IMG/VR virus record: IMGVR_UViG_3300025030_000194
Span: 1 to 43,847 of that record
DNA length: 43,847 nt
Origin: a virus
Direction: 5' to 3' (one strand)
Below, in pieces: positions 1-43,847 of the stretch (positions are counted from its first letter, which is position 1; each line of letters starts with the position of its first letter). Made by a program: the position numbers and the translations under genes. The notes beneath the pieces were generated by a model. That model was not told the origin of the DNA. It searched no databases and saw nothing but the letters and a program-made list of their open reading frames with translations.

Positions 1-420
1 CTCAAGGATTTCTGCGACCGGATTGCAGGCGGCGAATCTCTCCGCAAGATATGTGCCTGCGAGGACATGCCGGACAAGAAGACCGTGCTGAAGTGGTTGA
101 GGGATAACCCTGAGTTCGTCACCCACTACGCCTGCGCGCGCGAGGCCCAGGCTGACCATATGGCCGAAGAAATCCTTGAGATATCAGACGAATCGCGGCA
201 GGACACGTATATCGACGACGATGGACGGGTGATAACAAATCAGGAGGTTATCGCTCGTTCGAGACTCCGTGTCGATGCCCGTAAATGGCTGGCCAGCAAG
301 ATGGCACCAAAGAAGTACGGGGATAGGTTGGAATTGGCGGGATCGGTCACAACTACACCAATGACAGACGATCAACTTGAGGATAAATTAGCTTCTCTTC
401 TCGCCAAAAATATCACCTGA
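1..420 (+). CDS. terS: Terminase small subunit, 3' part (gene crosses the window ends)
   Basis: The reading frame is open from base 1 and ends at 420. It joins to the start at 43679 when the ends are overlapped, giving a 150-residue protein, a usual size for small terminases. Terminase small subunits bind the packaging site and bring the large subunit to viral DNA. The visible part starts with a helix-turn-helix-like stretch (RIAGGESLRKIC, then a KTVLKWL helix), followed by acidic helices and a KKYGDRLEL segment typical of phage small terminases. The ATG at 67 is internal. Bases 1-10 differ from the equivalent bases at the right end, so the true N-terminus should be taken from the right-end copy. 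The family call is by pattern and by position before terL. Confidence 0.8.
   Translation, partial: LKDFCDRIAGGESLRKICACEDMPDKKTVLKWLRDNPEFVTHYACAREAQADHMAEEILEISDESRQDTYIDDDGRVITNQEVIARSRLRVDARKWLASKMAPKKYGDRLELAGSVTTTPMTDDQLEDKLASLLAKNIT
11..136. repeat. Terminal direct repeat, left copy (126 bp)
   Basis: Bases 11-136 are identical to 43722-43847. The repeat lies inside the terS coding frame. The large terminase looks like the headful type, so this is more likely the overlap of a circular assembly than a T7-style fixed terminal repeat. Bases 1-10 do not match the bases before the right copy. Confidence 0.9.
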
Positions 421-460
421 TATGAGCAAAGGCACTAGCATTATAAGTATCCCTATGGTA

Positions 461-479
461 TATACTACGTGAAATTCAC
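461..479 (+). promoter_or_regulatory. Candidate -10 box and operator before the RHH gene
   Basis: TATACT at 461-466 could be a -10 box, though no good -35 is seen. It is followed by GTGAAATTCAC (469-479), a perfect palindrome around one central A. The same GTGAAAT, also directly after a -10 box, occurs at 2415. A ribbon-helix-helix protein starts 23 bases downstream and is the natural candidate ligand. This is inference. Confidence 0.4.
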
Positions 480-501
480 ATTATACCACAGGAGGAACAC
501 A

Positions 502-636
502 ATGAACGTCACTCTTTCAATGCCAAAGCAGTTTGTGGATAGGTTAAAGTTAGATACAAATAAAACAGGCTTAACTGCTTCAGAGATTGTCCGTCGCGCC
601 CTCGACCAGTATTGGAAAGAGGCGTCAAAATCATGA
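502..636 (+). CDS. Small ribbon-helix-helix (CopG/Arc-like) DNA-binding protein
   Basis: A 44-residue protein with a clear GGAGG ribosome site at 491-495. It fits the RHH pattern: a short beta strand (NVTLSMP, residues 2-8), a helix (KQFVDRLKLD), a turn (TG), and a second helix (TASEIVRRALDQYWK). Such proteins dimerise through the strand and bind short palindromes, often their own promoter. It overlaps the next gene by four bases (ATGA). The region is AT-rich compared with terS and terL, which suggests a later arrival. Function beyond DNA binding is not known. Confidence 0.7.
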   Translation: MNVTLSMPKQFVDRLKLDTNKTGLTASEIVRRALDQYWKEASKS

Positions 637-779
637 AAAATTTACGATACACTGAATATTTAAAGTCGGAGAAATTCCAAGAAATAAAACGGAATGCGGT
701 TTCTTTTCTCGGTGAAGCTTGCCAGCTTTGCAACTCAACGGAAAATATCCACGTTCCATTTAAAACAGGGTACGAATGA
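633..779 (+). pseudogene. Truncated HNH endonuclease remnant
   Basis: A 48-residue frame. Its sequence (YTEYLKSEKFQEIKRNA, then CQLC, then IHVPFKTGYE) matches the first half of phage HNH endonucleases of the type Y-x-x-Y-L-x-S ... C-x-x-C ... V-H-H-x-x-Y-x-x-x-G-x-E. The second half with the catalytic Asn/His and the second zinc-binding pair is missing, because the frame stops in TGA overlapping the ATG of terL. HNH genes commonly sit beside terminase genes in tailed phages. Here only the front half survives, so nuclease activity is unlikely. It could still be a translated peptide coupled to terL. Confidence 0.6.
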
Positions 780-2161
780 GTATGGTAAAAGGACTGACAA
801 GAGCCGAAAAAATAGAGATGATTCAGCTTTTGGAGGAGAAAGCCATGAGAATTGAGCGGGGGAAAATCATCCCTAAATTGGCCTTTCTCTATGCCCCTAT
901 GCGGTACAAGGTGCCAAGGGGAGGCCGGGGCTCTGGTAAATCATGGGAGATAGCCAGAGCGCTAACCAAGCTTGCCGCCGCAAACCCCCTTCTCATTCTT
1001 TGCACTCGCGAAGTCCAACACACTATCAAAGAATCCGTCCACAAGCTTTTATCAGATCAAATCAAGCGGATGGGGTTTGATTCCAGATTCACAATCCTAG
1101 AAAATGAAATTCGCTGCAACGACAACGAGAGCCGGTTTATATTTGCCGGTCTCTCTGATTTGACGGTTGCCAACCTCAAATCATTAGAGGGCGTTGATAT
1201 CGCATGGGTAGAAGAAGGGCAAGCCGTAACAAAGAAATCCTGGGATGTTCTCATACCGACCATACGAAAGGAGAATTGCCCAATTTATGGTGGGGAACAT
1301 TCATCCGAAATATGGTGTAGTTACAACCCTGAACTTGACACCGACGAAACCCACCAACGCTTTACCATCAACCCCCCAGACGATTGCATATCCGTACTCG
1401 TTAATTACTCCGATAATCCGTGGTTTCCGCAAGTGCTGGAAAAAGAGCGACTGCGCTGCAAGCAGAACGACCCTCAAGGCTACGAAAACATCTGGGAAGG
1501 GAAGTGTAAGCCAGCCGTGGTCGGCGCGATCTATTACAACGAAGTCGCCGCCGCTGAAGCTAATGGCCAGATATGCAACGTGCCCTACGACCCACTGTTG
1601 AAGGTCCACGTCGTCTTTGATCTTGGATGGAACGACAGCATGAGCATTTCCCTTGTCCAGAAGGTGCGAAGCGAGATCCGCGTGATTCGATACATCGAGG
1701 AAGATCACAAGACGCTTGACTGGTACAGCGCCGAACTTAAAAACCTTAATTACAACTGGGGCAAATGTTGGCTACCTCATGACGGATTCAGCCGAGACTA
1801 TAAGAGCGGGAAAAGTACCGAGGAGATTCTCAAGGCTCTGGGGTGGGATGTCGCCAGCCGAGAGGAGATTGTCGAGTTAGGGCTTGAAGAGGGAATCAAA
1901 GCGACCCGCCTAACCTTTCGGCAGATATACTTCGACAAGAAGAACACAGAACGGCTGATCCAGTGCGTCAAGAGATACCGCAGGAATATCAACCAACAGA
2001 CGCAAGAGGCCACCACACCCAGGCATGATGAATTCAGCCATGGTGCTGACAACTTGCGGTACATTGCAATAAATGCCGAGAAGATGGAAAACGAGAACGA
2101 TTGGGACGAAGACGAAGACCGCCCATACATCACCGGGCGCAGCCGCACAGGAGGATACTGA
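776..2161 (+). CDS. terL: Terminase large subunit (packaging ATPase/nuclease)
   Basis: A 461-residue protein. It pumps DNA into the prohead and cuts the concatemer. Walker A is GGRGSGKSW at residues 49-57, Walker B is DIAWVEEG at 141-148, and an SYNP coupling-type motif is near 182. The C-terminal RNase H-like nuclease shows FDLGWND (Asp282 and Asp287) and a late DEFSHGADNLRY motif. GGRGSGKS and the order of motifs resemble the Sf6/P22-like and PBSX-like (Terminase_3) families, which package by headful. The start at 776 overlaps the HNH remnant (ATGA), and an in-frame ATG follows at 782. Upstream ribosome site is weak (CAGGG), so translation may be coupled. Confidence 0.92.
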   Translation: MSMVKGLTRAEKIEMIQLLEEKAMRIERGKIIPKLAFLYAPMRYKVPRGGRGSGKSWEIARALTKLAAANPLLILCTREVQHTIKESVHKLLSDQIKRMGFDSRFTILENEIRCNDNESRFIFAGLSDLTVANLKSLEGVDIAWVEEGQAVTKKSWDVLIPTIRKENCPIYGGEHSSEIWCSYNPELDTDETHQRFTINPPDDCISVLVNYSDNPWFPQVLEKERLRCKQNDPQGYENIWEGKCKPAVVGAIYYNEVAAAEANGQICNVPYDPLLKVHVVFDLGWNDSMSISLVQKVRSEIRVIRYIEEDHKTLDWYSAELKNLNYNWGKCWLPHDGFSRDYKSGKSTEEILKALGWDVASREEIVELGLEEGIKATRLTFRQIYFDKKNTERLIQCVKRYRRNINQQTQEATTPRHDEFSHGADNLRYIAINAEKMENENDWDEDEDRPYITGRSRTGGY

Positions 2162-2162
2162 T

Positions 2163-2330
2163 ATGCCCGATTTAAACGAAGAATCTATTTTGAATGCCAT
2201 GAGAGAGATTCATAATACAAAAGGGCTAACAATCAAGCCAAATTTTGCGATAGTGACATACGGAAAAGGTGAAGAGTTTGATTCTGAGCAGATAATGATA
2301 GATCGATTAAAGGGAGTGATGTCGAAATGA
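2163..2330 (+). CDS. Small hypothetical protein between terL and portal
   Basis: A 55-residue protein with a strong AGGAGG site at the end of terL. It is AT-rich and acidic, with a possible beta hairpin (FAIVTYGKGEEFDSE) and a C-terminal helix. I do not recognise a family. The stop overlaps an ATG (2327) of a 22-codon frame that ends at 2395 and has no recognisable content. Both lie in a small AT-rich insert that also carries a promoter. Confidence 0.55.
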   Translation: MPDLNEESILNAMREIHNTKGLTIKPNFAIVTYGKGEEFDSEQIMIDRLKGVMSK

Positions 2331-2386
2331 CCCACGAAACGCCAGAGGACAAACCTTGCAACCAATGGACTACGCACATAAAACTA

Positions 2387-2429
2387 TTGACGTAATTTTA
2401 TTTCTGTGTATTATGTGAAATAATTACAC
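2387..2429 (+). promoter_or_regulatory. Sigma70-type promoter with palindromic operator before the portal gene
   Basis: TTGACG (2387-2392), a 16-bp spacer and TATTAT (2409-2414). The bases right after the -10, GTGAAATAATTACAC (2415-2429), form an imperfect palindrome of seven arm pairs with one mismatch. They share GTGAAAT with the site at 469. A repressor bound here would block transcription initiation. The promoter would serve the portal and head genes. Confidence 0.6.
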
Positions 2430-2459
2430 AACGAGTTACACAGTCGGGAGACTGGACGC

Positions 2460-4583
2460 ATGCAAAAAAACACTAGAGACGATAGCGCGGAAACCTCAAA
2501 CGAGGGCCGCGCTATCTCTTTTTTTGACGTAGCGAACAGACTTATTGCCCGTCACGAGTCAACCAATGTTGCCGAAGACCTGCCGGAAGAGATTCTAACT
2601 AAACTTGGAGAGCAGGTTGTCCGTGACGCCGAGACCGACGACAACAGCCGCAAAGATTGGCTTGACCGCGCTACCGAAGCGATGGACACCGCTCTCCAGA
2701 TCGTTGAAGAAAAGACATTCCCTTGGAAGGGCGCAGCAAACGTCAAATATCCCGTTCTCACCACTGCCGCCCTTCAATTTCACGCCAGAGCCTACGGGGC
2801 CATAATTCCCGGCAAGCAGATCGTCAAGGGGGCAATCACCGGAGCCGATCAAGACGGACAGAAGGCCGCAAGCGCCGACCGCATTGGCCAGCACATGAGT
2901 TATCAACTCATCGAGGAAATGCCAGAATGGGTTGAAGACATGGACCGTATGATGCTGGCCATGCCGATTGAGGGTCACGCATTCAAAAAGACCTACTTCG
3001 ACCCGTCTCTTGGCCGGAATATCTCAGAATGGATACGCCCCATTGATTTGATCGTCAGCAATGCAACCAAGTCTCTTGAAACAGCGCCCCGCATTACACA
3101 TCGTCTTCGCGTTTTCCCTTACCAGATCAAAGAACGCATGAGGGCGGGAATTTACAAAGAATACGACAATATCGTGTCAACGGATGCGGACGAAAAAGAA
3201 GAACAGCAAGAACTTTACGAACAGCATTTTCTTTACGACGCTGACGACGACGGGATAAAAGAGCCGTGGATTGTTACTGTTCACAAGGACAGCAAGAAGG
3301 TTTTACGAATCGTCGCCGGATATGAAGCTGACAGCATCATGGTCAAGTCACAAGGCGATGTAATTCCTCTCACACAGCTAGATCCCCAGTTTATTAAACA
3401 AGCCAAACTCGTCAAGATTGACCGCGAGCAATATTTTACCTCATTTCCTTTCTTGCCATCTCCTGATGGCGGGTTTTATTCCGTAGGATTCGGACAGCTT
3501 GTCGGACCACTCACCGCTGTTATTGACTCCCTTACAAACCAAATACTTGACGCAGCAACTCGACAGAATAACGGTGGCGGATTTTACGACAAAAAGGCAT
3601 TTAAGGGGCCAAAAGGGAATTTGTACTTTGATCCCGGGGAATACAAACCAATCGACGCCCCGACCGGTGGACGCATTCAAGACGCCTTTATCGACCTCCC
3701 CGGTAATGGACCCTCTCAGGTAACTTTTAGCCTTCTTGAAATGCTCCTGTCTGCCGTTAAAGACGTGACGGCGACAAAGGACATCCTGACCGGTGAAGTC
3801 CACGGCGAGACAGCTACGACGACGATGGCGGCGATTGAGCAAGGGTTGAAGGTCTACACCTCAATCTATGGCCGCATCTATCGCTCACTGAAAAAAGAAT
3901 TTAAGCGCCTGTATCGGCTCAACGGGATTTATCTCCAGCCGGAGAGCTATTACACCGTTATGGACACTGGAGAGCAGCAACAAGTGTTCCAGCGAGACTA
4001 TCAGGGCGACGGGACGGACGTGCAGCCCGTTGCCGATCCTTCCGCCTCAACGACGATGCAGAAGATGGCGCGGGCACAATTTGCCATGCAGTTAGCGCAG
4101 GGGAACAACCCCCATGTAAACCTCGCAGGTGCGACGAAGATGATGCTGGAGGCCGCCGACGTGCCCCTTGCTGGCGTGTATGTCGAACAGCCGCCACAAC
4201 AACAAGACCCGCGCATGGAATCTGAAGCCAATTTGAAGCAGGCGCAGGCCGAGAAGACACTTGCAGAGGCACAACTAGCCATAAAAAACATGGAGCTTGT
4301 TACCGCCAATGCGATCAAAGCTCTTGCAGAGGCCGAAGCCAAAGAAGCAGGCACTCAACTCGCTATTTACAAGGCACAGCTCGACCATTTCAACGCAGGA
4401 AGAGAGGAGACCAATGGTCAAGGAGGAAATCGAGGAATGGAAGCGCCACCCGGTGACGGAATGGTATCTCAAGAGACTCAAGGATTACCGCCTGAACTGT
4501 TTGGAGGAGCAGGGGAAATGCTTGGTGGTGGACAACCCCTACAAAACCCAAACCTTGACGGCGCTGAATTTGGGCAGGCTTGA
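2460..4583 (+). CDS. Portal protein
   Basis: A 707-residue protein, close to the size of P22-type portals. The portal forms the dodecameric ring through which DNA enters and leaves the capsid and on which scaffold and tail assemble. The N-terminal part has FPWKGAANVKYPVLTTAALQ (residues 87-106), a stretch typical of phage portals of this type. The core carries the usual SFPFLPSPDGGFYSVG region and a TATKDILTGEVHGET segment. Residues from about 580 onward are a long Ala/Gln/Glu-rich helix, which fits the barrel of long podovirus portals. GGGAG lies ten bases before the ATG. The 3' end overlaps the next gene by 170 bases. Confidence 0.85.
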   Translation: MQKNTRDDSAETSNEGRAISFFDVANRLIARHESTNVAEDLPEEILTKLGEQVVRDAETDDNSRKDWLDRATEAMDTALQIVEEKTFPWKGAANVKYPVLTTAALQFHARAYGAIIPGKQIVKGAITGADQDGQKAASADRIGQHMSYQLIEEMPEWVEDMDRMMLAMPIEGHAFKKTYFDPSLGRNISEWIRPIDLIVSNATKSLETAPRITHRLRVFPYQIKERMRAGIYKEYDNIVSTDADEKEEQQELYEQHFLYDADDDGIKEPWIVTVHKDSKKVLRIVAGYEADSIMVKSQGDVIPLTQLDPQFIKQAKLVKIDREQYFTSFPFLPSPDGGFYSVGFGQLVGPLTAVIDSLTNQILDAATRQNNGGGFYDKKAFKGPKGNLYFDPGEYKPIDAPTGGRIQDAFIDLPGNGPSQVTFSLLEMLLSAVKDVTATKDILTGEVHGETATTTMAAIEQGLKVYTSIYGRIYRSLKKEFKRLYRLNGIYLQPESYYTVMDTGEQQQVFQRDYQGDGTDVQPVADPSASTTMQKMARAQFAMQLAQGNNPHVNLAGATKMMLEAADVPLAGVYVEQPPQQQDPRMESEANLKQAQAEKTLAEAQLAIKNMELVTANAIKALAEAEAKEAGTQLAIYKAQLDHFNAGREETNGQGGNRGMEAPPGDGMVSQETQGLPPELFGGAGEMLGGGQPLQNPNLDGAEFGQA

Positions 4584-4626
4584 GGCAGTAGACGAACTTT
4601 TAACCATCGAGGCAGACAACGACTAA
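4414..4626 (+). CDS. Small head-module protein nested in the portal 3' end
   Basis: A 70-residue protein starting at ATG 4414 after a GGAAGAGAGGAGA ribosome site that itself lies inside the portal gene. It overlaps portal by 170 bases in another frame. It reads as helices (EEIEEWKRHPVTEWYLKRLKD, then LNLGRLEAVDELL), a pattern seen in small proteins after the portal gene in several phages, possibly a portal or scaffold partner. No function is established. Its residue pattern is protein-like in both overlapping frames. Confidence 0.65.
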   Translation: MVKEEIEEWKRHPVTEWYLKRLKDYRLNCLEEQGKCLVVDNPYKTQTLTALNLGRLEAVDELLTIEADND

Positions 4627-4641
4627 CAGAAAGGGCATCAA

Positions 4642-4974
4642 ATGAGTGAGATCGGGATAATTCCGACAGAATACAAGGTATTAGTTGAGTTGATGGCGGA
4701 ATCCGAGCAGACGAAGGGCGGGTTATTTCTCCCACTGTCAACGCTCGATAAACAGGAGATGGCGCGGGAGATCGGGATTTTCAGAGCAGCCGGCGCAATG
4801 GCGTTTAACCTGAACGACCCGACTTCTACCCCTTGGCCTGTTTATCCGAAAGACGGCGACCACGTGTATTTTGACCGTTACGCCGGGACGATCATCAAGA
4901 CCAAAGACGGCAAGAAATACCGCCTTTTGAATGACAAGAACATTGCCGCCATTATCACCACAGAAATCGAGTGA
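4642..4974 (+). CDS. GroES-like co-chaperonin (Cpn10 fold)
   Basis: A 110-residue protein matching the Cpn10 layout: an N-terminal strand IIPTEYKVLVEL (residues 5-16), then a mobile-loop-like segment EQTKGGLFLP where GroES proteins contact GroEL, then a barrel with GDHVYFDRYAGTIIKTKDGKKYRLL and the final DKNIAAII strand. Family members cap GroEL and set the folding chamber, and phage versions such as T4 gp31 allow large capsid proteins to fold. Its place between portal and scaffold fits a role in folding this phage's head proteins. The insert AAGAMAFNLNDPTSTPW in the middle is longer than in bacterial GroES. The ribosome site is weak (AAAGGGC). Confidence 0.8.
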   Translation: MSEIGIIPTEYKVLVELMAESEQTKGGLFLPLSTLDKQEMAREIGIFRAAGAMAFNLNDPTSTPWPVYPKDGDHVYFDRYAGTIIKTKDGKKYRLLNDKNIAAIITTEIE

Positions 4975-4981
4975 GGACATC

Positions 4982-5755
4982 ATGACCGGCGAAAACGACC
5001 AGGTAGAAGCGCTAGAAGTAGTCGAAAAAGCCGCCGCAATGGGGCACATGAACAAAGAAGAATGGACGGCCAAGGGCCGCGACCCTGAGAAATGGCGTCC
5101 GGCCAGCGAATTTGTTGAACGCGGTGAAAACCTCATGCCGATCTTGAAAGAACGGCTGGACCACAGCGTCAAAGAAATGGCCGAAATGAAGCAGACCATG
5201 CAGCAAATGCACAGTCACTTTATGAAAGCCGAAGAGGTTGCAGAGCGCAGAGGGTGGGAGAAGGCAATATCCGAGGTGCAAAAGAAACAACGCGCCGCCG
5301 CCGAGATTGCAGACGTTGAAGAGTTCGACAAGCTCGAAAAAGAGAAGTTTGAGCTTCTTAGCGCCCCGCCTCAAACGCATAATAAAAAGCCGTCCGGTCC
5401 GACTCCTGAGTTTAAGGAGTTCCATGCTAAAAACGAATGGTACGGCAAGGACGAAGAAGCGACGATTTACGCCGACACGATGGGAAACCGCTACCGACAA
5501 AAAAACCCTGAAGCAAGACTCGAAGAAGTCTTTGCTGAGGTTGAAAAGAAAGTACGCCACCGTTTTTCGGAACTATTCACGAATCCACGCAGAGAAGGGG
5601 CTTCGGCTGTAGAAGGTGCAACGGTTCCGATCAAGCGCGGAGGGAAGACGTTTGACGACCTCCCCCGCGAAGCCAAAGACGCCTATGCCCGCTTTGCTAA
5701 GCAGATACCGGGATTCAAAAAAGAGGAATACCTCAAAAACTACGATTGGAGTTAG
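4982..5755 (+). CDS. Scaffolding protein
   Basis: A 257-residue, highly charged and mostly helical protein directly before the capsid cluster. The N-terminus has the motif MNKEEWTAKGRDPEKWRPAS followed by EFVERGENLMPIL, often found in phage scaffolds. The middle (about 60-130) is a Met/Glu/Lys coiled coil, and the C-terminus is a basic helix pair (KQIPGFKKEEYLKNYDW) of the kind that binds coat protein. Scaffolds guide procapsid assembly and are then lost. The ATG at 4982 was chosen because GAGGACATC precedes it, and the longer upstream frame only overlaps the co-chaperonin gene. Confidence 0.7.
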   Translation: MTGENDQVEALEVVEKAAAMGHMNKEEWTAKGRDPEKWRPASEFVERGENLMPILKERLDHSVKEMAEMKQTMQQMHSHFMKAEEVAERRGWEKAISEVQKKQRAAAEIADVEEFDKLEKEKFELLSAPPQTHNKKPSGPTPEFKEFHAKNEWYGKDEEATIYADTMGNRYRQKNPEARLEEVFAEVEKKVRHRFSELFTNPRREGASAVEGATVPIKRGGKTFDDLPREAKDAYARFAKQIPGFKKEEYLKNYDWS

Positions 5756-5759
5756 GACA

Positions 5760-6218
5760 ATGGCGAGACCGAGGAAAGTAGACCGTAAAGACCGCGTGCC
5801 GTTTGGCACCATGAAAAGCAAACTGGCAATGGATGCAGACACTACAAAACGTTATGCCGACGCAGGTAAAGTTTTACGGTGGGTGAATGACGTTGACGGT
5901 GGAACACGAGTCAAACAAGCACAGACCGGAGGTTACGAGTTTTGCACAGCTGCAGGTTCTGAAGTTGCCGGGACGGACACTATCGATGAAGGGAACATGA
6001 TCCGTAAGCACGTGGGGAGTGATGCCAAAGGCCACCCGCAATACGCTTACCTCATGGCGATCGACAAAGAGTTTTATGAGGAAGACAAAGCGGCAAAAGA
6101 GGAAGTCAACAAAAAAGTGGACGATGCGATCAAGGGCGGGACACTCGCCGGAGGTGGCACCGAGAAGATCCCCGGTAAAGGGGAAACGTATATCAAACAG
6201 GCTGATTACCGGCCTTAA
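5760..6218 (+). CDS. Head-module protein of unknown function
   Basis: A 152-residue protein between scaffold and capsid genes. It starts at ATG 5760, five bases after the scaffold stop, behind AGGAC. The pattern VPFGTMKSKLAMD ... KVLRWVNDVDGGTRVKQA ... GGYEF recurs in conserved proteins found just before phage capsid genes. The second half (about 100-135) is a charged helix. A virion or assembly role is likely from position only. Confidence 0.65.
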   Translation: MARPRKVDRKDRVPFGTMKSKLAMDADTTKRYADAGKVLRWVNDVDGGTRVKQAQTGGYEFCTAAGSEVAGTDTIDEGNMIRKHVGSDAKGHPQYAYLMAIDKEFYEEDKAAKEEVNKKVDDAIKGGTLAGGGTEKIPGKGETYIKQADYRP

Positions 6219-6229
6219 AGGAGCCTACC

Positions 6230-6808
6230 GTGGCCAATTTGGACATCCCTAACGGCTTGAAGCCGTACAAAACCCTCAACGGGCATTCGACGGGAGCGGT
6301 CAACCGCTACTTCGTACCCGCCACCGATGGGACCGCCATTTATGTCGGTCAACCCGTCAAACTCGTAGGCAGCGCGACGACTGACGGCGTGCCGCACGTC
6401 ACCGCTATGACTACTACCGCTGACGTAATTGTCGGAGTGGTTGTCGGCGTGGAAATCGAAACCGCTGACAGCACCATGTACCGCGTTGCTTCGACGGCTC
6501 GTTATCTGCTCGTTGCCGATGACCCGCAGCAGGTTTTTGAAGTTCAGTCGGACGGCATCGGCGGCGTCACCGCAGTTGGTGAAGTGGCCGACCTTGTGAC
6601 CATTGCTACCGGATCGACCGTGACCGGACGCAGTTACATCGAAATTGGCAACTCGACCATCACCAACAACGGCGACCAAACCGAAGACGTGATGATTGTC
6701 GGCGTTCCCGTTCGTGCTGACAACGACATCACCATCGCAAACGGTCGCTACCTTGTCCGTCTGCTTAACCATGCGTTTGCCGTCGATAATGACGGTAGCG
6801 GCGTTTAA
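6230..6808 (+). CDS. Capsid-associated structural protein (probable decoration protein)
   Basis: A 192-residue protein with a GTG start at 6230 after AAAGGAG. The sequence is beta-rich: GLKPYKTLNGHSTGAVNRYF, VPATDGTAIYVGQPVKL, GVVVGVE, YLLVADDPQQVFEVQ. This pattern recurs in structural proteins encoded next to capsid genes in many podo- and siphoviruses. There is no signal peptide or membrane segment. Decoration of the capsid surface is the most likely job, but this is inferred from position. Confidence 0.65.
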   Translation: MANLDIPNGLKPYKTLNGHSTGAVNRYFVPATDGTAIYVGQPVKLVGSATTDGVPHVTAMTTTADVIVGVVVGVEIETADSTMYRVASTARYLLVADDPQQVFEVQSDGIGGVTAVGEVADLVTIATGSTVTGRSYIEIGNSTITNNGDQTEDVMIVGVPVRADNDITIANGRYLVRLLNHAFAVDNDGSGV

Positions 6809-6819
6809 GGGAGGCTGAC

Positions 6820-7728
6820 ATGGGCGTAATGACCAGTTCTAACCATCCAAAAGACCTTTGGCCGGGGATCGTTGCCCACTTTGGGCACACGTACACCGAG
6901 CACCAAGAAGAGTTTTCGCAGATTTTCGACAAGGAAAGCTCTGACAAAGCCTACGAGGAGCGGGTCCAGTATACCGGACTTGGTTTGGCTTCTGCCAAAG
7001 CCCAGGCTGCCGCAATCGGCTTTGATGAATCGCAGCAGGGCTACACTTCCCGGATGACCAACGTTACCTATGCGATCGGGGCAATTGTGACCCGCGAAGC
7101 CATTGATGACGGTCAGTATGAAAGCATCGCCAAGCGTCTTTCTAAAGGCATGGCCTTTTCTCTTCGCCAGACGAAAGAGAACATCGGCGCAAACATCTTG
7201 AACCGCGCATTTACCTCCGAGTACAACGGCGGCGACGGTGTTTGTCTGATTAACTCGGCACACCCTGAAACTGGCGGCAACCAGAGCAATGTGATTGCTA
7301 CCGCTGCCGACCTGTCCGAAGCGGCCCTTGAAGACATGCTGATTCAAATCATGCAGGCGCAAAACGCACGCGGCCTGAAGATCAGCCTTGTCGGGCAGAA
7401 GTTGATTGTCCCCCCGGCTCTCATCTTTGAGGCAACCCGCATTCTCAAATCTGCTCTCCAGAGCGGCAACGCCAACAACGATGTCAACGCCCTGAAACAA
7501 ATGGGACTGCTTCCCGGTGGGATCGTCGTCAACCACTATCTGACCGACGCTGACGCTTGGTTTGTGAAGACCAACACGCCGGAAGGTTTGATTTATCAGG
7601 AGCGCCGGTCCTACGAGTTCAAGCAGGACAACGATTTTGACACCGAAAACGCCAAAATGAAAGCGTCCGAGCGTTACACCTTCGGCTGGGCCGACTTCCG
7701 CGCTGTTTATGGTTCGCCGGGAGCGTGA
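6820..7728 (+). CDS. Major capsid protein (HK97 fold, Mu gpT-like)
   Basis: A 302-residue protein, a size normal for Mu gpT-like coat proteins. It shows an N-terminal helical arm (residues 1-50), a central stretch with IGAIVTREAIDDGQY (an E-loop and spine-helix region), FSLRQTKENIGANILNRAF, LIVPPALIFEATRIL, and the C-terminal TFGWADFRAVYGSPGA strand, all typical of the HK97-fold family. GGGAGG precedes the ATG. An endonuclease gene has been inserted directly after it. Confidence 0.85.
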   Translation: MGVMTSSNHPKDLWPGIVAHFGHTYTEHQEEFSQIFDKESSDKAYEERVQYTGLGLASAKAQAAAIGFDESQQGYTSRMTNVTYAIGAIVTREAIDDGQYESIAKRLSKGMAFSLRQTKENIGANILNRAFTSEYNGGDGVCLINSAHPETGGNQSNVIATAADLSEAALEDMLIQIMQAQNARGLKISLVGQKLIVPPALIFEATRILKSALQSGNANNDVNALKQMGLLPGGIVVNHYLTDADAWFVKTNTPEGLIYQERRSYEFKQDNDFDTENAKMKASERYTFGWADFRAVYGSPGA

Positions 7729-7740
7729 GAATAAAAACTA

Positions 7741-7796
7741 TACTGTCCGACCATGTTGTGTTAACTTAGGTTAAACATAAACATGGGAGGACAGTA
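7741..7796 (+). promoter_or_regulatory. RNA hairpin that hides the ribosome site of the endonuclease gene
   Basis: In the RNA, TACTGTCC (7741-7748) pairs with GGACAGTA (7789-7796), CCATGTT (7751-7757) with AACATGG (7780-7786), and TTAAC (7761-7765) with GTTAA (7770-7774), leaving a TTAG loop. The ribosome site GGGAGG (7785-7790) and the A of the ATG at 7796 lie in the 3' arm, so translation should be blocked when the whole stem forms. T4 homing endonuclease genes are known to use such hairpins so that read-through transcripts are silent. Confidence 0.8.
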
Positions 7797-8476
7797 TGAC
7801 TAGGAAAACCTGTAATATGCCAGGATGTGAAAATATTGTTGTGTCAAATGGTCTATGTGACAAACATAGGTTGAGATTACAACGACATGGCAGTACAGAC
7901 GAAACAAGGCCTAAAGATTGGGGAAAAAGAAGTAATCATCCCCTTTACGGAACTTGGGTATGGTTTAAAAAAAGAAGCGCTAAAAAAGGTATTTGTAAGG
8001 AATGGAAAGCCGATTTTTGGGCGTTCGTAAATGACGTTGGACAAAAACCTTCTAGCGACCATGCTTTAAGGCTTATAGACAGAGACGGAATTTACGAAAA
8101 ATGTAACGTTGAATGGAAAGAAATGACTCACGCGAAAGGCGAAGACAGAAAAAAGTTTGCATGTGAATACGCCAGGGAATGGCGTATCAATAATGTAGAT
8201 AAAGCCCGAGACGTAAGCCTGAGAAAAACGTTCAACATTACGCTTGTTCAGTACAACGAAATGCTAGAAAATCAGAACCATGCTTGTGCTATTTGCGGCG
8301 AAAAAGAAACGGTAATAAATTACAAGAACAGTAAAAAAATAAACTTGTCAGTTGACCATTGCCACACTACAGGGAAAATACGCGGGTTGCTTTGCGTGAA
8401 CTGCAATAAAGGCTTAGGTCACTTCAAGGACAACAAAGCAATAATGGAAAAGGCGATTTTATACCTTAACAACTAA
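7796..8476 (+). CDS. Homing-type endonuclease with EndoVII domain
   Basis: A 226-residue protein. The C-terminal half matches recombination endonuclease VII (T4 gp49 type): CAIC at 164-167, LSVDHCHTTGKIRGLLC at 184-200, a second zinc pair Cys200/Cys203, and GLGHFKDN at 206-213. The Asp-His of DHCH is the His-Me finger active site. The N-terminal half has a small Cys/His cluster (Cys6, Cys11, Cys21, His24) and RLIDRDGIYEKCNVEW (92-107), which resembles the LDRID..Y...NC.W region of the two HNH proteins later in the genome. It may therefore be a fusion of two nuclease modules. It is AT-rich, unlike the flanking structural genes, and sits right after the capsid gene, as free-standing homing genes often do. 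Confidence 0.82.
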   Translation: MTRKTCNMPGCENIVVSNGLCDKHRLRLQRHGSTDETRPKDWGKRSNHPLYGTWVWFKKRSAKKGICKEWKADFWAFVNDVGQKPSSDHALRLIDRDGIYEKCNVEWKEMTHAKGEDRKKFACEYAREWRINNVDKARDVSLRKTFNITLVQYNEMLENQNHACAICGEKETVINYKNSKKINLSVDHCHTTGKIRGLLCVNCNKGLGHFKDNKAIMEKAILYLNN

Positions 8477-8484
8477 CCTAGCTG

Positions 8485-8504
8485 GGGGGCGGGAAACCGC
8501 CCCC
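8485..8504 (+). promoter_or_regulatory. GC-rich hairpin with GAAA tetraloop
   Basis: An 8-bp perfect stem (GGGGGCGG / CCGCCCCC) closed by a GAAA loop. No T-run follows, so it is not a simple intrinsic terminator. It lies between the endonuclease gene and the next virion gene and probably followed the capsid gene before the endonuclease inserted. It could stabilise mRNA or slow polymerase. Confidence 0.7.
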
Positions 8505-8521
8505 TGCCTAAAAAGGAAAAG

Positions 8522-9499
8522 GTGGCTAGAATGGGTCAAACGAATTTCCCCGGTGGCATTTCAAGTATGGGCGTTCCTGTTTTCGGGAACGGCATCCCCG
8601 CAACGCACGGCAAAGTTTTTTTTGTCAACTATGGCACCGGCAGCGACGGCAACAACGGTCTTTCGACCGGGAAGCCGTTCAAAACCGTCTCCAAAGCCTA
8701 CAGCATGGCAACCACGAACGCGGACGACGTAATTGTGCTGTTTGGCAATTCAACGCACGCCCTGACCGAAATGTTGACCGTCTCCAAGAACCGCGTTCAT
8801 TTTGTCGGGATGGACGGCACCGCTCGCATGTACGGCCAGAATGCCAAAGTCAGCTTGGGCGCGACGACCGCCGCAACCGACATCGGCACGATTCTGAATA
8901 CTGGCGTTCGCAACAGCTTCAGCAACATCAAATTTATGAACTCCAACACCGTCGCAGAGGGCATTTACTGCTTTGTTGAGGGTGGCGAATACACCGTTCT
9001 CGACAACTGCGAGATTTACAAGGAAAACGGCCTTGACGAAACGACCGCTTCTGAGTTGGTTATGAACGGCGATTCCTGCCAGATTCGCAACTGTGTGATT
9101 GGGTCTTTGGCCAATGCCATTTCCGGTCAACGTATCCGCGCCAATGTGCGAATGACCAAAGGTATCGCTGGGGCCGGTAAGGTTGCCCGTGATGTTGTCT
9201 TTGAAGGTTGCCAGTTCTGGAAAAAAGCCGGTCACGTTGACAACCGCTTCTTTTATGGAGCAAATGCCGACGACTGCGAACGCATGTTGCTGATTCGTAA
9301 CTGTGTTTTCGTTTCGCAAAAACTTTCCACCGCTGTTCCGGCCCAGTGCGTCGCCTTTGGCGCGGAACAATCGGCAGGATATGTTCTCATCGACAACTGT
9401 TCATCCATCGGCAACACGAAACTGTCCACGACGACCGGCGTTCACATTACCGGAGCTGTGCCGACCTATGCGACTTCCGGCATTGCCGTCGCGTCTTAA
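8522..9499 (+). CDS. Parallel beta-helix virion protein
   Basis: A 325-residue protein starting at GTG 8522, or at ATG 8531 (AAGG and AGG stretches fit either). The opening FFVNYGTGSDGNNGLSTGKPFKTVSKAY is typical of right-handed parallel beta-helix proteins, followed by repeated short strands with stacked Asn (for example YTVLDNCEIYKENG, CQIRNCVIG, VVFEGCQFW, LLIRNCVFV, VLIDNCSSIG). These repeat roughly every 25-30 residues. It may be a capsid fibre or decoration, or a glycan-binding spike. Its place beside the capsid gene favours a head-surface role. No catalytic residues can be assigned. Confidence 0.7.
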   Translation: MARMGQTNFPGGISSMGVPVFGNGIPATHGKVFFVNYGTGSDGNNGLSTGKPFKTVSKAYSMATTNADDVIVLFGNSTHALTEMLTVSKNRVHFVGMDGTARMYGQNAKVSLGATTAATDIGTILNTGVRNSFSNIKFMNSNTVAEGIYCFVEGGEYTVLDNCEIYKENGLDETTASELVMNGDSCQIRNCVIGSLANAISGQRIRANVRMTKGIAGAGKVARDVVFEGCQFWKKAGHVDNRFFYGANADDCERMLLIRNCVFVSQKLSTAVPAQCVAFGAEQSAGYVLIDNCSSIGNTKLSTTTGVHITGAVPTYATSGIAVAS

Positions 9500-9505
9500 C
9501 CAACA

Positions 9506-9523
9506 GGGGGGAGCGATCCCCCC
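9506..9523 (+). promoter_or_regulatory. GC-rich hairpin with GCGA tetraloop
   Basis: A 7-bp perfect stem GGGGGGA / TCCCCCC with a GCGA loop, eight bases after the stop of the beta-helix gene. Like the 8485 hairpin it has a GNRA loop and no T-run. AAGGAGG for the next gene follows. Confidence 0.7.
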
Positions 9524-9540
9524 GCTTCTAAGGAGGCGAC

Positions 9541-9921
9541 ATGCCGAATGCAATCACCATAACAACAATTCTTGATGGGGTAAGAAACCTCGTCAAGAAG
9601 ATCGACATAGTAGGAGATGGCAGCGGCGAAGAGACGGCGGCTGTTCTTGTTGATGTTTCCGCTCATGGATGCGCGGCCGTTTCCATCCTCAAAGAATACC
9701 ACCAACTCAGCGGGTTTTCTGCGCGTCTTAAGTGGGACGCTGATTCCGACATTGTTGCCTTCAATCTTCTTGAGGGTGAGGGCGGAATCGATTTTAACCT
9801 GCTATCCGGTCCCGTGAACAACAACGCCGGAGCGGGTAAAACAGGCGACCTTGTTCTTGCTACTACCGGCCTTGGATCGGGAGACACCGGAACTATAATT
9901 TTGACCATGCGGAAGAAGTAA
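9541..9921 (+). CDS. Small structural protein
   Basis: A 126-residue, Gly- and beta-rich protein with a strong AAGGAGG site. The C-terminal GDLVLATTGLGSGDTGTIIL motif recurs in small proteins of phage head-tail modules. The stop and the next start share TAATG. It probably belongs to the virion, but the exact part cannot be told. Confidence 0.6.
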   Translation: MPNAITITTILDGVRNLVKKIDIVGDGSGEETAAVLVDVSAHGCAAVSILKEYHQLSGFSARLKWDADSDIVAFNLLEGEGGIDFNLLSGPVNNNAGAGKTGDLVLATTGLGSGDTGTIILTMRKK

Positions 9922-10166
9922 TGAACTGCGACGGGAACACATATCGCGCCGGTGGATCATTTGGAATATGCGACGAATGTGGTTTTAAATTCCGTTTGTC
10001 GGAATTGCGAAGACGGTGGGATAAAGCACTGGTTTGCAAAAAGGACTGGGAGCCGCGACACCCGCAAGAATTTGTCAGGGGAAAATCCGACCGGATCAAA
10101 TACCCCGGCGAAATCCGCCCTGAACCCGCAGACACCTTCACCAGTACGTCATTAGAGGATTTATGA
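9921..10166 (+). CDS. Zinc-ribbon head-tail module protein
   Basis: An 81-residue protein. GICDECGFKFRLSELRRRWD followed by LVCKKDWEPRHPQEFVRG gives a four-residue zinc site (Cys18, Cys21, Cys40 and probably Asp/His downstream). The signature W-[ED]-x-R-H-P-Q-[DE]-F is widely conserved in phages at this map position. Its role is unknown, and an adaptor in head completion is possible. It overlaps both neighbours by a few bases, so translation is coupled. Confidence 0.65.
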   Translation: MNCDGNTYRAGGSFGICDECGFKFRLSELRRRWDKALVCKKDWEPRHPQEFVRGKSDRIKYPGEIRPEPADTFTSTSLEDL

Positions 10167-10828
10167 GCACTGTCCTGACAACGACAACGACCAATATCCT
10201 TAACGACGCATTCATGCTGATTGTGCCGGGAGAGAAGATTTCTCCAAAGGAAAGCGCCGACCTTCTCCGCGTCTTGAATATGATGTTGAAGGGATGGCAA
10301 GCCAACGGGAATTTGTGGAAGATTGCCGATGTTACCGTGACCTTGACGGCAGGAACGGCAAGCTATCAAGTTGGCCCTGCCGGAGCAGGGACGCTTCTCC
10401 GCGTGCGACCGTTGCAGTTGAAATACGCCATACGGACAAGCGGAGGCATTGACATTCCCGTCGAGATCATTTCCCGCCAAGAATACAAAGAGCTTCCGAA
10501 TAAAACGCAGAAGGGCCCGGTTGTCTCGGTCTGTTACGACCCTCAATTGACCAATGGCGTGCTGTACGTCTGGTACACCGGAGACACGAATAACACGACT
10601 CTCATTTGTACTTTTGCCGATCCTTTGGATATTCAAGATAGCAGCGAAGACGCTCCAGATTTTCCTGATGAATGGATTGAGCCGATTACCTACAATCTGG
10701 CAGTTCGTGGAGCTCCGTTGTTTGGCCGCTCCGTGCCGCAAGAAGTCGCAGCAATCGCCGGGGATTCGCTGGCAAGGATGATTGAGTTTGACTCCGAGGC
10801 TGTGTCTATCAGCTTCAACAGGAGATAG
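10163..10828 (+). CDS. P22 gp4-like tail accessory (head-closure) factor
   Basis: A 221-residue protein. The N-terminal helices (LNDAFMLIVPGEKISPKESADLLRVLNMMLKGWQ), a middle beta domain (ADVTVTLTAGTASYQVGP) and the C-terminal DFPDEWIEPITYNLAVRGAPLFG region match the P22 gp4 family, which binds under the portal and starts tail assembly while closing the DNA channel. A T7 gp11-like tail tube protein is the related alternative. The gp10-like gene two positions later supports the P22 reading. Confidence 0.75.
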   Translation: MSTVLTTTTTNILNDAFMLIVPGEKISPKESADLLRVLNMMLKGWQANGNLWKIADVTVTLTAGTASYQVGPAGAGTLLRVRPLQLKYAIRTSGGIDIPVEIISRQEYKELPNKTQKGPVVSVCYDPQLTNGVLYVWYTGDTNNTTLICTFADPLDIQDSSEDAPDFPDEWIEPITYNLAVRGAPLFGRSVPQEVAAIAGDSLARMIEFDSEAVSISFNRR

Positions 10829-10830
10829 CC

Positions 10831-11814
10831 ATGAGTACCAGAGCGCAGCAATTTGAAGTTTTAGCCGGTGGCGTAACCTATGACGGGGCGTTGATTACAA
10901 CTCCTTACGCCAAGTTTCTCGCGGCAGGAACAACCACCGCAAAAGACGCCTACGCCGATGTTGACAAAGCGGTGGCCATCACCAAAAAGGCTTTGGATGC
11001 GCAAGGGCGGGCGGTGGTCTACGGAGATGGGATCTACAAACTTCAGATTTACGCGGGGGATCCTGATAACGGGGGCGTGCTGAAGTTTGAGATCGATAAT
11101 TACAAAGTGTCGGCGGTTTCGGGAAACACCCGCACCGTGACCGAGGCCACCGTAGCCGGGTCCATCGATGACTCTCTAGTGGTCGCTGATACCACTTCCA
11201 ATGATATCACCTACACCTTGCCCCTGGCCTCGTTGACCGCCGGGAAAATCTTTCAGCTTGCCAAGCTGGTCGCCGCCAACACCCTGACCGTCTCCGCTGC
11301 GACCGGCAACTTGGTCAATGGTGCGGCCTCGGTGGCTTACACGGCGATTAACTCGACGGGGATTTTTCAGTCGGACGGGTCAAACTACTATGTCTTTCAA
11401 ACGGTCGGGGACGCTGCCACTTTAGGAGGCTATCCCGCTTCAACGACACCCGCCGCATTAACCATCCCGGTGTATGACGCCAATGCCGACCTGACCGCGA
11501 CGAAGATTGGTGTCCTTCATGTCAAAGTGGTGGACATTGGCGATTGGAATATGGATGCAACGGGCAGCGTGACTGTTGCACACGGACTAGACTTATCCAA
11601 AATACGATCTATCGAGGTTTATGTCCGCCCTGACGATGGGTCGGGACTTATTCCACTTGCACAAGCCGATACGGCTGGAGCGGCAGCCGGGTATTGGGGG
11701 TGCGGAGCAACAACAATATCATTAGTACGAATTGCAAGTAGTACTTTCGATGGCGTTAGTTTTGATTCGACATCATTTAATCGTGGATGGGTTACTTTTT
11801 GGTACGTTGACTAA
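10831..11814 (+). CDS. Tail fibre-like protein
   Basis: A 327-residue protein. Residues 1-80 match the phage tail-fibre head domain pattern: QQFEVLAGGVTYDGALI, KFLAAGTTTAKDAYADVD, LDAQGRAVVYGDGIYKLQIY. A Thr/Ala-rich beta region follows, then GGYPASTTPAAL and a C-terminal domain (about 235-327) ending in RGWVTFWYVD. Bases from about 11575 are more AT-rich than the rest, which suggests that the receptor-facing end was exchanged. It may be an appendage attached near the gp4/gp10 hub. Confidence 0.7.
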   Translation: MSTRAQQFEVLAGGVTYDGALITTPYAKFLAAGTTTAKDAYADVDKAVAITKKALDAQGRAVVYGDGIYKLQIYAGDPDNGGVLKFEIDNYKVSAVSGNTRTVTEATVAGSIDDSLVVADTTSNDITYTLPLASLTAGKIFQLAKLVAANTLTVSAATGNLVNGAASVAYTAINSTGIFQSDGSNYYVFQTVGDAATLGGYPASTTPAALTIPVYDANADLTATKIGVLHVKVVDIGDWNMDATGSVTVAHGLDLSKIRSIEVYVRPDDGSGLIPLAQADTAGAAAGYWGCGATTISLVRIASSTFDGVSFDSTSFNRGWVTFWYVD

Positions 11815-12110
11815 TGCGCAGGCTTGTTTCTTTCATCTTACTTTTCGCGCTAACCTCCTGCGGAGACATCGATTACCACACCCGCAGCGCCGAGCAACTA
11901 GAGACGATGGCGGGGTATCCAGCGGTTGGCTATGCCACATGGACTAGTTTTAGTTGCGACGTGTATTTATTGCCAGAGAAAGAATACCCGTCTATAGCAT
12001 GTTACAGCGCAGTCATTGCACACGAAGAGCGCCACTGCCAAGACCATCACTTTCACCCGAACACTCCAGAGGGCAGTGTGGTGCCAGAGTGTAACAAGGG
12101 GAACAAATAA
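11814..12110 (+). CDS. Putative lipoprotein with HExxH zinc-peptidase motif
   Basis: A 98-residue protein starting in the TAATG overlap with the fibre gene. MRRLVSFILLFALTSC is a lipoprotein signal: two Arg, a hydrophobic core and a lipobox ending at Cys16. The C-terminal half has AVIAHEERHC, a HExxH motif at residues 70-74, followed by more His residues. The family could be a small exported zincin, perhaps acting on the periplasm or outer membrane, or causing superinfection exclusion. No third zinc ligand can be fixed, so catalysis is a guess. Confidence 0.6.
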   Translation: MRRLVSFILLFALTSCGDIDYHTRSAEQLETMAGYPAVGYATWTSFSCDVYLLPEKEYPSIACYSAVIAHEERHCQDHHFHPNTPEGSVVPECNKGNK

Positions 12111-13531
12111 TGCCGACTCTTCCCGTCCCCTTTATTTCCCTCAATAAAAGCGCCGACAAGACCGGCCTATCGTCCTTCACACAAGGGCAGATGGACGGCT
12201 ATTTCCTTCCCTACGATGGACCGGACGGCATGAAATATATGTGGTGCAAGCGACCGGGGAAGACCCTCTTTTGCAACCTCGCGGAGAATGGCCCGGTGGA
12301 CGGCTTGCACTATTGGCCGCGGCAACAAAAATTGATGGCCGTCTCCAACGGGAACGTCTATCAGGTCACGTCCATTGGTGGTAAAACCGATGTCACCGGG
12401 ACAGCCACGATGGTTTCCAGATCAAGGCCGTCTTTTGCCGATGTCGCCGGGACCAACATCTATGCTGCGTCCGGGGGGAAGATCGGGGAATATCCCGCCG
12501 CCTCAACCGGAACCTACCTTACCGACTCCCAAGCGCCAACAACGGTCAATTTTCTGGCGACGATCAATCAGACTTTGGTGGCACAGCGCGTTGATTCTTC
12601 CCGTTTCGATTGGTCGGAAGTCGCCGCGCCTACTGACTGGCTGGGGCTTTACGCCAACGCCGAGGCCGAGCCGGATTTAACCAAGACAATGAAGGTTGCC
12701 AACAACTACCTGTATTTTTTCGGTCAAAACACCATTGAAATCTGGCGGGATGACGGTGAAACATTTGTCAGGGAGTTGCAAGGGTCGATCCCGCGCGGAA
12801 CCTTGGCAAAGCACAGCGTCACCAACATCAACGGGGCGTTCTATTTTCTCGATGATACCCGCGAAGTTTGCCGTCTAAACGGCTTTTCACCGGAAGTCAT
12901 TAGTAATCCCTCCCTGTCGCGTTACCTGCGCTCGTTTTCCACATTTTCCGACGCTTTAGGGGATTATTTGCGCGTTGACGGCAAGCACTTTTATATTCTC
13001 TCCTTCCCCACGGAAGGGAAGACGCTGGTTTTTGACATCGCCCTCAATCAATGGCATGAGTGGAGCTATTGGAATCCGGTTCTCGCCCAACATGAGGCAT
13101 GGATTGGCAATTGCGTTGCCGAGTCGCCGGAGTGGAACAAGACGCTGATCGGAGACCGCCGCACCGGAAAAATCTGGACGATGGAAGGGACGACCGACGA
13201 TGGCGCGGATATCCGTTCCGTGATTCGGACCGACTTTGTTGACCGGGGAAAACCGGATGTCTGGAAATTCAGCCATGACTTGACGCTGATCTTCAAACGC
13301 TCTGACACCAATACGACCCCGAAAAAAATGGCAATCCGCTGGCGGGATGAAGGCGCGACCGAGTGGAACACCACGCAAGAAGTCGAAATCGAAGCGCAGA
13401 GTCAGACCGAGTTGCTGGTTAGCCTGCGCCGACTCGGCAGGTACAAGCGGAGACAGTGGGAATTTATCATGAGCGACTCGACACAGGCCGCCCTCTTGAG
13501 CGTGACGGAGCGTTTTGATTATGGGAGGTAA
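12110..13531 (+). CDS. P22 gp10-like packaged-DNA stabilisation / tail hub protein
   Basis: A 473-residue protein, the size of P22 gp10. It has repeated beta-propeller-like segments (GLHYWPRQQKLMAVSNGNVY, YLYFFGQNTIEIWRDDGETF, FDIALNQWHEWSYWNP, LIGDRRTGKIWTME) and the common FFGQNTIEIW motif. This family extends the tail below gp4 and binds tailspikes. The start shares TAATG with the lipoprotein gene. Confidence 0.8.
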   Translation: MPTLPVPFISLNKSADKTGLSSFTQGQMDGYFLPYDGPDGMKYMWCKRPGKTLFCNLAENGPVDGLHYWPRQQKLMAVSNGNVYQVTSIGGKTDVTGTATMVSRSRPSFADVAGTNIYAASGGKIGEYPAASTGTYLTDSQAPTTVNFLATINQTLVAQRVDSSRFDWSEVAAPTDWLGLYANAEAEPDLTKTMKVANNYLYFFGQNTIEIWRDDGETFVRELQGSIPRGTLAKHSVTNINGAFYFLDDTREVCRLNGFSPEVISNPSLSRYLRSFSTFSDALGDYLRVDGKHFYILSFPTEGKTLVFDIALNQWHEWSYWNPVLAQHEAWIGNCVAESPEWNKTLIGDRRTGKIWTMEGTTDDGADIRSVIRTDFVDRGKPDVWKFSHDLTLIFKRSDTNTTPKKMAIRWRDEGATEWNTTQEVEIEAQSQTELLVSLRRLGRYKRRQWEFIMSDSTQAALLSVTERFDYGR

Positions 13532-13532
13532 A

Positions 13533-13892
13533 ATGGAGTTCTCATCTTGCGAGATCCCGCTTTTCAAGCGCCACGTAATGGCGGCAATAAACTGCACAGA
13601 AACAGAGGCTTTGCATTATTTTGTAACGCATTTCCGCACTGAGGGCGCCGGGTTTTTCCCTTCGCTCCGCAAGTTGAATGATGCAAGCGGATGGTGTCAA
13701 TCTGGCGGCGGAGACATTTACATTTGGTCGGAAAATTCTTATGCGGTGTTGTTCCATGAGGTGGTACATGCAGCTTTCATGCTATGCCGAACCGTGGACA
13801 TGGCGATTGACGAAGAGTTGATAGCCCGACTAGTTGAGCATATGAAACTAGAACTGACCGATAAAATGGAAGAAGTCGAAAATGGCCGATAA
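13533..13892 (+). CDS. Small HExxH-containing protein (putative zincin)
   Basis: A 119-residue protein started at ATG 13533 after GGGAGG. AVLFHEVVHAAFML places HEVVH at residues 75-79 in a helix, followed 15 residues later by DEELIARLVEHM, which offers a Glu as third zinc ligand. This is the layout of small phage-encoded metallopeptidase-like proteins. It has no signal peptide, so unlike the 11814 protein it should stay in the cytoplasm or virion. It might process a virion protein, but no substrate is visible. It overlaps the next gene by 11 bases. Confidence 0.6.
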   Translation: MEFSSCEIPLFKRHVMAAINCTETEALHYFVTHFRTEGAGFFPSLRKLNDASGWCQSGGGDIYIWSENSYAVLFHEVVHAAFMLCRTVDMAIDEELIARLVEHMKLELTDKMEEVENGR

Positions 13893-14118
13893 AGAGATTA
13901 TCCGCACCCCGTTCCAACCAGAGTTTGCCAATATCACGCAAGCCGGTTTTCGCTTCCTTCAACAAGTGGCGGAAAAGATCAACAACGCAACAGCAAGGAT
14001 TGTGACAATAGAAACCCCTCCGACTTATGCCGACAACGCCGCCGCCGTTACGGGGGGGCTTGCCGTAGGATCATTTTACAAGACCGCAACCGGCGAAGTG
14101 CGGATAGTCGTTTCATAA
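13882..14118 (+). CDS. Small virion-module protein
   Basis: A 78-residue protein. The C-terminal YADNAAAVTGGLAVGSFYKT motif followed by GEVRIVV is a common ending of small phage structural proteins and fibre tips. The N-terminal half is helical (FRFLQQVAEKINNAT). It lies between the gp10-like and ejection-type genes. A plug or needle component is possible but unproven. Confidence 0.55.
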   Translation: MADKEIIRTPFQPEFANITQAGFRFLQQVAEKINNATARIVTIETPPTYADNAAAVTGGLAVGSFYKTATGEVRIVVS

Positions 14119-14130
14119 GGAGTACCGACG

Positions 14131-14781
14131 ATGGGATTTTTAAAAGATATAACAAGTGGTGGGTTTAAGGGTCTGATTGTTCCAGACTATAAAAATAAAA
14201 ATTCCATCATTAGCACCATTGCTGATCCGATGGATTTGTTTGGATCTCGCGCCGGGCGAACGCGGGATGAAATATCCGATATCAACAACGCTACTCTGTC
14301 AGCGCAAGACAAAGCGCAAAGAGAGGCTTATCTCCGGCAGTTAGAGTTACAACAGCCCTATTACGACGCCGGAGTCAACGCTTTAACCCAACTCAGTAAT
14401 CCCGGCGAAATGCCGTTCAGCGAACAGTACCAGAATGATTTTACGCAAGGGACACGCTCGCTCAATCGGTCGTTGGCATCGATGGGGAAATTCAACTCTT
14501 CCGACGCCGATCAAAAGCTCGGCCAATTCTACAACCAACTGTCCGGAGAAGAAATGGGCAGACGCTACAACAACGCTCTGGCCCCAATCAAAATCGCGCA
14601 AAACGCGATGGGCGCATCCAACCAGGCGGCTGATACTTATGGCCAGGGTATGAGCAGCGCATATCAAAACTTTGGTACTAATTCTGCTCAAAATGCGCTA
14701 TCTTACGGCCAGAACCGCGCCGACACCTATAACACGATTGGCCAGTCTTTAAACTCGATGGCCCAGTATTACGGGAGGTAA
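14131..14781 (+). CDS. Ejection-type internal virion protein 1
   Basis: A 216-residue, Gln/Asn/Ala-rich protein with GGAG five bases upstream. Helical runs (DKAQREAYLRQLELQQPYYDAG) precede an EQYQNDFTQGTRSLNRSLASMGKFNSS segment that is typical of podovirus DNA-transfer (internal) proteins, and the end is a low-complexity AQNALSYGQNRADTYN repeat-like tail. P22 gp7, gp20 and gp16 are encoded together and injected ahead of the DNA; four genes in that position here (14131-18299) look equivalent by size, order and composition. Confidence 0.6.
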   Translation: MGFLKDITSGGFKGLIVPDYKNKNSIISTIADPMDLFGSRAGRTRDEISDINNATLSAQDKAQREAYLRQLELQQPYYDAGVNALTQLSNPGEMPFSEQYQNDFTQGTRSLNRSLASMGKFNSSDADQKLGQFYNQLSGEEMGRRYNNALAPIKIAQNAMGASNQAADTYGQGMSSAYQNFGTNSAQNALSYGQNRADTYNTIGQSLNSMAQYYGR

Positions 14782-14783
14782 TT

Positions 14784-15491
14784 ATGGCTTGGCCAGTAAT
14801 CGCAGGGATGGTTGCAAGTATGGCCGGGGGAGCGGCGGGTGGAGCAGCAAGTAACGCCGCATCGAAAGACGCCGCGAAAGCCTCCTATAACGCGGCTATG
14901 CAGGAGATCCAGTTGCAGAAATGGCTGGAAGAGCAGAACACCGCCCGACTGAAACCGTTTTACGAGCAAGGGACCGGCGCTTTGCCGGAAATGGAACAGC
15001 GCCGGATGGGGACATGGGATATTATGTCTTCGCCTTACGCCTCGCAGCGCGGAGACATGCTTTCCAACGCCATGACCGAACAGGCCGCACTCCGGGGGAA
15101 TGAATCGGGAGGGTACGGATACGATCAATCCCTGCGCGACTTGCGAAGTGATGAAGAAGGGCTCGGCTATGAACGCGCCCTTGACCGGGTCCGCATTGGT
15201 CAAGGCAACGCCGCGCAAACGGGCCAGCAGTATGGGAAATATGCCAACGCGCTTTCGGGAGCATTACAGCAAAGCGGCAACCTTCAAGGTCAACTCCGCC
15301 AGAGTACCGCCAACCAGAATCAGCAGACGATGGGCAATTCGATCAACACCGCCGCAGGCTATCCGGCAGCAAACTATCTTTACAACCAGCGGCAGAACAT
15401 GATGTCACAACCCATGAGCGACCCGTCAACGTATCCGTCTCAAAATGGCGGTTATGCTCCACAAAGACCGCTTTACAGTTGGGGGAATTGA
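14784..15491 (+). CDS. Ejection-type internal virion protein 2
   Basis: A 235-residue protein. It opens with a small-residue hydrophobic helix (VIAGMVASMAGGAAGGAASNAAS) that could insert in a membrane, then has an EQNTARLKPFYEQGTGALPEMEQRRMG region, shared in style with the previous protein, and a Gln/Asn-rich C-terminus. GGGAGG precedes the ATG. The glycine-zipper start plus internal-protein composition suggests part of an ejection channel. Confidence 0.6.
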   Translation: MAWPVIAGMVASMAGGAAGGAASNAASKDAAKASYNAAMQEIQLQKWLEEQNTARLKPFYEQGTGALPEMEQRRMGTWDIMSSPYASQRGDMLSNAMTEQAALRGNESGGYGYDQSLRDLRSDEEGLGYERALDRVRIGQGNAAQTGQQYGKYANALSGALQQSGNLQGQLRQSTANQNQQTMGNSINTAAGYPAANYLYNQRQNMMSQPMSDPSTYPSQNGGYAPQRPLYSWGN

Positions 15492-15492
15492 T

Positions 15493-16758
15493 ATGGCGCA
15501 ATATAACGACCTTTTTGGGTTTGACCGCTTTGCCAGAGCGCAGGACATGGCGCAGCAATGGCAGCGGCAGCAACGGCAGGACGATATGGCCCTTTCCCGG
15601 ATGCAAGAGTCACAGCGACGTAATGCGTTAACGGAGCGCTACGCTGAAGAAGACCGGGCCACGAAGTTGAACGCCATGACGCAACAGCGGGGCGCGGAAA
15701 ACTTTGCTTATCAGAATGTTCCTTTTCTTCAAGGCCAACCGGATATTTACGGAGAACAATCAGGCGTCTTGATGCAGGATCTTGCCAAGAACTACCCTGG
15801 GGCTAATTTGGGAAGCATTCAAACAGGACTGGCGGGGATGCAGCCGAAAGTGGACGCCCCGAAGATAGAAAACTTCGATGGAGTTCCTTATATTATTGAC
15901 GGCGACAAACCCATAAGAATAGCTCCTGGCTACAGCCCAAAACCGACAAAGACCGTTACTTCTGGAAGTCACGATGGAAGTCCAGTCGTGGGGATGACCG
16001 GAACAGACCCGATGCAGGGAATCAGTCCGGGAGACGCCGCCATTGTCAAGAAGATTGCCAACTACGAAATGCAACTCCCGTCAGGGATGGCGCTCAAAAC
16101 ACCCTACTGGCAGAATATCCTCGGTCGCGTAGCACTATTGAAACCTGAGTTTGACGCGACGCAATACAATGTCCGGCAAAAATTGAAAAATGATTTTACG
16201 TCAGGGAAGGCCGCAGTCAATATCAGGGGGCTAAATACCGCAGTCGGGCACCTTGACACCCTCACCACAAAACTTGCAGCCCTTGAAAATAGTGATTATC
16301 CCACATGGAACCAGGTCGCGAACGCAACGATCAGCGCGGTCGGAGATCCGAGAGTTAAAGGCGCAGACGTTGCCGCCACCGCAGTTGAATCAGAGTTGGC
16401 GTCCGTCTTTAAAGGGATGGGAGCCACCGACCAAGAAATTAAAGCGTGGCGGGCAAACTTTGACGCGAACGGATCACCGGCACAGCAAAAAGAGGCCATC
16501 CAATCCGCCATTGAGTTGCTAGGGGGGAGGCTGGAGGCTCTCACCTCGCAATATGAAGGCGGACTCGGTGAGCCGAAAAACTTCCGACTACTCAATGAAA
16601 AATCGCGGAAAATATTAACACGACTCGGCGCTGACATTGATGCCCTCGACCCCGTCACGGGGGCCGAACCTCCTCTTGACGCAAAGCAACATAATCTACA
16701 GAACAACATCCAGAAACTTTCCGATGCCGACCTATTGAAAGCCCTTGGGGGTAAGTAA
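15493..16758 (+). CDS. Ejection-type internal virion protein 3
   Basis: A 421-residue protein started at ATG 15493, two bases after the preceding stop. The N-terminal 70 residues are a Gln/Arg-rich helix, the middle is Gly/Pro-rich (SGSHDGSPVVGMTGTDPM), and the C-terminal 250 residues are helical (VNIRGLNTAVGHLDTLTTKLAALENS). It resembles the long internal proteins of podoviruses in composition only. The stop and next start share TAATG. Confidence 0.6.
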   Translation: MAQYNDLFGFDRFARAQDMAQQWQRQQRQDDMALSRMQESQRRNALTERYAEEDRATKLNAMTQQRGAENFAYQNVPFLQGQPDIYGEQSGVLMQDLAKNYPGANLGSIQTGLAGMQPKVDAPKIENFDGVPYIIDGDKPIRIAPGYSPKPTKTVTSGSHDGSPVVGMTGTDPMQGISPGDAAIVKKIANYEMQLPSGMALKTPYWQNILGRVALLKPEFDATQYNVRQKLKNDFTSGKAAVNIRGLNTAVGHLDTLTTKLAALENSDYPTWNQVANATISAVGDPRVKGADVAATAVESELASVFKGMGATDQEIKAWRANFDANGSPAQQKEAIQSAIELLGGRLEALTSQYEGGLGEPKNFRLLNEKSRKILTRLGADIDALDPVTGAEPPLDAKQHNLQNNIQKLSDADLLKALGGK

Positions 16759-18299
16759 TGGCCGATCAAATTGAACTCTTAAAGGAAGCGCATCGGCGCG
16801 GGATATTGCCTGAAAACAAACGGGCCTTATTCGATGAAGCGGTTAAGCGGGGGCTGATTGCCGTTGACACTCCCGACCAGTCGCAAGCGACCACACCGCC
16901 CGCTGACGATGTGCCGCAATGGGGAAGAGACAACCCGAACCTTTACGGGGCATACGGTGGCGTTAAAGCAATCGGTGGTGCAATCAAGGACGGATTGAGT
17001 GACGGAGTGGACGCCGCTGCACTTATCGGAGGTGGTATTCTTGGCGCTCCTGCTGGCCCTGCTGGATCATTGGCCGGAGCATCATTGCTTTACGGAGCAG
17101 CGCAGCAAGGGAAGCAGCTGTTAAGTGATGAACCAGTACAAACTCCAATGGAAGCCGTCAAAGGAGCGGCAAATGATCTTGTTACCGGCGCAAACATGGA
17201 AATGGCAGGGCAGTCTATTTTCCCTGCCGCTGGACTTGCATTGAAGGGTGTGGGCAATGTTGGAAAGGAAGTCCTTGGCAAGATGACCGGCGCAGGGCCA
17301 GAAGCAATCGCGCAAGCGGTCAAGGGAGAAAAAGGGTTTGCCGCTGGTATGCGTGGCGGCGAGGGAGTAGGGGAAAAAGTACTTGCTGATACCCGCGCTG
17401 CCCTTGGCCAAGTTAAAGCCGATAGAGGGGTGACATACGCCAACCAATTTGCAGAAGTGGCGAAGAACAACAAACCTCTCAACCCCGCCCCGTTTAAGTC
17501 GAAGATTGAACAGACTTTGCAGAAATTTAACATTCGCAGAGTCACGGACAGCGCAGGGGAAGTATCTCTTGATTTTTCCCGCTCATCGATAACTGATGAC
17601 GCCGCACGGAACAAGGCCGCAAAGATCATCCAAGATTTTGATGAATGGGGGAGCCAAGCCGACGACTTCACTCCGGTCGGTCTTGATTTATTGAAGCGCA
17701 GGATTCAGGACTATTACGATCCCAACGCTCCGGCGATTGCCAGCATGTCCACCGACCTTTCCAATTTTGTCAAGAGCAACATTGTCCGCGAAGTTCCTGA
17801 ATATGCCAAGATGGTCAAGGGCTACGAAGAGTCAACCCGATTCATCAACGAAGCAGAGCGCGCTTTAAGCCTTGGCAACAAAGCGATGATGGACACCTCG
17901 ATCAAAAAACTTCTGTCCACCAATCGGGAAAACTTCGAGTTCCGCCGTGAGCTTCTCAACCAGATAGAGCAGCGCGCCGGACGGTCTTTAGCTCCTGAAA
18001 TCGCCGGTCTTACCATGCAGCAATTCACCCCGAAAGGTTTGGTGGGAGTACTGGGGACAGCAGGAGCCGGATATGCCGCTGGTATCTCTCCTAGCGTTTT
18101 GGCGTTTGCTGCAATGAGTTCACCGCGCATGGCTGGAGAGTTGCTTTACACGGTTGCCGGAGTACCACGCCGAGAAGCCGCAAAACTTCTGGCAAGTCCT
18201 GAATTTCTCAAATATGCCAACGCCGTCAAGATGGCGGGTAAAATTGGCACTCGAAATGCGATAGTAAACACAAATCAAGAAGAAGGAGCCACGCCATGA
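16758..18299 (+). CDS. Ejection-type internal virion protein 4 (membrane-active)
   Basis: A 513-residue protein. The N-terminus repeats a helical motif (IELLKEAHRRGILPENKRALFDEAVKRG). A hydrophobic Gly/Ala block at about residues 90-120 (AALIGGGILGAPAGPAGSLAG) and another near 420-455 (LVGVLGTAGAGYAAGISPS) could cross a membrane. The middle is a soluble helical domain. This suits a P22 gp16-like last ejection protein. It ends overlapping the next small gene (ATGA). Confidence 0.6.
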   Translation: MADQIELLKEAHRRGILPENKRALFDEAVKRGLIAVDTPDQSQATTPPADDVPQWGRDNPNLYGAYGGVKAIGGAIKDGLSDGVDAAALIGGGILGAPAGPAGSLAGASLLYGAAQQGKQLLSDEPVQTPMEAVKGAANDLVTGANMEMAGQSIFPAAGLALKGVGNVGKEVLGKMTGAGPEAIAQAVKGEKGFAAGMRGGEGVGEKVLADTRAALGQVKADRGVTYANQFAEVAKNNKPLNPAPFKSKIEQTLQKFNIRRVTDSAGEVSLDFSRSSITDDAARNKAAKIIQDFDEWGSQADDFTPVGLDLLKRRIQDYYDPNAPAIASMSTDLSNFVKSNIVREVPEYAKMVKGYEESTRFINEAERALSLGNKAMMDTSIKKLLSTNRENFEFRRELLNQIEQRAGRSLAPEIAGLTMQQFTPKGLVGVLGTAGAGYAAGISPSVLAFAAMSSPRMAGELLYTVAGVPRREAAKLLASPEFLKYANAVKMAGKIGTRNAIVNTNQEEGATP

Positions 18300-18391
18300 T
18301 GAAGCGCCCGACGCAGAAACCGAAACCCGCCCCAAAGCCGATTGGCAAGAATGACATACAGAAGTGCCACGGCACCCCGAAAAAGAAATAG
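18296..18391 (+). CDS. Lys/Pro-rich 31-residue peptide
   Basis: Starts in the ATGA overlap with the ejection gene, with GGAG upstream. It is made of MMKRPTQKPKPAPKPIGKN, a CHG and a KKK end, so it is strongly basic. No family is recognised. Its tight coupling to a virion gene suggests that it is really translated. Confidence 0.45.
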   Translation: MMKRPTQKPKPAPKPIGKNDIQKCHGTPKKK

Positions 18392-18398
18392 GTGAGAC

Positions 18399-18620
18399 AT
18401 GCCGGGATCGGGTCAAGAATGGCTATGGTGGGCATTTAATGCCGTTCTTCTTGTCCTTGTTTTCTACATCAAGAAGGACACGAAGAGATCGACCGACTTG
18501 CAGGAACGCAACCAGCGAAACAACCACAAGCTGTACGTTTTTCTTATGCAGATGAATGCACGGTGCAACATTTTGCACCCTGACAGGCCGGCACTTTCCC
18601 CGCCCGAATGGGAGGAGTAA
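18399..18620 (+). CDS. Small membrane protein
   Basis: A 73-residue protein. One membrane helix (LWWAFNAVLLVLVFYI, residues 9-24) is followed by a basic, helical cytoplasmic part. It sits before another one-helix membrane protein. A holin or virion membrane role is possible, but the lysis genes proper lie 4 kb downstream. GTGAGAC upstream is a weak ribosome site. Confidence 0.5.
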   Translation: MPGSGQEWLWWAFNAVLLVLVFYIKKDTKRSTDLQERNQRNNHKLYVFLMQMNARCNILHPDRPALSPPEWEE

Positions 18621-18623
18621 TCC

Positions 18624-18995
18624 ATGATTTACCTCGTTGTTACCTCAGTTTTTTTTGTCGTCGCCGTTCTGGTGTACTTCGCCTGCAATTATCTCCGCGC
18701 CAAGACCTCCGCCGCATTTGCCGAGCGCCAGAAGTGGGAAGCGGAAGAATTTTCTATCAAGCAAAGAACAATCAGGGAATTAACGTATGACGGATGCGCT
18801 TATGCTGACGAGTTAGCGGCCAAAGCAAAGAAGGACGACACCACGACATTGAGCGCATCCGGGAAAAAAGGAGAGGCGATTGACTATGTTCTTCGTCGCC
18901 TTGACTGGGCAGAAGAATCAGACGTTGCGGATGTAGTGGAATCCTGCCTTGCCAAAGTCTCAGGAGCCGGAGCCAGTGGAGCGAACCGGATATGA
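18624..18995 (+). CDS. Membrane-anchored small protein (spanin-like layout)
   Basis: A 123-residue protein after GGGAGGAG. Residues 2-23 form a membrane helix (IYLVVTSVFFVVAVLVYFACNY), followed by a charged coiled region (AERQKWEAEEFSIKQRTIREL). N-terminal anchor plus periplasmic coil is the layout of inner-membrane spanins, but no partner lipoprotein is seen in another frame. It overlaps the next gene by four bases. Confidence 0.5.
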   Translation: MIYLVVTSVFFVVAVLVYFACNYLRAKTSAAFAERQKWEAEEFSIKQRTIRELTYDGCAYADELAAKAKKDDTTTLSASGKKGEAIDYVLRRLDWAEESDVADVVESCLAKVSGAGASGANRI

Positions 18996-19135
18996 GATTC
19001 CGACTGAATTTATCTTTTGGCCACGGCCGCGGCGGCGGGAGCTTGCCTTTCGTGATTAACGGCGCTTTCGGCATGACGTGGGACGGCGTACAAATGACTT
19101 TTGGCGGCGTCGATATGACGTGGGGAGAATTTTAA
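18992..19135 (+). CDS. Small repeat protein with MT(W/F)xGV units before the tailspike
   Basis: A 47-residue protein coupled to both neighbours (ATGA at its start, tailspike ATG directly after its stop). After a Gly-rich stretch it has three seven-residue units, MTWDGVQ, MTFGGVD and MTWGEF, which would form alternating aromatic beta strands. It could trimerise as a small beta prism that links or folds the spike. I do not know a named family. Confidence 0.6.
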   Translation: MRFRLNLSFGHGRGGGSLPFVINGAFGMTWDGVQMTFGGVDMTWGEF

Positions 19136-22100
19136 ATGAAACAGCTTTTACTCGTATTGCTTTTACTTCCGACCTTGGCCTTTGCCGGTCACAACTACTG
19201 CGTGGACATGGAGCAGAATCCTCCGGTGCTACAAGCGACCTACGAAACCCGCAACACATGTGAAGCCGCCGGCTTTGACTGGCGCTGGAACCCTGACTCA
19301 GATGCAAACGGCTATTACGACGCCACGGAAGGGGGATGGAACCTCAACCCGGTTACGAATCCGTCAGGGGCACGGGATGCTATCGGTTTGGGCGACTCTG
19401 CCACTCTCGATGTCGGCACCACCACCGGCACAGTCGCGGCGGGGGATGATACTCGCCTCTCTCTTGGTGGCATCGATATCCGTCAATACAGCTGCACAGC
19501 AGACGGCGTAGCAAACGACACAACCTGTCTCAGTAATGCTATCGCAGCGGCACAGTCAGCCGACCTTCCTCTTGTTATCCGCCCTCTGGCCAACGGGAAC
19601 AAAGTGTTTTTAACTGACGGTCACACCTTTTCTGCTCCCATAGTGTTAATTGGACAAAATGGCGCGACTTTAAAACTCAGAGCTGACAACATTTCAGCCA
19701 CCTATGAGCAGATACTTCGATTTAACACCGGAGCAGAAAAATCTCTGGTCAAAGATTTAACATTGGATGGGAACAGGGATAATCTTCTTGGCGCATACGC
19801 AGTCGGGAAATATTATGCAGGAATATTTATAACCACAACGGATATTTATTTAGAGAATTTGGATATCACTGAATGCGCTTATTCGGGGATTCATAGCAGC
19901 AATTCAGCATATTCAAGCAATGGAATTTTTAAGAACATTAAAGTCACGGAGTCCGACCAAGCTTTTCGACTGTACGAATTTGATAACGGACTTATGGAAA
20001 ACTTTTTAGCCAGTGACATCAACAATGGAGGGTGGCCTTATGCCCCTGGCGCTGGCTGGTTTATCCTGAGTGATAATGTACAAGTTAAAAATTTGAAGAT
20101 ATTGAATATGAGCGGGGATGCAAGCGTACCGGAATCCAGCCCAGGTGTACCAAATTGGACATCTGCATTAACAATACATGACTCGACTTTGAATATTGAC
20201 GGCATGGAAATCAGGGAGAAGACAGACGATATATTGCGGTATATGGGAGCGTCGATTTTTACCTCGAAAATCACCGGGAACAATTGGACTATTACAGGTT
20301 ATGCCGGAACGTCGCTTGAACTTTCTGACAATGATTTATTTGAACTGACTGGCTTCAATATAGATTGTGGCTACGAGGTTAATTCTGTGCAAACTCTGAC
20401 TTCTTCATGGGGAATAACTCTTCAGTCGGCAGGTCGATATTACGGGGAAGATGGGTCGGGCCAGATCATGGGTTCAGCATTCAACCGTGATACTCGTTTT
20501 TCCAATGGAGTCGTTCAGCGTTGTGGGGGAGGAGTAAGAGTAGACAGTCCCAACTTGTATATGACTAATGTGAAGGTTTTAGGCAATACCATCTATGGGC
20601 TATGGTTTACGGATGACTATGACACTATCGGAAGCTTTTCGTCTAATGGCTTAACCACAGACAACGCCAGTTCTGTTCTTTCCAACATGACGATTAAGTA
20701 CAACGGCGGCCCCGGTATCCGCATGAAGCAGGGGCGAAACATTATCATATCCAATTCCGACATAAGTGATAACGGGCAAGATACCAGCCTTGCAGATGCT
20801 TTACGGGGAGGGATCGTGGATGAAGCGGGTGGATCGGTTTTGACAGATATCATCCTTTCCAATGTCACCGCATCAGATCGGCAAGTGCAGAATAGTTATT
20901 TTGGCTCGGTTGATTATTCGGTTTACAATGGAGCGTTTACAACCGCCACAGAATTTAAGGTGGCCACGGATAACATTCAGGAATATTTCCCAGGGCAAAA
21001 AATAGCCTTAATCGATCTTTGTACTGGCGTTGGATGTTTAGACCTTGACGCCGACACAACTGCTGATGATCTCCGTGGATGGGTGGTAAAAGTCGATCCT
21101 GATTACATGATGGTTAGACCGGAGCACTCCGGAACACTTAACCCCGTGCTAGTGGCGGCCACAGGAACAATTTCAACGACCGCAAAAGCTATTTCCGGGG
21201 GGACGAGTTTAACCACACAGATTCGGGGCTCGTTTTGGTTGTACGCCAATTCGGAATACCGCAGAGTCATGGCGATTACTTCAACGACAGCAGGGACGCT
21301 GCGGGCACAATTCACGGCTGACTTGTCTGCTGCCAGCTACCAGATCAGCAAATTTGAGATTAGAGAAATCCCCTCGCAAACTTATGGGATATCCCTGACC
21401 ACTGCTGCCAATGTCACAGTAGGGCCAATTGAAGCCACGGGAAATACCGTGTCAGGCGTTACCGTGACAAACCGGGAAGCGTGGTTTTCTCCTCTCGATG
21501 TGGCTCCCGGCACCGGGTATGTTGGGGACGGGTCGAAGTATCTAGCCGATAATGGCACTTGGGGAGACGGAGGGACTGGAGATGTTACAGGCCCAGCAAC
21601 AAGCACAGCGGACGCCGTTGCTTTTTGGAGTGACACAACGGGGGGAGTTTTAAAGGACAGTGAAATTACCCGCAATTCAAGTGGGGACTTAAGTTACAAA
21701 GTTAGTTCTGCCTTAAAATTTTACATTCACAGGGACGGTAGATTCTTATCAGGAGCGCAGTCTCTTGGAACAGGGGGGAGCAGAATCATGAACTCTCTTA
21801 GCCCGACGCTAGTCTTAACCAACACCGAAGCTGACGACACGCAAAAAACATTTATGCTTGGCAGTTTGACTTACGATAACAACGCAAGCCCTAATTTTTC
21901 AACTTCATTATACAGCATAAACAACGCAACGGAAAACACTCTACGTTGGGGTGGCGGGACTGGGGGAGGAGTTGCCGCAACTAAGCATTCATTTTATGCT
22001 GCCACTAACATAACGACAGCCACAGGAACCGAAATAGCCAAGATAACGACCGCTGGATTCACCCTTTTATCTGGTGGGTTAATTCTCCCTGCCGCGACCG

Positions 22101-22294
22101 AGGTCGATATCGACAGTGGCACCGATACCACGATGGGAGCGATTCGGGATGCTGCTGTATTTCTCCAGCCCGTCTCAGCCCCCGCTACAGCTGCCACAGC
22201 CTGCACTATTGGACAATGGGCTTTTGATGCTTCTTACCTTTATCGCTGTACCGCGACAAATACTTGGCTACGGTCAGCGGCGGCGACATGGTAA
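19136..22294 (+). CDS. Tailspike with beta-helix domain and N-terminal signal peptide
   Basis: A 1052-residue protein. Residues 1-17 look like a perfect Sec signal peptide (MKQLLLVLLLLPTLAFA, cut before GHN), which is unusual for a virion protein. A short Cys-containing adaptor follows (to about 110), then IDIRQYSCTADGVANDTTCLSNAIAAA, the usual entry to a pectate-lyase-like parallel beta-helix (about 115-620) with repeated Asn/Asp turns. After about 770 there is a linker (YLADNGTWGDGGTGDVTG), a C-terminal beta domain and the ending APATAATACTIGQWAFDASYLYRCTATNTW, a common trimer tip. It probably binds or cuts host surface glycan. Catalytic residues cannot be assigned. Confidence 0.78.
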   Translation: MKQLLLVLLLLPTLAFAGHNYCVDMEQNPPVLQATYETRNTCEAAGFDWRWNPDSDANGYYDATEGGWNLNPVTNPSGARDAIGLGDSATLDVGTTTGTVAAGDDTRLSLGGIDIRQYSCTADGVANDTTCLSNAIAAAQSADLPLVIRPLANGNKVFLTDGHTFSAPIVLIGQNGATLKLRADNISATYEQILRFNTGAEKSLVKDLTLDGNRDNLLGAYAVGKYYAGIFITTTDIYLENLDITECAYSGIHSSNSAYSSNGIFKNIKVTESDQAFRLYEFDNGLMENFLASDINNGGWPYAPGAGWFILSDNVQVKNLKILNMSGDASVPESSPGVPNWTSALTIHDSTLNIDGMEIREKTDDILRYMGASIFTSKITGNNWTITGYAGTSLELSDNDLFELTGFNIDCGYEVNSVQTLTSSWGITLQSAGRYYGEDGSGQIMGSAFNRDTRFSNGVVQRCGGGVRVDSPNLYMTNVKVLGNTIYGLWFTDDYDTIGSFSSNGLTTDNASSVLSNMTIKYNGGPGIRMKQGRNIIISNSDISDNGQDTSLADALRGGIVDEAGGSVLTDIILSNVTASDRQVQNSYFGSVDYSVYNGAFTTATEFKVATDNIQEYFPGQKIALIDLCTGVGCLDLDADTTADDLRGWVVKVDPDYMMVRPEHSGTLNPVLVAATGTISTTAKAISGGTSLTTQIRGSFWLYANSEYRRVMAITSTTAGTLRAQFTADLSAASYQISKFEIREIPSQTYGISLTTAANVTVGPIEATGNTVSGVTVTNREAWFSPLDVAPGTGYVGDGSKYLADNGTWGDGGTGDVTGPATSTADAVAFWSDTTGGVLKDSEITRNSSGDLSYKVSSALKFYIHRDGRFLSGAQSLGTGGSRIMNSLSPTLVLTNTEADDTQKTFMLGSLTYDNNASPNFSTSLYSINNATENTLRWGGGTGGGVAATKHSFYAATNITTATGTEIAKITTAGFTLLSGGLILPAATEVDIDSGTDTTMGAIRDAAVFLQPVSAPATAATACTIGQWAFDASYLYRCTATNTWLRSAAATW

Positions 22295-22350
22295 TGAGAT
22301 ATTGTCAGTATTCCCAAAGAGCTGATAAGAAATGCCAGAAGGAGGAATAA
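22294..22350 (+). CDS. Possible 18-residue coupled peptide
   Basis: Starts in the TAATG overlap with the tailspike stop and ends three bases before the next ATG, while its last codons carry that gene's ribosome site (AAGGAGG). Content is basic with two Cys. It may exist only to couple translation. Confidence 0.25.
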   Translation: MRYCQYSQRADKKCQKEE

Positions 22351-22352
22351 CC

Positions 22353-22490
22353 ATGTTTGGACATGATTGCGACATTTACCGGCCAAAGAATGCCAAGGTG
22401 GGCGACACGTTCAAGTGCTGTTGCGGCGTGTCGCATGAATGCGTGCGGCGTTGGCCGTGGCGGAAGTGGGAAAGTTTGGGGCGAATTTAA
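22353..22490 (+). CDS. Cys-rich 45-residue protein
   Basis: A strong AAGGAGGAA site precedes the ATG. Five cysteines (DCD, CCC, HEC) suggest a small metal-binding fold, and the end is Trp/Arg-rich (VRRWPWRKWESL). No family is recognised. It lies between the tailspike and the lysin. Confidence 0.5.
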   Translation: MFGHDCDIYRPKNAKVGDTFKCCCGVSHECVRRWPWRKWESLGRI

Positions 22491-22499
22491 GGAGGATTT

Positions 22500-22940
22500 A
22501 TGTTCAAGTGGTTTGCAAATGCCATGAATGAAATCGGGCAAAAAGAGATTCGCGGTGGGGAAAATCCGCGCATCATTGAGTATCACGCCACCACGACACT
22601 GAAAGGCAAAGAGGATGAAATCCCCTGGTGCTCTTCTTTCGTGAATTGGTGTCTGACGCAAGCAGGAGTGACCGGCACCAACAGCGCCGCCGCGAAGAGT
22701 TGGCTGGCATGGGGGAAGGGAATTATTCCGCCTGTTGCCGGCTGCATTTGCGTTATCAAACAGAAGAACAACGGCTCAGACCCGTCCACGGGCAGCGCGT
22801 CCGGTTATCACGTTGCTTTCTGGATAAAAGAGGAAAATGGCCGCGTGTTCCTATTGGGCGGGAATCAGGCCGATCAAGTCAAAGTCAGCAGTTTCGGGCT
22901 TGCAGGATATAAAATCTGCGGGTATCGGTTGCCGGCATAA
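22500..22940 (+). CDS. Endolysin, TIGR02594 / CHAP-like cysteine amidohydrolase
   Basis: A 146-residue protein with an AAGGAGG site. It fits the TIGR02594 family of papain-like peptidoglycan hydrolases: IPWCSSFVNWCLTQAG with nucleophile Cys44, GYHVAFWI with His104, and GGNQADQVKVS with Asn122, ending in the GYRLP motif. It would cut peptidoglycan peptides at lysis. There is no signal peptide, so a holin is needed. Three small membrane-active frames follow directly. Confidence 0.85.
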   Translation: MFKWFANAMNEIGQKEIRGGENPRIIEYHATTTLKGKEDEIPWCSSFVNWCLTQAGVTGTNSAAAKSWLAWGKGIIPPVAGCICVIKQKNNGSDPSTGSASGYHVAFWIKEENGRVFLLGGNQADQVKVSSFGLAGYKICGYRLPA

Positions 22941-22955
22941 TCTAGGAGGAACACC

Positions 22956-23132
22956 ATGATTGACATTTTGTTCTGGTTGAAAGCTCATTGGCAGGACGTA
23001 GCTCTTGCCGTTTCCGGTGTCATTACCTGTGCCAGCGTTATCGTGAAGTTAACGCCGACGCCCGACGATGACGCCATACTCGCCAAGGTGATTGGATTCC
23101 TTGACAAGTTGGCGCTTAATCCGAAACGGTGA
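22956..23132 (+). CDS. Small membrane protein, holin candidate
   Basis: A 58-residue protein with AGGAGG. One hydrophobic helix (VALAVSGVITCASVIVKL, about 15-32) is followed by TPTPDDDAILAKVIGFLDKLALN, a motif common in small phage proteins beside lysins. It may be a holin or the inner-membrane part of one. Its stop overlaps the next start (GTGA). Confidence 0.55.
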   Translation: MIDILFWLKAHWQDVALAVSGVITCASVIVKLTPTPDDDAILAKVIGFLDKLALNPKR

Positions 23133-23230
23133 AAATCCCGCCGTTAAAACTCGGCTACACTTGGCGGCTAGACATTGACGTCTGGCTGTCAAAACTTATC
23201 CGCAACCTCAAAAGGAGATTGAAAAAATGA
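23129..23230 (+). CDS. 33-residue basic amphipathic peptide
   Basis: Starts with GTG 23129 overlapping the previous stop and ends in TGA overlapping the next ATG (23227), so it is stitched into a coupled triplet. The sequence has a Trp-containing middle and a strongly basic end (LIRNLKRRLKK), the look of a membrane-disrupting peptide. No family is known. Confidence 0.5.
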   Translation: MKIPPLKLGYTWRLDIDVWLSKLIRNLKRRLKK

Positions 23231-23472
23231 GCGCAGCTATCGCTATTATCGTCGCTATTTTGCAGATCATCCCCGCCCTCATTGCCGCCATGAAAGCCAT
23301 TGAAGAGGCGATTCCCGGTCAAGGGCAGGGGGAACAGAAGTTAGCCGCCATTCGCGGGATTATCGAGGTGAGCCACGAAAAGGCCGTCACCCTCTGGCCT
23401 GCGCTGGAAAAGGTGATCGGCGTGTTGGTCGGGGCGTTTAACAAGACGGGCGTTTTCGCCAAGGAGTCTTGA
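23227..23472 (+). CDS. Hydrophobic small protein, holin candidate
   Basis: An 81-residue protein with AAAAGGAG. Hydrophobic segments are AIAIIVAILQIIPALIAAM (4-22) and the amphipathic VIGVLVGAFNKTGVF end, separated by EEAIPGQGQGEQKLA, a motif seen in small proteins of phage lysis regions. It could be the holin or a partner of the 22956 protein. It is the last gene before the late terminator. Confidence 0.55.
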   Translation: MSAAIAIIVAILQIIPALIAAMKAIEEAIPGQGQGEQKLAAIRGIIEVSHEKAVTLWPALEKVIGVLVGAFNKTGVFAKES

Positions 23473-23515
23473 CACCTCCCCGAAAATAAGCGACTATCAA
23501 GTCTCTTTCCTTCTA

Positions 23516-23548
23516 GCCTCCGGTCCCTCCGAACCGGGGGCGTCTTTT
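23516..23548 (+). terminator. Intrinsic terminator of the late operon
   Basis: A 9-bp stem (GCCTCCGGT at 23516-23524, ACCGGGGGC at 23533-23541, one G-U pair) with an 8-base loop, followed by GTCTTTTA. It ends the 23-kb rightward virion transcript. Confidence 0.8.
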
Positions 23549-23549
23549 A

Positions 23550-23727
23550 TGGCGCTATCCGATATTCGCATTCAAAGACGATAATAGCCGGGGGAGCCAT
23601 GTTGACCGCGTAAGGACCGCTTACCGGCTCCGTCCGTCTCCGGCAATCAGCACAGCCTTCCCGCCATCCTTCTTCGTCGCTTCCTGAGCCCTTACAGCGG
23701 GCTATGTCGTTTGATAGCATGTCAAGC
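23550..23727. other. Non-coding stretch between late operon and leftward genes
   Basis: No convincing frame. It contains a small hairpin (AGCCC / GGGCT near 23687-23703) without a T-run. Nothing else is recognised. Confidence 0.5.
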
Positions 23728-23913
23728 CTAATCCTTAAATTTCAGCTCAACAATTAAATCAATGTCAGCTCCGGCAAATTTCTCCGCGTCTCTGTAATCA
23801 TCGAAAACAGGAATAAACCGTTGAGGTTGCCCCGTTCCGACTGTTGGAGATTGAAAGCCTACAAATCCAGCCGACATATTTTCAAACTTTATTGCCTTCA
23901 TGAATGCCCACAT
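23728..23913 (-). CDS. Small hypothetical protein on the minus strand
   Basis: A 61-residue protein, ATG preceded by GGGAGAC. It looks like a compact alpha/beta domain (MKAIKFENMSAGFVGFQSP, then RFIPVFDDYRDAEKFAGADIDLIVEL). No family is recognised. It is the second gene of a two-gene leftward unit facing the late terminator. Confidence 0.5.
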   Translation of the reverse strand: MWAFMKAIKFENMSAGFVGFQSPTVGTGQPQRFIPVFDDYRDAEKFAGADIDLIVELKFKD

Positions 23914-23968
23914 ACTGTCTCCCTTGTTTAGTTTCTACCCTTAACCGCTTGTTGGTGAAGACAGGATC

Positions 23969-24172
23969 TTAATAATCTTTTAGCGTTGTAACTTCGATCA
24001 CAACGTCCTTCGGTATCGACTGAACCATCCCTATCGCCTCAAGTATATAAAACATCCCTATTCCCTCCTGCGCAAGCCGATTCGCCTCTTTCATTGCATC
24101 CGCCAGGGTTGCGTGCTGGCGGGTCGGTGCTTTTCTGTGTGGATTGTAGACATACCAAAATTTCTTAGCCAT
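23969..24172 (-). CDS. Small hypothetical protein on the minus strand
   Basis: A 67-residue protein. The start at 24172 is chosen because AAAGGAG lies before it. The pattern FWYVYNPHRKAPTRQHATLADAMKEANRLA with a later FYILEAI recurs in small early phage proteins, whose function is unknown. Upstream, no strong leftward promoter was found before 24500, so it may be read from the 24689 promoter past the terminator or from a weak local one. Confidence 0.6.
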   Translation of the reverse strand: MAKKFWYVYNPHRKAPTRQHATLADAMKEANRLAQEGIGMFYILEAIGMVQSIPKDVVIEVTTLKDY

Positions 24173-24507
24173 TTCTCTTTCTCCTTTATTTAGGTGTACT
24201 ACGACACCCGATGTTGACGGCATGGCTGCCACTGTAGTCTATTGACGCCCATTGACTATACGAAACAGCCCTATCTTCAATGTCGGATTTATCAGGGGCC
24301 GGTTTATTCTCTGGCGAGGAGCGACGTTACTACTTGTCAACGTATCCCTGTTTATCCGTTCGTCCCGCATGGCTACGAAACTATCGGCGCTCGGCTTTCG
24401 TGTATCTATAGCGCCCGACATCTTAGGTGAAGCGGTATTATTTTTAACCGCACTCGCAATCGACCTTTTTCAAGGCGCCGTGGGTTCGAGTGAATGCACC
24501 GTAGGCA
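24173..24507. other. Intergenic region, no supported gene
   Basis: Frames of 60-102 codons exist on both strands here but overlap each other, lack ribosome sites and do not look like known proteins. The rightward one has hydrophobic stretches and could be a decayed small membrane-protein gene. No tRNA is present, although GGTTCGA occurs at 24483-24489. Confidence 0.4.
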
Positions 24508-24509
24508 AT

Positions 24510-24545
24510 AAAAAAGCTTCGATCATCCTGAAGGACAACCGAAGC
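24510..24545 (-). terminator. Intrinsic terminator on the minus strand
   Basis: On the minus strand GCTTCG (24545-24540) pairs with CGAAGC (24521-24516), with an inner TCC/GGA helix, and six T follow directly (24515-24510). It ends the small leftward RNA. Confidence 0.8.
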
Positions 24546-24548
24546 CGC

Positions 24549-24644
24549 TTAAATAAATAAACCCGCCTGAACCATGAAATTGTTTTTCAGCGACGAAAGA
24601 CAACCACAAGGAGGGGCGGGCGTAAATTGGTTTATGTAGTTCAT
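24549..24644 (-). CDS. Possible 31-residue peptide inside the structured RNA
   Basis: ATG at 24644, stop at 24549. The start is 11 bases after GAGGT, a ribosome site spaced rather far. Both the ribosome site and the ATG are in segments that can pair elsewhere in the same RNA, so translation would depend on the fold. The peptide has APPCGCLSS in the middle and a hydrophobic end (FMVQAGLFI). No family is recognised. Confidence 0.35.
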   Translation of the reverse strand: MNYINQFTPAPPCGCLSSLKNNFMVQAGLFI

Positions 24645-24688
24645 GGTCAAAAGTACCTCAATGGGGTTATGTCTTCCGTCGCACCCCC

Positions 24689-24717
24689 ACTATAACCAAA
24701 GTACCAAACGAGGTCAA
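24689..24717 (-). promoter_or_regulatory. Strong leftward sigma70-type promoter
   Basis: Minus strand TTGACC (24717-24712), a 17-bp spacer and TATAGT (24694-24689). Predicted +1 is the G at 24682. It is divergent from the early rightward promoter 75 bases away. Confidence 0.75.
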
Positions 24718-24791
24718 CCATAAATTGTAAGTTAAATCAGCAGGTTGTCAAATCGGAAAAGAAAAAAAACAAATATGCCCAATTTTTGCTA

Positions 24792-24820
24792 TTGCAAATT
24801 TGCCTAGCAGGGAATATAGT
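24792..24820 (+). promoter_or_regulatory. Early rightward promoter with palindromic operator
   Basis: TTGCAA (24792-24797), a 17-bp spacer and TATAGT (24815-24820). The perfect palindrome GCAAATTTGC (24794-24803) covers the -35 and is a likely operator for the Cro-like protein encoded just downstream. Confidence 0.75.
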
Positions 24821-24848
24821 TATCGCCAAGGAAGGAGGTGAACGCTCA

Positions 24849-25034
24849 ATGCCAGAGTTGAATCAACTGAAAGCTGTAATGAAAGAACAGGGATGGACAA
24901 ACGCCAGCCTCGCCAAGAAAACGCGGCTGGTCATTCGCACCATCGGCAACGCCAAGGCGGGGGAATCCGTCTCCGCATCCACGGCCCGCGCTATCTGTAA
25001 GGCGACGGGGAAGAGAATCGAAGAGTTGCGCTAA
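24849..25034 (+). CDS. Cro-like helix-turn-helix regulator 1
   Basis: A 61-residue protein with an AAGGAGGTGA site. It is an XRE-type HTH: helix 2-3 is NASLAKKTRLVIRTIGNAKAG and the end SASTARAICKATGKRIEELR is the usual last helices. It is a paralogue of the 27092 protein: same length, same position behind a terminator-free promoter, same GGAGGTGA start context. It is the first gene of the early operon, which suggests it represses its own promoter through GCAAATTTGC. Confidence 0.8.
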   Translation: MPELNQLKAVMKEQGWTNASLAKKTRLVIRTIGNAKAGESVSASTARAICKATGKRIEELR

Positions 25035-25071
25035 CCCGCAATCGCTGGCAATCGGGAAGTAGGAGGAAGAG

Positions 25072-25251
25072 ATGATGAAACATTTCTGGTATTCCGAAAA
25101 ACAAAAAATTTGTCTTAATCGCGACAACGGGTTACGGGCGCTTATTGACGGAGAGAAACGTATCTACACCGCTTGCAGCGACACGATGAACCACGGCTGT
25201 AAATGGGATGATATGCGGTATCTTGGCAAAGGTGAGATGGTTAGGGCATAA
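25072..25251 (+). CDS. Small early hypothetical protein
   Basis: A 59-residue protein with AGGAGG. It has aromatic and charged residues (HFWYSEKQKICLNRDNG) and three Cys. No family is recognised. It follows the Cro-like gene in the early operon. Confidence 0.55.
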   Translation: MMKHFWYSEKQKICLNRDNGLRALIDGEKRIYTACSDTMNHGCKWDDMRYLGKGEMVRA

Positions 25252-25294
25252 CCCCCGCCGACGCTGTAACGGGGCAAAGGGAGGAAAGAGGAAA

Positions 25295-25474
25295 ATGGCC
25301 TGCGGAAAAGCAAACGAATATGCACTGACCGACGATCACAGCCACGCCAATCATTTCTGTTGTGACTGTAAATATTACGAAGGTCCGATTGACGAAACAG
25401 CGCCTTGCCTCCAATGTCTCTACGGGCAAAAGCTGGGATGCAAGTTTGAAGCGAAAGAAGAGGTAACGCCATGA
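25295..25474 (+). CDS. Small Cys-rich early protein
   Basis: A 59-residue protein starting at ATG 25295 after GGGAGG. Cys residues at FCCDCKYYEG, CLQCLYG and GCKF form a likely zinc knuckle, with a DDHSHANH stretch just before. It overlaps the next gene (ATGA). Function unknown. Confidence 0.6.
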   Translation: MACGKANEYALTDDHSHANHFCCDCKYYEGPIDETAPCLQCLYGQKLGCKFEAKEEVTP

Positions 25475-25695
25475 CCACCAAAATCGACATCATCCTCAAC
25501 GGTGTCAAGCTGGAAGCCGAAATTGACGGCGAACCACCGGAACCGTCGAATAGTTACCCCGGCAGCTTTGAAATTTGCGCCCTGAGAATTGAAGAAGGCC
25601 GCGACATCTGGCCGATCATCGGAGAGATTGACGGCGTTGAAGAGCTGATTATTGCCGCCATTGAGCGGGAAAAAGCGAAAGGGGAAGAGGGATGA
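25471..25695 (+). CDS. Small acidic early protein
   Basis: A 74-residue acidic protein. It has a beta-rich start (KIDIILNGVKLEAEIDGEP) and an end GVEELIIAAIEREKA. Similar small acidic proteins occur in many phage early regions without known roles. It overlaps both neighbours by four bases. Confidence 0.55.
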   Translation: MTTKIDIILNGVKLEAEIDGEPPEPSNSYPGSFEICALRIEEGRDIWPIIGEIDGVEELIIAAIEREKAKGEEG

Positions 25696-26138
25696 AACAT
25701 ACAGAGGAGCCGTGGGAGGCTGTTGCAAGGGGTTCGCGTGTCACGATTGAGGCAGTGAAAAAAGAACGAGGAATGAGGGCGTGCGGGGACACATATCCAC
25801 GAATAGCCAATATGGCAGCATCATGTGCAACGGATGACGCAAATGCTATGCGTATCGTCGCCTGTGTCAATGCCTGTGCCGGTATCGAGGATCCTGAAAA
25901 GTTGCGTGGACAAATCGATCTATACGAAGGCCCCTTGAGGGGAGAACAAGATGATTGCCAGCTGCAACGCAAACAGAAAAATGGCAACTGGGAACGCGCT
26001 GAGGATTTTCGCCGGCAACGAGACACGTTAATAACGCTCCTCTCGCCCTTTGCCGCCATGCACTGCAAAGATGAAGCTTGCCGGTGCCATAACTGTAATG
26101 CACATAATTTTATCTCCAAGTGCAAGGGGGCCACATGA
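25692..26138 (+). CDS. Conserved early phage protein
   Basis: A 148-residue protein. EEPWEAVARGSRVTIEAVKKERG and DDANAMRIVACVNACAGI form a pattern widely seen in phage early genes: a small alpha/beta domain with an N-A-x-R-I-V-A-C-V-N-A-C motif. The C-terminus adds a Cys/His cluster (CKDEACRCHNC). Function is not known. It overlaps its neighbours by four bases. Confidence 0.6.
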   Translation: MKHTEEPWEAVARGSRVTIEAVKKERGMRACGDTYPRIANMAASCATDDANAMRIVACVNACAGIEDPEKLRGQIDLYEGPLRGEQDDCQLQRKQKNGNWERAEDFRRQRDTLITLLSPFAAMHCKDEACRCHNCNAHNFISKCKGAT

Positions 26139-26251
26139 ACGACCTGAAGCACTCCAATCGCAAGCAAAACGACGAACGCGCCCTTATCATCGTCGCCATT
26201 ATCGTCACGGCCTGTGCCTATTTCGCCGCGTGGTACGGGCCGCTGCCATGA
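26135..26251 (+). CDS. Small single-helix membrane protein
   Basis: A 38-residue protein with a charged N-terminus and one membrane helix (ALIIVAIIVTACAYFAAWY). It overlaps both neighbours by four bases (ATGA). It may modify the host membrane early in infection, but nothing in the sequence fixes its role. Confidence 0.5.
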   Translation: MNDLKHSNRKQNDERALIIVAIIVTACAYFAAWYGPLP

Positions 26252-26463
26252 CCGAAGAAATGACATCCTGGTTATCCAATTTGAAAGCCGGTGACGATAT
26301 TCTAATTGCCGGTTGCCACTTCAAAAGCAATCCGCGCCGTGTTGAACGAACTACTCCGTCACAGATTATCGTCGGCATGGGAGAGTTTGAACAGCGGTAT
26401 CTCAAGCGCAACGGGCGGAGAATTGGCCCTTCAAGTGGATGGATTGAAATGCCAACGAATTAA
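26248..26463 (+). CDS. Small early protein with SH3-like pattern
   Basis: A 71-residue protein. WLSNLKAGDDILIAG then RRVERTTPSQIIVGM and RYLKRNGRRIGPSSGW is a beta-barrel-like pattern found in many small phage proteins. Function unknown. Its TAA stop begins the TAAC that opens the hairpin at 26468. Confidence 0.6.
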   Translation: MTEEMTSWLSNLKAGDDILIAGCHFKSNPRRVERTTPSQIIVGMGEFEQRYLKRNGRRIGPSSGWIEMPTN

Positions 26464-26467
26464 CCGT

Positions 26468-26513
26468 GTGCAGTGGCCGGGGTGAGTCGATACCGCTGCC
26501 CCGGTCGCTGCAC
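26468..26513 (+). other. Long two-part hairpin before the Acb2-like gene
   Basis: GTGCAG (26468-26473) pairs with CTGCAC (26508-26513) and CCGGGG (26477-26482) with CCCCGG (26499-26504), with TGG/TCG between and a 16-base loop. The outer flanks are TAAC and GTTC. No T-run follows. It resembles the cassette hairpins near 40-42.8 kb in layout but lacks the GTTA end. Confidence 0.65.
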
Positions 26514-26547
26514 AGTTCAACATCAACAACTAACGGGAGACAGAGAA

Positions 26548-26757
26548 ATGAGTGACGCGATCATCGAAAACAATTTCAAGTATCACGCGCCGAAAGAAGG
26601 GCAGACAGAAAAGTACCACGCGCTCAGAGAGAAGGCAAAAGAACTCGCCTATCTCATTCAGGAGCTTTGCCCCGCCAGCCGCGAGCGGTCGGTCGCCATG
26701 ACAGAACTTGAAACATCCGCCATGTGGGCGAATGCGAGTATTGCAAGAAATGACTGA
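26548..26757 (+). CDS. acb2: Acb2/Tad1-type cyclic-nucleotide sponge (anti-CBASS)
   Basis: A 69-residue helical-hairpin protein started at ATG 26548. It fits the Acb2 family pattern: FKYHAPKEGQTEKYHALREKAKELA, then LCPASRERSVAMTELETSAMWANASIARN, with the conserved P-x-S-R-E, the T-x-L-E and the terminal W-A-N-A-x-I-A-R-N. Known Acb2 proteins form hexamers that bind cyclic di- and trinucleotides and stop CBASS defence from being triggered; some relatives also bind other signals. Being in the early operon suits this role. The family call is from memory of the motif. Confidence 0.78.
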   Translation: MSDAIIENNFKYHAPKEGQTEKYHALREKAKELAYLIQELCPASRERSVAMTELETSAMWANASIARND

Positions 26758-26769
26758 GGAGGTTTGGCG

Positions 26770-26958
26770 ATGAATTGCAATACAGGTGAAGTGATGTCCG
26801 TTCAAGAGATGGAATACCGGATAGGTAGAAACCCGGAAAGCCGCAGACTTTACAGGGAAGTGCCGTATCAAGCCGCTCGACCGAAAACCGGCAGGAATGA
26901 GCCTTGCCCTTGCGGGAGTGGCGTAAAATTCAAGAAGTGCTGCTATATGGCAGCTTGA
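26770..26958 (+). CDS. SEC-C motif zinc-binding protein
   Basis: A 62-residue protein with GGAGG. The C-terminal [17 protein letters not shown] is a textbook SEC-C zinc motif, known from SecA and many small proteins. The N-terminal part ([22 protein letters not shown]) is charged and helical. It closes this operon, and a terminator follows. Target unknown. Confidence 0.7.
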
Positions 26959-26981
26959 CCAACCATGAGCTGCACAGTACC

Positions 26982-27010
26982 AAGGGATGCTTTCGAGCGT
27001 CCCTTTTTTA
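26982..27010 (+). terminator. Intrinsic terminator after the SEC-C gene
   Basis: AAGGGATGC (26982-26990) pairs with GCGTCCCTT (26997-27005), one G-U, six-base loop, then a T-run. The same TTTTTTATTTTC end is found after the exonuclease gene at 30188. Confidence 0.82.
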
Positions 27011-27034
27011 TTTTCTTTGTTGCGTATTATTTTC

Positions 27035-27063
27035 TTGATTGTTGCATAAAACTTGCGTACAGT
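27035..27063 (+). promoter_or_regulatory. Promoter before the second Cro-like gene
   Basis: TTGATT (27035-27040), a 17-bp spacer and TACAGT (27058-27063). Several TTGC half-sites surround it, including CTTGC and GCAAG in opposite order around the -10. The other Cro-like promoter has the same TTGC/GCAA words. Confidence 0.6.
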
Positions 27064-27091
27064 CATTTGCAAGAAAGGAGGTGATTTTGCA

Positions 27092-27277
27092 ATGCCGAAA
27101 TTATCAAAACTTGCCGAGGTCATGGATGCCAAGGCGTTCACACAAGAGGCTCTTGCTATCAAGTCAGGGCTTTCAATTCGCACAGTCTGGAGCGCACAAA
27201 AGGGAAAGGCTGTCTCGGCCGTCACTGCTAAGGCAATCGCCAAGGCGACCGGAATGAAACCGGAAGAGTTGCGCTGA
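27092..27277 (+). CDS. Cro-like helix-turn-helix regulator 2
   Basis: A 61-residue XRE-type HTH (TQEALAIKSGLSIRTVWSAQKG, then SAVTAKAIAKATGMKPEELR). It is a paralogue of the 24849 protein: the two share MPxLxxLxxVM, the S/T-IRT turn, the KAG/KGK-xVSA step and the C-terminal AI-KATG---EELR. A GGAGGTGA site precedes it. Likely represses its own operon. The recognition helices differ, so operator preference may differ. Confidence 0.8.
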   Translation: MPKLSKLAEVMDAKAFTQEALAIKSGLSIRTVWSAQKGKAVSAVTAKAIAKATGMKPEELR

Positions 27278-27301
27278 ACCATTAACGAGGAGACGACAAG
27301 A

Positions 27302-27814
27302 ATGAAGTGCGGAAACAAACAATGCGAATCGTGGACTGATTCCGAGCCGAGTCATTGCAAGGTGCTTTTGAGTGCCGCCGCAAACTTCTGCTCACGGTTC
27401 GAGCCGACCGACCAAGAAAAGCCGGTTGCCGACAATCCCTGCCGGTGTCATGCGTGCCAGATAGCAACAGAGACGAACGAAGTCTCAGAACACGATACCG
27501 CTATCTTTGCCGTCGCTGAATACATCAAAGCCTACGGGCTCGGAAAATGTGTCAGCAATGCGTCGGCGGCAGCTCTGGCGGCTGAGATTATCGAAGCGTT
27601 TACATTCCAGCAGCCAAACAAAGAGACGAAGCCGGAAGGACCGCTTCCTGCTGCCCTCATCGCCGACAAAGCCGACACGATAGCCGACACCCTGGGCGAC
27701 TTGGCAATGGAGCTCGACATTGCGGACGGCCTCAAGTGGGCCTCAACGATTACCGAACTCCGCGCCATGATCCCGACCTTCACGCGACTGGCACAGACGA
27801 TCAGGGAGGGGTAA
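27302..27814 (+). CDS. Hypothetical protein with N-terminal Cys clusters
   Basis: A 170-residue protein. The N-terminus has several Cys (GNKQCESW, HCKVLL, FCSRF, CRCHACQI) that may bind zinc; the rest is helical (AVAEYIKAYG, IADTLGDLAMELDIADGLKW). No family is recognised. The stop shares TAATG with the next gene. Confidence 0.55.
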   Translation: MKCGNKQCESWTDSEPSHCKVLLSAAANFCSRFEPTDQEKPVADNPCRCHACQIATETNEVSEHDTAIFAVAEYIKAYGLGKCVSNASAAALAAEIIEAFTFQQPNKETKPEGPLPAALIADKADTIADTLGDLAMELDIADGLKWASTITELRAMIPTFTRLAQTIREG

Positions 27815-28068
27815 TGTCTACATCTGCAAAACCCCGGCAACAGTGGACGTGTGACGCTTGCGGAAAGGTCGATTTTTGGGATGGCAACTGGCGAAACTAC
27901 GGAAGTATTGCCCACGAAGAAACCTGCCCTCAAGACATGATAAGCACCTGTAGCGATAAATGCCGAGAAGTCGCTACCAAGAAAATCGAAAGCGGTGAGT
28001 GGGAATTGCCAAAACTCAGGGCCGGTGCTGGAGGGTCCAGCATCGTAGCTCCCCGCAAGGGATATTAG
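27814..28068 (+). CDS. Small zinc-finger protein
   Basis: An 84-residue protein started in the TAATG overlap. WTCDACGKVDFWDGNW and HEETCPQDMISTCSDKCRE give two CxxC-like pairs, a probable zinc ribbon. The tail is basic and Gly-rich. It is encoded just before the recombination genes, but no function is known. Confidence 0.55.
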   Translation: MSTSAKPRQQWTCDACGKVDFWDGNWRNYGSIAHEETCPQDMISTCSDKCREVATKKIESGEWELPKLRAGAGGSSIVAPRKGY

Positions 28069-28095
28069 CCCCCTATTTAATCGGAGGAAAGAGAC

Positions 28096-28836
28096 ATGAA
28101 GGAGATCGAAGTTATCAGCGAAGAGAAGAAAATGGCGACCGTGACGCCGATGGACTTGATTGCCAGGGCGCAGGCATCGGACGCCAGCATAGAGAAGATG
28201 GAGCAGCTTTTTGCGTTGCAACTGCGTTGGGAGGAGAACGAAGCGAAAAAGGCATATCATCAAGCCGTGGCCGACTTCAAGGCGGAAACTATCATCATCA
28301 CCAAGGATAAAAAGGTCGGTTACACCAACAAGGACGGCAGTTTTACCGGCTACACGCACGCCACCATCGGCAACATCATTCAGAGCATTATCCCGATAAT
28401 GTCAAAGTACGGCCTGTCTCATTCGTGGGACGTGAACCAATCCGGCCAAGAGATCACCGTAACGTGCCGGCTGACGCACAGCATGGGGCATTCAACGCAG
28501 GTCACCATGTCGGCAGGTAAGGACGACAGCGGCAAGAAGAACCTGATTCAACAGGTATCCTCAACGGTCACTTATCTTGAGCGGTACACGCTTCTGGCGA
28601 TCACCGGACTTGCGGCTCAGGATCAAGATGACGACGGAAAAGCGGCGGGGAAAGCCGAGCCTGAAATCGAGCTGATTACCGAAAGCCAGGTCATGGACAT
28701 CCTCGGCCTTATCAACGAGGTCAAGGCGAACGAAGCCGGTCTTTGCACTTATTTCAAGGTTGCCAATGTCGCCAGTATCCCGAAGGATAAAATTGGCGAA
28801 GTAGTCGCCATGCTCGAAAAGAAGAGGGGGAAGTGA
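28096..28836 (+). CDS. erf: Erf-family single-strand annealing protein
   Basis: A 246-residue protein. The core matches the ERF superfamily: AYHQAVADFKAE, a YTHATIGNIIQSIIPIMSKYGLSHSW segment, then QQVSSTVTYLERYTLLAITGLA, the signature near the end of the domain. Erf proteins form rings on single-stranded DNA and anneal complementary strands, and help circularise incoming phage DNA. It pairs with the YqaJ exonuclease encoded next, separated only by an inserted HNH gene. GGAGG precedes the ATG. Confidence 0.85.
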   Translation: MKEIEVISEEKKMATVTPMDLIARAQASDASIEKMEQLFALQLRWEENEAKKAYHQAVADFKAETIIITKDKKVGYTNKDGSFTGYTHATIGNIIQSIIPIMSKYGLSHSWDVNQSGQEITVTCRLTHSMGHSTQVTMSAGKDDSGKKNLIQQVSSTVTYLERYTLLAITGLAAQDQDDDGKAAGKAEPEIELITESQVMDILGLINEVKANEAGLCTYFKVANVASIPKDKIGEVVAMLEKKRGK

Positions 28837-28857
28837 TGGTTCGCTGTTAGTTTTTTG

Positions 28858-28886
28858 TTGACTAGCATCTGAAAACCGTTTAGCGT
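28858..28886 (+). promoter_or_regulatory. Promoter of the first HNH insertion gene
   Basis: TTGACT (28858-28863), a 17-bp spacer and TAGCGT (28881-28886). In the leader CCGTTT (28876-28881) can pair with AAACGG (28897-28902), which overlaps the ribosome site GGAGG (28901-28905). Confidence 0.5.
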
Positions 28887-28911
28887 ACCAATAAATAAAC
28901 GGAGGTTAATT

Positions 28912-29547
28912 TTGAAGATACCAGCCAACACTAAATTTGGACGGCTCACGGTTTTGAAAGAACATCCTACCAGATCAAAAGACAAGCACTTGATGGTTGA
29001 GTGTAAGTGCGATTGCGGGACCACAACAATTAAGATGTGGTCCCGCTTAAAGCACGGGAGAGTTTTATCGTGTGGATGTTTATCTTTTGAGAATAAGCCG
29101 AATTTGAGTCACGGAATGAGGTATACAAGAACATATGAGTCTTGGGCTTCAGCTAAAAACAGATGTACTTGCAAAACGTCTAAAGACTACCCGAAGTACG
29201 GAGGCGCAGGGATAACTTTCTGCAATCGATGGGCTGATTCGTTTGAACAATTTTATACTGATATGGGGGACCGTCCACAAAACACGTCTCTTGACAGAAT
29301 TGACACAACAAAAGGATATGAACCAGATAATTGCAGGTGGGCAACCAGATCAGAACAACAAAGGAATAAAAAAAAATCGTATGACTGGAATATAAACGGA
29401 GAAATATTTACTTCAGCAGAAGCGGCTGCAATAAGATTCGGTGTTACGGTTCAAACAATACATAAATGGATGTGGGGTTGGGAAGACAAAAGAAGAAACA
29501 AGAAATGGAGCCCAAAGAATGGATGCACAAGAATACCAAAATATTGA
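28912..29547 (+). CDS. Free-standing HNH homing-type endonuclease 1 (HNH plus NUMOD-like HTH)
   Basis: A 211-residue protein with a TTG start at 28912 behind GGAGG. Order: KFGRLTVLKEH start, a zinc ribbon (Cys31, Cys33, Cys35, Cys54 and Cys56), YGGAGITFCNRW (96-107), FEQFYTDMGDRP, then SLDRIDTTKGYEPDNCRWAT (126-145), which is the HNH-like core, and a C-terminal NGEIFTSAEAAAIRFGVTVQTIHKW (162-186) resembling NUMOD1 DNA-binding helices. It is AT-rich and a paralogue of the 32905 protein. It overlaps the exonuclease start by 29 bases. Homing activity is inferred from family and position. Confidence 0.78.
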   Translation: MKIPANTKFGRLTVLKEHPTRSKDKHLMVECKCDCGTTTIKMWSRLKHGRVLSCGCLSFENKPNLSHGMRYTRTYESWASAKNRCTCKTSKDYPKYGGAGITFCNRWADSFEQFYTDMGDRPQNTSLDRIDTTKGYEPDNCRWATRSEQQRNKKKSYDWNINGEIFTSAEAAAIRFGVTVQTIHKWMWGWEDKRRNKKWSPKNGCTRIPKY

Positions 29548-30148
29548 ACAAGGATCGGAAGCTTGGCATAATTTGAGACTTGGCAAAATTACGGCCTCAA
29601 AGGTCGAAGACGTGATGAAGGGACCGAAGTTGGCAGGCTATCGGAATTACCGCGCACAGCTCGTTTGTGAGCGTCTCACCGGCCAACGGGAGGAAACCTA
29701 TACCAACGCCGCCATGCAGCGCGGCACCGACCTGGAACCCTTTGCCCGTGAGTGCTACGAGTTCATTTCAGGCAACACGGTCGAGCAGATCGGATTTATC
29801 AACCATCCCTATATTCCAAACTTTGGCTGTAGTCCCGACGGGCTTTGCGGGGATGATGGCATGGTCGAAATCAAATGCCCAAACAGCGCCACGCACATTG
29901 ATTACATTCTCAACGGGGTTGTTCCGACCGAATACGTCAAACAAATGACCTGTCAGTTATCGTGTTCTGGCCGTCAATGGGTCGATTTTTGTTCTTACGA
30001 TCCGCGCTTGCCGGAAGAGATGCAACTTTTCATCATCCGAATGCATCGCGACAACGCCGCAATCGAAGAGATGGAAAAGGCTGTGTTCGCGTTTGACAAA
30101 GAAGTTGAAAGAATGATTTCCGATCTCGCCGCCGCAGTCAAAAAATAA
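29519..30148 (+). CDS. YqaJ/lambda-exonuclease-type recombinase nuclease
   Basis: A 209-residue protein. Motifs: QGSEAWHNLRLGKITASKV (11-29), RGTDLEPFARECYE (68-81), and the PD-(D/E)xK core GCSPDGL...MVEIKCP with Asp107, Glu117 and Lys119. It degrades 5' ends to give single strands for the Erf protein. ATG 29519 is chosen as the start because the family's QGSxxW motif follows at the normal distance; the longer upstream frame runs through the HNH gene. The first roughly 25 codons are AT-rich like the HNH gene, and the rest is GC-richer. Confidence 0.85.
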   Translation: MDAQEYQNIEQGSEAWHNLRLGKITASKVEDVMKGPKLAGYRNYRAQLVCERLTGQREETYTNAAMQRGTDLEPFARECYEFISGNTVEQIGFINHPYIPNFGCSPDGLCGDDGMVEIKCPNSATHIDYILNGVVPTEYVKQMTCQLSCSGRQWVDFCSYDPRLPEEMQLFIIRMHRDNAAIEEMEKAVFAFDKEVERMISDLAAAVKK

Positions 30149-30169
30149 CAGCACCAAGGCACAGAAAAG

Positions 30170-30193
30170 GGACTGCTCCGGCGGTCCTTTTTT
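30170..30193 (+). terminator. Intrinsic terminator after the exonuclease gene
   Basis: GGACTGC (30170-30176) pairs with GCGGTCC (30181-30187) with one G-U and a TCCG loop, followed by six T. Same shape and tail as the 26982 terminator. Confidence 0.85.
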
Positions 30194-30219
30194 ATTTTCA
30201 AGATTGTGCATTTTGTTGG

Positions 30220-30248
30220 TTGACACCTTGATTATGATAATCTAGAAT
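30220..30248 (+). promoter_or_regulatory. Consensus promoter with spacer operator
   Basis: TTGACA (30220-30225), a 17-bp spacer and TAGAAT (30243-30248). The spacer holds the perfect palindrome GATTATGATAATC (30230-30242, central G), which a repressor dimer could use to close the promoter. Confidence 0.8.
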
Positions 30249-30271
30249 TACAAGAAAGAAAGGAGGAAGAA

Positions 30272-30397
30272 ATGACAATTAAAACCTGCTTGCGTTGTGG
30301 TCACAGGTGGTGGCCGAGAACAAAGAAACCCGTTCAATGCCCGAAATGTAAAAGCACCGCATGGAACAAGGAGAAAAAATCACATGACACAGCTTGA
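30272..30397 (+). CDS. Small zinc-ribbon protein
   Basis: A 41-residue protein with AAAGGAGGA. CLRCGHRWWPR and CPKCKS are two CxxC pairs, making a rubredoxin-like zinc ribbon (YgiT-like small domain). First gene of this operon. It overlaps the next gene by 14 bases. Role unknown. Confidence 0.6.
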   Translation: MTIKTCLRCGHRWWPRTKKPVQCPKCKSTAWNKEKKSHDTA

Positions 30398-30735
30398 TTA
30401 CTGGGAAGAATGTGTATCTCTCGGAGCAGAAGCGTGCGAACCAGAACTTAAACTTTCCCCCAACGAAGTCACGTCGATTGCGGAAAGCGTGATGGTCGGT
30501 CACGAAAACTACGGCATGGCGTTTTACTCCCCCCCCGGCTAGTGACCTGATAAACAGCGTAGATCGGGAGTGGAAAGAAAAATACGACGCCCTGCAACGG
30601 GAATTTGACGCTTATCGTGGCAACGCAGAGAAGGCCGTAAAACAAGCCCTGCACCAGAGAAGTGATGCAGACGTGTCCATCGGTAAGGACGGGGAAGTCC
30701 TGCGGCATGGTGGGCGCACAGATCGAATCCAATAA
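30384..30735 (+). pseudogene. Early protein split by a frameshift in a run of eight C
   Basis: The frame from ATG 30384 reads MTQLDYWEECVSLGAEAC ... IAESVMVGHENYGMAFYSPP, a known phage pattern, then stops after 52 codons at 30542. In the +1 frame the same gene goes on at once as ASDLINSVDREWKEKYDALQ to a stop at 30735, without any start codon of its own. Seven C instead of eight at 30529-30536 would join them into about 116 residues. It is either a mutation or sequencing error in the homopolymer, or a site where ribosomes or polymerase slip on purpose. Confidence 0.7.
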
Positions 30736-30757
30736 CCTTTTTCAATGGAGAACTGAA

Positions 30758-31771
30758 ATGGAAGAGACAAAGGAAATCAGCACCGAGCTTATCAACGTCA
30801 CCAAGGAAAGCGCCCTCGCCATTTTCACCGGGGAGAACGGCGTCGACAAGATTATCTCGCAGATCAAGGCCGAGGTTGCCAAGCACACGCCTGACCTGTC
30901 CACGGTCAAGGGGCGCAAGGCCATAGCCTCCCTCTCTGCTAAAGTCAGTTCTGCCAAGGTGAAACTGGACGAAGCCGGTAAAGACCTCGTGAGTGAGTGG
31001 AAGCAGAAATCTGCCAAGGTGGACGCCGCCCGCAAGATCGTGCGTGACACACTGGACGAACTCCGCGACGAAACCCGCAAGCCCCTGACCGATTGGGAGG
31101 AGGCCGAAGAAGCCAGAGCCGAAAAGGAACGCCAGGAATTGAAGTTACTGGCCGACGAAACCGCCGCACACGCTGACCACGCTATTTTCCTCCGCCTCAA
31201 GGAACTGGAAGCCAAAGAAGCGGAATTAAACCGCATCGAGGCGGAACGTCTGGCGAGAAAAGAAGCGGAGCAGAAGGAAGCCGCCCGACTTGAAACCGAG
31301 CGTATCCAGAAGGAAGAAGAAGAACAGCGCATCAAGGCCGCCGAAGAGAAAGCGCGTCTCGCCGCCGAAGAAGCCGCCCGCCAAAAGATTGCCGAAGCCG
31401 AGGCACGGGAGATTGCCGCCAAGGTCGAAGCTGAGCGCCAGAAGCAGGCAGCGGCAGACGCAGAAGCTAAGGCGGAAGCGAACCGCATCATTGCCGAGCA
31501 ACGCGCCGAAGCTGAAAAGGCTATGGCCGTCAAAGAAGCTGAAGATCGCGCCAAGGCCGACGCCGCCAAGGCCGAATCCATCCGCATCGCCGCCGAACAA
31601 CAGAAGAAGTTTGACGAAGAAAAACAAGCCGCCAACAAAACGCACCAGCGCAAGATCAACAATGAAGCCGTTGCCTCTTTTGTGGCCGAAGGATTGAGCG
31701 AGGACAACGCTAAAGCCCTTATTGTCCTCATTGCGACTGGGAAGATCAAGAACGTCACGGTCAACTATTAA
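30758..31771 (+). CDS. Long coiled-coil protein
   Basis: A 337-residue protein started at ATG 30758. The N-terminal domain (to about 130) has ELINVTKESALAIFTGENGVDKIISQI and TVKGRKAIASLSAKVSSAKVKLDEAGKDL, a pattern conserved in phage recombination regions. Residues 110-300 are an Ala/Glu/Lys/Arg coiled coil rich in KAEAE-type repeats, followed by a small helical end (VASFVAEGLSEDNAKALIVLIATG). Possibly an ATPase-less organiser of DNA or replication proteins. Long antisense frames here are shadows of the coiled-coil codons. Confidence 0.6.
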   Translation: MEETKEISTELINVTKESALAIFTGENGVDKIISQIKAEVAKHTPDLSTVKGRKAIASLSAKVSSAKVKLDEAGKDLVSEWKQKSAKVDAARKIVRDTLDELRDETRKPLTDWEEAEEARAEKERQELKLLADETAAHADHAIFLRLKELEAKEAELNRIEAERLARKEAEQKEAARLETERIQKEEEEQRIKAAEEKARLAAEEAARQKIAEAEAREIAAKVEAERQKQAAADAEAKAEANRIIAEQRAEAEKAMAVKEAEDRAKADAAKAESIRIAAEQQKKFDEEKQAANKTHQRKINNEAVASFVAEGLSEDNAKALIVLIATGKIKNVTVNY

Positions 31772-31791
31772 TCACATAGGGGAGGAGAGAC

Positions 31792-32148
31792 ATGGATAAA
31801 GAGAAAAACGGTTTATTTTGTTCGTTCTGCCGCAAGAAGTTCCCTTACGATGGGGATTTTGCTGACGACAAAACATTAAAAGAGGCGGTGGCACATGAGA
31901 AAGAATGCCGTTTGTCCCCATCGCCAAGGAGTAACGACATGAACGAGTTTGAGAAGTTTTGGCAGAGAATCCCCGACGACAGCGTGGATAGTGTCAGGGG
32001 ATTCGCGCTGCAAGGATTCAAGGCTGGCATGCTTGCGGCGGCGGAGATGGCCAGAGTCGGAGCATCTAAAACGCCTGAGCCAAACAGCAGGCATTCAATC
32101 CGCACAGCGATAGCGGAATTAATCAAAGCCAAGGCAGAAGCGTTGTGA
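31792..32148 (+). CDS. Hypothetical protein with zinc finger and FKAGMLAAAEMA domain
   Basis: A 118-residue protein after GGGGAGG. N-terminal FCSFCRKKF and HEKEC make a C2HC-like finger. An in-frame ATG at 31939 starts the domain SVRGFALQGFKAGMLAAAEMARVG ... SRHSIRTAIAELIKAKAEAL, which is repeated as a stand-alone protein at 36624. The shared domain is a helical hairpin of unknown role. Confidence 0.55.
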   Translation: MDKEKNGLFCSFCRKKFPYDGDFADDKTLKEAVAHEKECRLSPSPRSNDMNEFEKFWQRIPDDSVDSVRGFALQGFKAGMLAAAEMARVGASKTPEPNSRHSIRTAIAELIKAKAEAL

Positions 32149-32603
32149 GTGACCTTCTCCTGACAAAGACAATGGCCGGCCTTGCCCCCGCTGACCAGAC
32201 CACCGCCGACTATCTGTCCAAGGTGAAACTCGGCTCGATCCTGCACGGCTCGTTTGTCAAGGCCCGCAATCCGGCGTTCATGAGGAAATACTTTGCTCTC
32301 CTCAACACGACCTACGAAATGTGGGAACCTGGCGAAGTTACCAGCAAGCACGGCGCACCAGAAAAGAACTTTGACCGCTTCCGCGAAGACTTGACCATCA
32401 TGGCGGGTTATTACAAGGTAGTGGTCAGGGTGGACGGTTCAACGCGCATTGAAGCCAAAAGTATCAGTTTCGCCAAGATGTCAGAAGATGAATTTGAAGC
32501 CCTCTACCAGAACACGATAACCGTTATCTTGAAGCACATTTTAACCAAGTATACCAGAGAAGACGTAGACGATATGGTGCAACGCGTTTTAAATTTCGGA
32601 TAG
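32145..32603 (+). CDS. DUF1367 family protein
   Basis: A 152-residue protein with a GTG start (32145) overlapping the previous stop. KVKLGSILHGSFVKARNPAFMRKYFALLNTTYEMWEPG, FDRFREDLTIMAGYYKVVV and AKSISFAKMSEDEFEALY match DUF1367, a family found in the nin-like regions of lambdoid phages. The role is unproven; neighbours suggest recombination or DNA repair. Confidence 0.75.
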   Translation: MSDLLLTKTMAGLAPADQTTADYLSKVKLGSILHGSFVKARNPAFMRKYFALLNTTYEMWEPGEVTSKHGAPEKNFDRFREDLTIMAGYYKVVVRVDGSTRIEAKSISFAKMSEDEFEALYQNTITVILKHILTKYTREDVDDMVQRVLNFG

Positions 32604-32612
32604 GAGAAATAA

Positions 32613-32735
32613 ATGACCATCGACCGTGAACGCCTACGCCGCCTGTTACAGATCGACATCCAGATAGACCGCTGCCGGAGAAAGAGACTGGCGGCGATTG
32701 CACGCGCGGCGCGAATCGTTGAGGAGGATATTTAA
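32613..32735 (+). CDS. Basic 40-residue protein
   Basis: A strong AGGAG precedes the ATG. An Arg-rich amphipathic helix (RERLRRLLQIDIQIDRCRRKRLAAIARAARIVEEDI) makes up the whole protein. It may bind nucleic acid or a neighbour. It carries GGAGG for the downstream frame in its last codons. Confidence 0.5.
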   Translation: MTIDRERLRRLLQIDIQIDRCRRKRLAAIARAARIVEEDI

Positions 32736-32770
32736 CCATAATGGTCTTCCTACAAGATGGAGGTGACGGC

Positions 32771-32866
32771 GTGAAAAGAAACCGGAAACCGATCACCACG
32801 AACGGCCAGATAAAATCAGCTCTCCATCGTTTGTGTTTTTTTACTTGCGATAGTTTCCAACAGTGA
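32771..32866 (+). pseudogene. Displaced 5' end of the HNH gene, cut off by the insertion
   Basis: From GTG 32771 the frame reads VKRNRKPITTNGQIKSALHRL, then turns to junk and stops at 32866. The intact HNH gene at 33527 begins VKKKSITPNSQIKSALHRL. Fourteen residues align with two changes, yet most codons differ. GGAGG lies upstream of the GTG. This is the original start of the HNH gene, left behind when the HNH insertion gene (32905) entered. Confidence 0.8.
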
Positions 32867-32872
32867 TATAGT
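32845..32872 (+). promoter_or_regulatory. Promoter of the second HNH insertion gene
   Basis: TTGCGA (32845-32850), a 16-bp spacer and TATAGT (32867-32872). GTGATA (32863-32868) and TATCAC form an inverted repeat around the start region. Confidence 0.55.
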
Positions 32873-32904
32873 TAGATAACTTTATCACGAACAGGAGAGC
32901 AGAA

Positions 32905-33555
32905 TTGAAACCACAAACACTAGATATTACTGGTCACAGGTACGGGCGGTTAACCGTTCTGAAATGGCATAGTTCTGGGCGCTCTGTTAAGTGGGAGTGT
33001 TTGTGTGACTGCGGGAAGACAAAAATAGTCCAAACAAATAATTTAAGATCAGGCCACACAAGGTCGTGCGGATGCTTGCTTGAAGATGTAAAAAGATTGC
33101 ACAGCAAGACACATGGGGGGACAAGCTCAAGAACTTACCATGTATGGTCAACTATGCGCCAACGCTGCGGGAACCCAAAGCATGAGCATTACCATTATTA
33201 CGGAGGGAGGGGTATCACTGTTTGTGAAAGATGGGGGAAATTTGCAAATTTTTTAGAAGATATGGGCCATGCGCCTGACCGCCTCCAACTTGACAGAACC
33301 GACAGGGACGGGAATTATTGCCAAGAAAATTGCAAATGGGTGACTAAAACTGAAAATATGCGCAACAGAAGTAATAATTATGTAGTTGAATATGAGGGAG
33401 AGGTTATTTGCTTATCGGCTCTCGCAGAAAAGACGGGGGTCCCTGTTTATGCTTTGGCAAGAAGAATAAAACAATGGGGGATGTCCCCTAAAATGGCAGT
33501 AGAGGGAGCGAAAAACAGGAGGCGTTGTGAAAAAAAAGAGCATAACACCAAATAG
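32905..33555 (+). CDS. Free-standing HNH homing-type endonuclease 2
   Basis: A 216-residue paralogue of the 28912 protein with a TTG start at 32905 behind GGAGAG. It has YGRLTVLKWH, a zinc ribbon (Cys32, Cys34, Cys36, Cys55, Cys57), YYGGRGITVCERW (98-110), FLEDMGHAP, the core LQLDRTDRDGNYCQENCKW (127-145) and an HTH-like end (GEVICLSALAEKTGVPVYALARRI). It sits inside the HNH gene: the original 5' end is at 32771, the rebuilt one overlaps this gene's last 29 bases. AT-rich against its neighbours, clearly a mobile arrival. Confidence 0.78.
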   Translation: MKPQTLDITGHRYGRLTVLKWHSSGRSVKWECLCDCGKTKIVQTNNLRSGHTRSCGCLLEDVKRLHSKTHGGTSSRTYHVWSTMRQRCGNPKHEHYHYYGGRGITVCERWGKFANFLEDMGHAPDRLQLDRTDRDGNYCQENCKWVTKTENMRNRSNNYVVEYEGEVICLSALAEKTGVPVYALARRIKQWGMSPKMAVEGAKNRRRCEKKEHNTK

Positions 33556-33817
33556 TCAAATAAAGTCAGCACTGCATAGGCTTTTTCTCCACAGCCGGGA
33601 GCGCAGCGCCGCCGTCAAGCGTGACGCGAATACTTGCCAGACCTGCGGCAAAAAGGGGAGCCGTGCCAAGGGGCGCGAAGTCAAGACCGAGGTGCATCAT
33701 CTCGACGGTATAGAGTGGGACAAGATCATCGAATATATCCGCCGTCACCTGTTATGCGACCCGTCGCGTTTGGAGATTCTTTGCGAGAAGTGCCATGACT
33801 ATGAGCATGAACCATGA
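33527..33817 (+). CDS. HNH endonuclease with rebuilt 5' end
   Basis: A 96-residue protein with GTG start at 33527 after AGGAGG. CQTCGKKGS (zinc pair), VHHLDGIEWDKIIEYIRRHLL and LEILCEKCHDYEH are the HNH motifs, with the HH as catalytic start and the second zinc pair near the end. Such proteins occur in nin-like and packaging regions. The first 20 codons are AT-rich and recoded relative to the upstream remnant; from about 33590 the sequence becomes GC-rich again. Confidence 0.78.
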   Translation: MKKKSITPNSQIKSALHRLFLHSRERSAAVKRDANTCQTCGKKGSRAKGREVKTEVHHLDGIEWDKIIEYIRRHLLCDPSRLEILCEKCHDYEHEP

Positions 33818-34113
33818 CCGCCGAAGAGCGCGAAAACAATCTCATTGCCTCCCACGGTTGCCAAATCTGCCGGCGACTAGGTTACGGCATCACGCCTGCG
33901 AATATCCATCATGTTCGACGGTGCGGCGGGAAGCGCAAATACGCGCCAAAAACAGGTCTGTGCAAAATCCATCATCAGGACGGCCCCTTTGCCGTTCACC
34001 GGGGCAGGATCACCTTTGAAAAGCACTACAACGTCACGGAATGGGATCTGGCCGAAGAAGCGAAACAGCTTTTGCTCGCGCACGGCATGACGCCAACATG
34101 GGAGAAGAAATAA
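33814..34113 (+). CDS. HNH nuclease of the Ref / RecA-dependent nuclease type
   Basis: A 99-residue protein. CQICRRLGYG, then IHHVRRCGGKRKYAP, GLCKIHHQDGPFAVHRGRITFEKHYNVTEWDL resemble phage Ref-like or nin-region HNH nucleases: paired Cys, HH, and LC-x-x-HH. These cut at RecA-made displacement loops or act in recombination. It overlaps the preceding HNH gene (ATGA). Confidence 0.7.
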   Translation: MTAEERENNLIASHGCQICRRLGYGITPANIHHVRRCGGKRKYAPKTGLCKIHHQDGPFAVHRGRITFEKHYNVTEWDLAEEAKQLLLAHGMTPTWEKK

Positions 34114-34127
34114 CAGAAGAAAAGGGG

Positions 34128-34156
34128 TTGACATCCTCTTTTCTTTGGCGTAGATT
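34128..34156 (+). promoter_or_regulatory. Consensus promoter before the pentapeptide gene
   Basis: TTGACA (34128-34133), a 17-bp spacer and TAGATT (34151-34156). The -35 lies in the loop of a possible hairpin AAGAAAAGGGG / CCTCTTTTCTT (34117-34145). ATTGT and ACAAT flank the leader as an inverted repeat. Confidence 0.75.
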
Positions 34157-34197
34157 GTAAGCCAAATATGTCACAATAACTTACCGAGGAGAGAGAA

Positions 34198-35046
34198 ATG
34201 CTGACTGACAAGGACAAGATCATCAAGGGTTACAAAGCCACCGACGACGATATGAAGTGCAGAGGATTTCAGTTTGAGCTTGACGTCTGGTACGAACACC
34301 AAGGCGAATTATCACTTTGCAATTCTGGATTTCATTTCTGTGAATATCCCTCCGGCCCATGGTGCTATTACGGTAATGGCCGGTTGTTCCACGTCGAAGC
34401 AAAAGAAGTTTTGGTGTCAACGGGACCGGGCGCAGACTTGAAGCATGTGGCGCGTTTTATCCGCCTTGTTTCGGAGATAAAAATTGACGGCAACAGGAAC
34501 ACCGGCAACAGGAACACCGGCAACTGGAACACCGGCGACAGGAACACCGGCGACTGGAACACCGGCAACAGGAACACCGGCGACAGGAACACCGGCAACA
34601 GGAACACCGGCAACAGGAACACCGGCGACTGGAACACCGGCAACGGGAACACCGGCGACTGGAACACCGGCGACAGGAACACCGGCGACTGGAACACCGG
34701 CGACTGGAACACCGGCGACTGGAACACCGGCAACGGGAACACCGGCGACTGGAACACCGGCGACTGGAACACCGGCAACGGGAACACCGGCAACGGGAAC
34801 ACCGGCGACTACCACGCGGGATCGTTGAACATCGGTGATGCGCCATTTCTTCTTTTCAACAAAAAAGCCGACAGGGAAAAAGTTGATTTTTATTTGGTGC
34901 GCGAATTGTCACAGCTTTTGATGGGAGATGATGACATTAACCCCAATCAGTTTTTGTCTTTACCAAACGCAACGGCGTCCGCGATATTGAAATTGCACAA
35001 AGCGCACATAGCCGCAAGAAACCAGCGGAAAGGGAACAAGGCATGA
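34198..35046 (+). CDS. Pentapeptide-repeat protein
   Basis: A 282-residue protein with GAGGAGAG. The N-terminal domain (KGYKATDDDMKCRGFQFEL, ELSLCNSGFHFCEYP) is of the DUF7666 type often joined to repeats in phages. Residues 99-203 hold 21 units of the form [N/D]-[R/W/G]-N-T-G, then two decayed units (DYHAG, SLNIG), and a helical C-terminal domain. Pentapeptide repeats fold as a square beta-helix, some of which mimic DNA and block gyrase. This protein may act on host DNA enzymes, though that is a guess. Confidence 0.72.
   Translation: MLTDKDKIIKGYKATDDDMKCRGFQFELDVWYEHQGELSLCNSGFHFCEYPSGPWCYYGNGRLFHVEAKEVLVSTGPGADLKHVARFIRLVSEIKIDGNRNTGNRNTGNWNTGDRNTGDWNTGNRNTGDRNTGNRNTGNRNTGDWNTGNGNTGDWNTGDRNTGDWNTGDWNTGDWNTGNGNTGDWNTGDWNTGNGNTGNGNTGDYHAGSLNIGDAPFLLFNKKADREKVDFYLVRELSQLLMGDDDINPNQFLSLPNATASAILKLHKAHIAARNQRKGNKA
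34492..34806 (+). repeat. 15-bp minisatellite, 21 units
   Basis: Each unit is RACNGGAACACCGGC, varying almost only at two first-codon positions (A/G in the first codon, A/T/G in the second). Units stay in phase with the codons. Because 15 is a multiple of three, gain or loss of units keeps the frame and changes the length of the beta-helix. Confidence 0.92.
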
Positions 35047-35255
35047 CCGAAAATGAGGCGCGGGTTTTATTAAAAAGGGCCGTCAGTAAAGCCGGAGGGC
35101 AGGCACCCTTTGCCGAGTTGGTCGGCGTCAGCAGGGCATATATCAACGATGTCTACCACGGACGGCGAAACCTTGGGCCGCGTGTTCTCACAGAGTTGGG
35201 GCTGGTGGCGGTGACTACCACGAAATATGAAATGAAAAAAGGAGGAAACACATGA
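35043..35255 (+). CDS. Cro-type helix-turn-helix protein 3
   Basis: A 70-residue protein coupled to the pentapeptide gene (ATGA). NEARVLLKRAVSKAGGQAPFAELVGVSRAYINDVYHGRR is a clear HTH with recognition helix near residues 29-38, and the end LGLVAVTTTKYEMKKG is typical of YdaS/Cro-like phage proteins. It is not close to the two paralogues upstream. Target unknown. Confidence 0.7.
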   Translation: MTENEARVLLKRAVSKAGGQAPFAELVGVSRAYINDVYHGRRNLGPRVLTELGLVAVTTTKYEMKKGGNT

Positions 35256-35527
35256 ACGAAATCACCACCAAGCGCCAAGACTTGATTTTAAGCGTCGTTC
35301 TCTGGCTCATTGTTATCCTTGCCTGCCTTGGAGCCGTATCGCCGGTTTTATGGTACAGGGCGGAACGCGCATCGGTCAGCATGAGATTGACCACCGCGGA
35401 ACAAGCGCGGGTGATTCAGGGGTTGACCGACAAGAACGCGGATTTGAGATACAAAATCGAACAGGCGAACCGGCTTCTTGCTGTCGCTTACCCTTACGCT
35501 ACCATGGACTTCATCACGGAGGATTGA
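35252..35527 (+). CDS. Single-span membrane protein with coiled coil
   Basis: A 91-residue protein with AGGAGG and an ATGA overlap. The membrane helix is LILSVVLWLIVILACLGAVSPVLW (about 11-34), followed by a heptad-like segment (MRLTTAEQARVIQGLTDKNADLRYKIEQANRLL). It looks like a spanin or envelope protein but lies in the early region. Function unknown. Confidence 0.5.
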   Translation: MNEITTKRQDLILSVVLWLIVILACLGAVSPVLWYRAERASVSMRLTTAEQARVIQGLTDKNADLRYKIEQANRLLAVAYPYATMDFITED

Positions 35528-35528
35528 C

Positions 35529-35795
35529 ATGACCACCGCACAACGAATCCGCCGCAGCTACGGCAGCATCAGGGCCGCTCTGCAACATTGCATTTTCCTG
35601 AACCTGTCTGTTGCCGGCACTGCCCGTCAACTGGAAACTTCCCCTCATTGGGTGAAGACGTGGGAGAAGAAACTGAACTTGCAGATTCGCCGGGGAACGC
35701 CCGGGGAGAACCAGACGCGCCCCGAATATAACCCGTCATGGGAGAACATCAGGCGCTACAATGCCCGCAGACAAGCCGCAAAGGGGATGCAATGA
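35529..35795 (+). CDS. Small HTH-like DNA-binding protein
   Basis: An 88-residue basic protein. SIRAALQHCIFLNLSVAGTARQLETSPHWVKTWEKKLN reads as a helix-turn-helix of the transposase/terminase-small type (sequence-specific helix SPHWVKTWEKK). The end is Arg- and Asn-rich. It overlaps the next gene (ATGA). A regulator is likely. Confidence 0.55.
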   Translation: MTTAQRIRRSYGSIRAALQHCIFLNLSVAGTARQLETSPHWVKTWEKKLNLQIRRGTPGENQTRPEYNPSWENIRRYNARRQAAKGMQ

Positions 35796-36118
35796 CCAGC
35801 GCAGAAATCAGAAACGAACTCGAAGCCCTGCAACGCGACCGCGACAACATCAAAACGCAACTGGACGAAGCCAAACGCCGAGCCGCCGCCGAGCAAGTCT
35901 ACTCCGACCGGGGATGGTTATCGAGGGCCGAAAGCGCCTATCGCACCAAGGGGCGGCAAATCGGCAAACTTCAAGCAGAACTCAGCGCCAAACTGAAAGA
36001 GGAAAAACCGCAGGTTGACAACGGCTCGTTTGAGCGCACGTTCATTGACATCTGCCGGGAGATTTACCCTGAAATATACCACGTTATCGTGCCTGAAGCG
36101 TTGCGGAGGATGAAATGA
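35792..36118 (+). CDS. Coiled-coil protein of unknown function
   Basis: A 108-residue protein. Residues 3-75 form a charged coiled coil (ELEALQRDRDNIKTQLDEAKRRAAAEQ), followed by a compact end (TFIDICREIYPEIYHVIVPEAL). No family is recognised. It overlaps both neighbours. Confidence 0.5.
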   Translation: MTSAEIRNELEALQRDRDNIKTQLDEAKRRAAAEQVYSDRGWLSRAESAYRTKGRQIGKLQAELSAKLKEEKPQVDNGSFERTFIDICREIYPEIYHVIVPEALRRMK

Positions 36119-36540
36119 AACCCGTCGACAAGATGACCAAGGCTCACGGCAGTGCGAAACAAGCACTTTTGGCCTGCATCGAAGCCGGGATGAACACGAA
36201 GCAGATAGCCGAAGAGTACGGCTGTCACCGGACTTTCATTTCTCAACTCGCCAAGGCTCATGACGTGGTGATCCCCGTCACCGCCGAATCTCTCTCCCGC
36301 AAGCATGTGAAAAAGAAGGAGGACACCGCCATGATGGGCGTGTCTACAATGGAGTCGCGCAAGGCTATGACCGCCGCCTGTCTGCGTGGGGAAGAGCTGT
36401 CAAGGGCGCGGATTATGGAACAAGTGGCGACCTACCAGCGCGATCATCCGTTATTCGAGGATGTCTGCGCCGATATCATGAGACAGCGGGAAACCTGTAG
36501 GCCGCAGCGAGATTTCACCGAATTGCTGTGGAAGGAGTGA
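36115..36540 (+). CDS. HTH protein, putative regulator
   Basis: A 141-residue protein. AKQALLACIEAGMNTKQIAEEYGCHRTFISQLAKAHDV is a good helix-turn-helix (recognition helix HRTFISQLAKA, about 37-48). The rest is helical and charged with an RERETCRP-like end. It may be a Q-like or early-to-late regulator; the replication promoter lies 700 bases downstream. Unproven. Confidence 0.55.
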   Translation: MKPVDKMTKAHGSAKQALLACIEAGMNTKQIAEEYGCHRTFISQLAKAHDVVIPVTAESLSRKHVKKKEDTAMMGVSTMESRKAMTAACLRGEELSRARIMEQVATYQRDHPLFEDVCADIMRQRETCRPQRDFTELLWKE

Positions 36541-36541
36541 C

Positions 36542-36631
36542 ATGCGATACCTTTGGAATTTAGCCGTTTGCTGTTGGTTCGCCATGGTCGTCTCGATCAT
36601 GGGTGATGGGAAGGAGGAAGAGGATGAGTGA
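36542..36631 (+). CDS. 29-residue membrane peptide
   Basis: One hydrophobic helix (LAVCCWFAMVVSIMG) and an acidic tail (EEEDE). AAGGAGTG precedes the ATG. Its last codons contain the ribosome site (GGAGGAAGAGG) of the next gene, and the stops and starts overlap. Confidence 0.45.
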   Translation: MRYLWNLAVCCWFAMVVSIMGDGKEEEDE

Positions 36632-36848
36632 ATTTGAGGACGCATTAAAAAGGATCGACGGGGTGTCTCCATCTAGCCGACTAAAGGTTCTTGTCCACCG
36701 AGACAGGGAAATATTTAAGGCCGGGATGCTGGCGGCGGCAGAGATGGCGCAAGAGGGATCATCCTCTACACCACAAATCCATTCACGGCATTCTATCCGG
36801 TTGAGGATTGCGAATCGTATCCGCGCCAAAGCCGAGGAGTTGACATGA
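36624..36848 (+). CDS. FKAGMLAAAEMA-domain protein (paralogue of the 31792 domain)
   Basis: A 74-residue protein. REIFKAGMLAAAEMAQEGSS ... SRHSIRLRIANRIRAKAEEL repeats the C-terminal domain of the 31792 protein with close spacing but different codons. Here it stands alone without the zinc finger. It overlaps the next gene (ATGA). Confidence 0.6.
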   Translation: MSEFEDALKRIDGVSPSSRLKVLVHRDREIFKAGMLAAAEMAQEGSSSTPQIHSRHSIRLRIANRIRAKAEELT

Positions 36849-37111
36849 AGCGAATCATCACCCCGGACGAACAAGAAGCCATCGACTTCCTTCTCAGCGA
36901 ACTCGACAAGGCGAAGATCAAGCATCCCATTTTCCCCACGGATATTGTCCACTGTGCCGGGATACTCTGCGAAGAGGCAGGAGAGGCCATGCAAGCCGCC
37001 CTGGACGTGACCTATTCCGGTGGCAAGCTGTCCGACTTCAAGACGGAGTTGGGGCATTCCGGGGCAATGGCGATCCGCAATCTGCTCAACCTGAAGTGGT
37101 TGAAGAAATAA
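36845..37111 (+). CDS. MazG-like nucleotide pyrophosphohydrolase candidate
   Basis: An 88-residue helical protein. DIVHCAGILCEEAGEAMQAAL gives the EExxE-like metal motif (Glu residues near 44-48), and KTELGHSGAMAIRNLL gives the second acidic site, although the usual ExxD is ELGH here. MazG-like enzymes hydrolyse (d)NTPs and may also lower ppGpp. A short phage form is plausible. Activity is uncertain because of the changed second motif. Confidence 0.6.
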   Translation: MKRIITPDEQEAIDFLLSELDKAKIKHPIFPTDIVHCAGILCEEAGEAMQAALDVTYSGGKLSDFKTELGHSGAMAIRNLLNLKWLKK

Positions 37112-37221
37112 ACGAAAGTTGCAAATAATTCTCCATTTTTCTATTGACTAAGAAAGCAACTTTTGTCATTGTTGTGTCGTGTTTTGAATGTGCTACGCTG
37201 AACGGTTAACCAAAGACGATA
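37112..37221 (+). promoter_or_regulatory. Intergenic region with inverted repeat and weak promoters
   Basis: AAAGTTGC (37115-37122) and GCAACTTT (37156-37163) are a perfect 8-bp inverted repeat 33 bases apart. TTGACT (37144-37149) with CATTGT 17 bases on, and TTGTGT (37172-37177) with TACGCT 16 bases on, are weak promoter candidates. Confidence 0.4.
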
Positions 37222-37250
37222 TTGACACGTTATGACGGACGGGTTAATAT
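37222..37250 (+). promoter_or_regulatory. Strong promoter of the replication operon
   Basis: TTGACA (37222-37227), a 17-bp spacer and TAATAT (37245-37250). GATATT (37219-37224) and AATATC (37246-37251) are mirror-image half-sites over the -35 and -10, so one dimer or two could close it. Confidence 0.8.
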
Positions 37251-37270
37251 CAATTGAATAGCTAAAGAGT

Positions 37271-37325
37271 ATGGAAAAGCCCTTGTATCTTGGTGCGTCA
37301 TCACCTTGATCTCAAGGGTTTTTCT
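37271..37325 (+). promoter_or_regulatory. Attenuator-like leader: terminator hairpin with 12-codon leader peptide
   Basis: CCCTTG (37280-37285) pairs with CAAGGG (37313-37318) and five T follow. Inside, ATC..GGTG pairs with CACC..GAT, giving one long rod. It lies between the strong promoter and the first replication gene, so it must be bypassed for the operon to be read. A frame MEKPLYLGASSP (37271-37309, weak AAAGAG site) runs through the 5' arm, so a translating ribosome would open it. A short terminated RNA of about 70 nt is the other reading. Confidence 0.6.
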
Positions 37326-37359
37326 ATTTCTGGCGGGGCAAGCGCCTGGAGCCAACAGA

Positions 37360-37740
37360 ATGAGCGGCAAAAACATTTGGACGGCGTTTTATTGGGGGGA
37401 TTATCTCCGTGACACGTCACACTTGTCACCAGAACAACATGGAGCGTATATCCTTCTCCTTGCCCACTATTATTGCTCTATGGAAGCGATACCGGCAGAC
37501 ATGAAAATGATTTATCGGATATGCCGATGCTCTACAAAAAACGAAGAGAAATCGACCCGATTTGTTCTTCAAACCTTCTTTGTTTTGCATGAAGGAAAAT
37601 ATTACAACAGCAGGGCAGAAAAAGAACTTGACCGAATTGTTCAACTATCCAAAAAGAGACGCGATGCAGTCAATAACCGCTATGGAAAAAAGAAGATTCC
37701 GCACCTTACAATAGTACCTACAATTGTAGATGAGTTGTAG
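37360..37740 (+). CDS. DUF1376 family replication-region protein
   Basis: A 126-residue protein started at ATG 37360 behind GGAG. FYWGDYLRDTSHLSPEQHGAYILLLAHYYCSMEAIPADM is the DUF1376 core, a winged-helix-like domain found at the N-terminus of phage replication proteins (YdaU and O-like). Here it is short and lacks the C-terminal partner domain. The end is basic (KKRRDAVNNRYGKKKIP). Phased TTGTA repeats run through its last codons, so it may bind its own gene as an origin protein. Confidence 0.75.
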   Translation: MSGKNIWTAFYWGDYLRDTSHLSPEQHGAYILLLAHYYCSMEAIPADMKMIYRICRCSTKNEEKSTRFVLQTFFVLHEGKYYNSRAEKELDRIVQLSKKRRDAVNNRYGKKKIPHLTIVPTIVDEL

Positions 37741-37777
37741 AAGTTTTGTAGGCGTTTTGTAACACCACAGTTACAAA
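37706..37777 (+). other. Candidate replication origin: phased TTGTA iterons
   Basis: TTGTAG/A starts at 37724, 37735, 37746 and 37757, exactly 11 bases apart. Opposite-strand copies are at 37706-37711, 37718-37723 (making the palindrome CTACAATTGTAG) and 37771-37776. TTTGTAAC / GTTACAAA (37756-37777) is an 8-bp inverted repeat. An AT-rich stretch (37775-37800) follows. Confidence 0.6.
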
Positions 37778-37819
37778 CTACATAAAACCTTAAAACCTTA
37801 GGGTGATTTTGAGGCATAA

Positions 37820-39337
37820 ATGGAACTCCGAAATTATCAACTTTCAGCACTCGAATCCATATCATCAGAGTATAAAAAAGGTCATCGTCATATCCTTGTT
37901 TGCTCTCCAACGGGCAGCGGCAAAGGAGTGATTCTTTCCGAGATGATCCGAAGAGCCTCCTTGAAGGGGAGTGAAGTTTTATTTCTTGTCCACAGGAGAG
38001 AGATTGTTGAACAGGTCGCTACCCACCTGGAGAACATGCTGGTGAAGAACGGTGTCATTATGGCGGGGGAGATTCACGACTCACGGCACAATGTCTCGGT
38101 GGCAACGATTCAGACCTTGGCGAGACGGATAAAGCAGAAGGAATACAATCAGGCGGATATAATTGTCGTTGACGAAGCACATCACGCTGTCAGCGCCGAG
38201 TATTTGAAGGTGATCGACTACTTCAAAAAAAATCTGGTGGTAGGGTTCACGGCGACACCTTGCAGAAAGACCGGCTTAGGGCTTGGAAACTTCTTTGAAT
38301 CGCTGATTGTGGTCGAGACGATCCAAAACTTGACCGATCAAGGGTTTATTGTGCCGATTCGCTATTTTGCCCCGTCTACTCCGGACCTCAAAGGCGTGAA
38401 GATGAAAGCCGGGGATTATGACGAAAAGCAGCTCAGCGAGAAGATGATGGACGGTCAACTCGTCGGGGATGTTGTCACGAACTGGATAAAATACGGCGAA
38501 GGTCGGCAAACAATCTGCTTTACTACCACCGTGGCGCACTCCGTAGCCGTCTGTGAGGCGTTCAGGGAGTCAGGCATACCAGCGGAGCATATCGACGGCA
38601 CAACGGACAAGGAAGAGCGACACGACATTCTAGCGCGGTATCGTTTCGGGGATGTTCGTATCCTGACAAACTGCGCTGTCTTTACCGAGGGGGTAGACAT
38701 CCCTGATATCGCTTGCGTCATTTTGGCTCGTCCGACAAAATCACTTTCGCTTTACATGCAAATGGTCGGGAGGGGGATGCGACCGGCGAAGTGGAAAGAG
38801 GATATGGTTTTGATAGATCACGCGGGATGTTGCTTCGAGCATGGACCAGTTCACGAAATAACGGAATGGAGCCTGGACGTGACGAAAGTTGCGGCCAACG
38901 AAAAGAACGAAGAGCGCAAGAAGTCAAACAAGAAGCCGATCAAGTGTCCAAAGTGCCATTGCGTCTACACGAAACAGCTTAAATGCCCGTCCTGCGGCAA
39001 TATCCCCACCGCTGAACAGCTTGGCAAAGATGTCGAATACATCGATGGAGAATTAGGGGAGGTCTGTTTTAAGACCAAGGAAGTCAAAGTTAAGGCTTCG
39101 AAGCTCGAAAAAGAACACTGGCACTCCCAGCTCCAAGGCTACGCCAAAGAAAAAGGGTACAAGGAAGGGTGGATATTCCACAAGTACCGCTCAAAATTTG
39201 GAGTGAAGCCGGTTGGTATTTGCACGACTCCATCAAAGCCAGGGCCGGAGGTTTTGGGATGGATACGCAACCAGGAGATTAAGAGGCGGTATGAACAAAA
39301 TACTTCAAAGCGAAATCAACTATCAGTGGAAGGCTGA
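37820..39337 (+). CDS. SF2 DNA helicase (DEAH-type)
   Basis: A 505-residue protein. Walker A SPTGSGKG (29-36), Ib-like VATIQTLARR, DEAH (118-121), FTATP (143-147), the second RecA domain with TICFTTTVAHS and TNCAVFTEGVDIPDIACVI, and arginine finger QMVGRGMR (314-321). A C-terminal zinc ribbon has Cys376, Cys379, Cys389, Cys392. It unwinds DNA at replication or recombination, as in other phages that pair a DUF1376 protein with such a helicase. The ribosome site is weak (GAGG). Confidence 0.88.
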   Translation: MELRNYQLSALESISSEYKKGHRHILVCSPTGSGKGVILSEMIRRASLKGSEVLFLVHRREIVEQVATHLENMLVKNGVIMAGEIHDSRHNVSVATIQTLARRIKQKEYNQADIIVVDEAHHAVSAEYLKVIDYFKKNLVVGFTATPCRKTGLGLGNFFESLIVVETIQNLTDQGFIVPIRYFAPSTPDLKGVKMKAGDYDEKQLSEKMMDGQLVGDVVTNWIKYGEGRQTICFTTTVAHSVAVCEAFRESGIPAEHIDGTTDKEERHDILARYRFGDVRILTNCAVFTEGVDIPDIACVILARPTKSLSLYMQMVGRGMRPAKWKEDMVLIDHAGCCFEHGPVHEITEWSLDVTKVAANEKNEERKKSNKKPIKCPKCHCVYTKQLKCPSCGNIPTAEQLGKDVEYIDGELGEVCFKTKEVKVKASKLEKEHWHSQLQGYAKEKGYKEGWIFHKYRSKFGVKPVGICTTPSKPGPEVLGWIRNQEIKRRYEQNTSKRNQLSVEG

Positions 39338-39839
39338 ACGCTACCCTCGGATTATCGACATGGCGAGTCAGTTTGACATACCGCCCCGGTCGGCAGTCTG
39401 GATGAGGATGCGTTATTTGAACGACAGGATCAAGACCAATGAAAACATGATCCCAAACGTGGAAAACTTGATTATTCCATTAGTTACATTGGAATATTAT
39501 GATATAATCACAGAGAAATTGACGGCTGAAAACGAGAAGATGCAACGGGCAATACAGTCACTTAAAGACGCCGAAAGAGGGATTGAGCGGCGCGGGGCAA
39601 TCACCGATGATATGGTTGCCAGGGCGAAGGACTACCCCATAACAGAATTGATTGATTTTGATCGAACAGGTTCAGCCGTTGCTTTTTGTCATCCCGACCA
39701 AAAGCCGAGCCTGAAATTATGGAAGGGGAAAAACAAAGCGTCATGTTTTCCCTGCGACAAGAAATTTGACCCAATCGATATTCTCATGGTGAGAGACGGA
39801 TTATCTTTTCAGGATGCAGTAAGACGGTTAGGAGGTTGA
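39291..39839 (+). CDS. CHC2 zinc-finger protein (primase-type zinc domain only)
   Basis: A 182-residue protein started at ATG 39291 inside the end of the helicase gene. The C-terminal AFCHPDQKPSLKLWKGKNKASCFPCDKKFDPIDILM is the CHC2 zinc domain of DnaG-type primases (Cys133, His134, Cys152, Cys155). The N-terminal half is a helical, coiled domain. There is no TOPRIM catalytic domain, so it may recruit host primase or recognise priming sites. GGAGG after it serves the next gene. Confidence 0.75.
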   Translation: MNKILQSEINYQWKAERYPRIIDMASQFDIPPRSAVWMRMRYLNDRIKTNENMIPNVENLIIPLVTLEYYDIITEKLTAENEKMQRAIQSLKDAERGIERRGAITDDMVARAKDYPITELIDFDRTGSAVAFCHPDQKPSLKLWKGKNKASCFPCDKKFDPIDILMVRDGLSFQDAVRRLGG

Positions 39840-39840
39840 C

Positions 39841-40035
39841 ATGACTAAAGACTTAGCAGGCTTCAAAGAACGCTGCGACATTGCCGAAAGGTGTACGCCG
39901 GAATCGGAATACAGGCTATTACTCGCCAGACTTCACAACGACATGCTAGACGCGATCGACCGGGAGAAAACCCGCGCCGATCACGCCGAAAGAACCATTG
40001 CCGCCATCAAGCGGATGGTCGAGGCGAAGGGATAA
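39841..40035 (+). CDS. Small helical protein, first gene of the cassette region
   Basis: A 64-residue helical protein with GGAGG. CTPESEYRLLLARLHNDMLDAIDREKTRADHAERTIAAIKRMVEAKG is nearly all helix. No family is recognised. Its TAA stop (40033-40035) is part of the GGATAAC that opens the first attC-like site. Its 5' side shows no GTTA end, so it marks the anchored edge of the array. Confidence 0.6.
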   Translation: MTKDLAGFKERCDIAERCTPESEYRLLLARLHNDMLDAIDREKTRADHAERTIAAIKRMVEAKG

Positions 40036-40092
40036 CGGCTTCGCTTTGAACGGCGTAGCGTAGCTGAGACCGCTTCCAAAGCGGGGTTATAT
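40030..40092 (+). repeat. attC-like site A
   Basis: GGATAAC (40030-40036) to GTTATAT (40086-40092). CGCTTTG (40042-40048) pairs with CAAAGCG (40077-40083). TAAC overlaps the stop of the gene before, and GTTA lies 12 bases before the next ribosome site, as in integron recombination sites. Confidence 0.8.
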
Positions 40093-40108
40093 TACGGGAG
40101 GTAACATT

Positions 40109-40333
40109 ATGACTAGAGTGGAATTACGAGAATCATTGGTGGATGAAGTTGATAGAAACCCTCACGATTTGATATCTGCGGACATACGCATGGTGTTTAA
40201 CGCTGCATACAACGCAGGATTGAGGCGAGCAGCAAGCCGCGTGCTTGAATTGGCTCAGGGGAATATTCCGGTGCAACCGTCATTTACTTATGCCGGTGTT
40301 TCTGCTGCAATCCTAGAAGAAGTGGCGGAGTAA
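40109..40333 (+). CDS. Cassette gene 2, hypothetical
   Basis: A 74-residue protein with GGGAGG. It has MVFNAAYNAGLRRAASRVLELAQGNIP, which is loosely similar to the FKAGMLAAAEMA domain proteins at 31792 and 36624. It starts 17 bases after GTTATAT and ends just before ATATAAC, exact reverse complements, so both ends belong to one cassette. Confidence 0.6.
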   Translation: MTRVELRESLVDEVDRNPHDLISADIRMVFNAAYNAGLRRAASRVLELAQGNIPVQPSFTYAGVSAAILEEVAE

Positions 40334-40366
40334 TATAACGTGGCCGTGCATGACCTGCGCGGCGAA
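40333..40366 (+). repeat. attC-like site B, truncated
   Basis: ATATAAC (40333-40339) starts a site, but GTTA is missing before the next gene at 40377. The right half of the site and the front end of the next cassette seem to be deleted. Confidence 0.6.
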
Positions 40367-40376
40367 GGAGAGAACG

Positions 40377-40652
40377 ATGGATAAAGAGAAAGATGAACCG
40401 AGACAGGTCGATGCGCTTGTTATGCGATTCCCCGGCATCCTGAACGATGGGAGTCATGCCCCGGTAAATAGCGACACGGCCCGACTTGATTTTATCTCTC
40501 GCCACCAAAAATTATTGGTGAACCTGAAAGCCGGTGTCCGCGCCGCGAACGTCCCTAATCACTGGCAAGCGTCGGTGAGGGCGGCGATAGACGCGGCAAT
40601 GGAAACCATGAGGCGGGATTTGCGGTCAAAGGGCTGTAATCCTGAGTGGTGA
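40377..40652 (+). CDS. Cassette gene 3, hypothetical
   Basis: A 91-residue protein started at ATG 40377 after AAGGAG. ARLDFISRHQKLLVNLKAGVRAANVPNHWQASVRAAIDAAMETM reads as a helical domain common in small phage proteins (the TARLDFI motif recurs). Followed by GCATAAC, the start of site C. Its own front end cannot be seen because site B is truncated. Confidence 0.6.
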   Translation: MDKEKDEPRQVDALVMRFPGILNDGSHAPVNSDTARLDFISRHQKLLVNLKAGVRAANVPNHWQASVRAAIDAAMETMRRDLRSKGCNPEW

Positions 40653-40757
40653 GCATAACGCTTTTGATCAGCGGACCGCGACGAACTGACCGCGAACCGC
40701 TGAGACAAACGAGACCAGCAGACGGTCATTCGGTCCGACTGGATCTTTTGGTTAGCC
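40653..40757 (+). repeat. attC-like site C (longest, 105 bases)
   Basis: GCATAAC (40653-40659) to GTTAGCC (40751-40757). Nested pairs: GATC 40666-40669 with 40742-40745, CGGACCG 40672-40678 with CGGTCCG 40731-40737, TGACCG 40687-40692 with CGGTCA 40723-40728. TTTT faces TTTT between the ends and the stem, giving an unpaired central spacer, with unequal AG / ACTG in between, as in integron attC hairpins. Confidence 0.85.
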
Positions 40758-40785
40758 CCTCACCGGGGGCAGAAAGGAACTGGCT

Positions 40786-41082
40786 ATGCTGGAAGCAAGA
40801 GCGCAGTTATACCCGTGGAGTAAGAGAGTCGATATAGCACTGATCCTGCCTCGCGGGGATCATTATTCCTGTGCGGAACCGGTAGTAATGACAGGCCGCT
40901 CGGATGGGGAAATGGTTACCCCCGCTTTTTCGCTCGAACCGAAGGCCGTACAACAGCTGATGGATGATCTCTGGATGTGTGGCTATCGACCGAGCGAAGG
41001 AACGGGAAGCGCCGGGCAACTCTCGGCGGTTGAATACCACCTTGAGGACATGCGCAAACTGGTTTTTCAGGGCAAGGGCTAA
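40786..41082 (+). CDS. Cassette gene 4, conserved phage protein
   Basis: A 98-residue protein with AAAGGAAC. FSLEPKAVQQLMDDLWMCGYRPSEGTGSAGQLSAVEYHLEDMRKLVF is a motif widely seen in tailed phages, with no known function. Its TAA stop lies in GGCTAAC (41077-41083), the reverse complement of GTTAGCC at its front (40751-40757). That makes 40752-41132 a complete cassette. Confidence 0.7.
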   Translation: MLEARAQLYPWSKRVDIALILPRGDHYSCAEPVVMTGRSDGEMVTPAFSLEPKAVQQLMDDLWMCGYRPSEGTGSAGQLSAVEYHLEDMRKLVFQGKG

Positions 41083-41138
41083 CGATTGCGTTTGTGCTGC
41101 AAGCGCAGCGCAGACAGGCACCAATAAGCTGGTTATAT
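41077..41138 (+). repeat. attC-like site D
   Basis: GGCTAAC (41077-41083) to GTTATAT (41132-41138). GTGC-TG pairs with CA-GCAC around a GCG/CGC tip, with an extra G on one side. The two outer ends differ from each other beyond TAAC/GTTA, since they come from neighbouring cassettes. Confidence 0.8.
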
Positions 41139-41155
41139 TTCGAAAGGAGGGTTGA

Positions 41156-41455
41156 ATGAGCAAAACACTAAAAATGATAAAAGACGAATTGCCCAAAACA
41201 ATGAGAGAATGCGACTTTGATCTGCTTTACAAAGACATCTGCCAAGCTGTGAAGGAAGTTGATAAGCTGAAGCGGGATCTAGCCGTCTCGGAAGAGTTAC
41301 GATTAAGTGCTGAAGCGGTAATTGAACAAGCGATCATCAATGAGCGTAAAGCCTGTTACGAGGTAGCGCAAAATGCACTCTGTCACGCAGGTTTAGACAT
41401 GAGTACAACAAACTATATTGCCGGGAATATCAAGGCGCGTGGGTTAGAAATATAA
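41156..41455 (+). CDS. Cassette gene 5, helical hypothetical protein
   Basis: A 99-residue helical protein with AAAGGAGG. LYKDICQAVKEVDKLKRDLAVSEELRLSAEAVIEQAIINERKACYEVAQNALCHAGLD carries the ERKACYEVA motif common in small phage proteins. Front end GTTATAT and back end ATATAAC match exactly as reverse complements. Confidence 0.6.
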   Translation: MSKTLKMIKDELPKTMRECDFDLLYKDICQAVKEVDKLKRDLAVSEELRLSAEAVIEQAIINERKACYEVAQNALCHAGLDMSTTNYIAGNIKARGLEI

Positions 41456-41518
41456 CGGCCTTGGCGCTGACCCGTCCGCCGGGTGTTGGGCGGTCGGTGT
41501 CCGGCGTCCTGGTTATGT
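41450..41518 (+). repeat. attC-like site E
   Basis: ATATAAC (41450-41456) to GTTATGT (41512-41518). A strong inner stem pairs CCG-CCGCC with GGCGG-CGG around a T-T mismatch. The stop TAA (41453-41455) is in the site. Confidence 0.8.
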
Positions 41519-41537
41519 GGGATTGAAAGGAGCGAGT

Positions 41538-41819
41538 ATGACAGGGACTGCAATTCGTGAAGCACTCAGCCGACCTCCTGTTTTTGGAGATACCGAGCAA
41601 ATAGCCGCTTTGAAGATTTTACGACAAGCCGAGGCAAAAAAAGAAGAGAAACGTGCCGAGGGTAAAAAGGAATATAAAGTCACGGTTGAATGCTCATGGG
41701 AAGATACCGTTACCGTTTGGGCTGCGGATGAATCAGAAGCGAAAAAGATGGCGAAGGAAGAGGCCGAAGGGGATTTTGAGGTATATACATTTCACGTGCG
41801 GGAAATTTTCCCCACATAA
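41538..41819 (+). CDS. Cassette gene 6, hypothetical
   Basis: A 93-residue protein started at ATG 41538 after AAAGGAG. A charged helix (AALKILRQAEAKKEEKRAEGKK) is followed by a small alpha/beta domain (YKVTVECSWEDTVTVWAADESEAKKMAKEEA), the latter a pattern found in small phage proteins. Front end GTTATGT matches back end ACATAAC exactly. Confidence 0.6.
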   Translation: MTGTAIREALSRPPVFGDTEQIAALKILRQAEAKKEEKRAEGKKEYKVTVECSWEDTVTVWAADESEAKKMAKEEAEGDFEVYTFHVREIFPT

Positions 41820-41876
41820 CGCTTGAGCGTGACCAGCGGCAGGTTTTCGCAGACTGGTCCACAGCGTTGGTTATAC
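41814..41876 (+). repeat. attC-like site F
   Basis: ACATAAC (41814-41820) to GTTATAC (41870-41876). GACCAG (41831-41836) pairs with CTGGTC (41854-41859). The stop TAA (41817-41819) lies in the site. Confidence 0.8.
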
Positions 41877-41932
41877 GTCGAATCGACCGAAGCGGGAATT
41901 CACGTAACGGAACAAAATTAAGGAGAAACGGT

Positions 41933-42289
41933 ATGAATCTGGAAGAGAAAGACAAATATATTGAGGAACATCTGATGGCGTTGTCCGCCGAAACCCTCCG
42001 CTTTATGGTGGCTGATCATGTGGCAGAGATAGAACAACTCCGCGTGCAACTGGCGGGATGTGGAGTAGTGGCGATGTGCAACACCGAAACGTCACGGGCA
42101 AAACAGAAATGTGAACAGGGTGACTATGGTTGGTCTCAAAGTTATCAGGATGTAGCAAACGCCGTAGACCGAGAAATCAAACTCCGCCATGCGCTGGATA
42201 TCATCCACGACTATACAGTCAGGAATCACGGCGGGATATTGGGACGGCTGCACGAAATTTGTGACACGGCATTGGGGCACGAGAAATAG
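41933..42289 (+). CDS. Cassette gene 7, conserved phage protein
   Basis: A 118-residue protein started at ATG 41933 behind AAGGAG. GCGVVAMCNTETSRAKQKCEQGDYGWSQSYQDVANAVDREIKLRHALD is a motif conserved in many tailed phages (CGV-A--NT ... W-SYQDV--AVDRE). Function unknown. Front end GTTATAC matches its back end GTATAAC (42294-42300). Confidence 0.65.
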   Translation: MNLEEKDKYIEEHLMALSAETLRFMVADHVAEIEQLRVQLAGCGVVAMCNTETSRAKQKCEQGDYGWSQSYQDVANAVDREIKLRHALDIIHDYTVRNHGGILGRLHEICDTALGHEK

Positions 42290-42293
42290 AGAC

Positions 42294-42320
42294 GTATAAC
42301 GCTTAAAGATCAGCGGAGGT
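42294..42320 (+). repeat. attC-like site G, truncated
   Basis: GTATAAC (42294-42300), a GCTTAAA spacer and GATCAGCGGA, the same left arm as site C. No right half follows, and GGAGG of the next gene sits directly on the left arm. Confidence 0.65.
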
Positions 42321-42323
42321 TCT

Positions 42324-42575
42324 ATGGGAAAGAAATACCCTTGTGAGTCATGTGGAAAATTTAACTGCCAGTGCGATAAAAAATATTCTTCCGCTGCATC
42401 TGCGGGTTATGCAATTTCGGTCACTCACCCGTCCTTTCTTCAGGGCTATTTCGACGGAAGCGATGACCCTGGATTCGTCAAAGCGATACAACCGGAGTCG
42501 GTAGATAATCTTTACCCTGTAGGCTCTGAGGATTATTTTCAGTACGAGGCGGGGTACAGGGCGGCAATTGCATAA
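42324..42575 (+). CDS. Cassette gene 8, Cys-containing hypothetical
   Basis: An 83-residue protein. YPCESCGKFNCQCDKK makes a small zinc-binding start. The rest (SFLQGYFDGSDDPGF, DYFQYEAGYRAAIA) ends in an F-x-x-GY-x-A-A motif common in phages. Its TAA stop starts site H. Confidence 0.6.
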   Translation: MGKKYPCESCGKFNCQCDKKYSSAASAGYAISVTHPSFLQGYFDGSDDPGFVKAIQPESVDNLYPVGSEDYFQYEAGYRAAIA

Positions 42576-42620
42576 CGATTTTAAGCTGTGCCGCTCGACG
42601 GCACGAGCGCCTTGTTATGG
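42570..42620 (+). repeat. attC-like site H
   Basis: GCATAAC (42570-42576) to GTTATGG (42614-42620). GTGCCG (42588-42593) pairs with CGGCAC (42599-42604) around a CTCGA loop, with a GC/GC pair and bulged bases outside. Confidence 0.82.
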
Positions 42621-42635
42621 CGCGGGAGGTAGCAA

Positions 42636-42812
42636 ATGCAACCGTGGGTAATGTGGATGATAAATCACAACATGCGGATAGTCGTGCAGATTATCTGCCT
42701 CGTGATGTTCCCGGCGTACATCGTTTATCCAGTTTTCGACAAATTCGGGAAAATGATGGGGGAATGGGTGTCCGACTGGAAAGAAATTCTACGTTACAGA
42801 AAAGCGCCATAA
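42636..42812 (+). CDS. Cassette gene 9, small membrane protein
   Basis: A 58-residue protein with GGGAGG. MRIVVQIICLVMFPAYIVYPVF is a membrane helix, followed by a basic/aromatic tail (WVSDWKEILRYRKAP). Its TAA stop lies in CCATAAC (42807-42813), the reverse complement of GTTATGG at its front. A longer frame on the same strand is only its shadow. Confidence 0.6.
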   Translation: MQPWVMWMINHNMRIVVQIICLVMFPAYIVYPVFDKFGKMMGEWVSDWKEILRYRKAP

Positions 42813-42850
42813 CTACTGATTAGCCCGCACAACAAGCGGTATATCCATCA
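42807..42850 (+). repeat. attC-like site I, degenerate end of the array
   Basis: CCATAAC (42807-42813) and a short CCGC/GCGG stem, but only a GGTATAT-like right end. This is the last site of the array. Confidence 0.5.
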
Positions 42851-42993
42851 TTTTAATAAACGGCATAAATTCAAAATAGTCGGATAGTTGGATTCAATTT
42901 CAGCGGATAACAGAATCACGAAAGGACGCAAAGTAATTGAAAATAATTTTAGCCTGTGCTAACGTGGCGTAACGAAAAGAGAAAAGGCGCGTC
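42851..42993 (+). promoter_or_regulatory. Non-coding stretch with a candidate promoter
   Basis: AT-rich. TTGAAA (42937-42942), a 17-bp spacer and TAACGT (42960-42965) may drive the last small genes and the terminase genes. A weaker TTGGAT / CAGAAT pair lies at 42888-42916. No gene is seen. Confidence 0.35.
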
Positions 42994-43149
42994 ATGAAAT
43001 GTCTATCGACAGGGAAAACGCAGTACGCCAAACGCAAGCACGCCCTGACCGCCGCCAACATGGAAACGAAACGCTTGAATCTGGACGGGCTCTATCCCTA
43101 CAAATGCCAGATATGCCACAAATACCATTTGACGAAGAGGCCGCAATGA
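42994..43149 (+). CDS. Small zinc-ribbon protein
   Basis: A 51-residue protein. MKCLSTGKTQYAKRKHALTAA and LYPYKCQICHKYHLT match a small conserved phage zinc-ribbon family (C ... C-x-x-C-x-x-x-H-L-T). It overlaps the next gene by four bases. Function unknown. Confidence 0.65.
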   Translation: MKCLSTGKTQYAKRKHALTAANMETKRLNLDGLYPYKCQICHKYHLTKRPQ

Positions 43150-43301
43150 AATGCGAATTTTTAATACAAAAAAGTAAGATGCAAGAAAAACTAGAGTCTC
43201 AAGGGTGTGTATTTCGGGGGCAAGAGCTTTTGTCGTTCCATGAGGAAGACAAAAGAAAGCCTTGTTTTTGTGGTAGGTTGAATAAAAGGCCGCAACCATG
43301 A
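43146..43301 (+). CDS. Small hypothetical protein
   Basis: A 51-residue protein coupled to both neighbours (ATGA at each end). CEF, CVF and CFCG cysteines may bind metal. It is AT-richer than the genes next to it. No family is recognised. Confidence 0.5.
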   Translation: MKCEFLIQKSKMQEKLESQGCVFRGQELLSFHEEDKRKPCFCGRLNKRPQP

Positions 43302-43534
43302 AGTGCGAACATAGCAATGGACAATTCAACTGCAATACCTGCAATCAAACAAAGTCGGTTATTGCCCTTGTCGACCGTAAACCGCCAGCCGACCCTTTGG
43401 GCTCGTTTTATGCCACAATCAGGGATGCGGCACGGTTTACAGATGGAATCACATTAGCCGAACGTATCGCCGTTTTGGATGTGGTAAGGGCGGAACTCGT
43501 TGCATCATTCCAGTCGCAGATTGACGCAGATTGA
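43298..43534 (+). CDS. Small hypothetical protein with N-terminal Cys pairs
   Basis: A 78-residue protein. MKCEHSNGQFNCNTCNQT may bind zinc, and the rest is a helical domain (IRDAARFTDGITLAERIAVLDVVRAELVASF). No family is recognised. Confidence 0.5.
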   Translation: MKCEHSNGQFNCNTCNQTKSVIALVDRKPPADPLGSFYATIRDAARFTDGITLAERIAVLDVVRAELVASFQSQIDAD

Positions 43535-43628
43535 TAAACGGGGATAGGGCCGCGAACCCGACAAGTGATGACCACACATCATTTCCCCGCCGCCTTAAGG
43601 AGATAAAGACAATGGAGTGGCCGACGAT

Positions 43629-43682
43629 ATGAACAACGCCACAGGCCAGGTACGCAGACGGCGGAAGGAGAAGAAGGCATGA
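43629..43682 (+). CDS. Possible 17-residue peptide coupled to terS
   Basis: MNNATGQVRRRRKEKKA, ending in TGA that overlaps the terS ATG. Its Arg/Lys codons form the terS ribosome site (GGAAGGAG). It may be only a coupling frame. Confidence 0.3.
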   Translation: MNNATGQVRRRRKEKKA

Positions 43683-43847
43683 GCAGGCCAAGCAGCTACA
43701 ACGACGAAACAGCATCAATAATCTGCGACCGGATTGCAGGCGGCGAATCTCTCCGCAAGATATGTGCCTGCGAGGACATGCCGGACAAGAAGACCGTGCT
43801 GAAGTGGTTGAGGGATAACCCTGAGTTCGTCACCCACTACGCCTGCG
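43679..43847 (+). CDS. terS: Terminase small subunit, 5' part
   Basis: ATG 43679 after AAGGAG. It reads MSRPSSYNDETASIICDRIAGG and continues without break to the right end, where it joins base 137 at the left. This start should be used for the whole protein of 150 residues. The first residues differ from what bases 1-10 would encode. Confidence 0.85.
   Translation, partial: MSRPSSYNDETASIICDRIAGGESLRKICACEDMPDKKTVLKWLRDNPEFVTHYAC
43722..43847. repeat. Terminal direct repeat, right copy (126 bp)
   Basis: Identical to 11-136. Indicates that the window is a full circle with an overlap. Confidence 0.9.

Follow-up and report, generated by a model that had tools for sequence, protein, structure and literature searches.

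A cassette array with an attI-like site and inverted genes in a phage genome without an integron integrase

CALINs, arrays of at least two attC sites without an integrase, have been described in the virulent phages TJE1, P12002L, PH101 and others, and of six phage attC sites assayed there, IntI1 recombined five with attI1 (Qi et al. 2023, PMC9892861). In the available text of that paper neither an attI nor a reversed gene polarity is described for these arrays. Complete integrons occur in temperate phages, namely Vibrio phage p16, Shewanella phage M16-3 and P1 with IntI1. According to the same text, these have intI, attI and attC on one phage genome; the p16 array is a subset of the integron of the host chromosome and P1 carries class 1 integrons (PMC9892861). 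The IntI of these temperate-phage integrons fall outside the clade described below.

The window analysed here is a stretch of 43,847 nucleotides from a viral record (IMGVR_UViG_3300025030_000194). Like the virulent-phage CALINs, it has an attC array, here of eight sites, in a phage genome without an integrase. It differs from them in that it retains an attI-like site, in that attC sites and ORFs are mutually inverted, and in that its attC sites are common to phages encoding a separate IntI clade. We consider the region to be, with a probability of about 0.83, the attI and cassette portion of a phage integron that lacks its integrase gene.

Borders, cassettes and cassette ends

The array is located between replication genes on one side and the terminase on the other. 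It consists of eight single-gene cassettes, bounded by the gene at 39841-40035 and the attI-like site at 42807-42822:

39841-40035, +: resident phage gene at the left border, non-cassette; stop codon overlaps the first R'' box
40030-40092, +: attC A; R boxes 40033/40086; 82% identity over 60 nt to an attC of L111
40109-40333, +: cassette gene 1, ORF of 74 aa; 10 nt end complementarity
40333-40425, +: attC B; R boxes 40336/40419, 7 nt match; folds; start of gene 2 within the hairpin
40377-40652, +: cassette gene 2, ORF of 91 aa
40653-40757, +: attC C; 84% over 109 nt to an attC of the IntI phage contig L104
40786-41082, +: cassette gene 3, 98 aa; 8 nt end complementarity; homologs in other phages
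41077-41138, +: attC D; 84% over 63 nt to an attC of the IntI phage L088
41156-41455, +: cassette gene 4, ORF of 99 aa; 10 nt end complementarity
41450-41518, +: attC E; R boxes, fold
41538-41819, +: cassette gene 5, ORF of 93 aa; 10 nt end complementarity
41814-41876, +: attC F; with the start of gene 6 common to the IntI phage L084, 81% over 203 nt
41933-42289, +: cassette gene 6, 118 aa; 10 nt end complementarity; homologs in L084 and Pseudomonas syringae phages
42294-42412, +: attC G; R boxes 42297/42406, 11 nt match; folds; start of gene 7 within the hairpin
42324-42575, +: cassette gene 7, ORF of 83 aa
42570-42620, +: attC H; 85% over 55 nt to L104
42636-42812, +: cassette gene 8, ORF of 58 aa; 10 nt end complementarity
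42807-42822, +: attI-like site CCATAACTACTGATTA at the proximal end of the array; motif 42811-42822
42823-42932, +: leader behind the attI-like site, conserved in phage contigs in which no intI was detected; no assigned ORF

No complementary front box was found upstream of the gene at 39841-40035, which is therefore not a cassette gene. The equivalent left-edge gene in L098 and L103 is conserved up to TAAC and divergent beyond. The initial annotation had counted nine cassette genes and six complete sites; instead, there are eight cassettes plus this resident gene, and eight complete sites, the R' boxes of B and G lying inside the next ORF at 40419 and 42406. Gene 2 has a second in-frame ATG at 40421, overlapping the R' box.

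The sites have R'' and R' boxes with the GTT core, a folded hairpin, an L stem, an unpaired spacer and extrahelical bases. The L stems of several sites are branched or weak, and site A shows no bulges. An Rfam search gave no attC match and a comparison of the array DNA with INPHARED phages found no similarity. An attC covariance model contained no consensus base pair, because the L arms were left unaligned by MAFFT, and was set aside.

All eight cassettes carry complementary halves of one attC at their two ends, which stand 170-430 nt apart and match over 10, 7, 8, 10, 10, 10, 11 and 10 nt in cassettes 1 to 8. Seven-base matches had been reported for six cassettes; these were found in place and are longer (10, 8, 10, 10, 10 and 10 nt), whereas the two ends of one site agree in only 4-6 nt in the six sites measured, as had also been noticed. 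The earlier view that chance is an unlikely source of the matches holds as well: the true pairing of fronts and backs ranks best among all 40,320 permutations. Furthermore, a search of the whole window for GTT...AAC pairs spaced 150-600 nt apart with at least 10 complementary nt returned six, all inside the array and head to tail. In 1000 dinucleotide shuffles of the region, such pairs numbered 0.015 on average and never more than one. Eight out of ten TAAC-hairpin-GTTA matches on the + strand of the 44 kb window fall within the 2.8 kb of the array (binomial 1e-8). Cassette chains alone were rejected as proof, as in unrelated phages a general detector with a threshold of 8 nt also picks up chains of 2-4 by chance; the case was built on anchoring at attI and on attC DNA in common with other records.

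The attI-like site and the integrases of other phages

The sequence AACWAYTGATTA occurs once in the window, with 0.01 occurrences expected. The attI motif of the window is also found 5' of intI in L104, L107 and L100, with variants in others. The attI-like site and the front of the cassette next to it pair over 10 nt, and pairing of at least 9 nt with a cassette front was found for 13 of 15 attI sites, compared to 0.44% of 2,498 background AACs. To judge from its sequence, an attI stands beside the array, which places the locus beyond a plain CALIN.

The leader, taken from 42803 or 42810 of the window, is 73-75% identical over about 122 nt to L213 and L221. A pattern scan for attI together with the element GCGGTATA matched only the contig of L100. 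The alignment of GCGGTATATCC of the window with intI leaders is suggestive only, as the longer leader common to L213 and L221 is a different stretch.

Searches of the window record with TIGR02249, Phage_integrase and phage IntI profiles gave no match, in agreement with the initial annotation, and a complete integron is thus not present in the record. The lack of a Phage_integrase match is compatible with the description of the phage as lytic-looking. IntI proteins were found in the relatives L084, L088, L104 and others, but not in the 40 terminase relatives searched. Likewise, the attI motif was absent from the best 80 of 574 terminase-relative stretches (best identity 72%).

In IMG/VR, a dozen or more other phage records carry an integron integrase; L084 and 14 further records encode an IntI above the TIGR02249 cut-off. 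Fourteen IntI, 13 of them viral and the other encoded on a phage-like contig of a MAG, group in a single clade (support 100/100), separate from the IntI of bacteria and from those reported earlier in phages. Most of the IntI contigs are fragments. In most of the clade records, intI has a similar attI motif on its 5' side, with an array alongside. Among 18 records with either of two searched attC motifs, three match the phage IntI profile. One of these three matches is to the C-terminal end only. Platforms without intI, with differing cassettes, recur in several viral contigs.

Shared sites, breakpoints and gene orientation

Five of the attC sites of the window are 81-85% identical to sites in four IntI-bearing records. 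In addition, attC C is present in L209-L211, and L221, a phage without a detected intI, has sites 90% identical to attC D over 61 nt and 98% identical to attC H over 59 nt. All cassette genes of the window with detectable relatives are phage genes, such as gene 3 with homologs in L081 (51%) and Burkholderia phage CSP3 (42%). Gene 5 has a weak DpnD/PcfM-like match (Pfam E 0.0028, below the curated cut-off). Cassettes of related arrays include genes for DNA methyltransferases, ThyX and NADAR.

Breakpoints within a few bases of TAAC, the complement of G/TT, were found in the pairs L098/L103, L088/L105, window/L084 and L104/L107. This bears out the expectation that related phages would diverge at G/TT, and comparison of the sequences indicates gain or loss of units there. 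In some pairs only the hairpin is shared and neither neighbouring gene is common (attC C and H with L104; L090 with L107), and simple whole-unit exchange does not account for these.

The array was initially modelled on the canonical unit, a gene followed by its attC. This model was dropped on account of the bulge side, the unit shared with L084 and the ORFs starting inside hairpins: attC F travels with the gene downstream of it, not with the gene upstream. The own attC of a gene is thus 5' of that gene and not at its 3' side as first described, and the unit runs C, attC hairpin, ribosome binding site, gene and AA. The ORFs read toward attI, in the same direction as the neighbouring phage genes, and the canonical arrangement of a gene 5' of its own attC and reading away from attI was not found. 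In a few phage cassettes the longer ORF is on the opposite strand.

In the window folds, 11 of 12 single-base bulges are on the gene-side arm; all phage arrays together have 35 right-arm and 12 left-arm bulges, so the strand signal is a tendency. The extrahelical bases of the + strand are on the gene-side arm, and this strand presumably corresponds to the bottom strand of canonical sites.

In bacterial loci that share the attI motif, the ORFs mostly run in the other direction. The sedentary chromosomal integrons of Acidobacteriota and Chloroflexota (L113, L164, L128, L117) have a close attI motif, AACTA(T/C)TGATTA, upstream of intI, and their bulges are on the same side, as seen from attI, as those of the phage arrays, but their cassette ORFs point mostly away from intI, as in the textbook arrangement. 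In Treponema (PMC3607928) intI and cassette genes are co-directional, as in the phage loci; there, however, intI is flipped and transcribed toward attI, whereas in the phage loci the cassette ORFs are flipped and intI is as usual.

Origin and possible mobility of the array

In the integron reading, IntI would recognise the folded strand and exchange would take place at G/TT on the minus strand (AA/C on the + strand), so that units could be excised, inserted at attI and reordered. The IntI would be supplied in trans, most likely by another phage, co-infecting or resident, from the IntI clade, alternatively by a host integron. The cassette ORFs may be expressed through read-through of phage transcription and not from an integron promoter, since all are co-directional with the neighbouring phage genes. 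Recombination activity, supply in trans, this route of expression and an adaptive role are what we infer.

It is unlikely that the array is a dead relic, left by a phage integron whose intI disappeared long ago and whose cassettes have ceased to move. The record without intI, the leader without detected intI common to the window, L213 and L221, and the low share of attC-motif records matching the phage IntI profile (3 of 18) would be expected of such a relic. In a dead array, however, the complementarity of 7-11 nt should have decayed, while it is intact in eight of eight cassettes; the window and L221 have attC H in common at 98% identity, and the recurrence of platforms that lack intI but differ in their cassettes suggests that exchange in trans goes on.

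Slightly less probable still is chance capture of an ordinary CALIN from the chromosomal integron of a bacterium, canonically oriented with attC 3' of each gene and unconnected with any phage-specific system. Virulent phages with CALINs are already published (PMC9892861), R'' boxes and stop codons overlap as they do in canonical cassettes, and the record is without intI. The attI-like site at the array end, the attC matches to IntI phages, the joint occurrence of attC F with its downstream gene and the phage origin of those cassette genes that have detectable relatives speak against such a capture, as do the bulge side and the ORF starts inside hairpins, which indicate reverse orientation. The initial annotation as an integrase-less attC cluster thus stands as regards integron-type cassettes and the missing intI, but not as an ordinary bacterial CALIN, given the attI-like site, the attC sites common to IntI phages and the inverted ORFs.

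It is highly improbable that the hairpins serve to terminate transcription or to process RNA between small genes, and that the repeats came about for this reason. They are intergenic, some folds are stable and attC sites are thought to hold weak terminators (PMC9892861), but the complementarity links the ends of a unit and not the two arms of one hairpin, which unless it has another cause already refutes this reading, inter-phage breakpoints lie at the box, and integron integrases are encoded beside such arrays.

Beyond this locus, it seems fairly likely that phages run an integron system of their own, with a specific IntI clade, pooled cassettes whose ORFs are inverted in keeping with phage transcription, and intI-less platforms served in trans, trading small genes among unrelated phages. 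A literature search, with preprints and most subscription papers outside its scope, yielded only Qi et al. 2023 on phage IntI and found no report of this IntI clade, of inverted-ORF arrays or of intI-less attI platforms. The methyltransferase, ThyX and NADAR cassettes suggest a role in phage-host conflict or metabolism. Phage mosaicism is usually ascribed to homologous and illegitimate recombination. If the proposed system is real, small accessory genes would also be exchanged across unrelated phages in a directed, site-specific manner, and a second cassette pool would exist besides the bacterial one, with gene polarity reversed.

Cassette array and carrier genome

The array extends from a resident gene to an attI-like site and has the following features.

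Features of the cassette array
39841–40035: resident gene, left edge of the array
Between the resident gene (39841–40035) and position 42822: eight ORFs, all on the + strand
40419 and 42406: R' boxes, inside the next ORF

Each of the eight units carries a GTT box at its front and an AAC box at its back, and these are reverse complementary over 10, 7, 8, 10, 10, 10, 11 and 10 nt, respectively. The boxes within one physical site match over only 4–6 nt (six sites measured), and the true pairing of fronts and backs ranks best among 40,320 permutations. Furthermore, all six GTT...AAC pairs of at least 10 nt in the whole window lie inside the array; shuffles of the array region gave a mean of 0.015 such pairs. 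The complementarity of own ends, from which the initial annotation had proposed an integron-like array, was thus found in 8/8 units (7–11 nt), but the R' boxes at 40419 and 42406 had been overlooked owing to their location within the ORF that follows.

When each cassette's own two ends were joined, as in a circle, the folds comprised an R stem of 7–11 bp and an unpaired spacer, and most also had an L stem carrying single-base bulges. The hairpins predicted in this way follow the attC plan, and of the 12 bulges in the window 11 occur on the right arm, adjoining the downstream gene. According to Bouvier et al. 2009 (PMC2727003), R complementarity in attC is 9–11 nt, and extrahelical bases of the L'' arm determine the choice of strand.

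Proteins of the window match PHROGs for terminase, portal, major head, head closure and tail proteins, helicase, Erf annealing protein and exonuclease; a search of the window proteins for a Phage_integrase domain found none. The start of the 43,847-base IMG/VR record, from about base 10, recurs at its end (window 1–135 versus 43721–43847, about 127 bases), suggesting that the window is probably a complete genome assembled as a circle. The contig may be classed as linear despite this overlap. An ORF at 34198–35046 has a long central run of NTGN/NTGD repeats, with several reading frames of both strands open across it, and three ORFs (7796–8476, 28912–29547 and 32905–33555) resemble HNH/AP2-type homing endonucleases, as judged from their translations by eye only.

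Integrase-bearing relatives and a phage IntI clade

Similarity to cassette gene 6 led to the viral contig L084, where the same attC and gene start are found inside a different array (81% over 203 nt to the window). A gene that follows there belongs to the integron integrase family TIGR02249 by its score (395 bits; cut-off 265). Further viral loci emerged from scans that used this IntI or an alignment of five relatives as the query, and the cut-off was exceeded by fourteen further records: twelve from IMG/VR, the MAG contig L111 and the GenBank virus Rctr41k. The contigs are mostly fragments, and terminase or portal genes are located near intI on the same contig in six viral loci.

When bacterial and archaeal genomes were scanned, bacterial IntI reached at most 55% identity in the best segment; L111, a Deltaproteobacteria MAG contig that also encodes a terminase, reached 78%. 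A bootstrapped tree calculated for 57 IntI grouped L111 with thirteen viral sequences in one clade (support 100/100) and placed outside it those of Vibrio phage p16, Shewanella phage M16-3, P1 (IntI1) and Rctr41k. The MAG of L111 (G013, BP8.bin69) encodes the phage-clade IntI on contig C32 and a bacterial-type IntI over the cut-off on contig C3, so host and phage integrons may meet in one cell.

The phage IntI of L084 and four other loci (L088, L089, L090 and L091) have GLR-NEVD-CL or similar beside a catalytic-type arginine (alignment A1, approximately residues 156–164), a stretch that may exceed its counterpart in classical IntI by one residue. In Rctr41k (KX853513.1), the region 4680–9977 contains an integron integrase (383 bits to TIGR02249), annotated only as xerD, and behind it six chained units whose ends are complementary over 9–11 nt. 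Rctr41k has no entry in the available part of the tables of Qi et al. 2023.

The breakpoints at G|TT predicted in the initial annotation were borne out in four comparisons of related phages. L098 and L103, phages with homologous flanks, have a common left-edge gene and diverge within a few bases of TAAC, and L088 and L105 diverge at the same place. The junction between the window and L084 is at ACATAACGC and that between L104 and L107 at TAACTACTG. Sharing of the hairpin only, limited by both boxes, was seen for attC C and H of the window with L104 and for L090 with L107, and is not explained by the simple model of whole-unit exchange.

Orientation of genes and sites

In the textbook integron the cassette ORFs are directed away from intI, and this is also mostly the case in bacterial loci that share the attI motif, e.g. 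the integron locus L113. In the phage loci they mostly read toward intI, whereas the bulges lie on the same side relative to attI in phage sites (35 right, 12 left) and bacterial sites (17 right, 2 left). Folding, homology and ORF positions indicate that the genes, and not the sites, are inverted in the phage arrays. Inversion of the genes agrees with the attC F hairpin moving with its downstream gene between the window and L084 (a like pattern is seen in L088/L111), with ORFs starting inside the hairpin at window sites B and G and in L088 and L091, and with the L088/L105 homology, which stops at the AAC box and not past the next hairpin. Genes and intI share one direction in Treponema integrons too, but there intI is the flipped part (PMC3607928), whereas in the phages it is the cassette genes.

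attI-like sites, putative platforms and cassette contents

Most phage intI loci share a motif about 40–180 nt before the intI start, consisting of AAC, approximately three bases and variants of T-N-ATTA(TC). Its AAC pairs over 7–10 nt with a cassette front; pairing of at least 9 nt was found for 13 of 15 attI-like sites versus 0.44% of 2,498 background AACs. In most related locus pairs, the DNA homology of the intI module extends from at or near this AAC to the end of the intI gene.

In the window, AACWAYTGATTA occurs once (42811–42822; expected 0.01), exactly at the array end, and the approximately 110 nt behind it are conserved at 73–75% in the viral contigs L213 and L221, neither of which was found to contain intI. 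Judged from this motif and the conserved stretch, the window resembles an integron platform that lacks its integrase, more than an attC cluster and not the sole case. Among 18 viral records with the attC C or H motif, 15, including several fragments, gave no match to the phage IntI profile. The end of attC H with its cassette front also matches the viral contig L225 (IMGVR_UViG_3300037424_000434, 235,765 bases) at 8623–8649 (96% over 28 nt).

The general idea of phage-borne integron cassettes is already known, since Qi et al. 2023 (PMC9892861) describe phages with 17 CALINs and with a small number of complete integrons, and showed recombination of phage attC with attI1 when IntI1 is present. 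A search of largely open-access journal literature returned no report of a separate phage IntI clade, inverted ORFs, a shared attC pool or intI-less attI platforms.

Most cassette proteins of the window received no family assignment; relatives of cassette genes 3 and 6 occur in other phages. Cassettes of related arrays include N6/N4 DNA methyltransferases, ThyX, NADAR and DUF4406 proteins, and it is a fair guess that the cassettes make up a collection of small accessory genes that would help against hosts.
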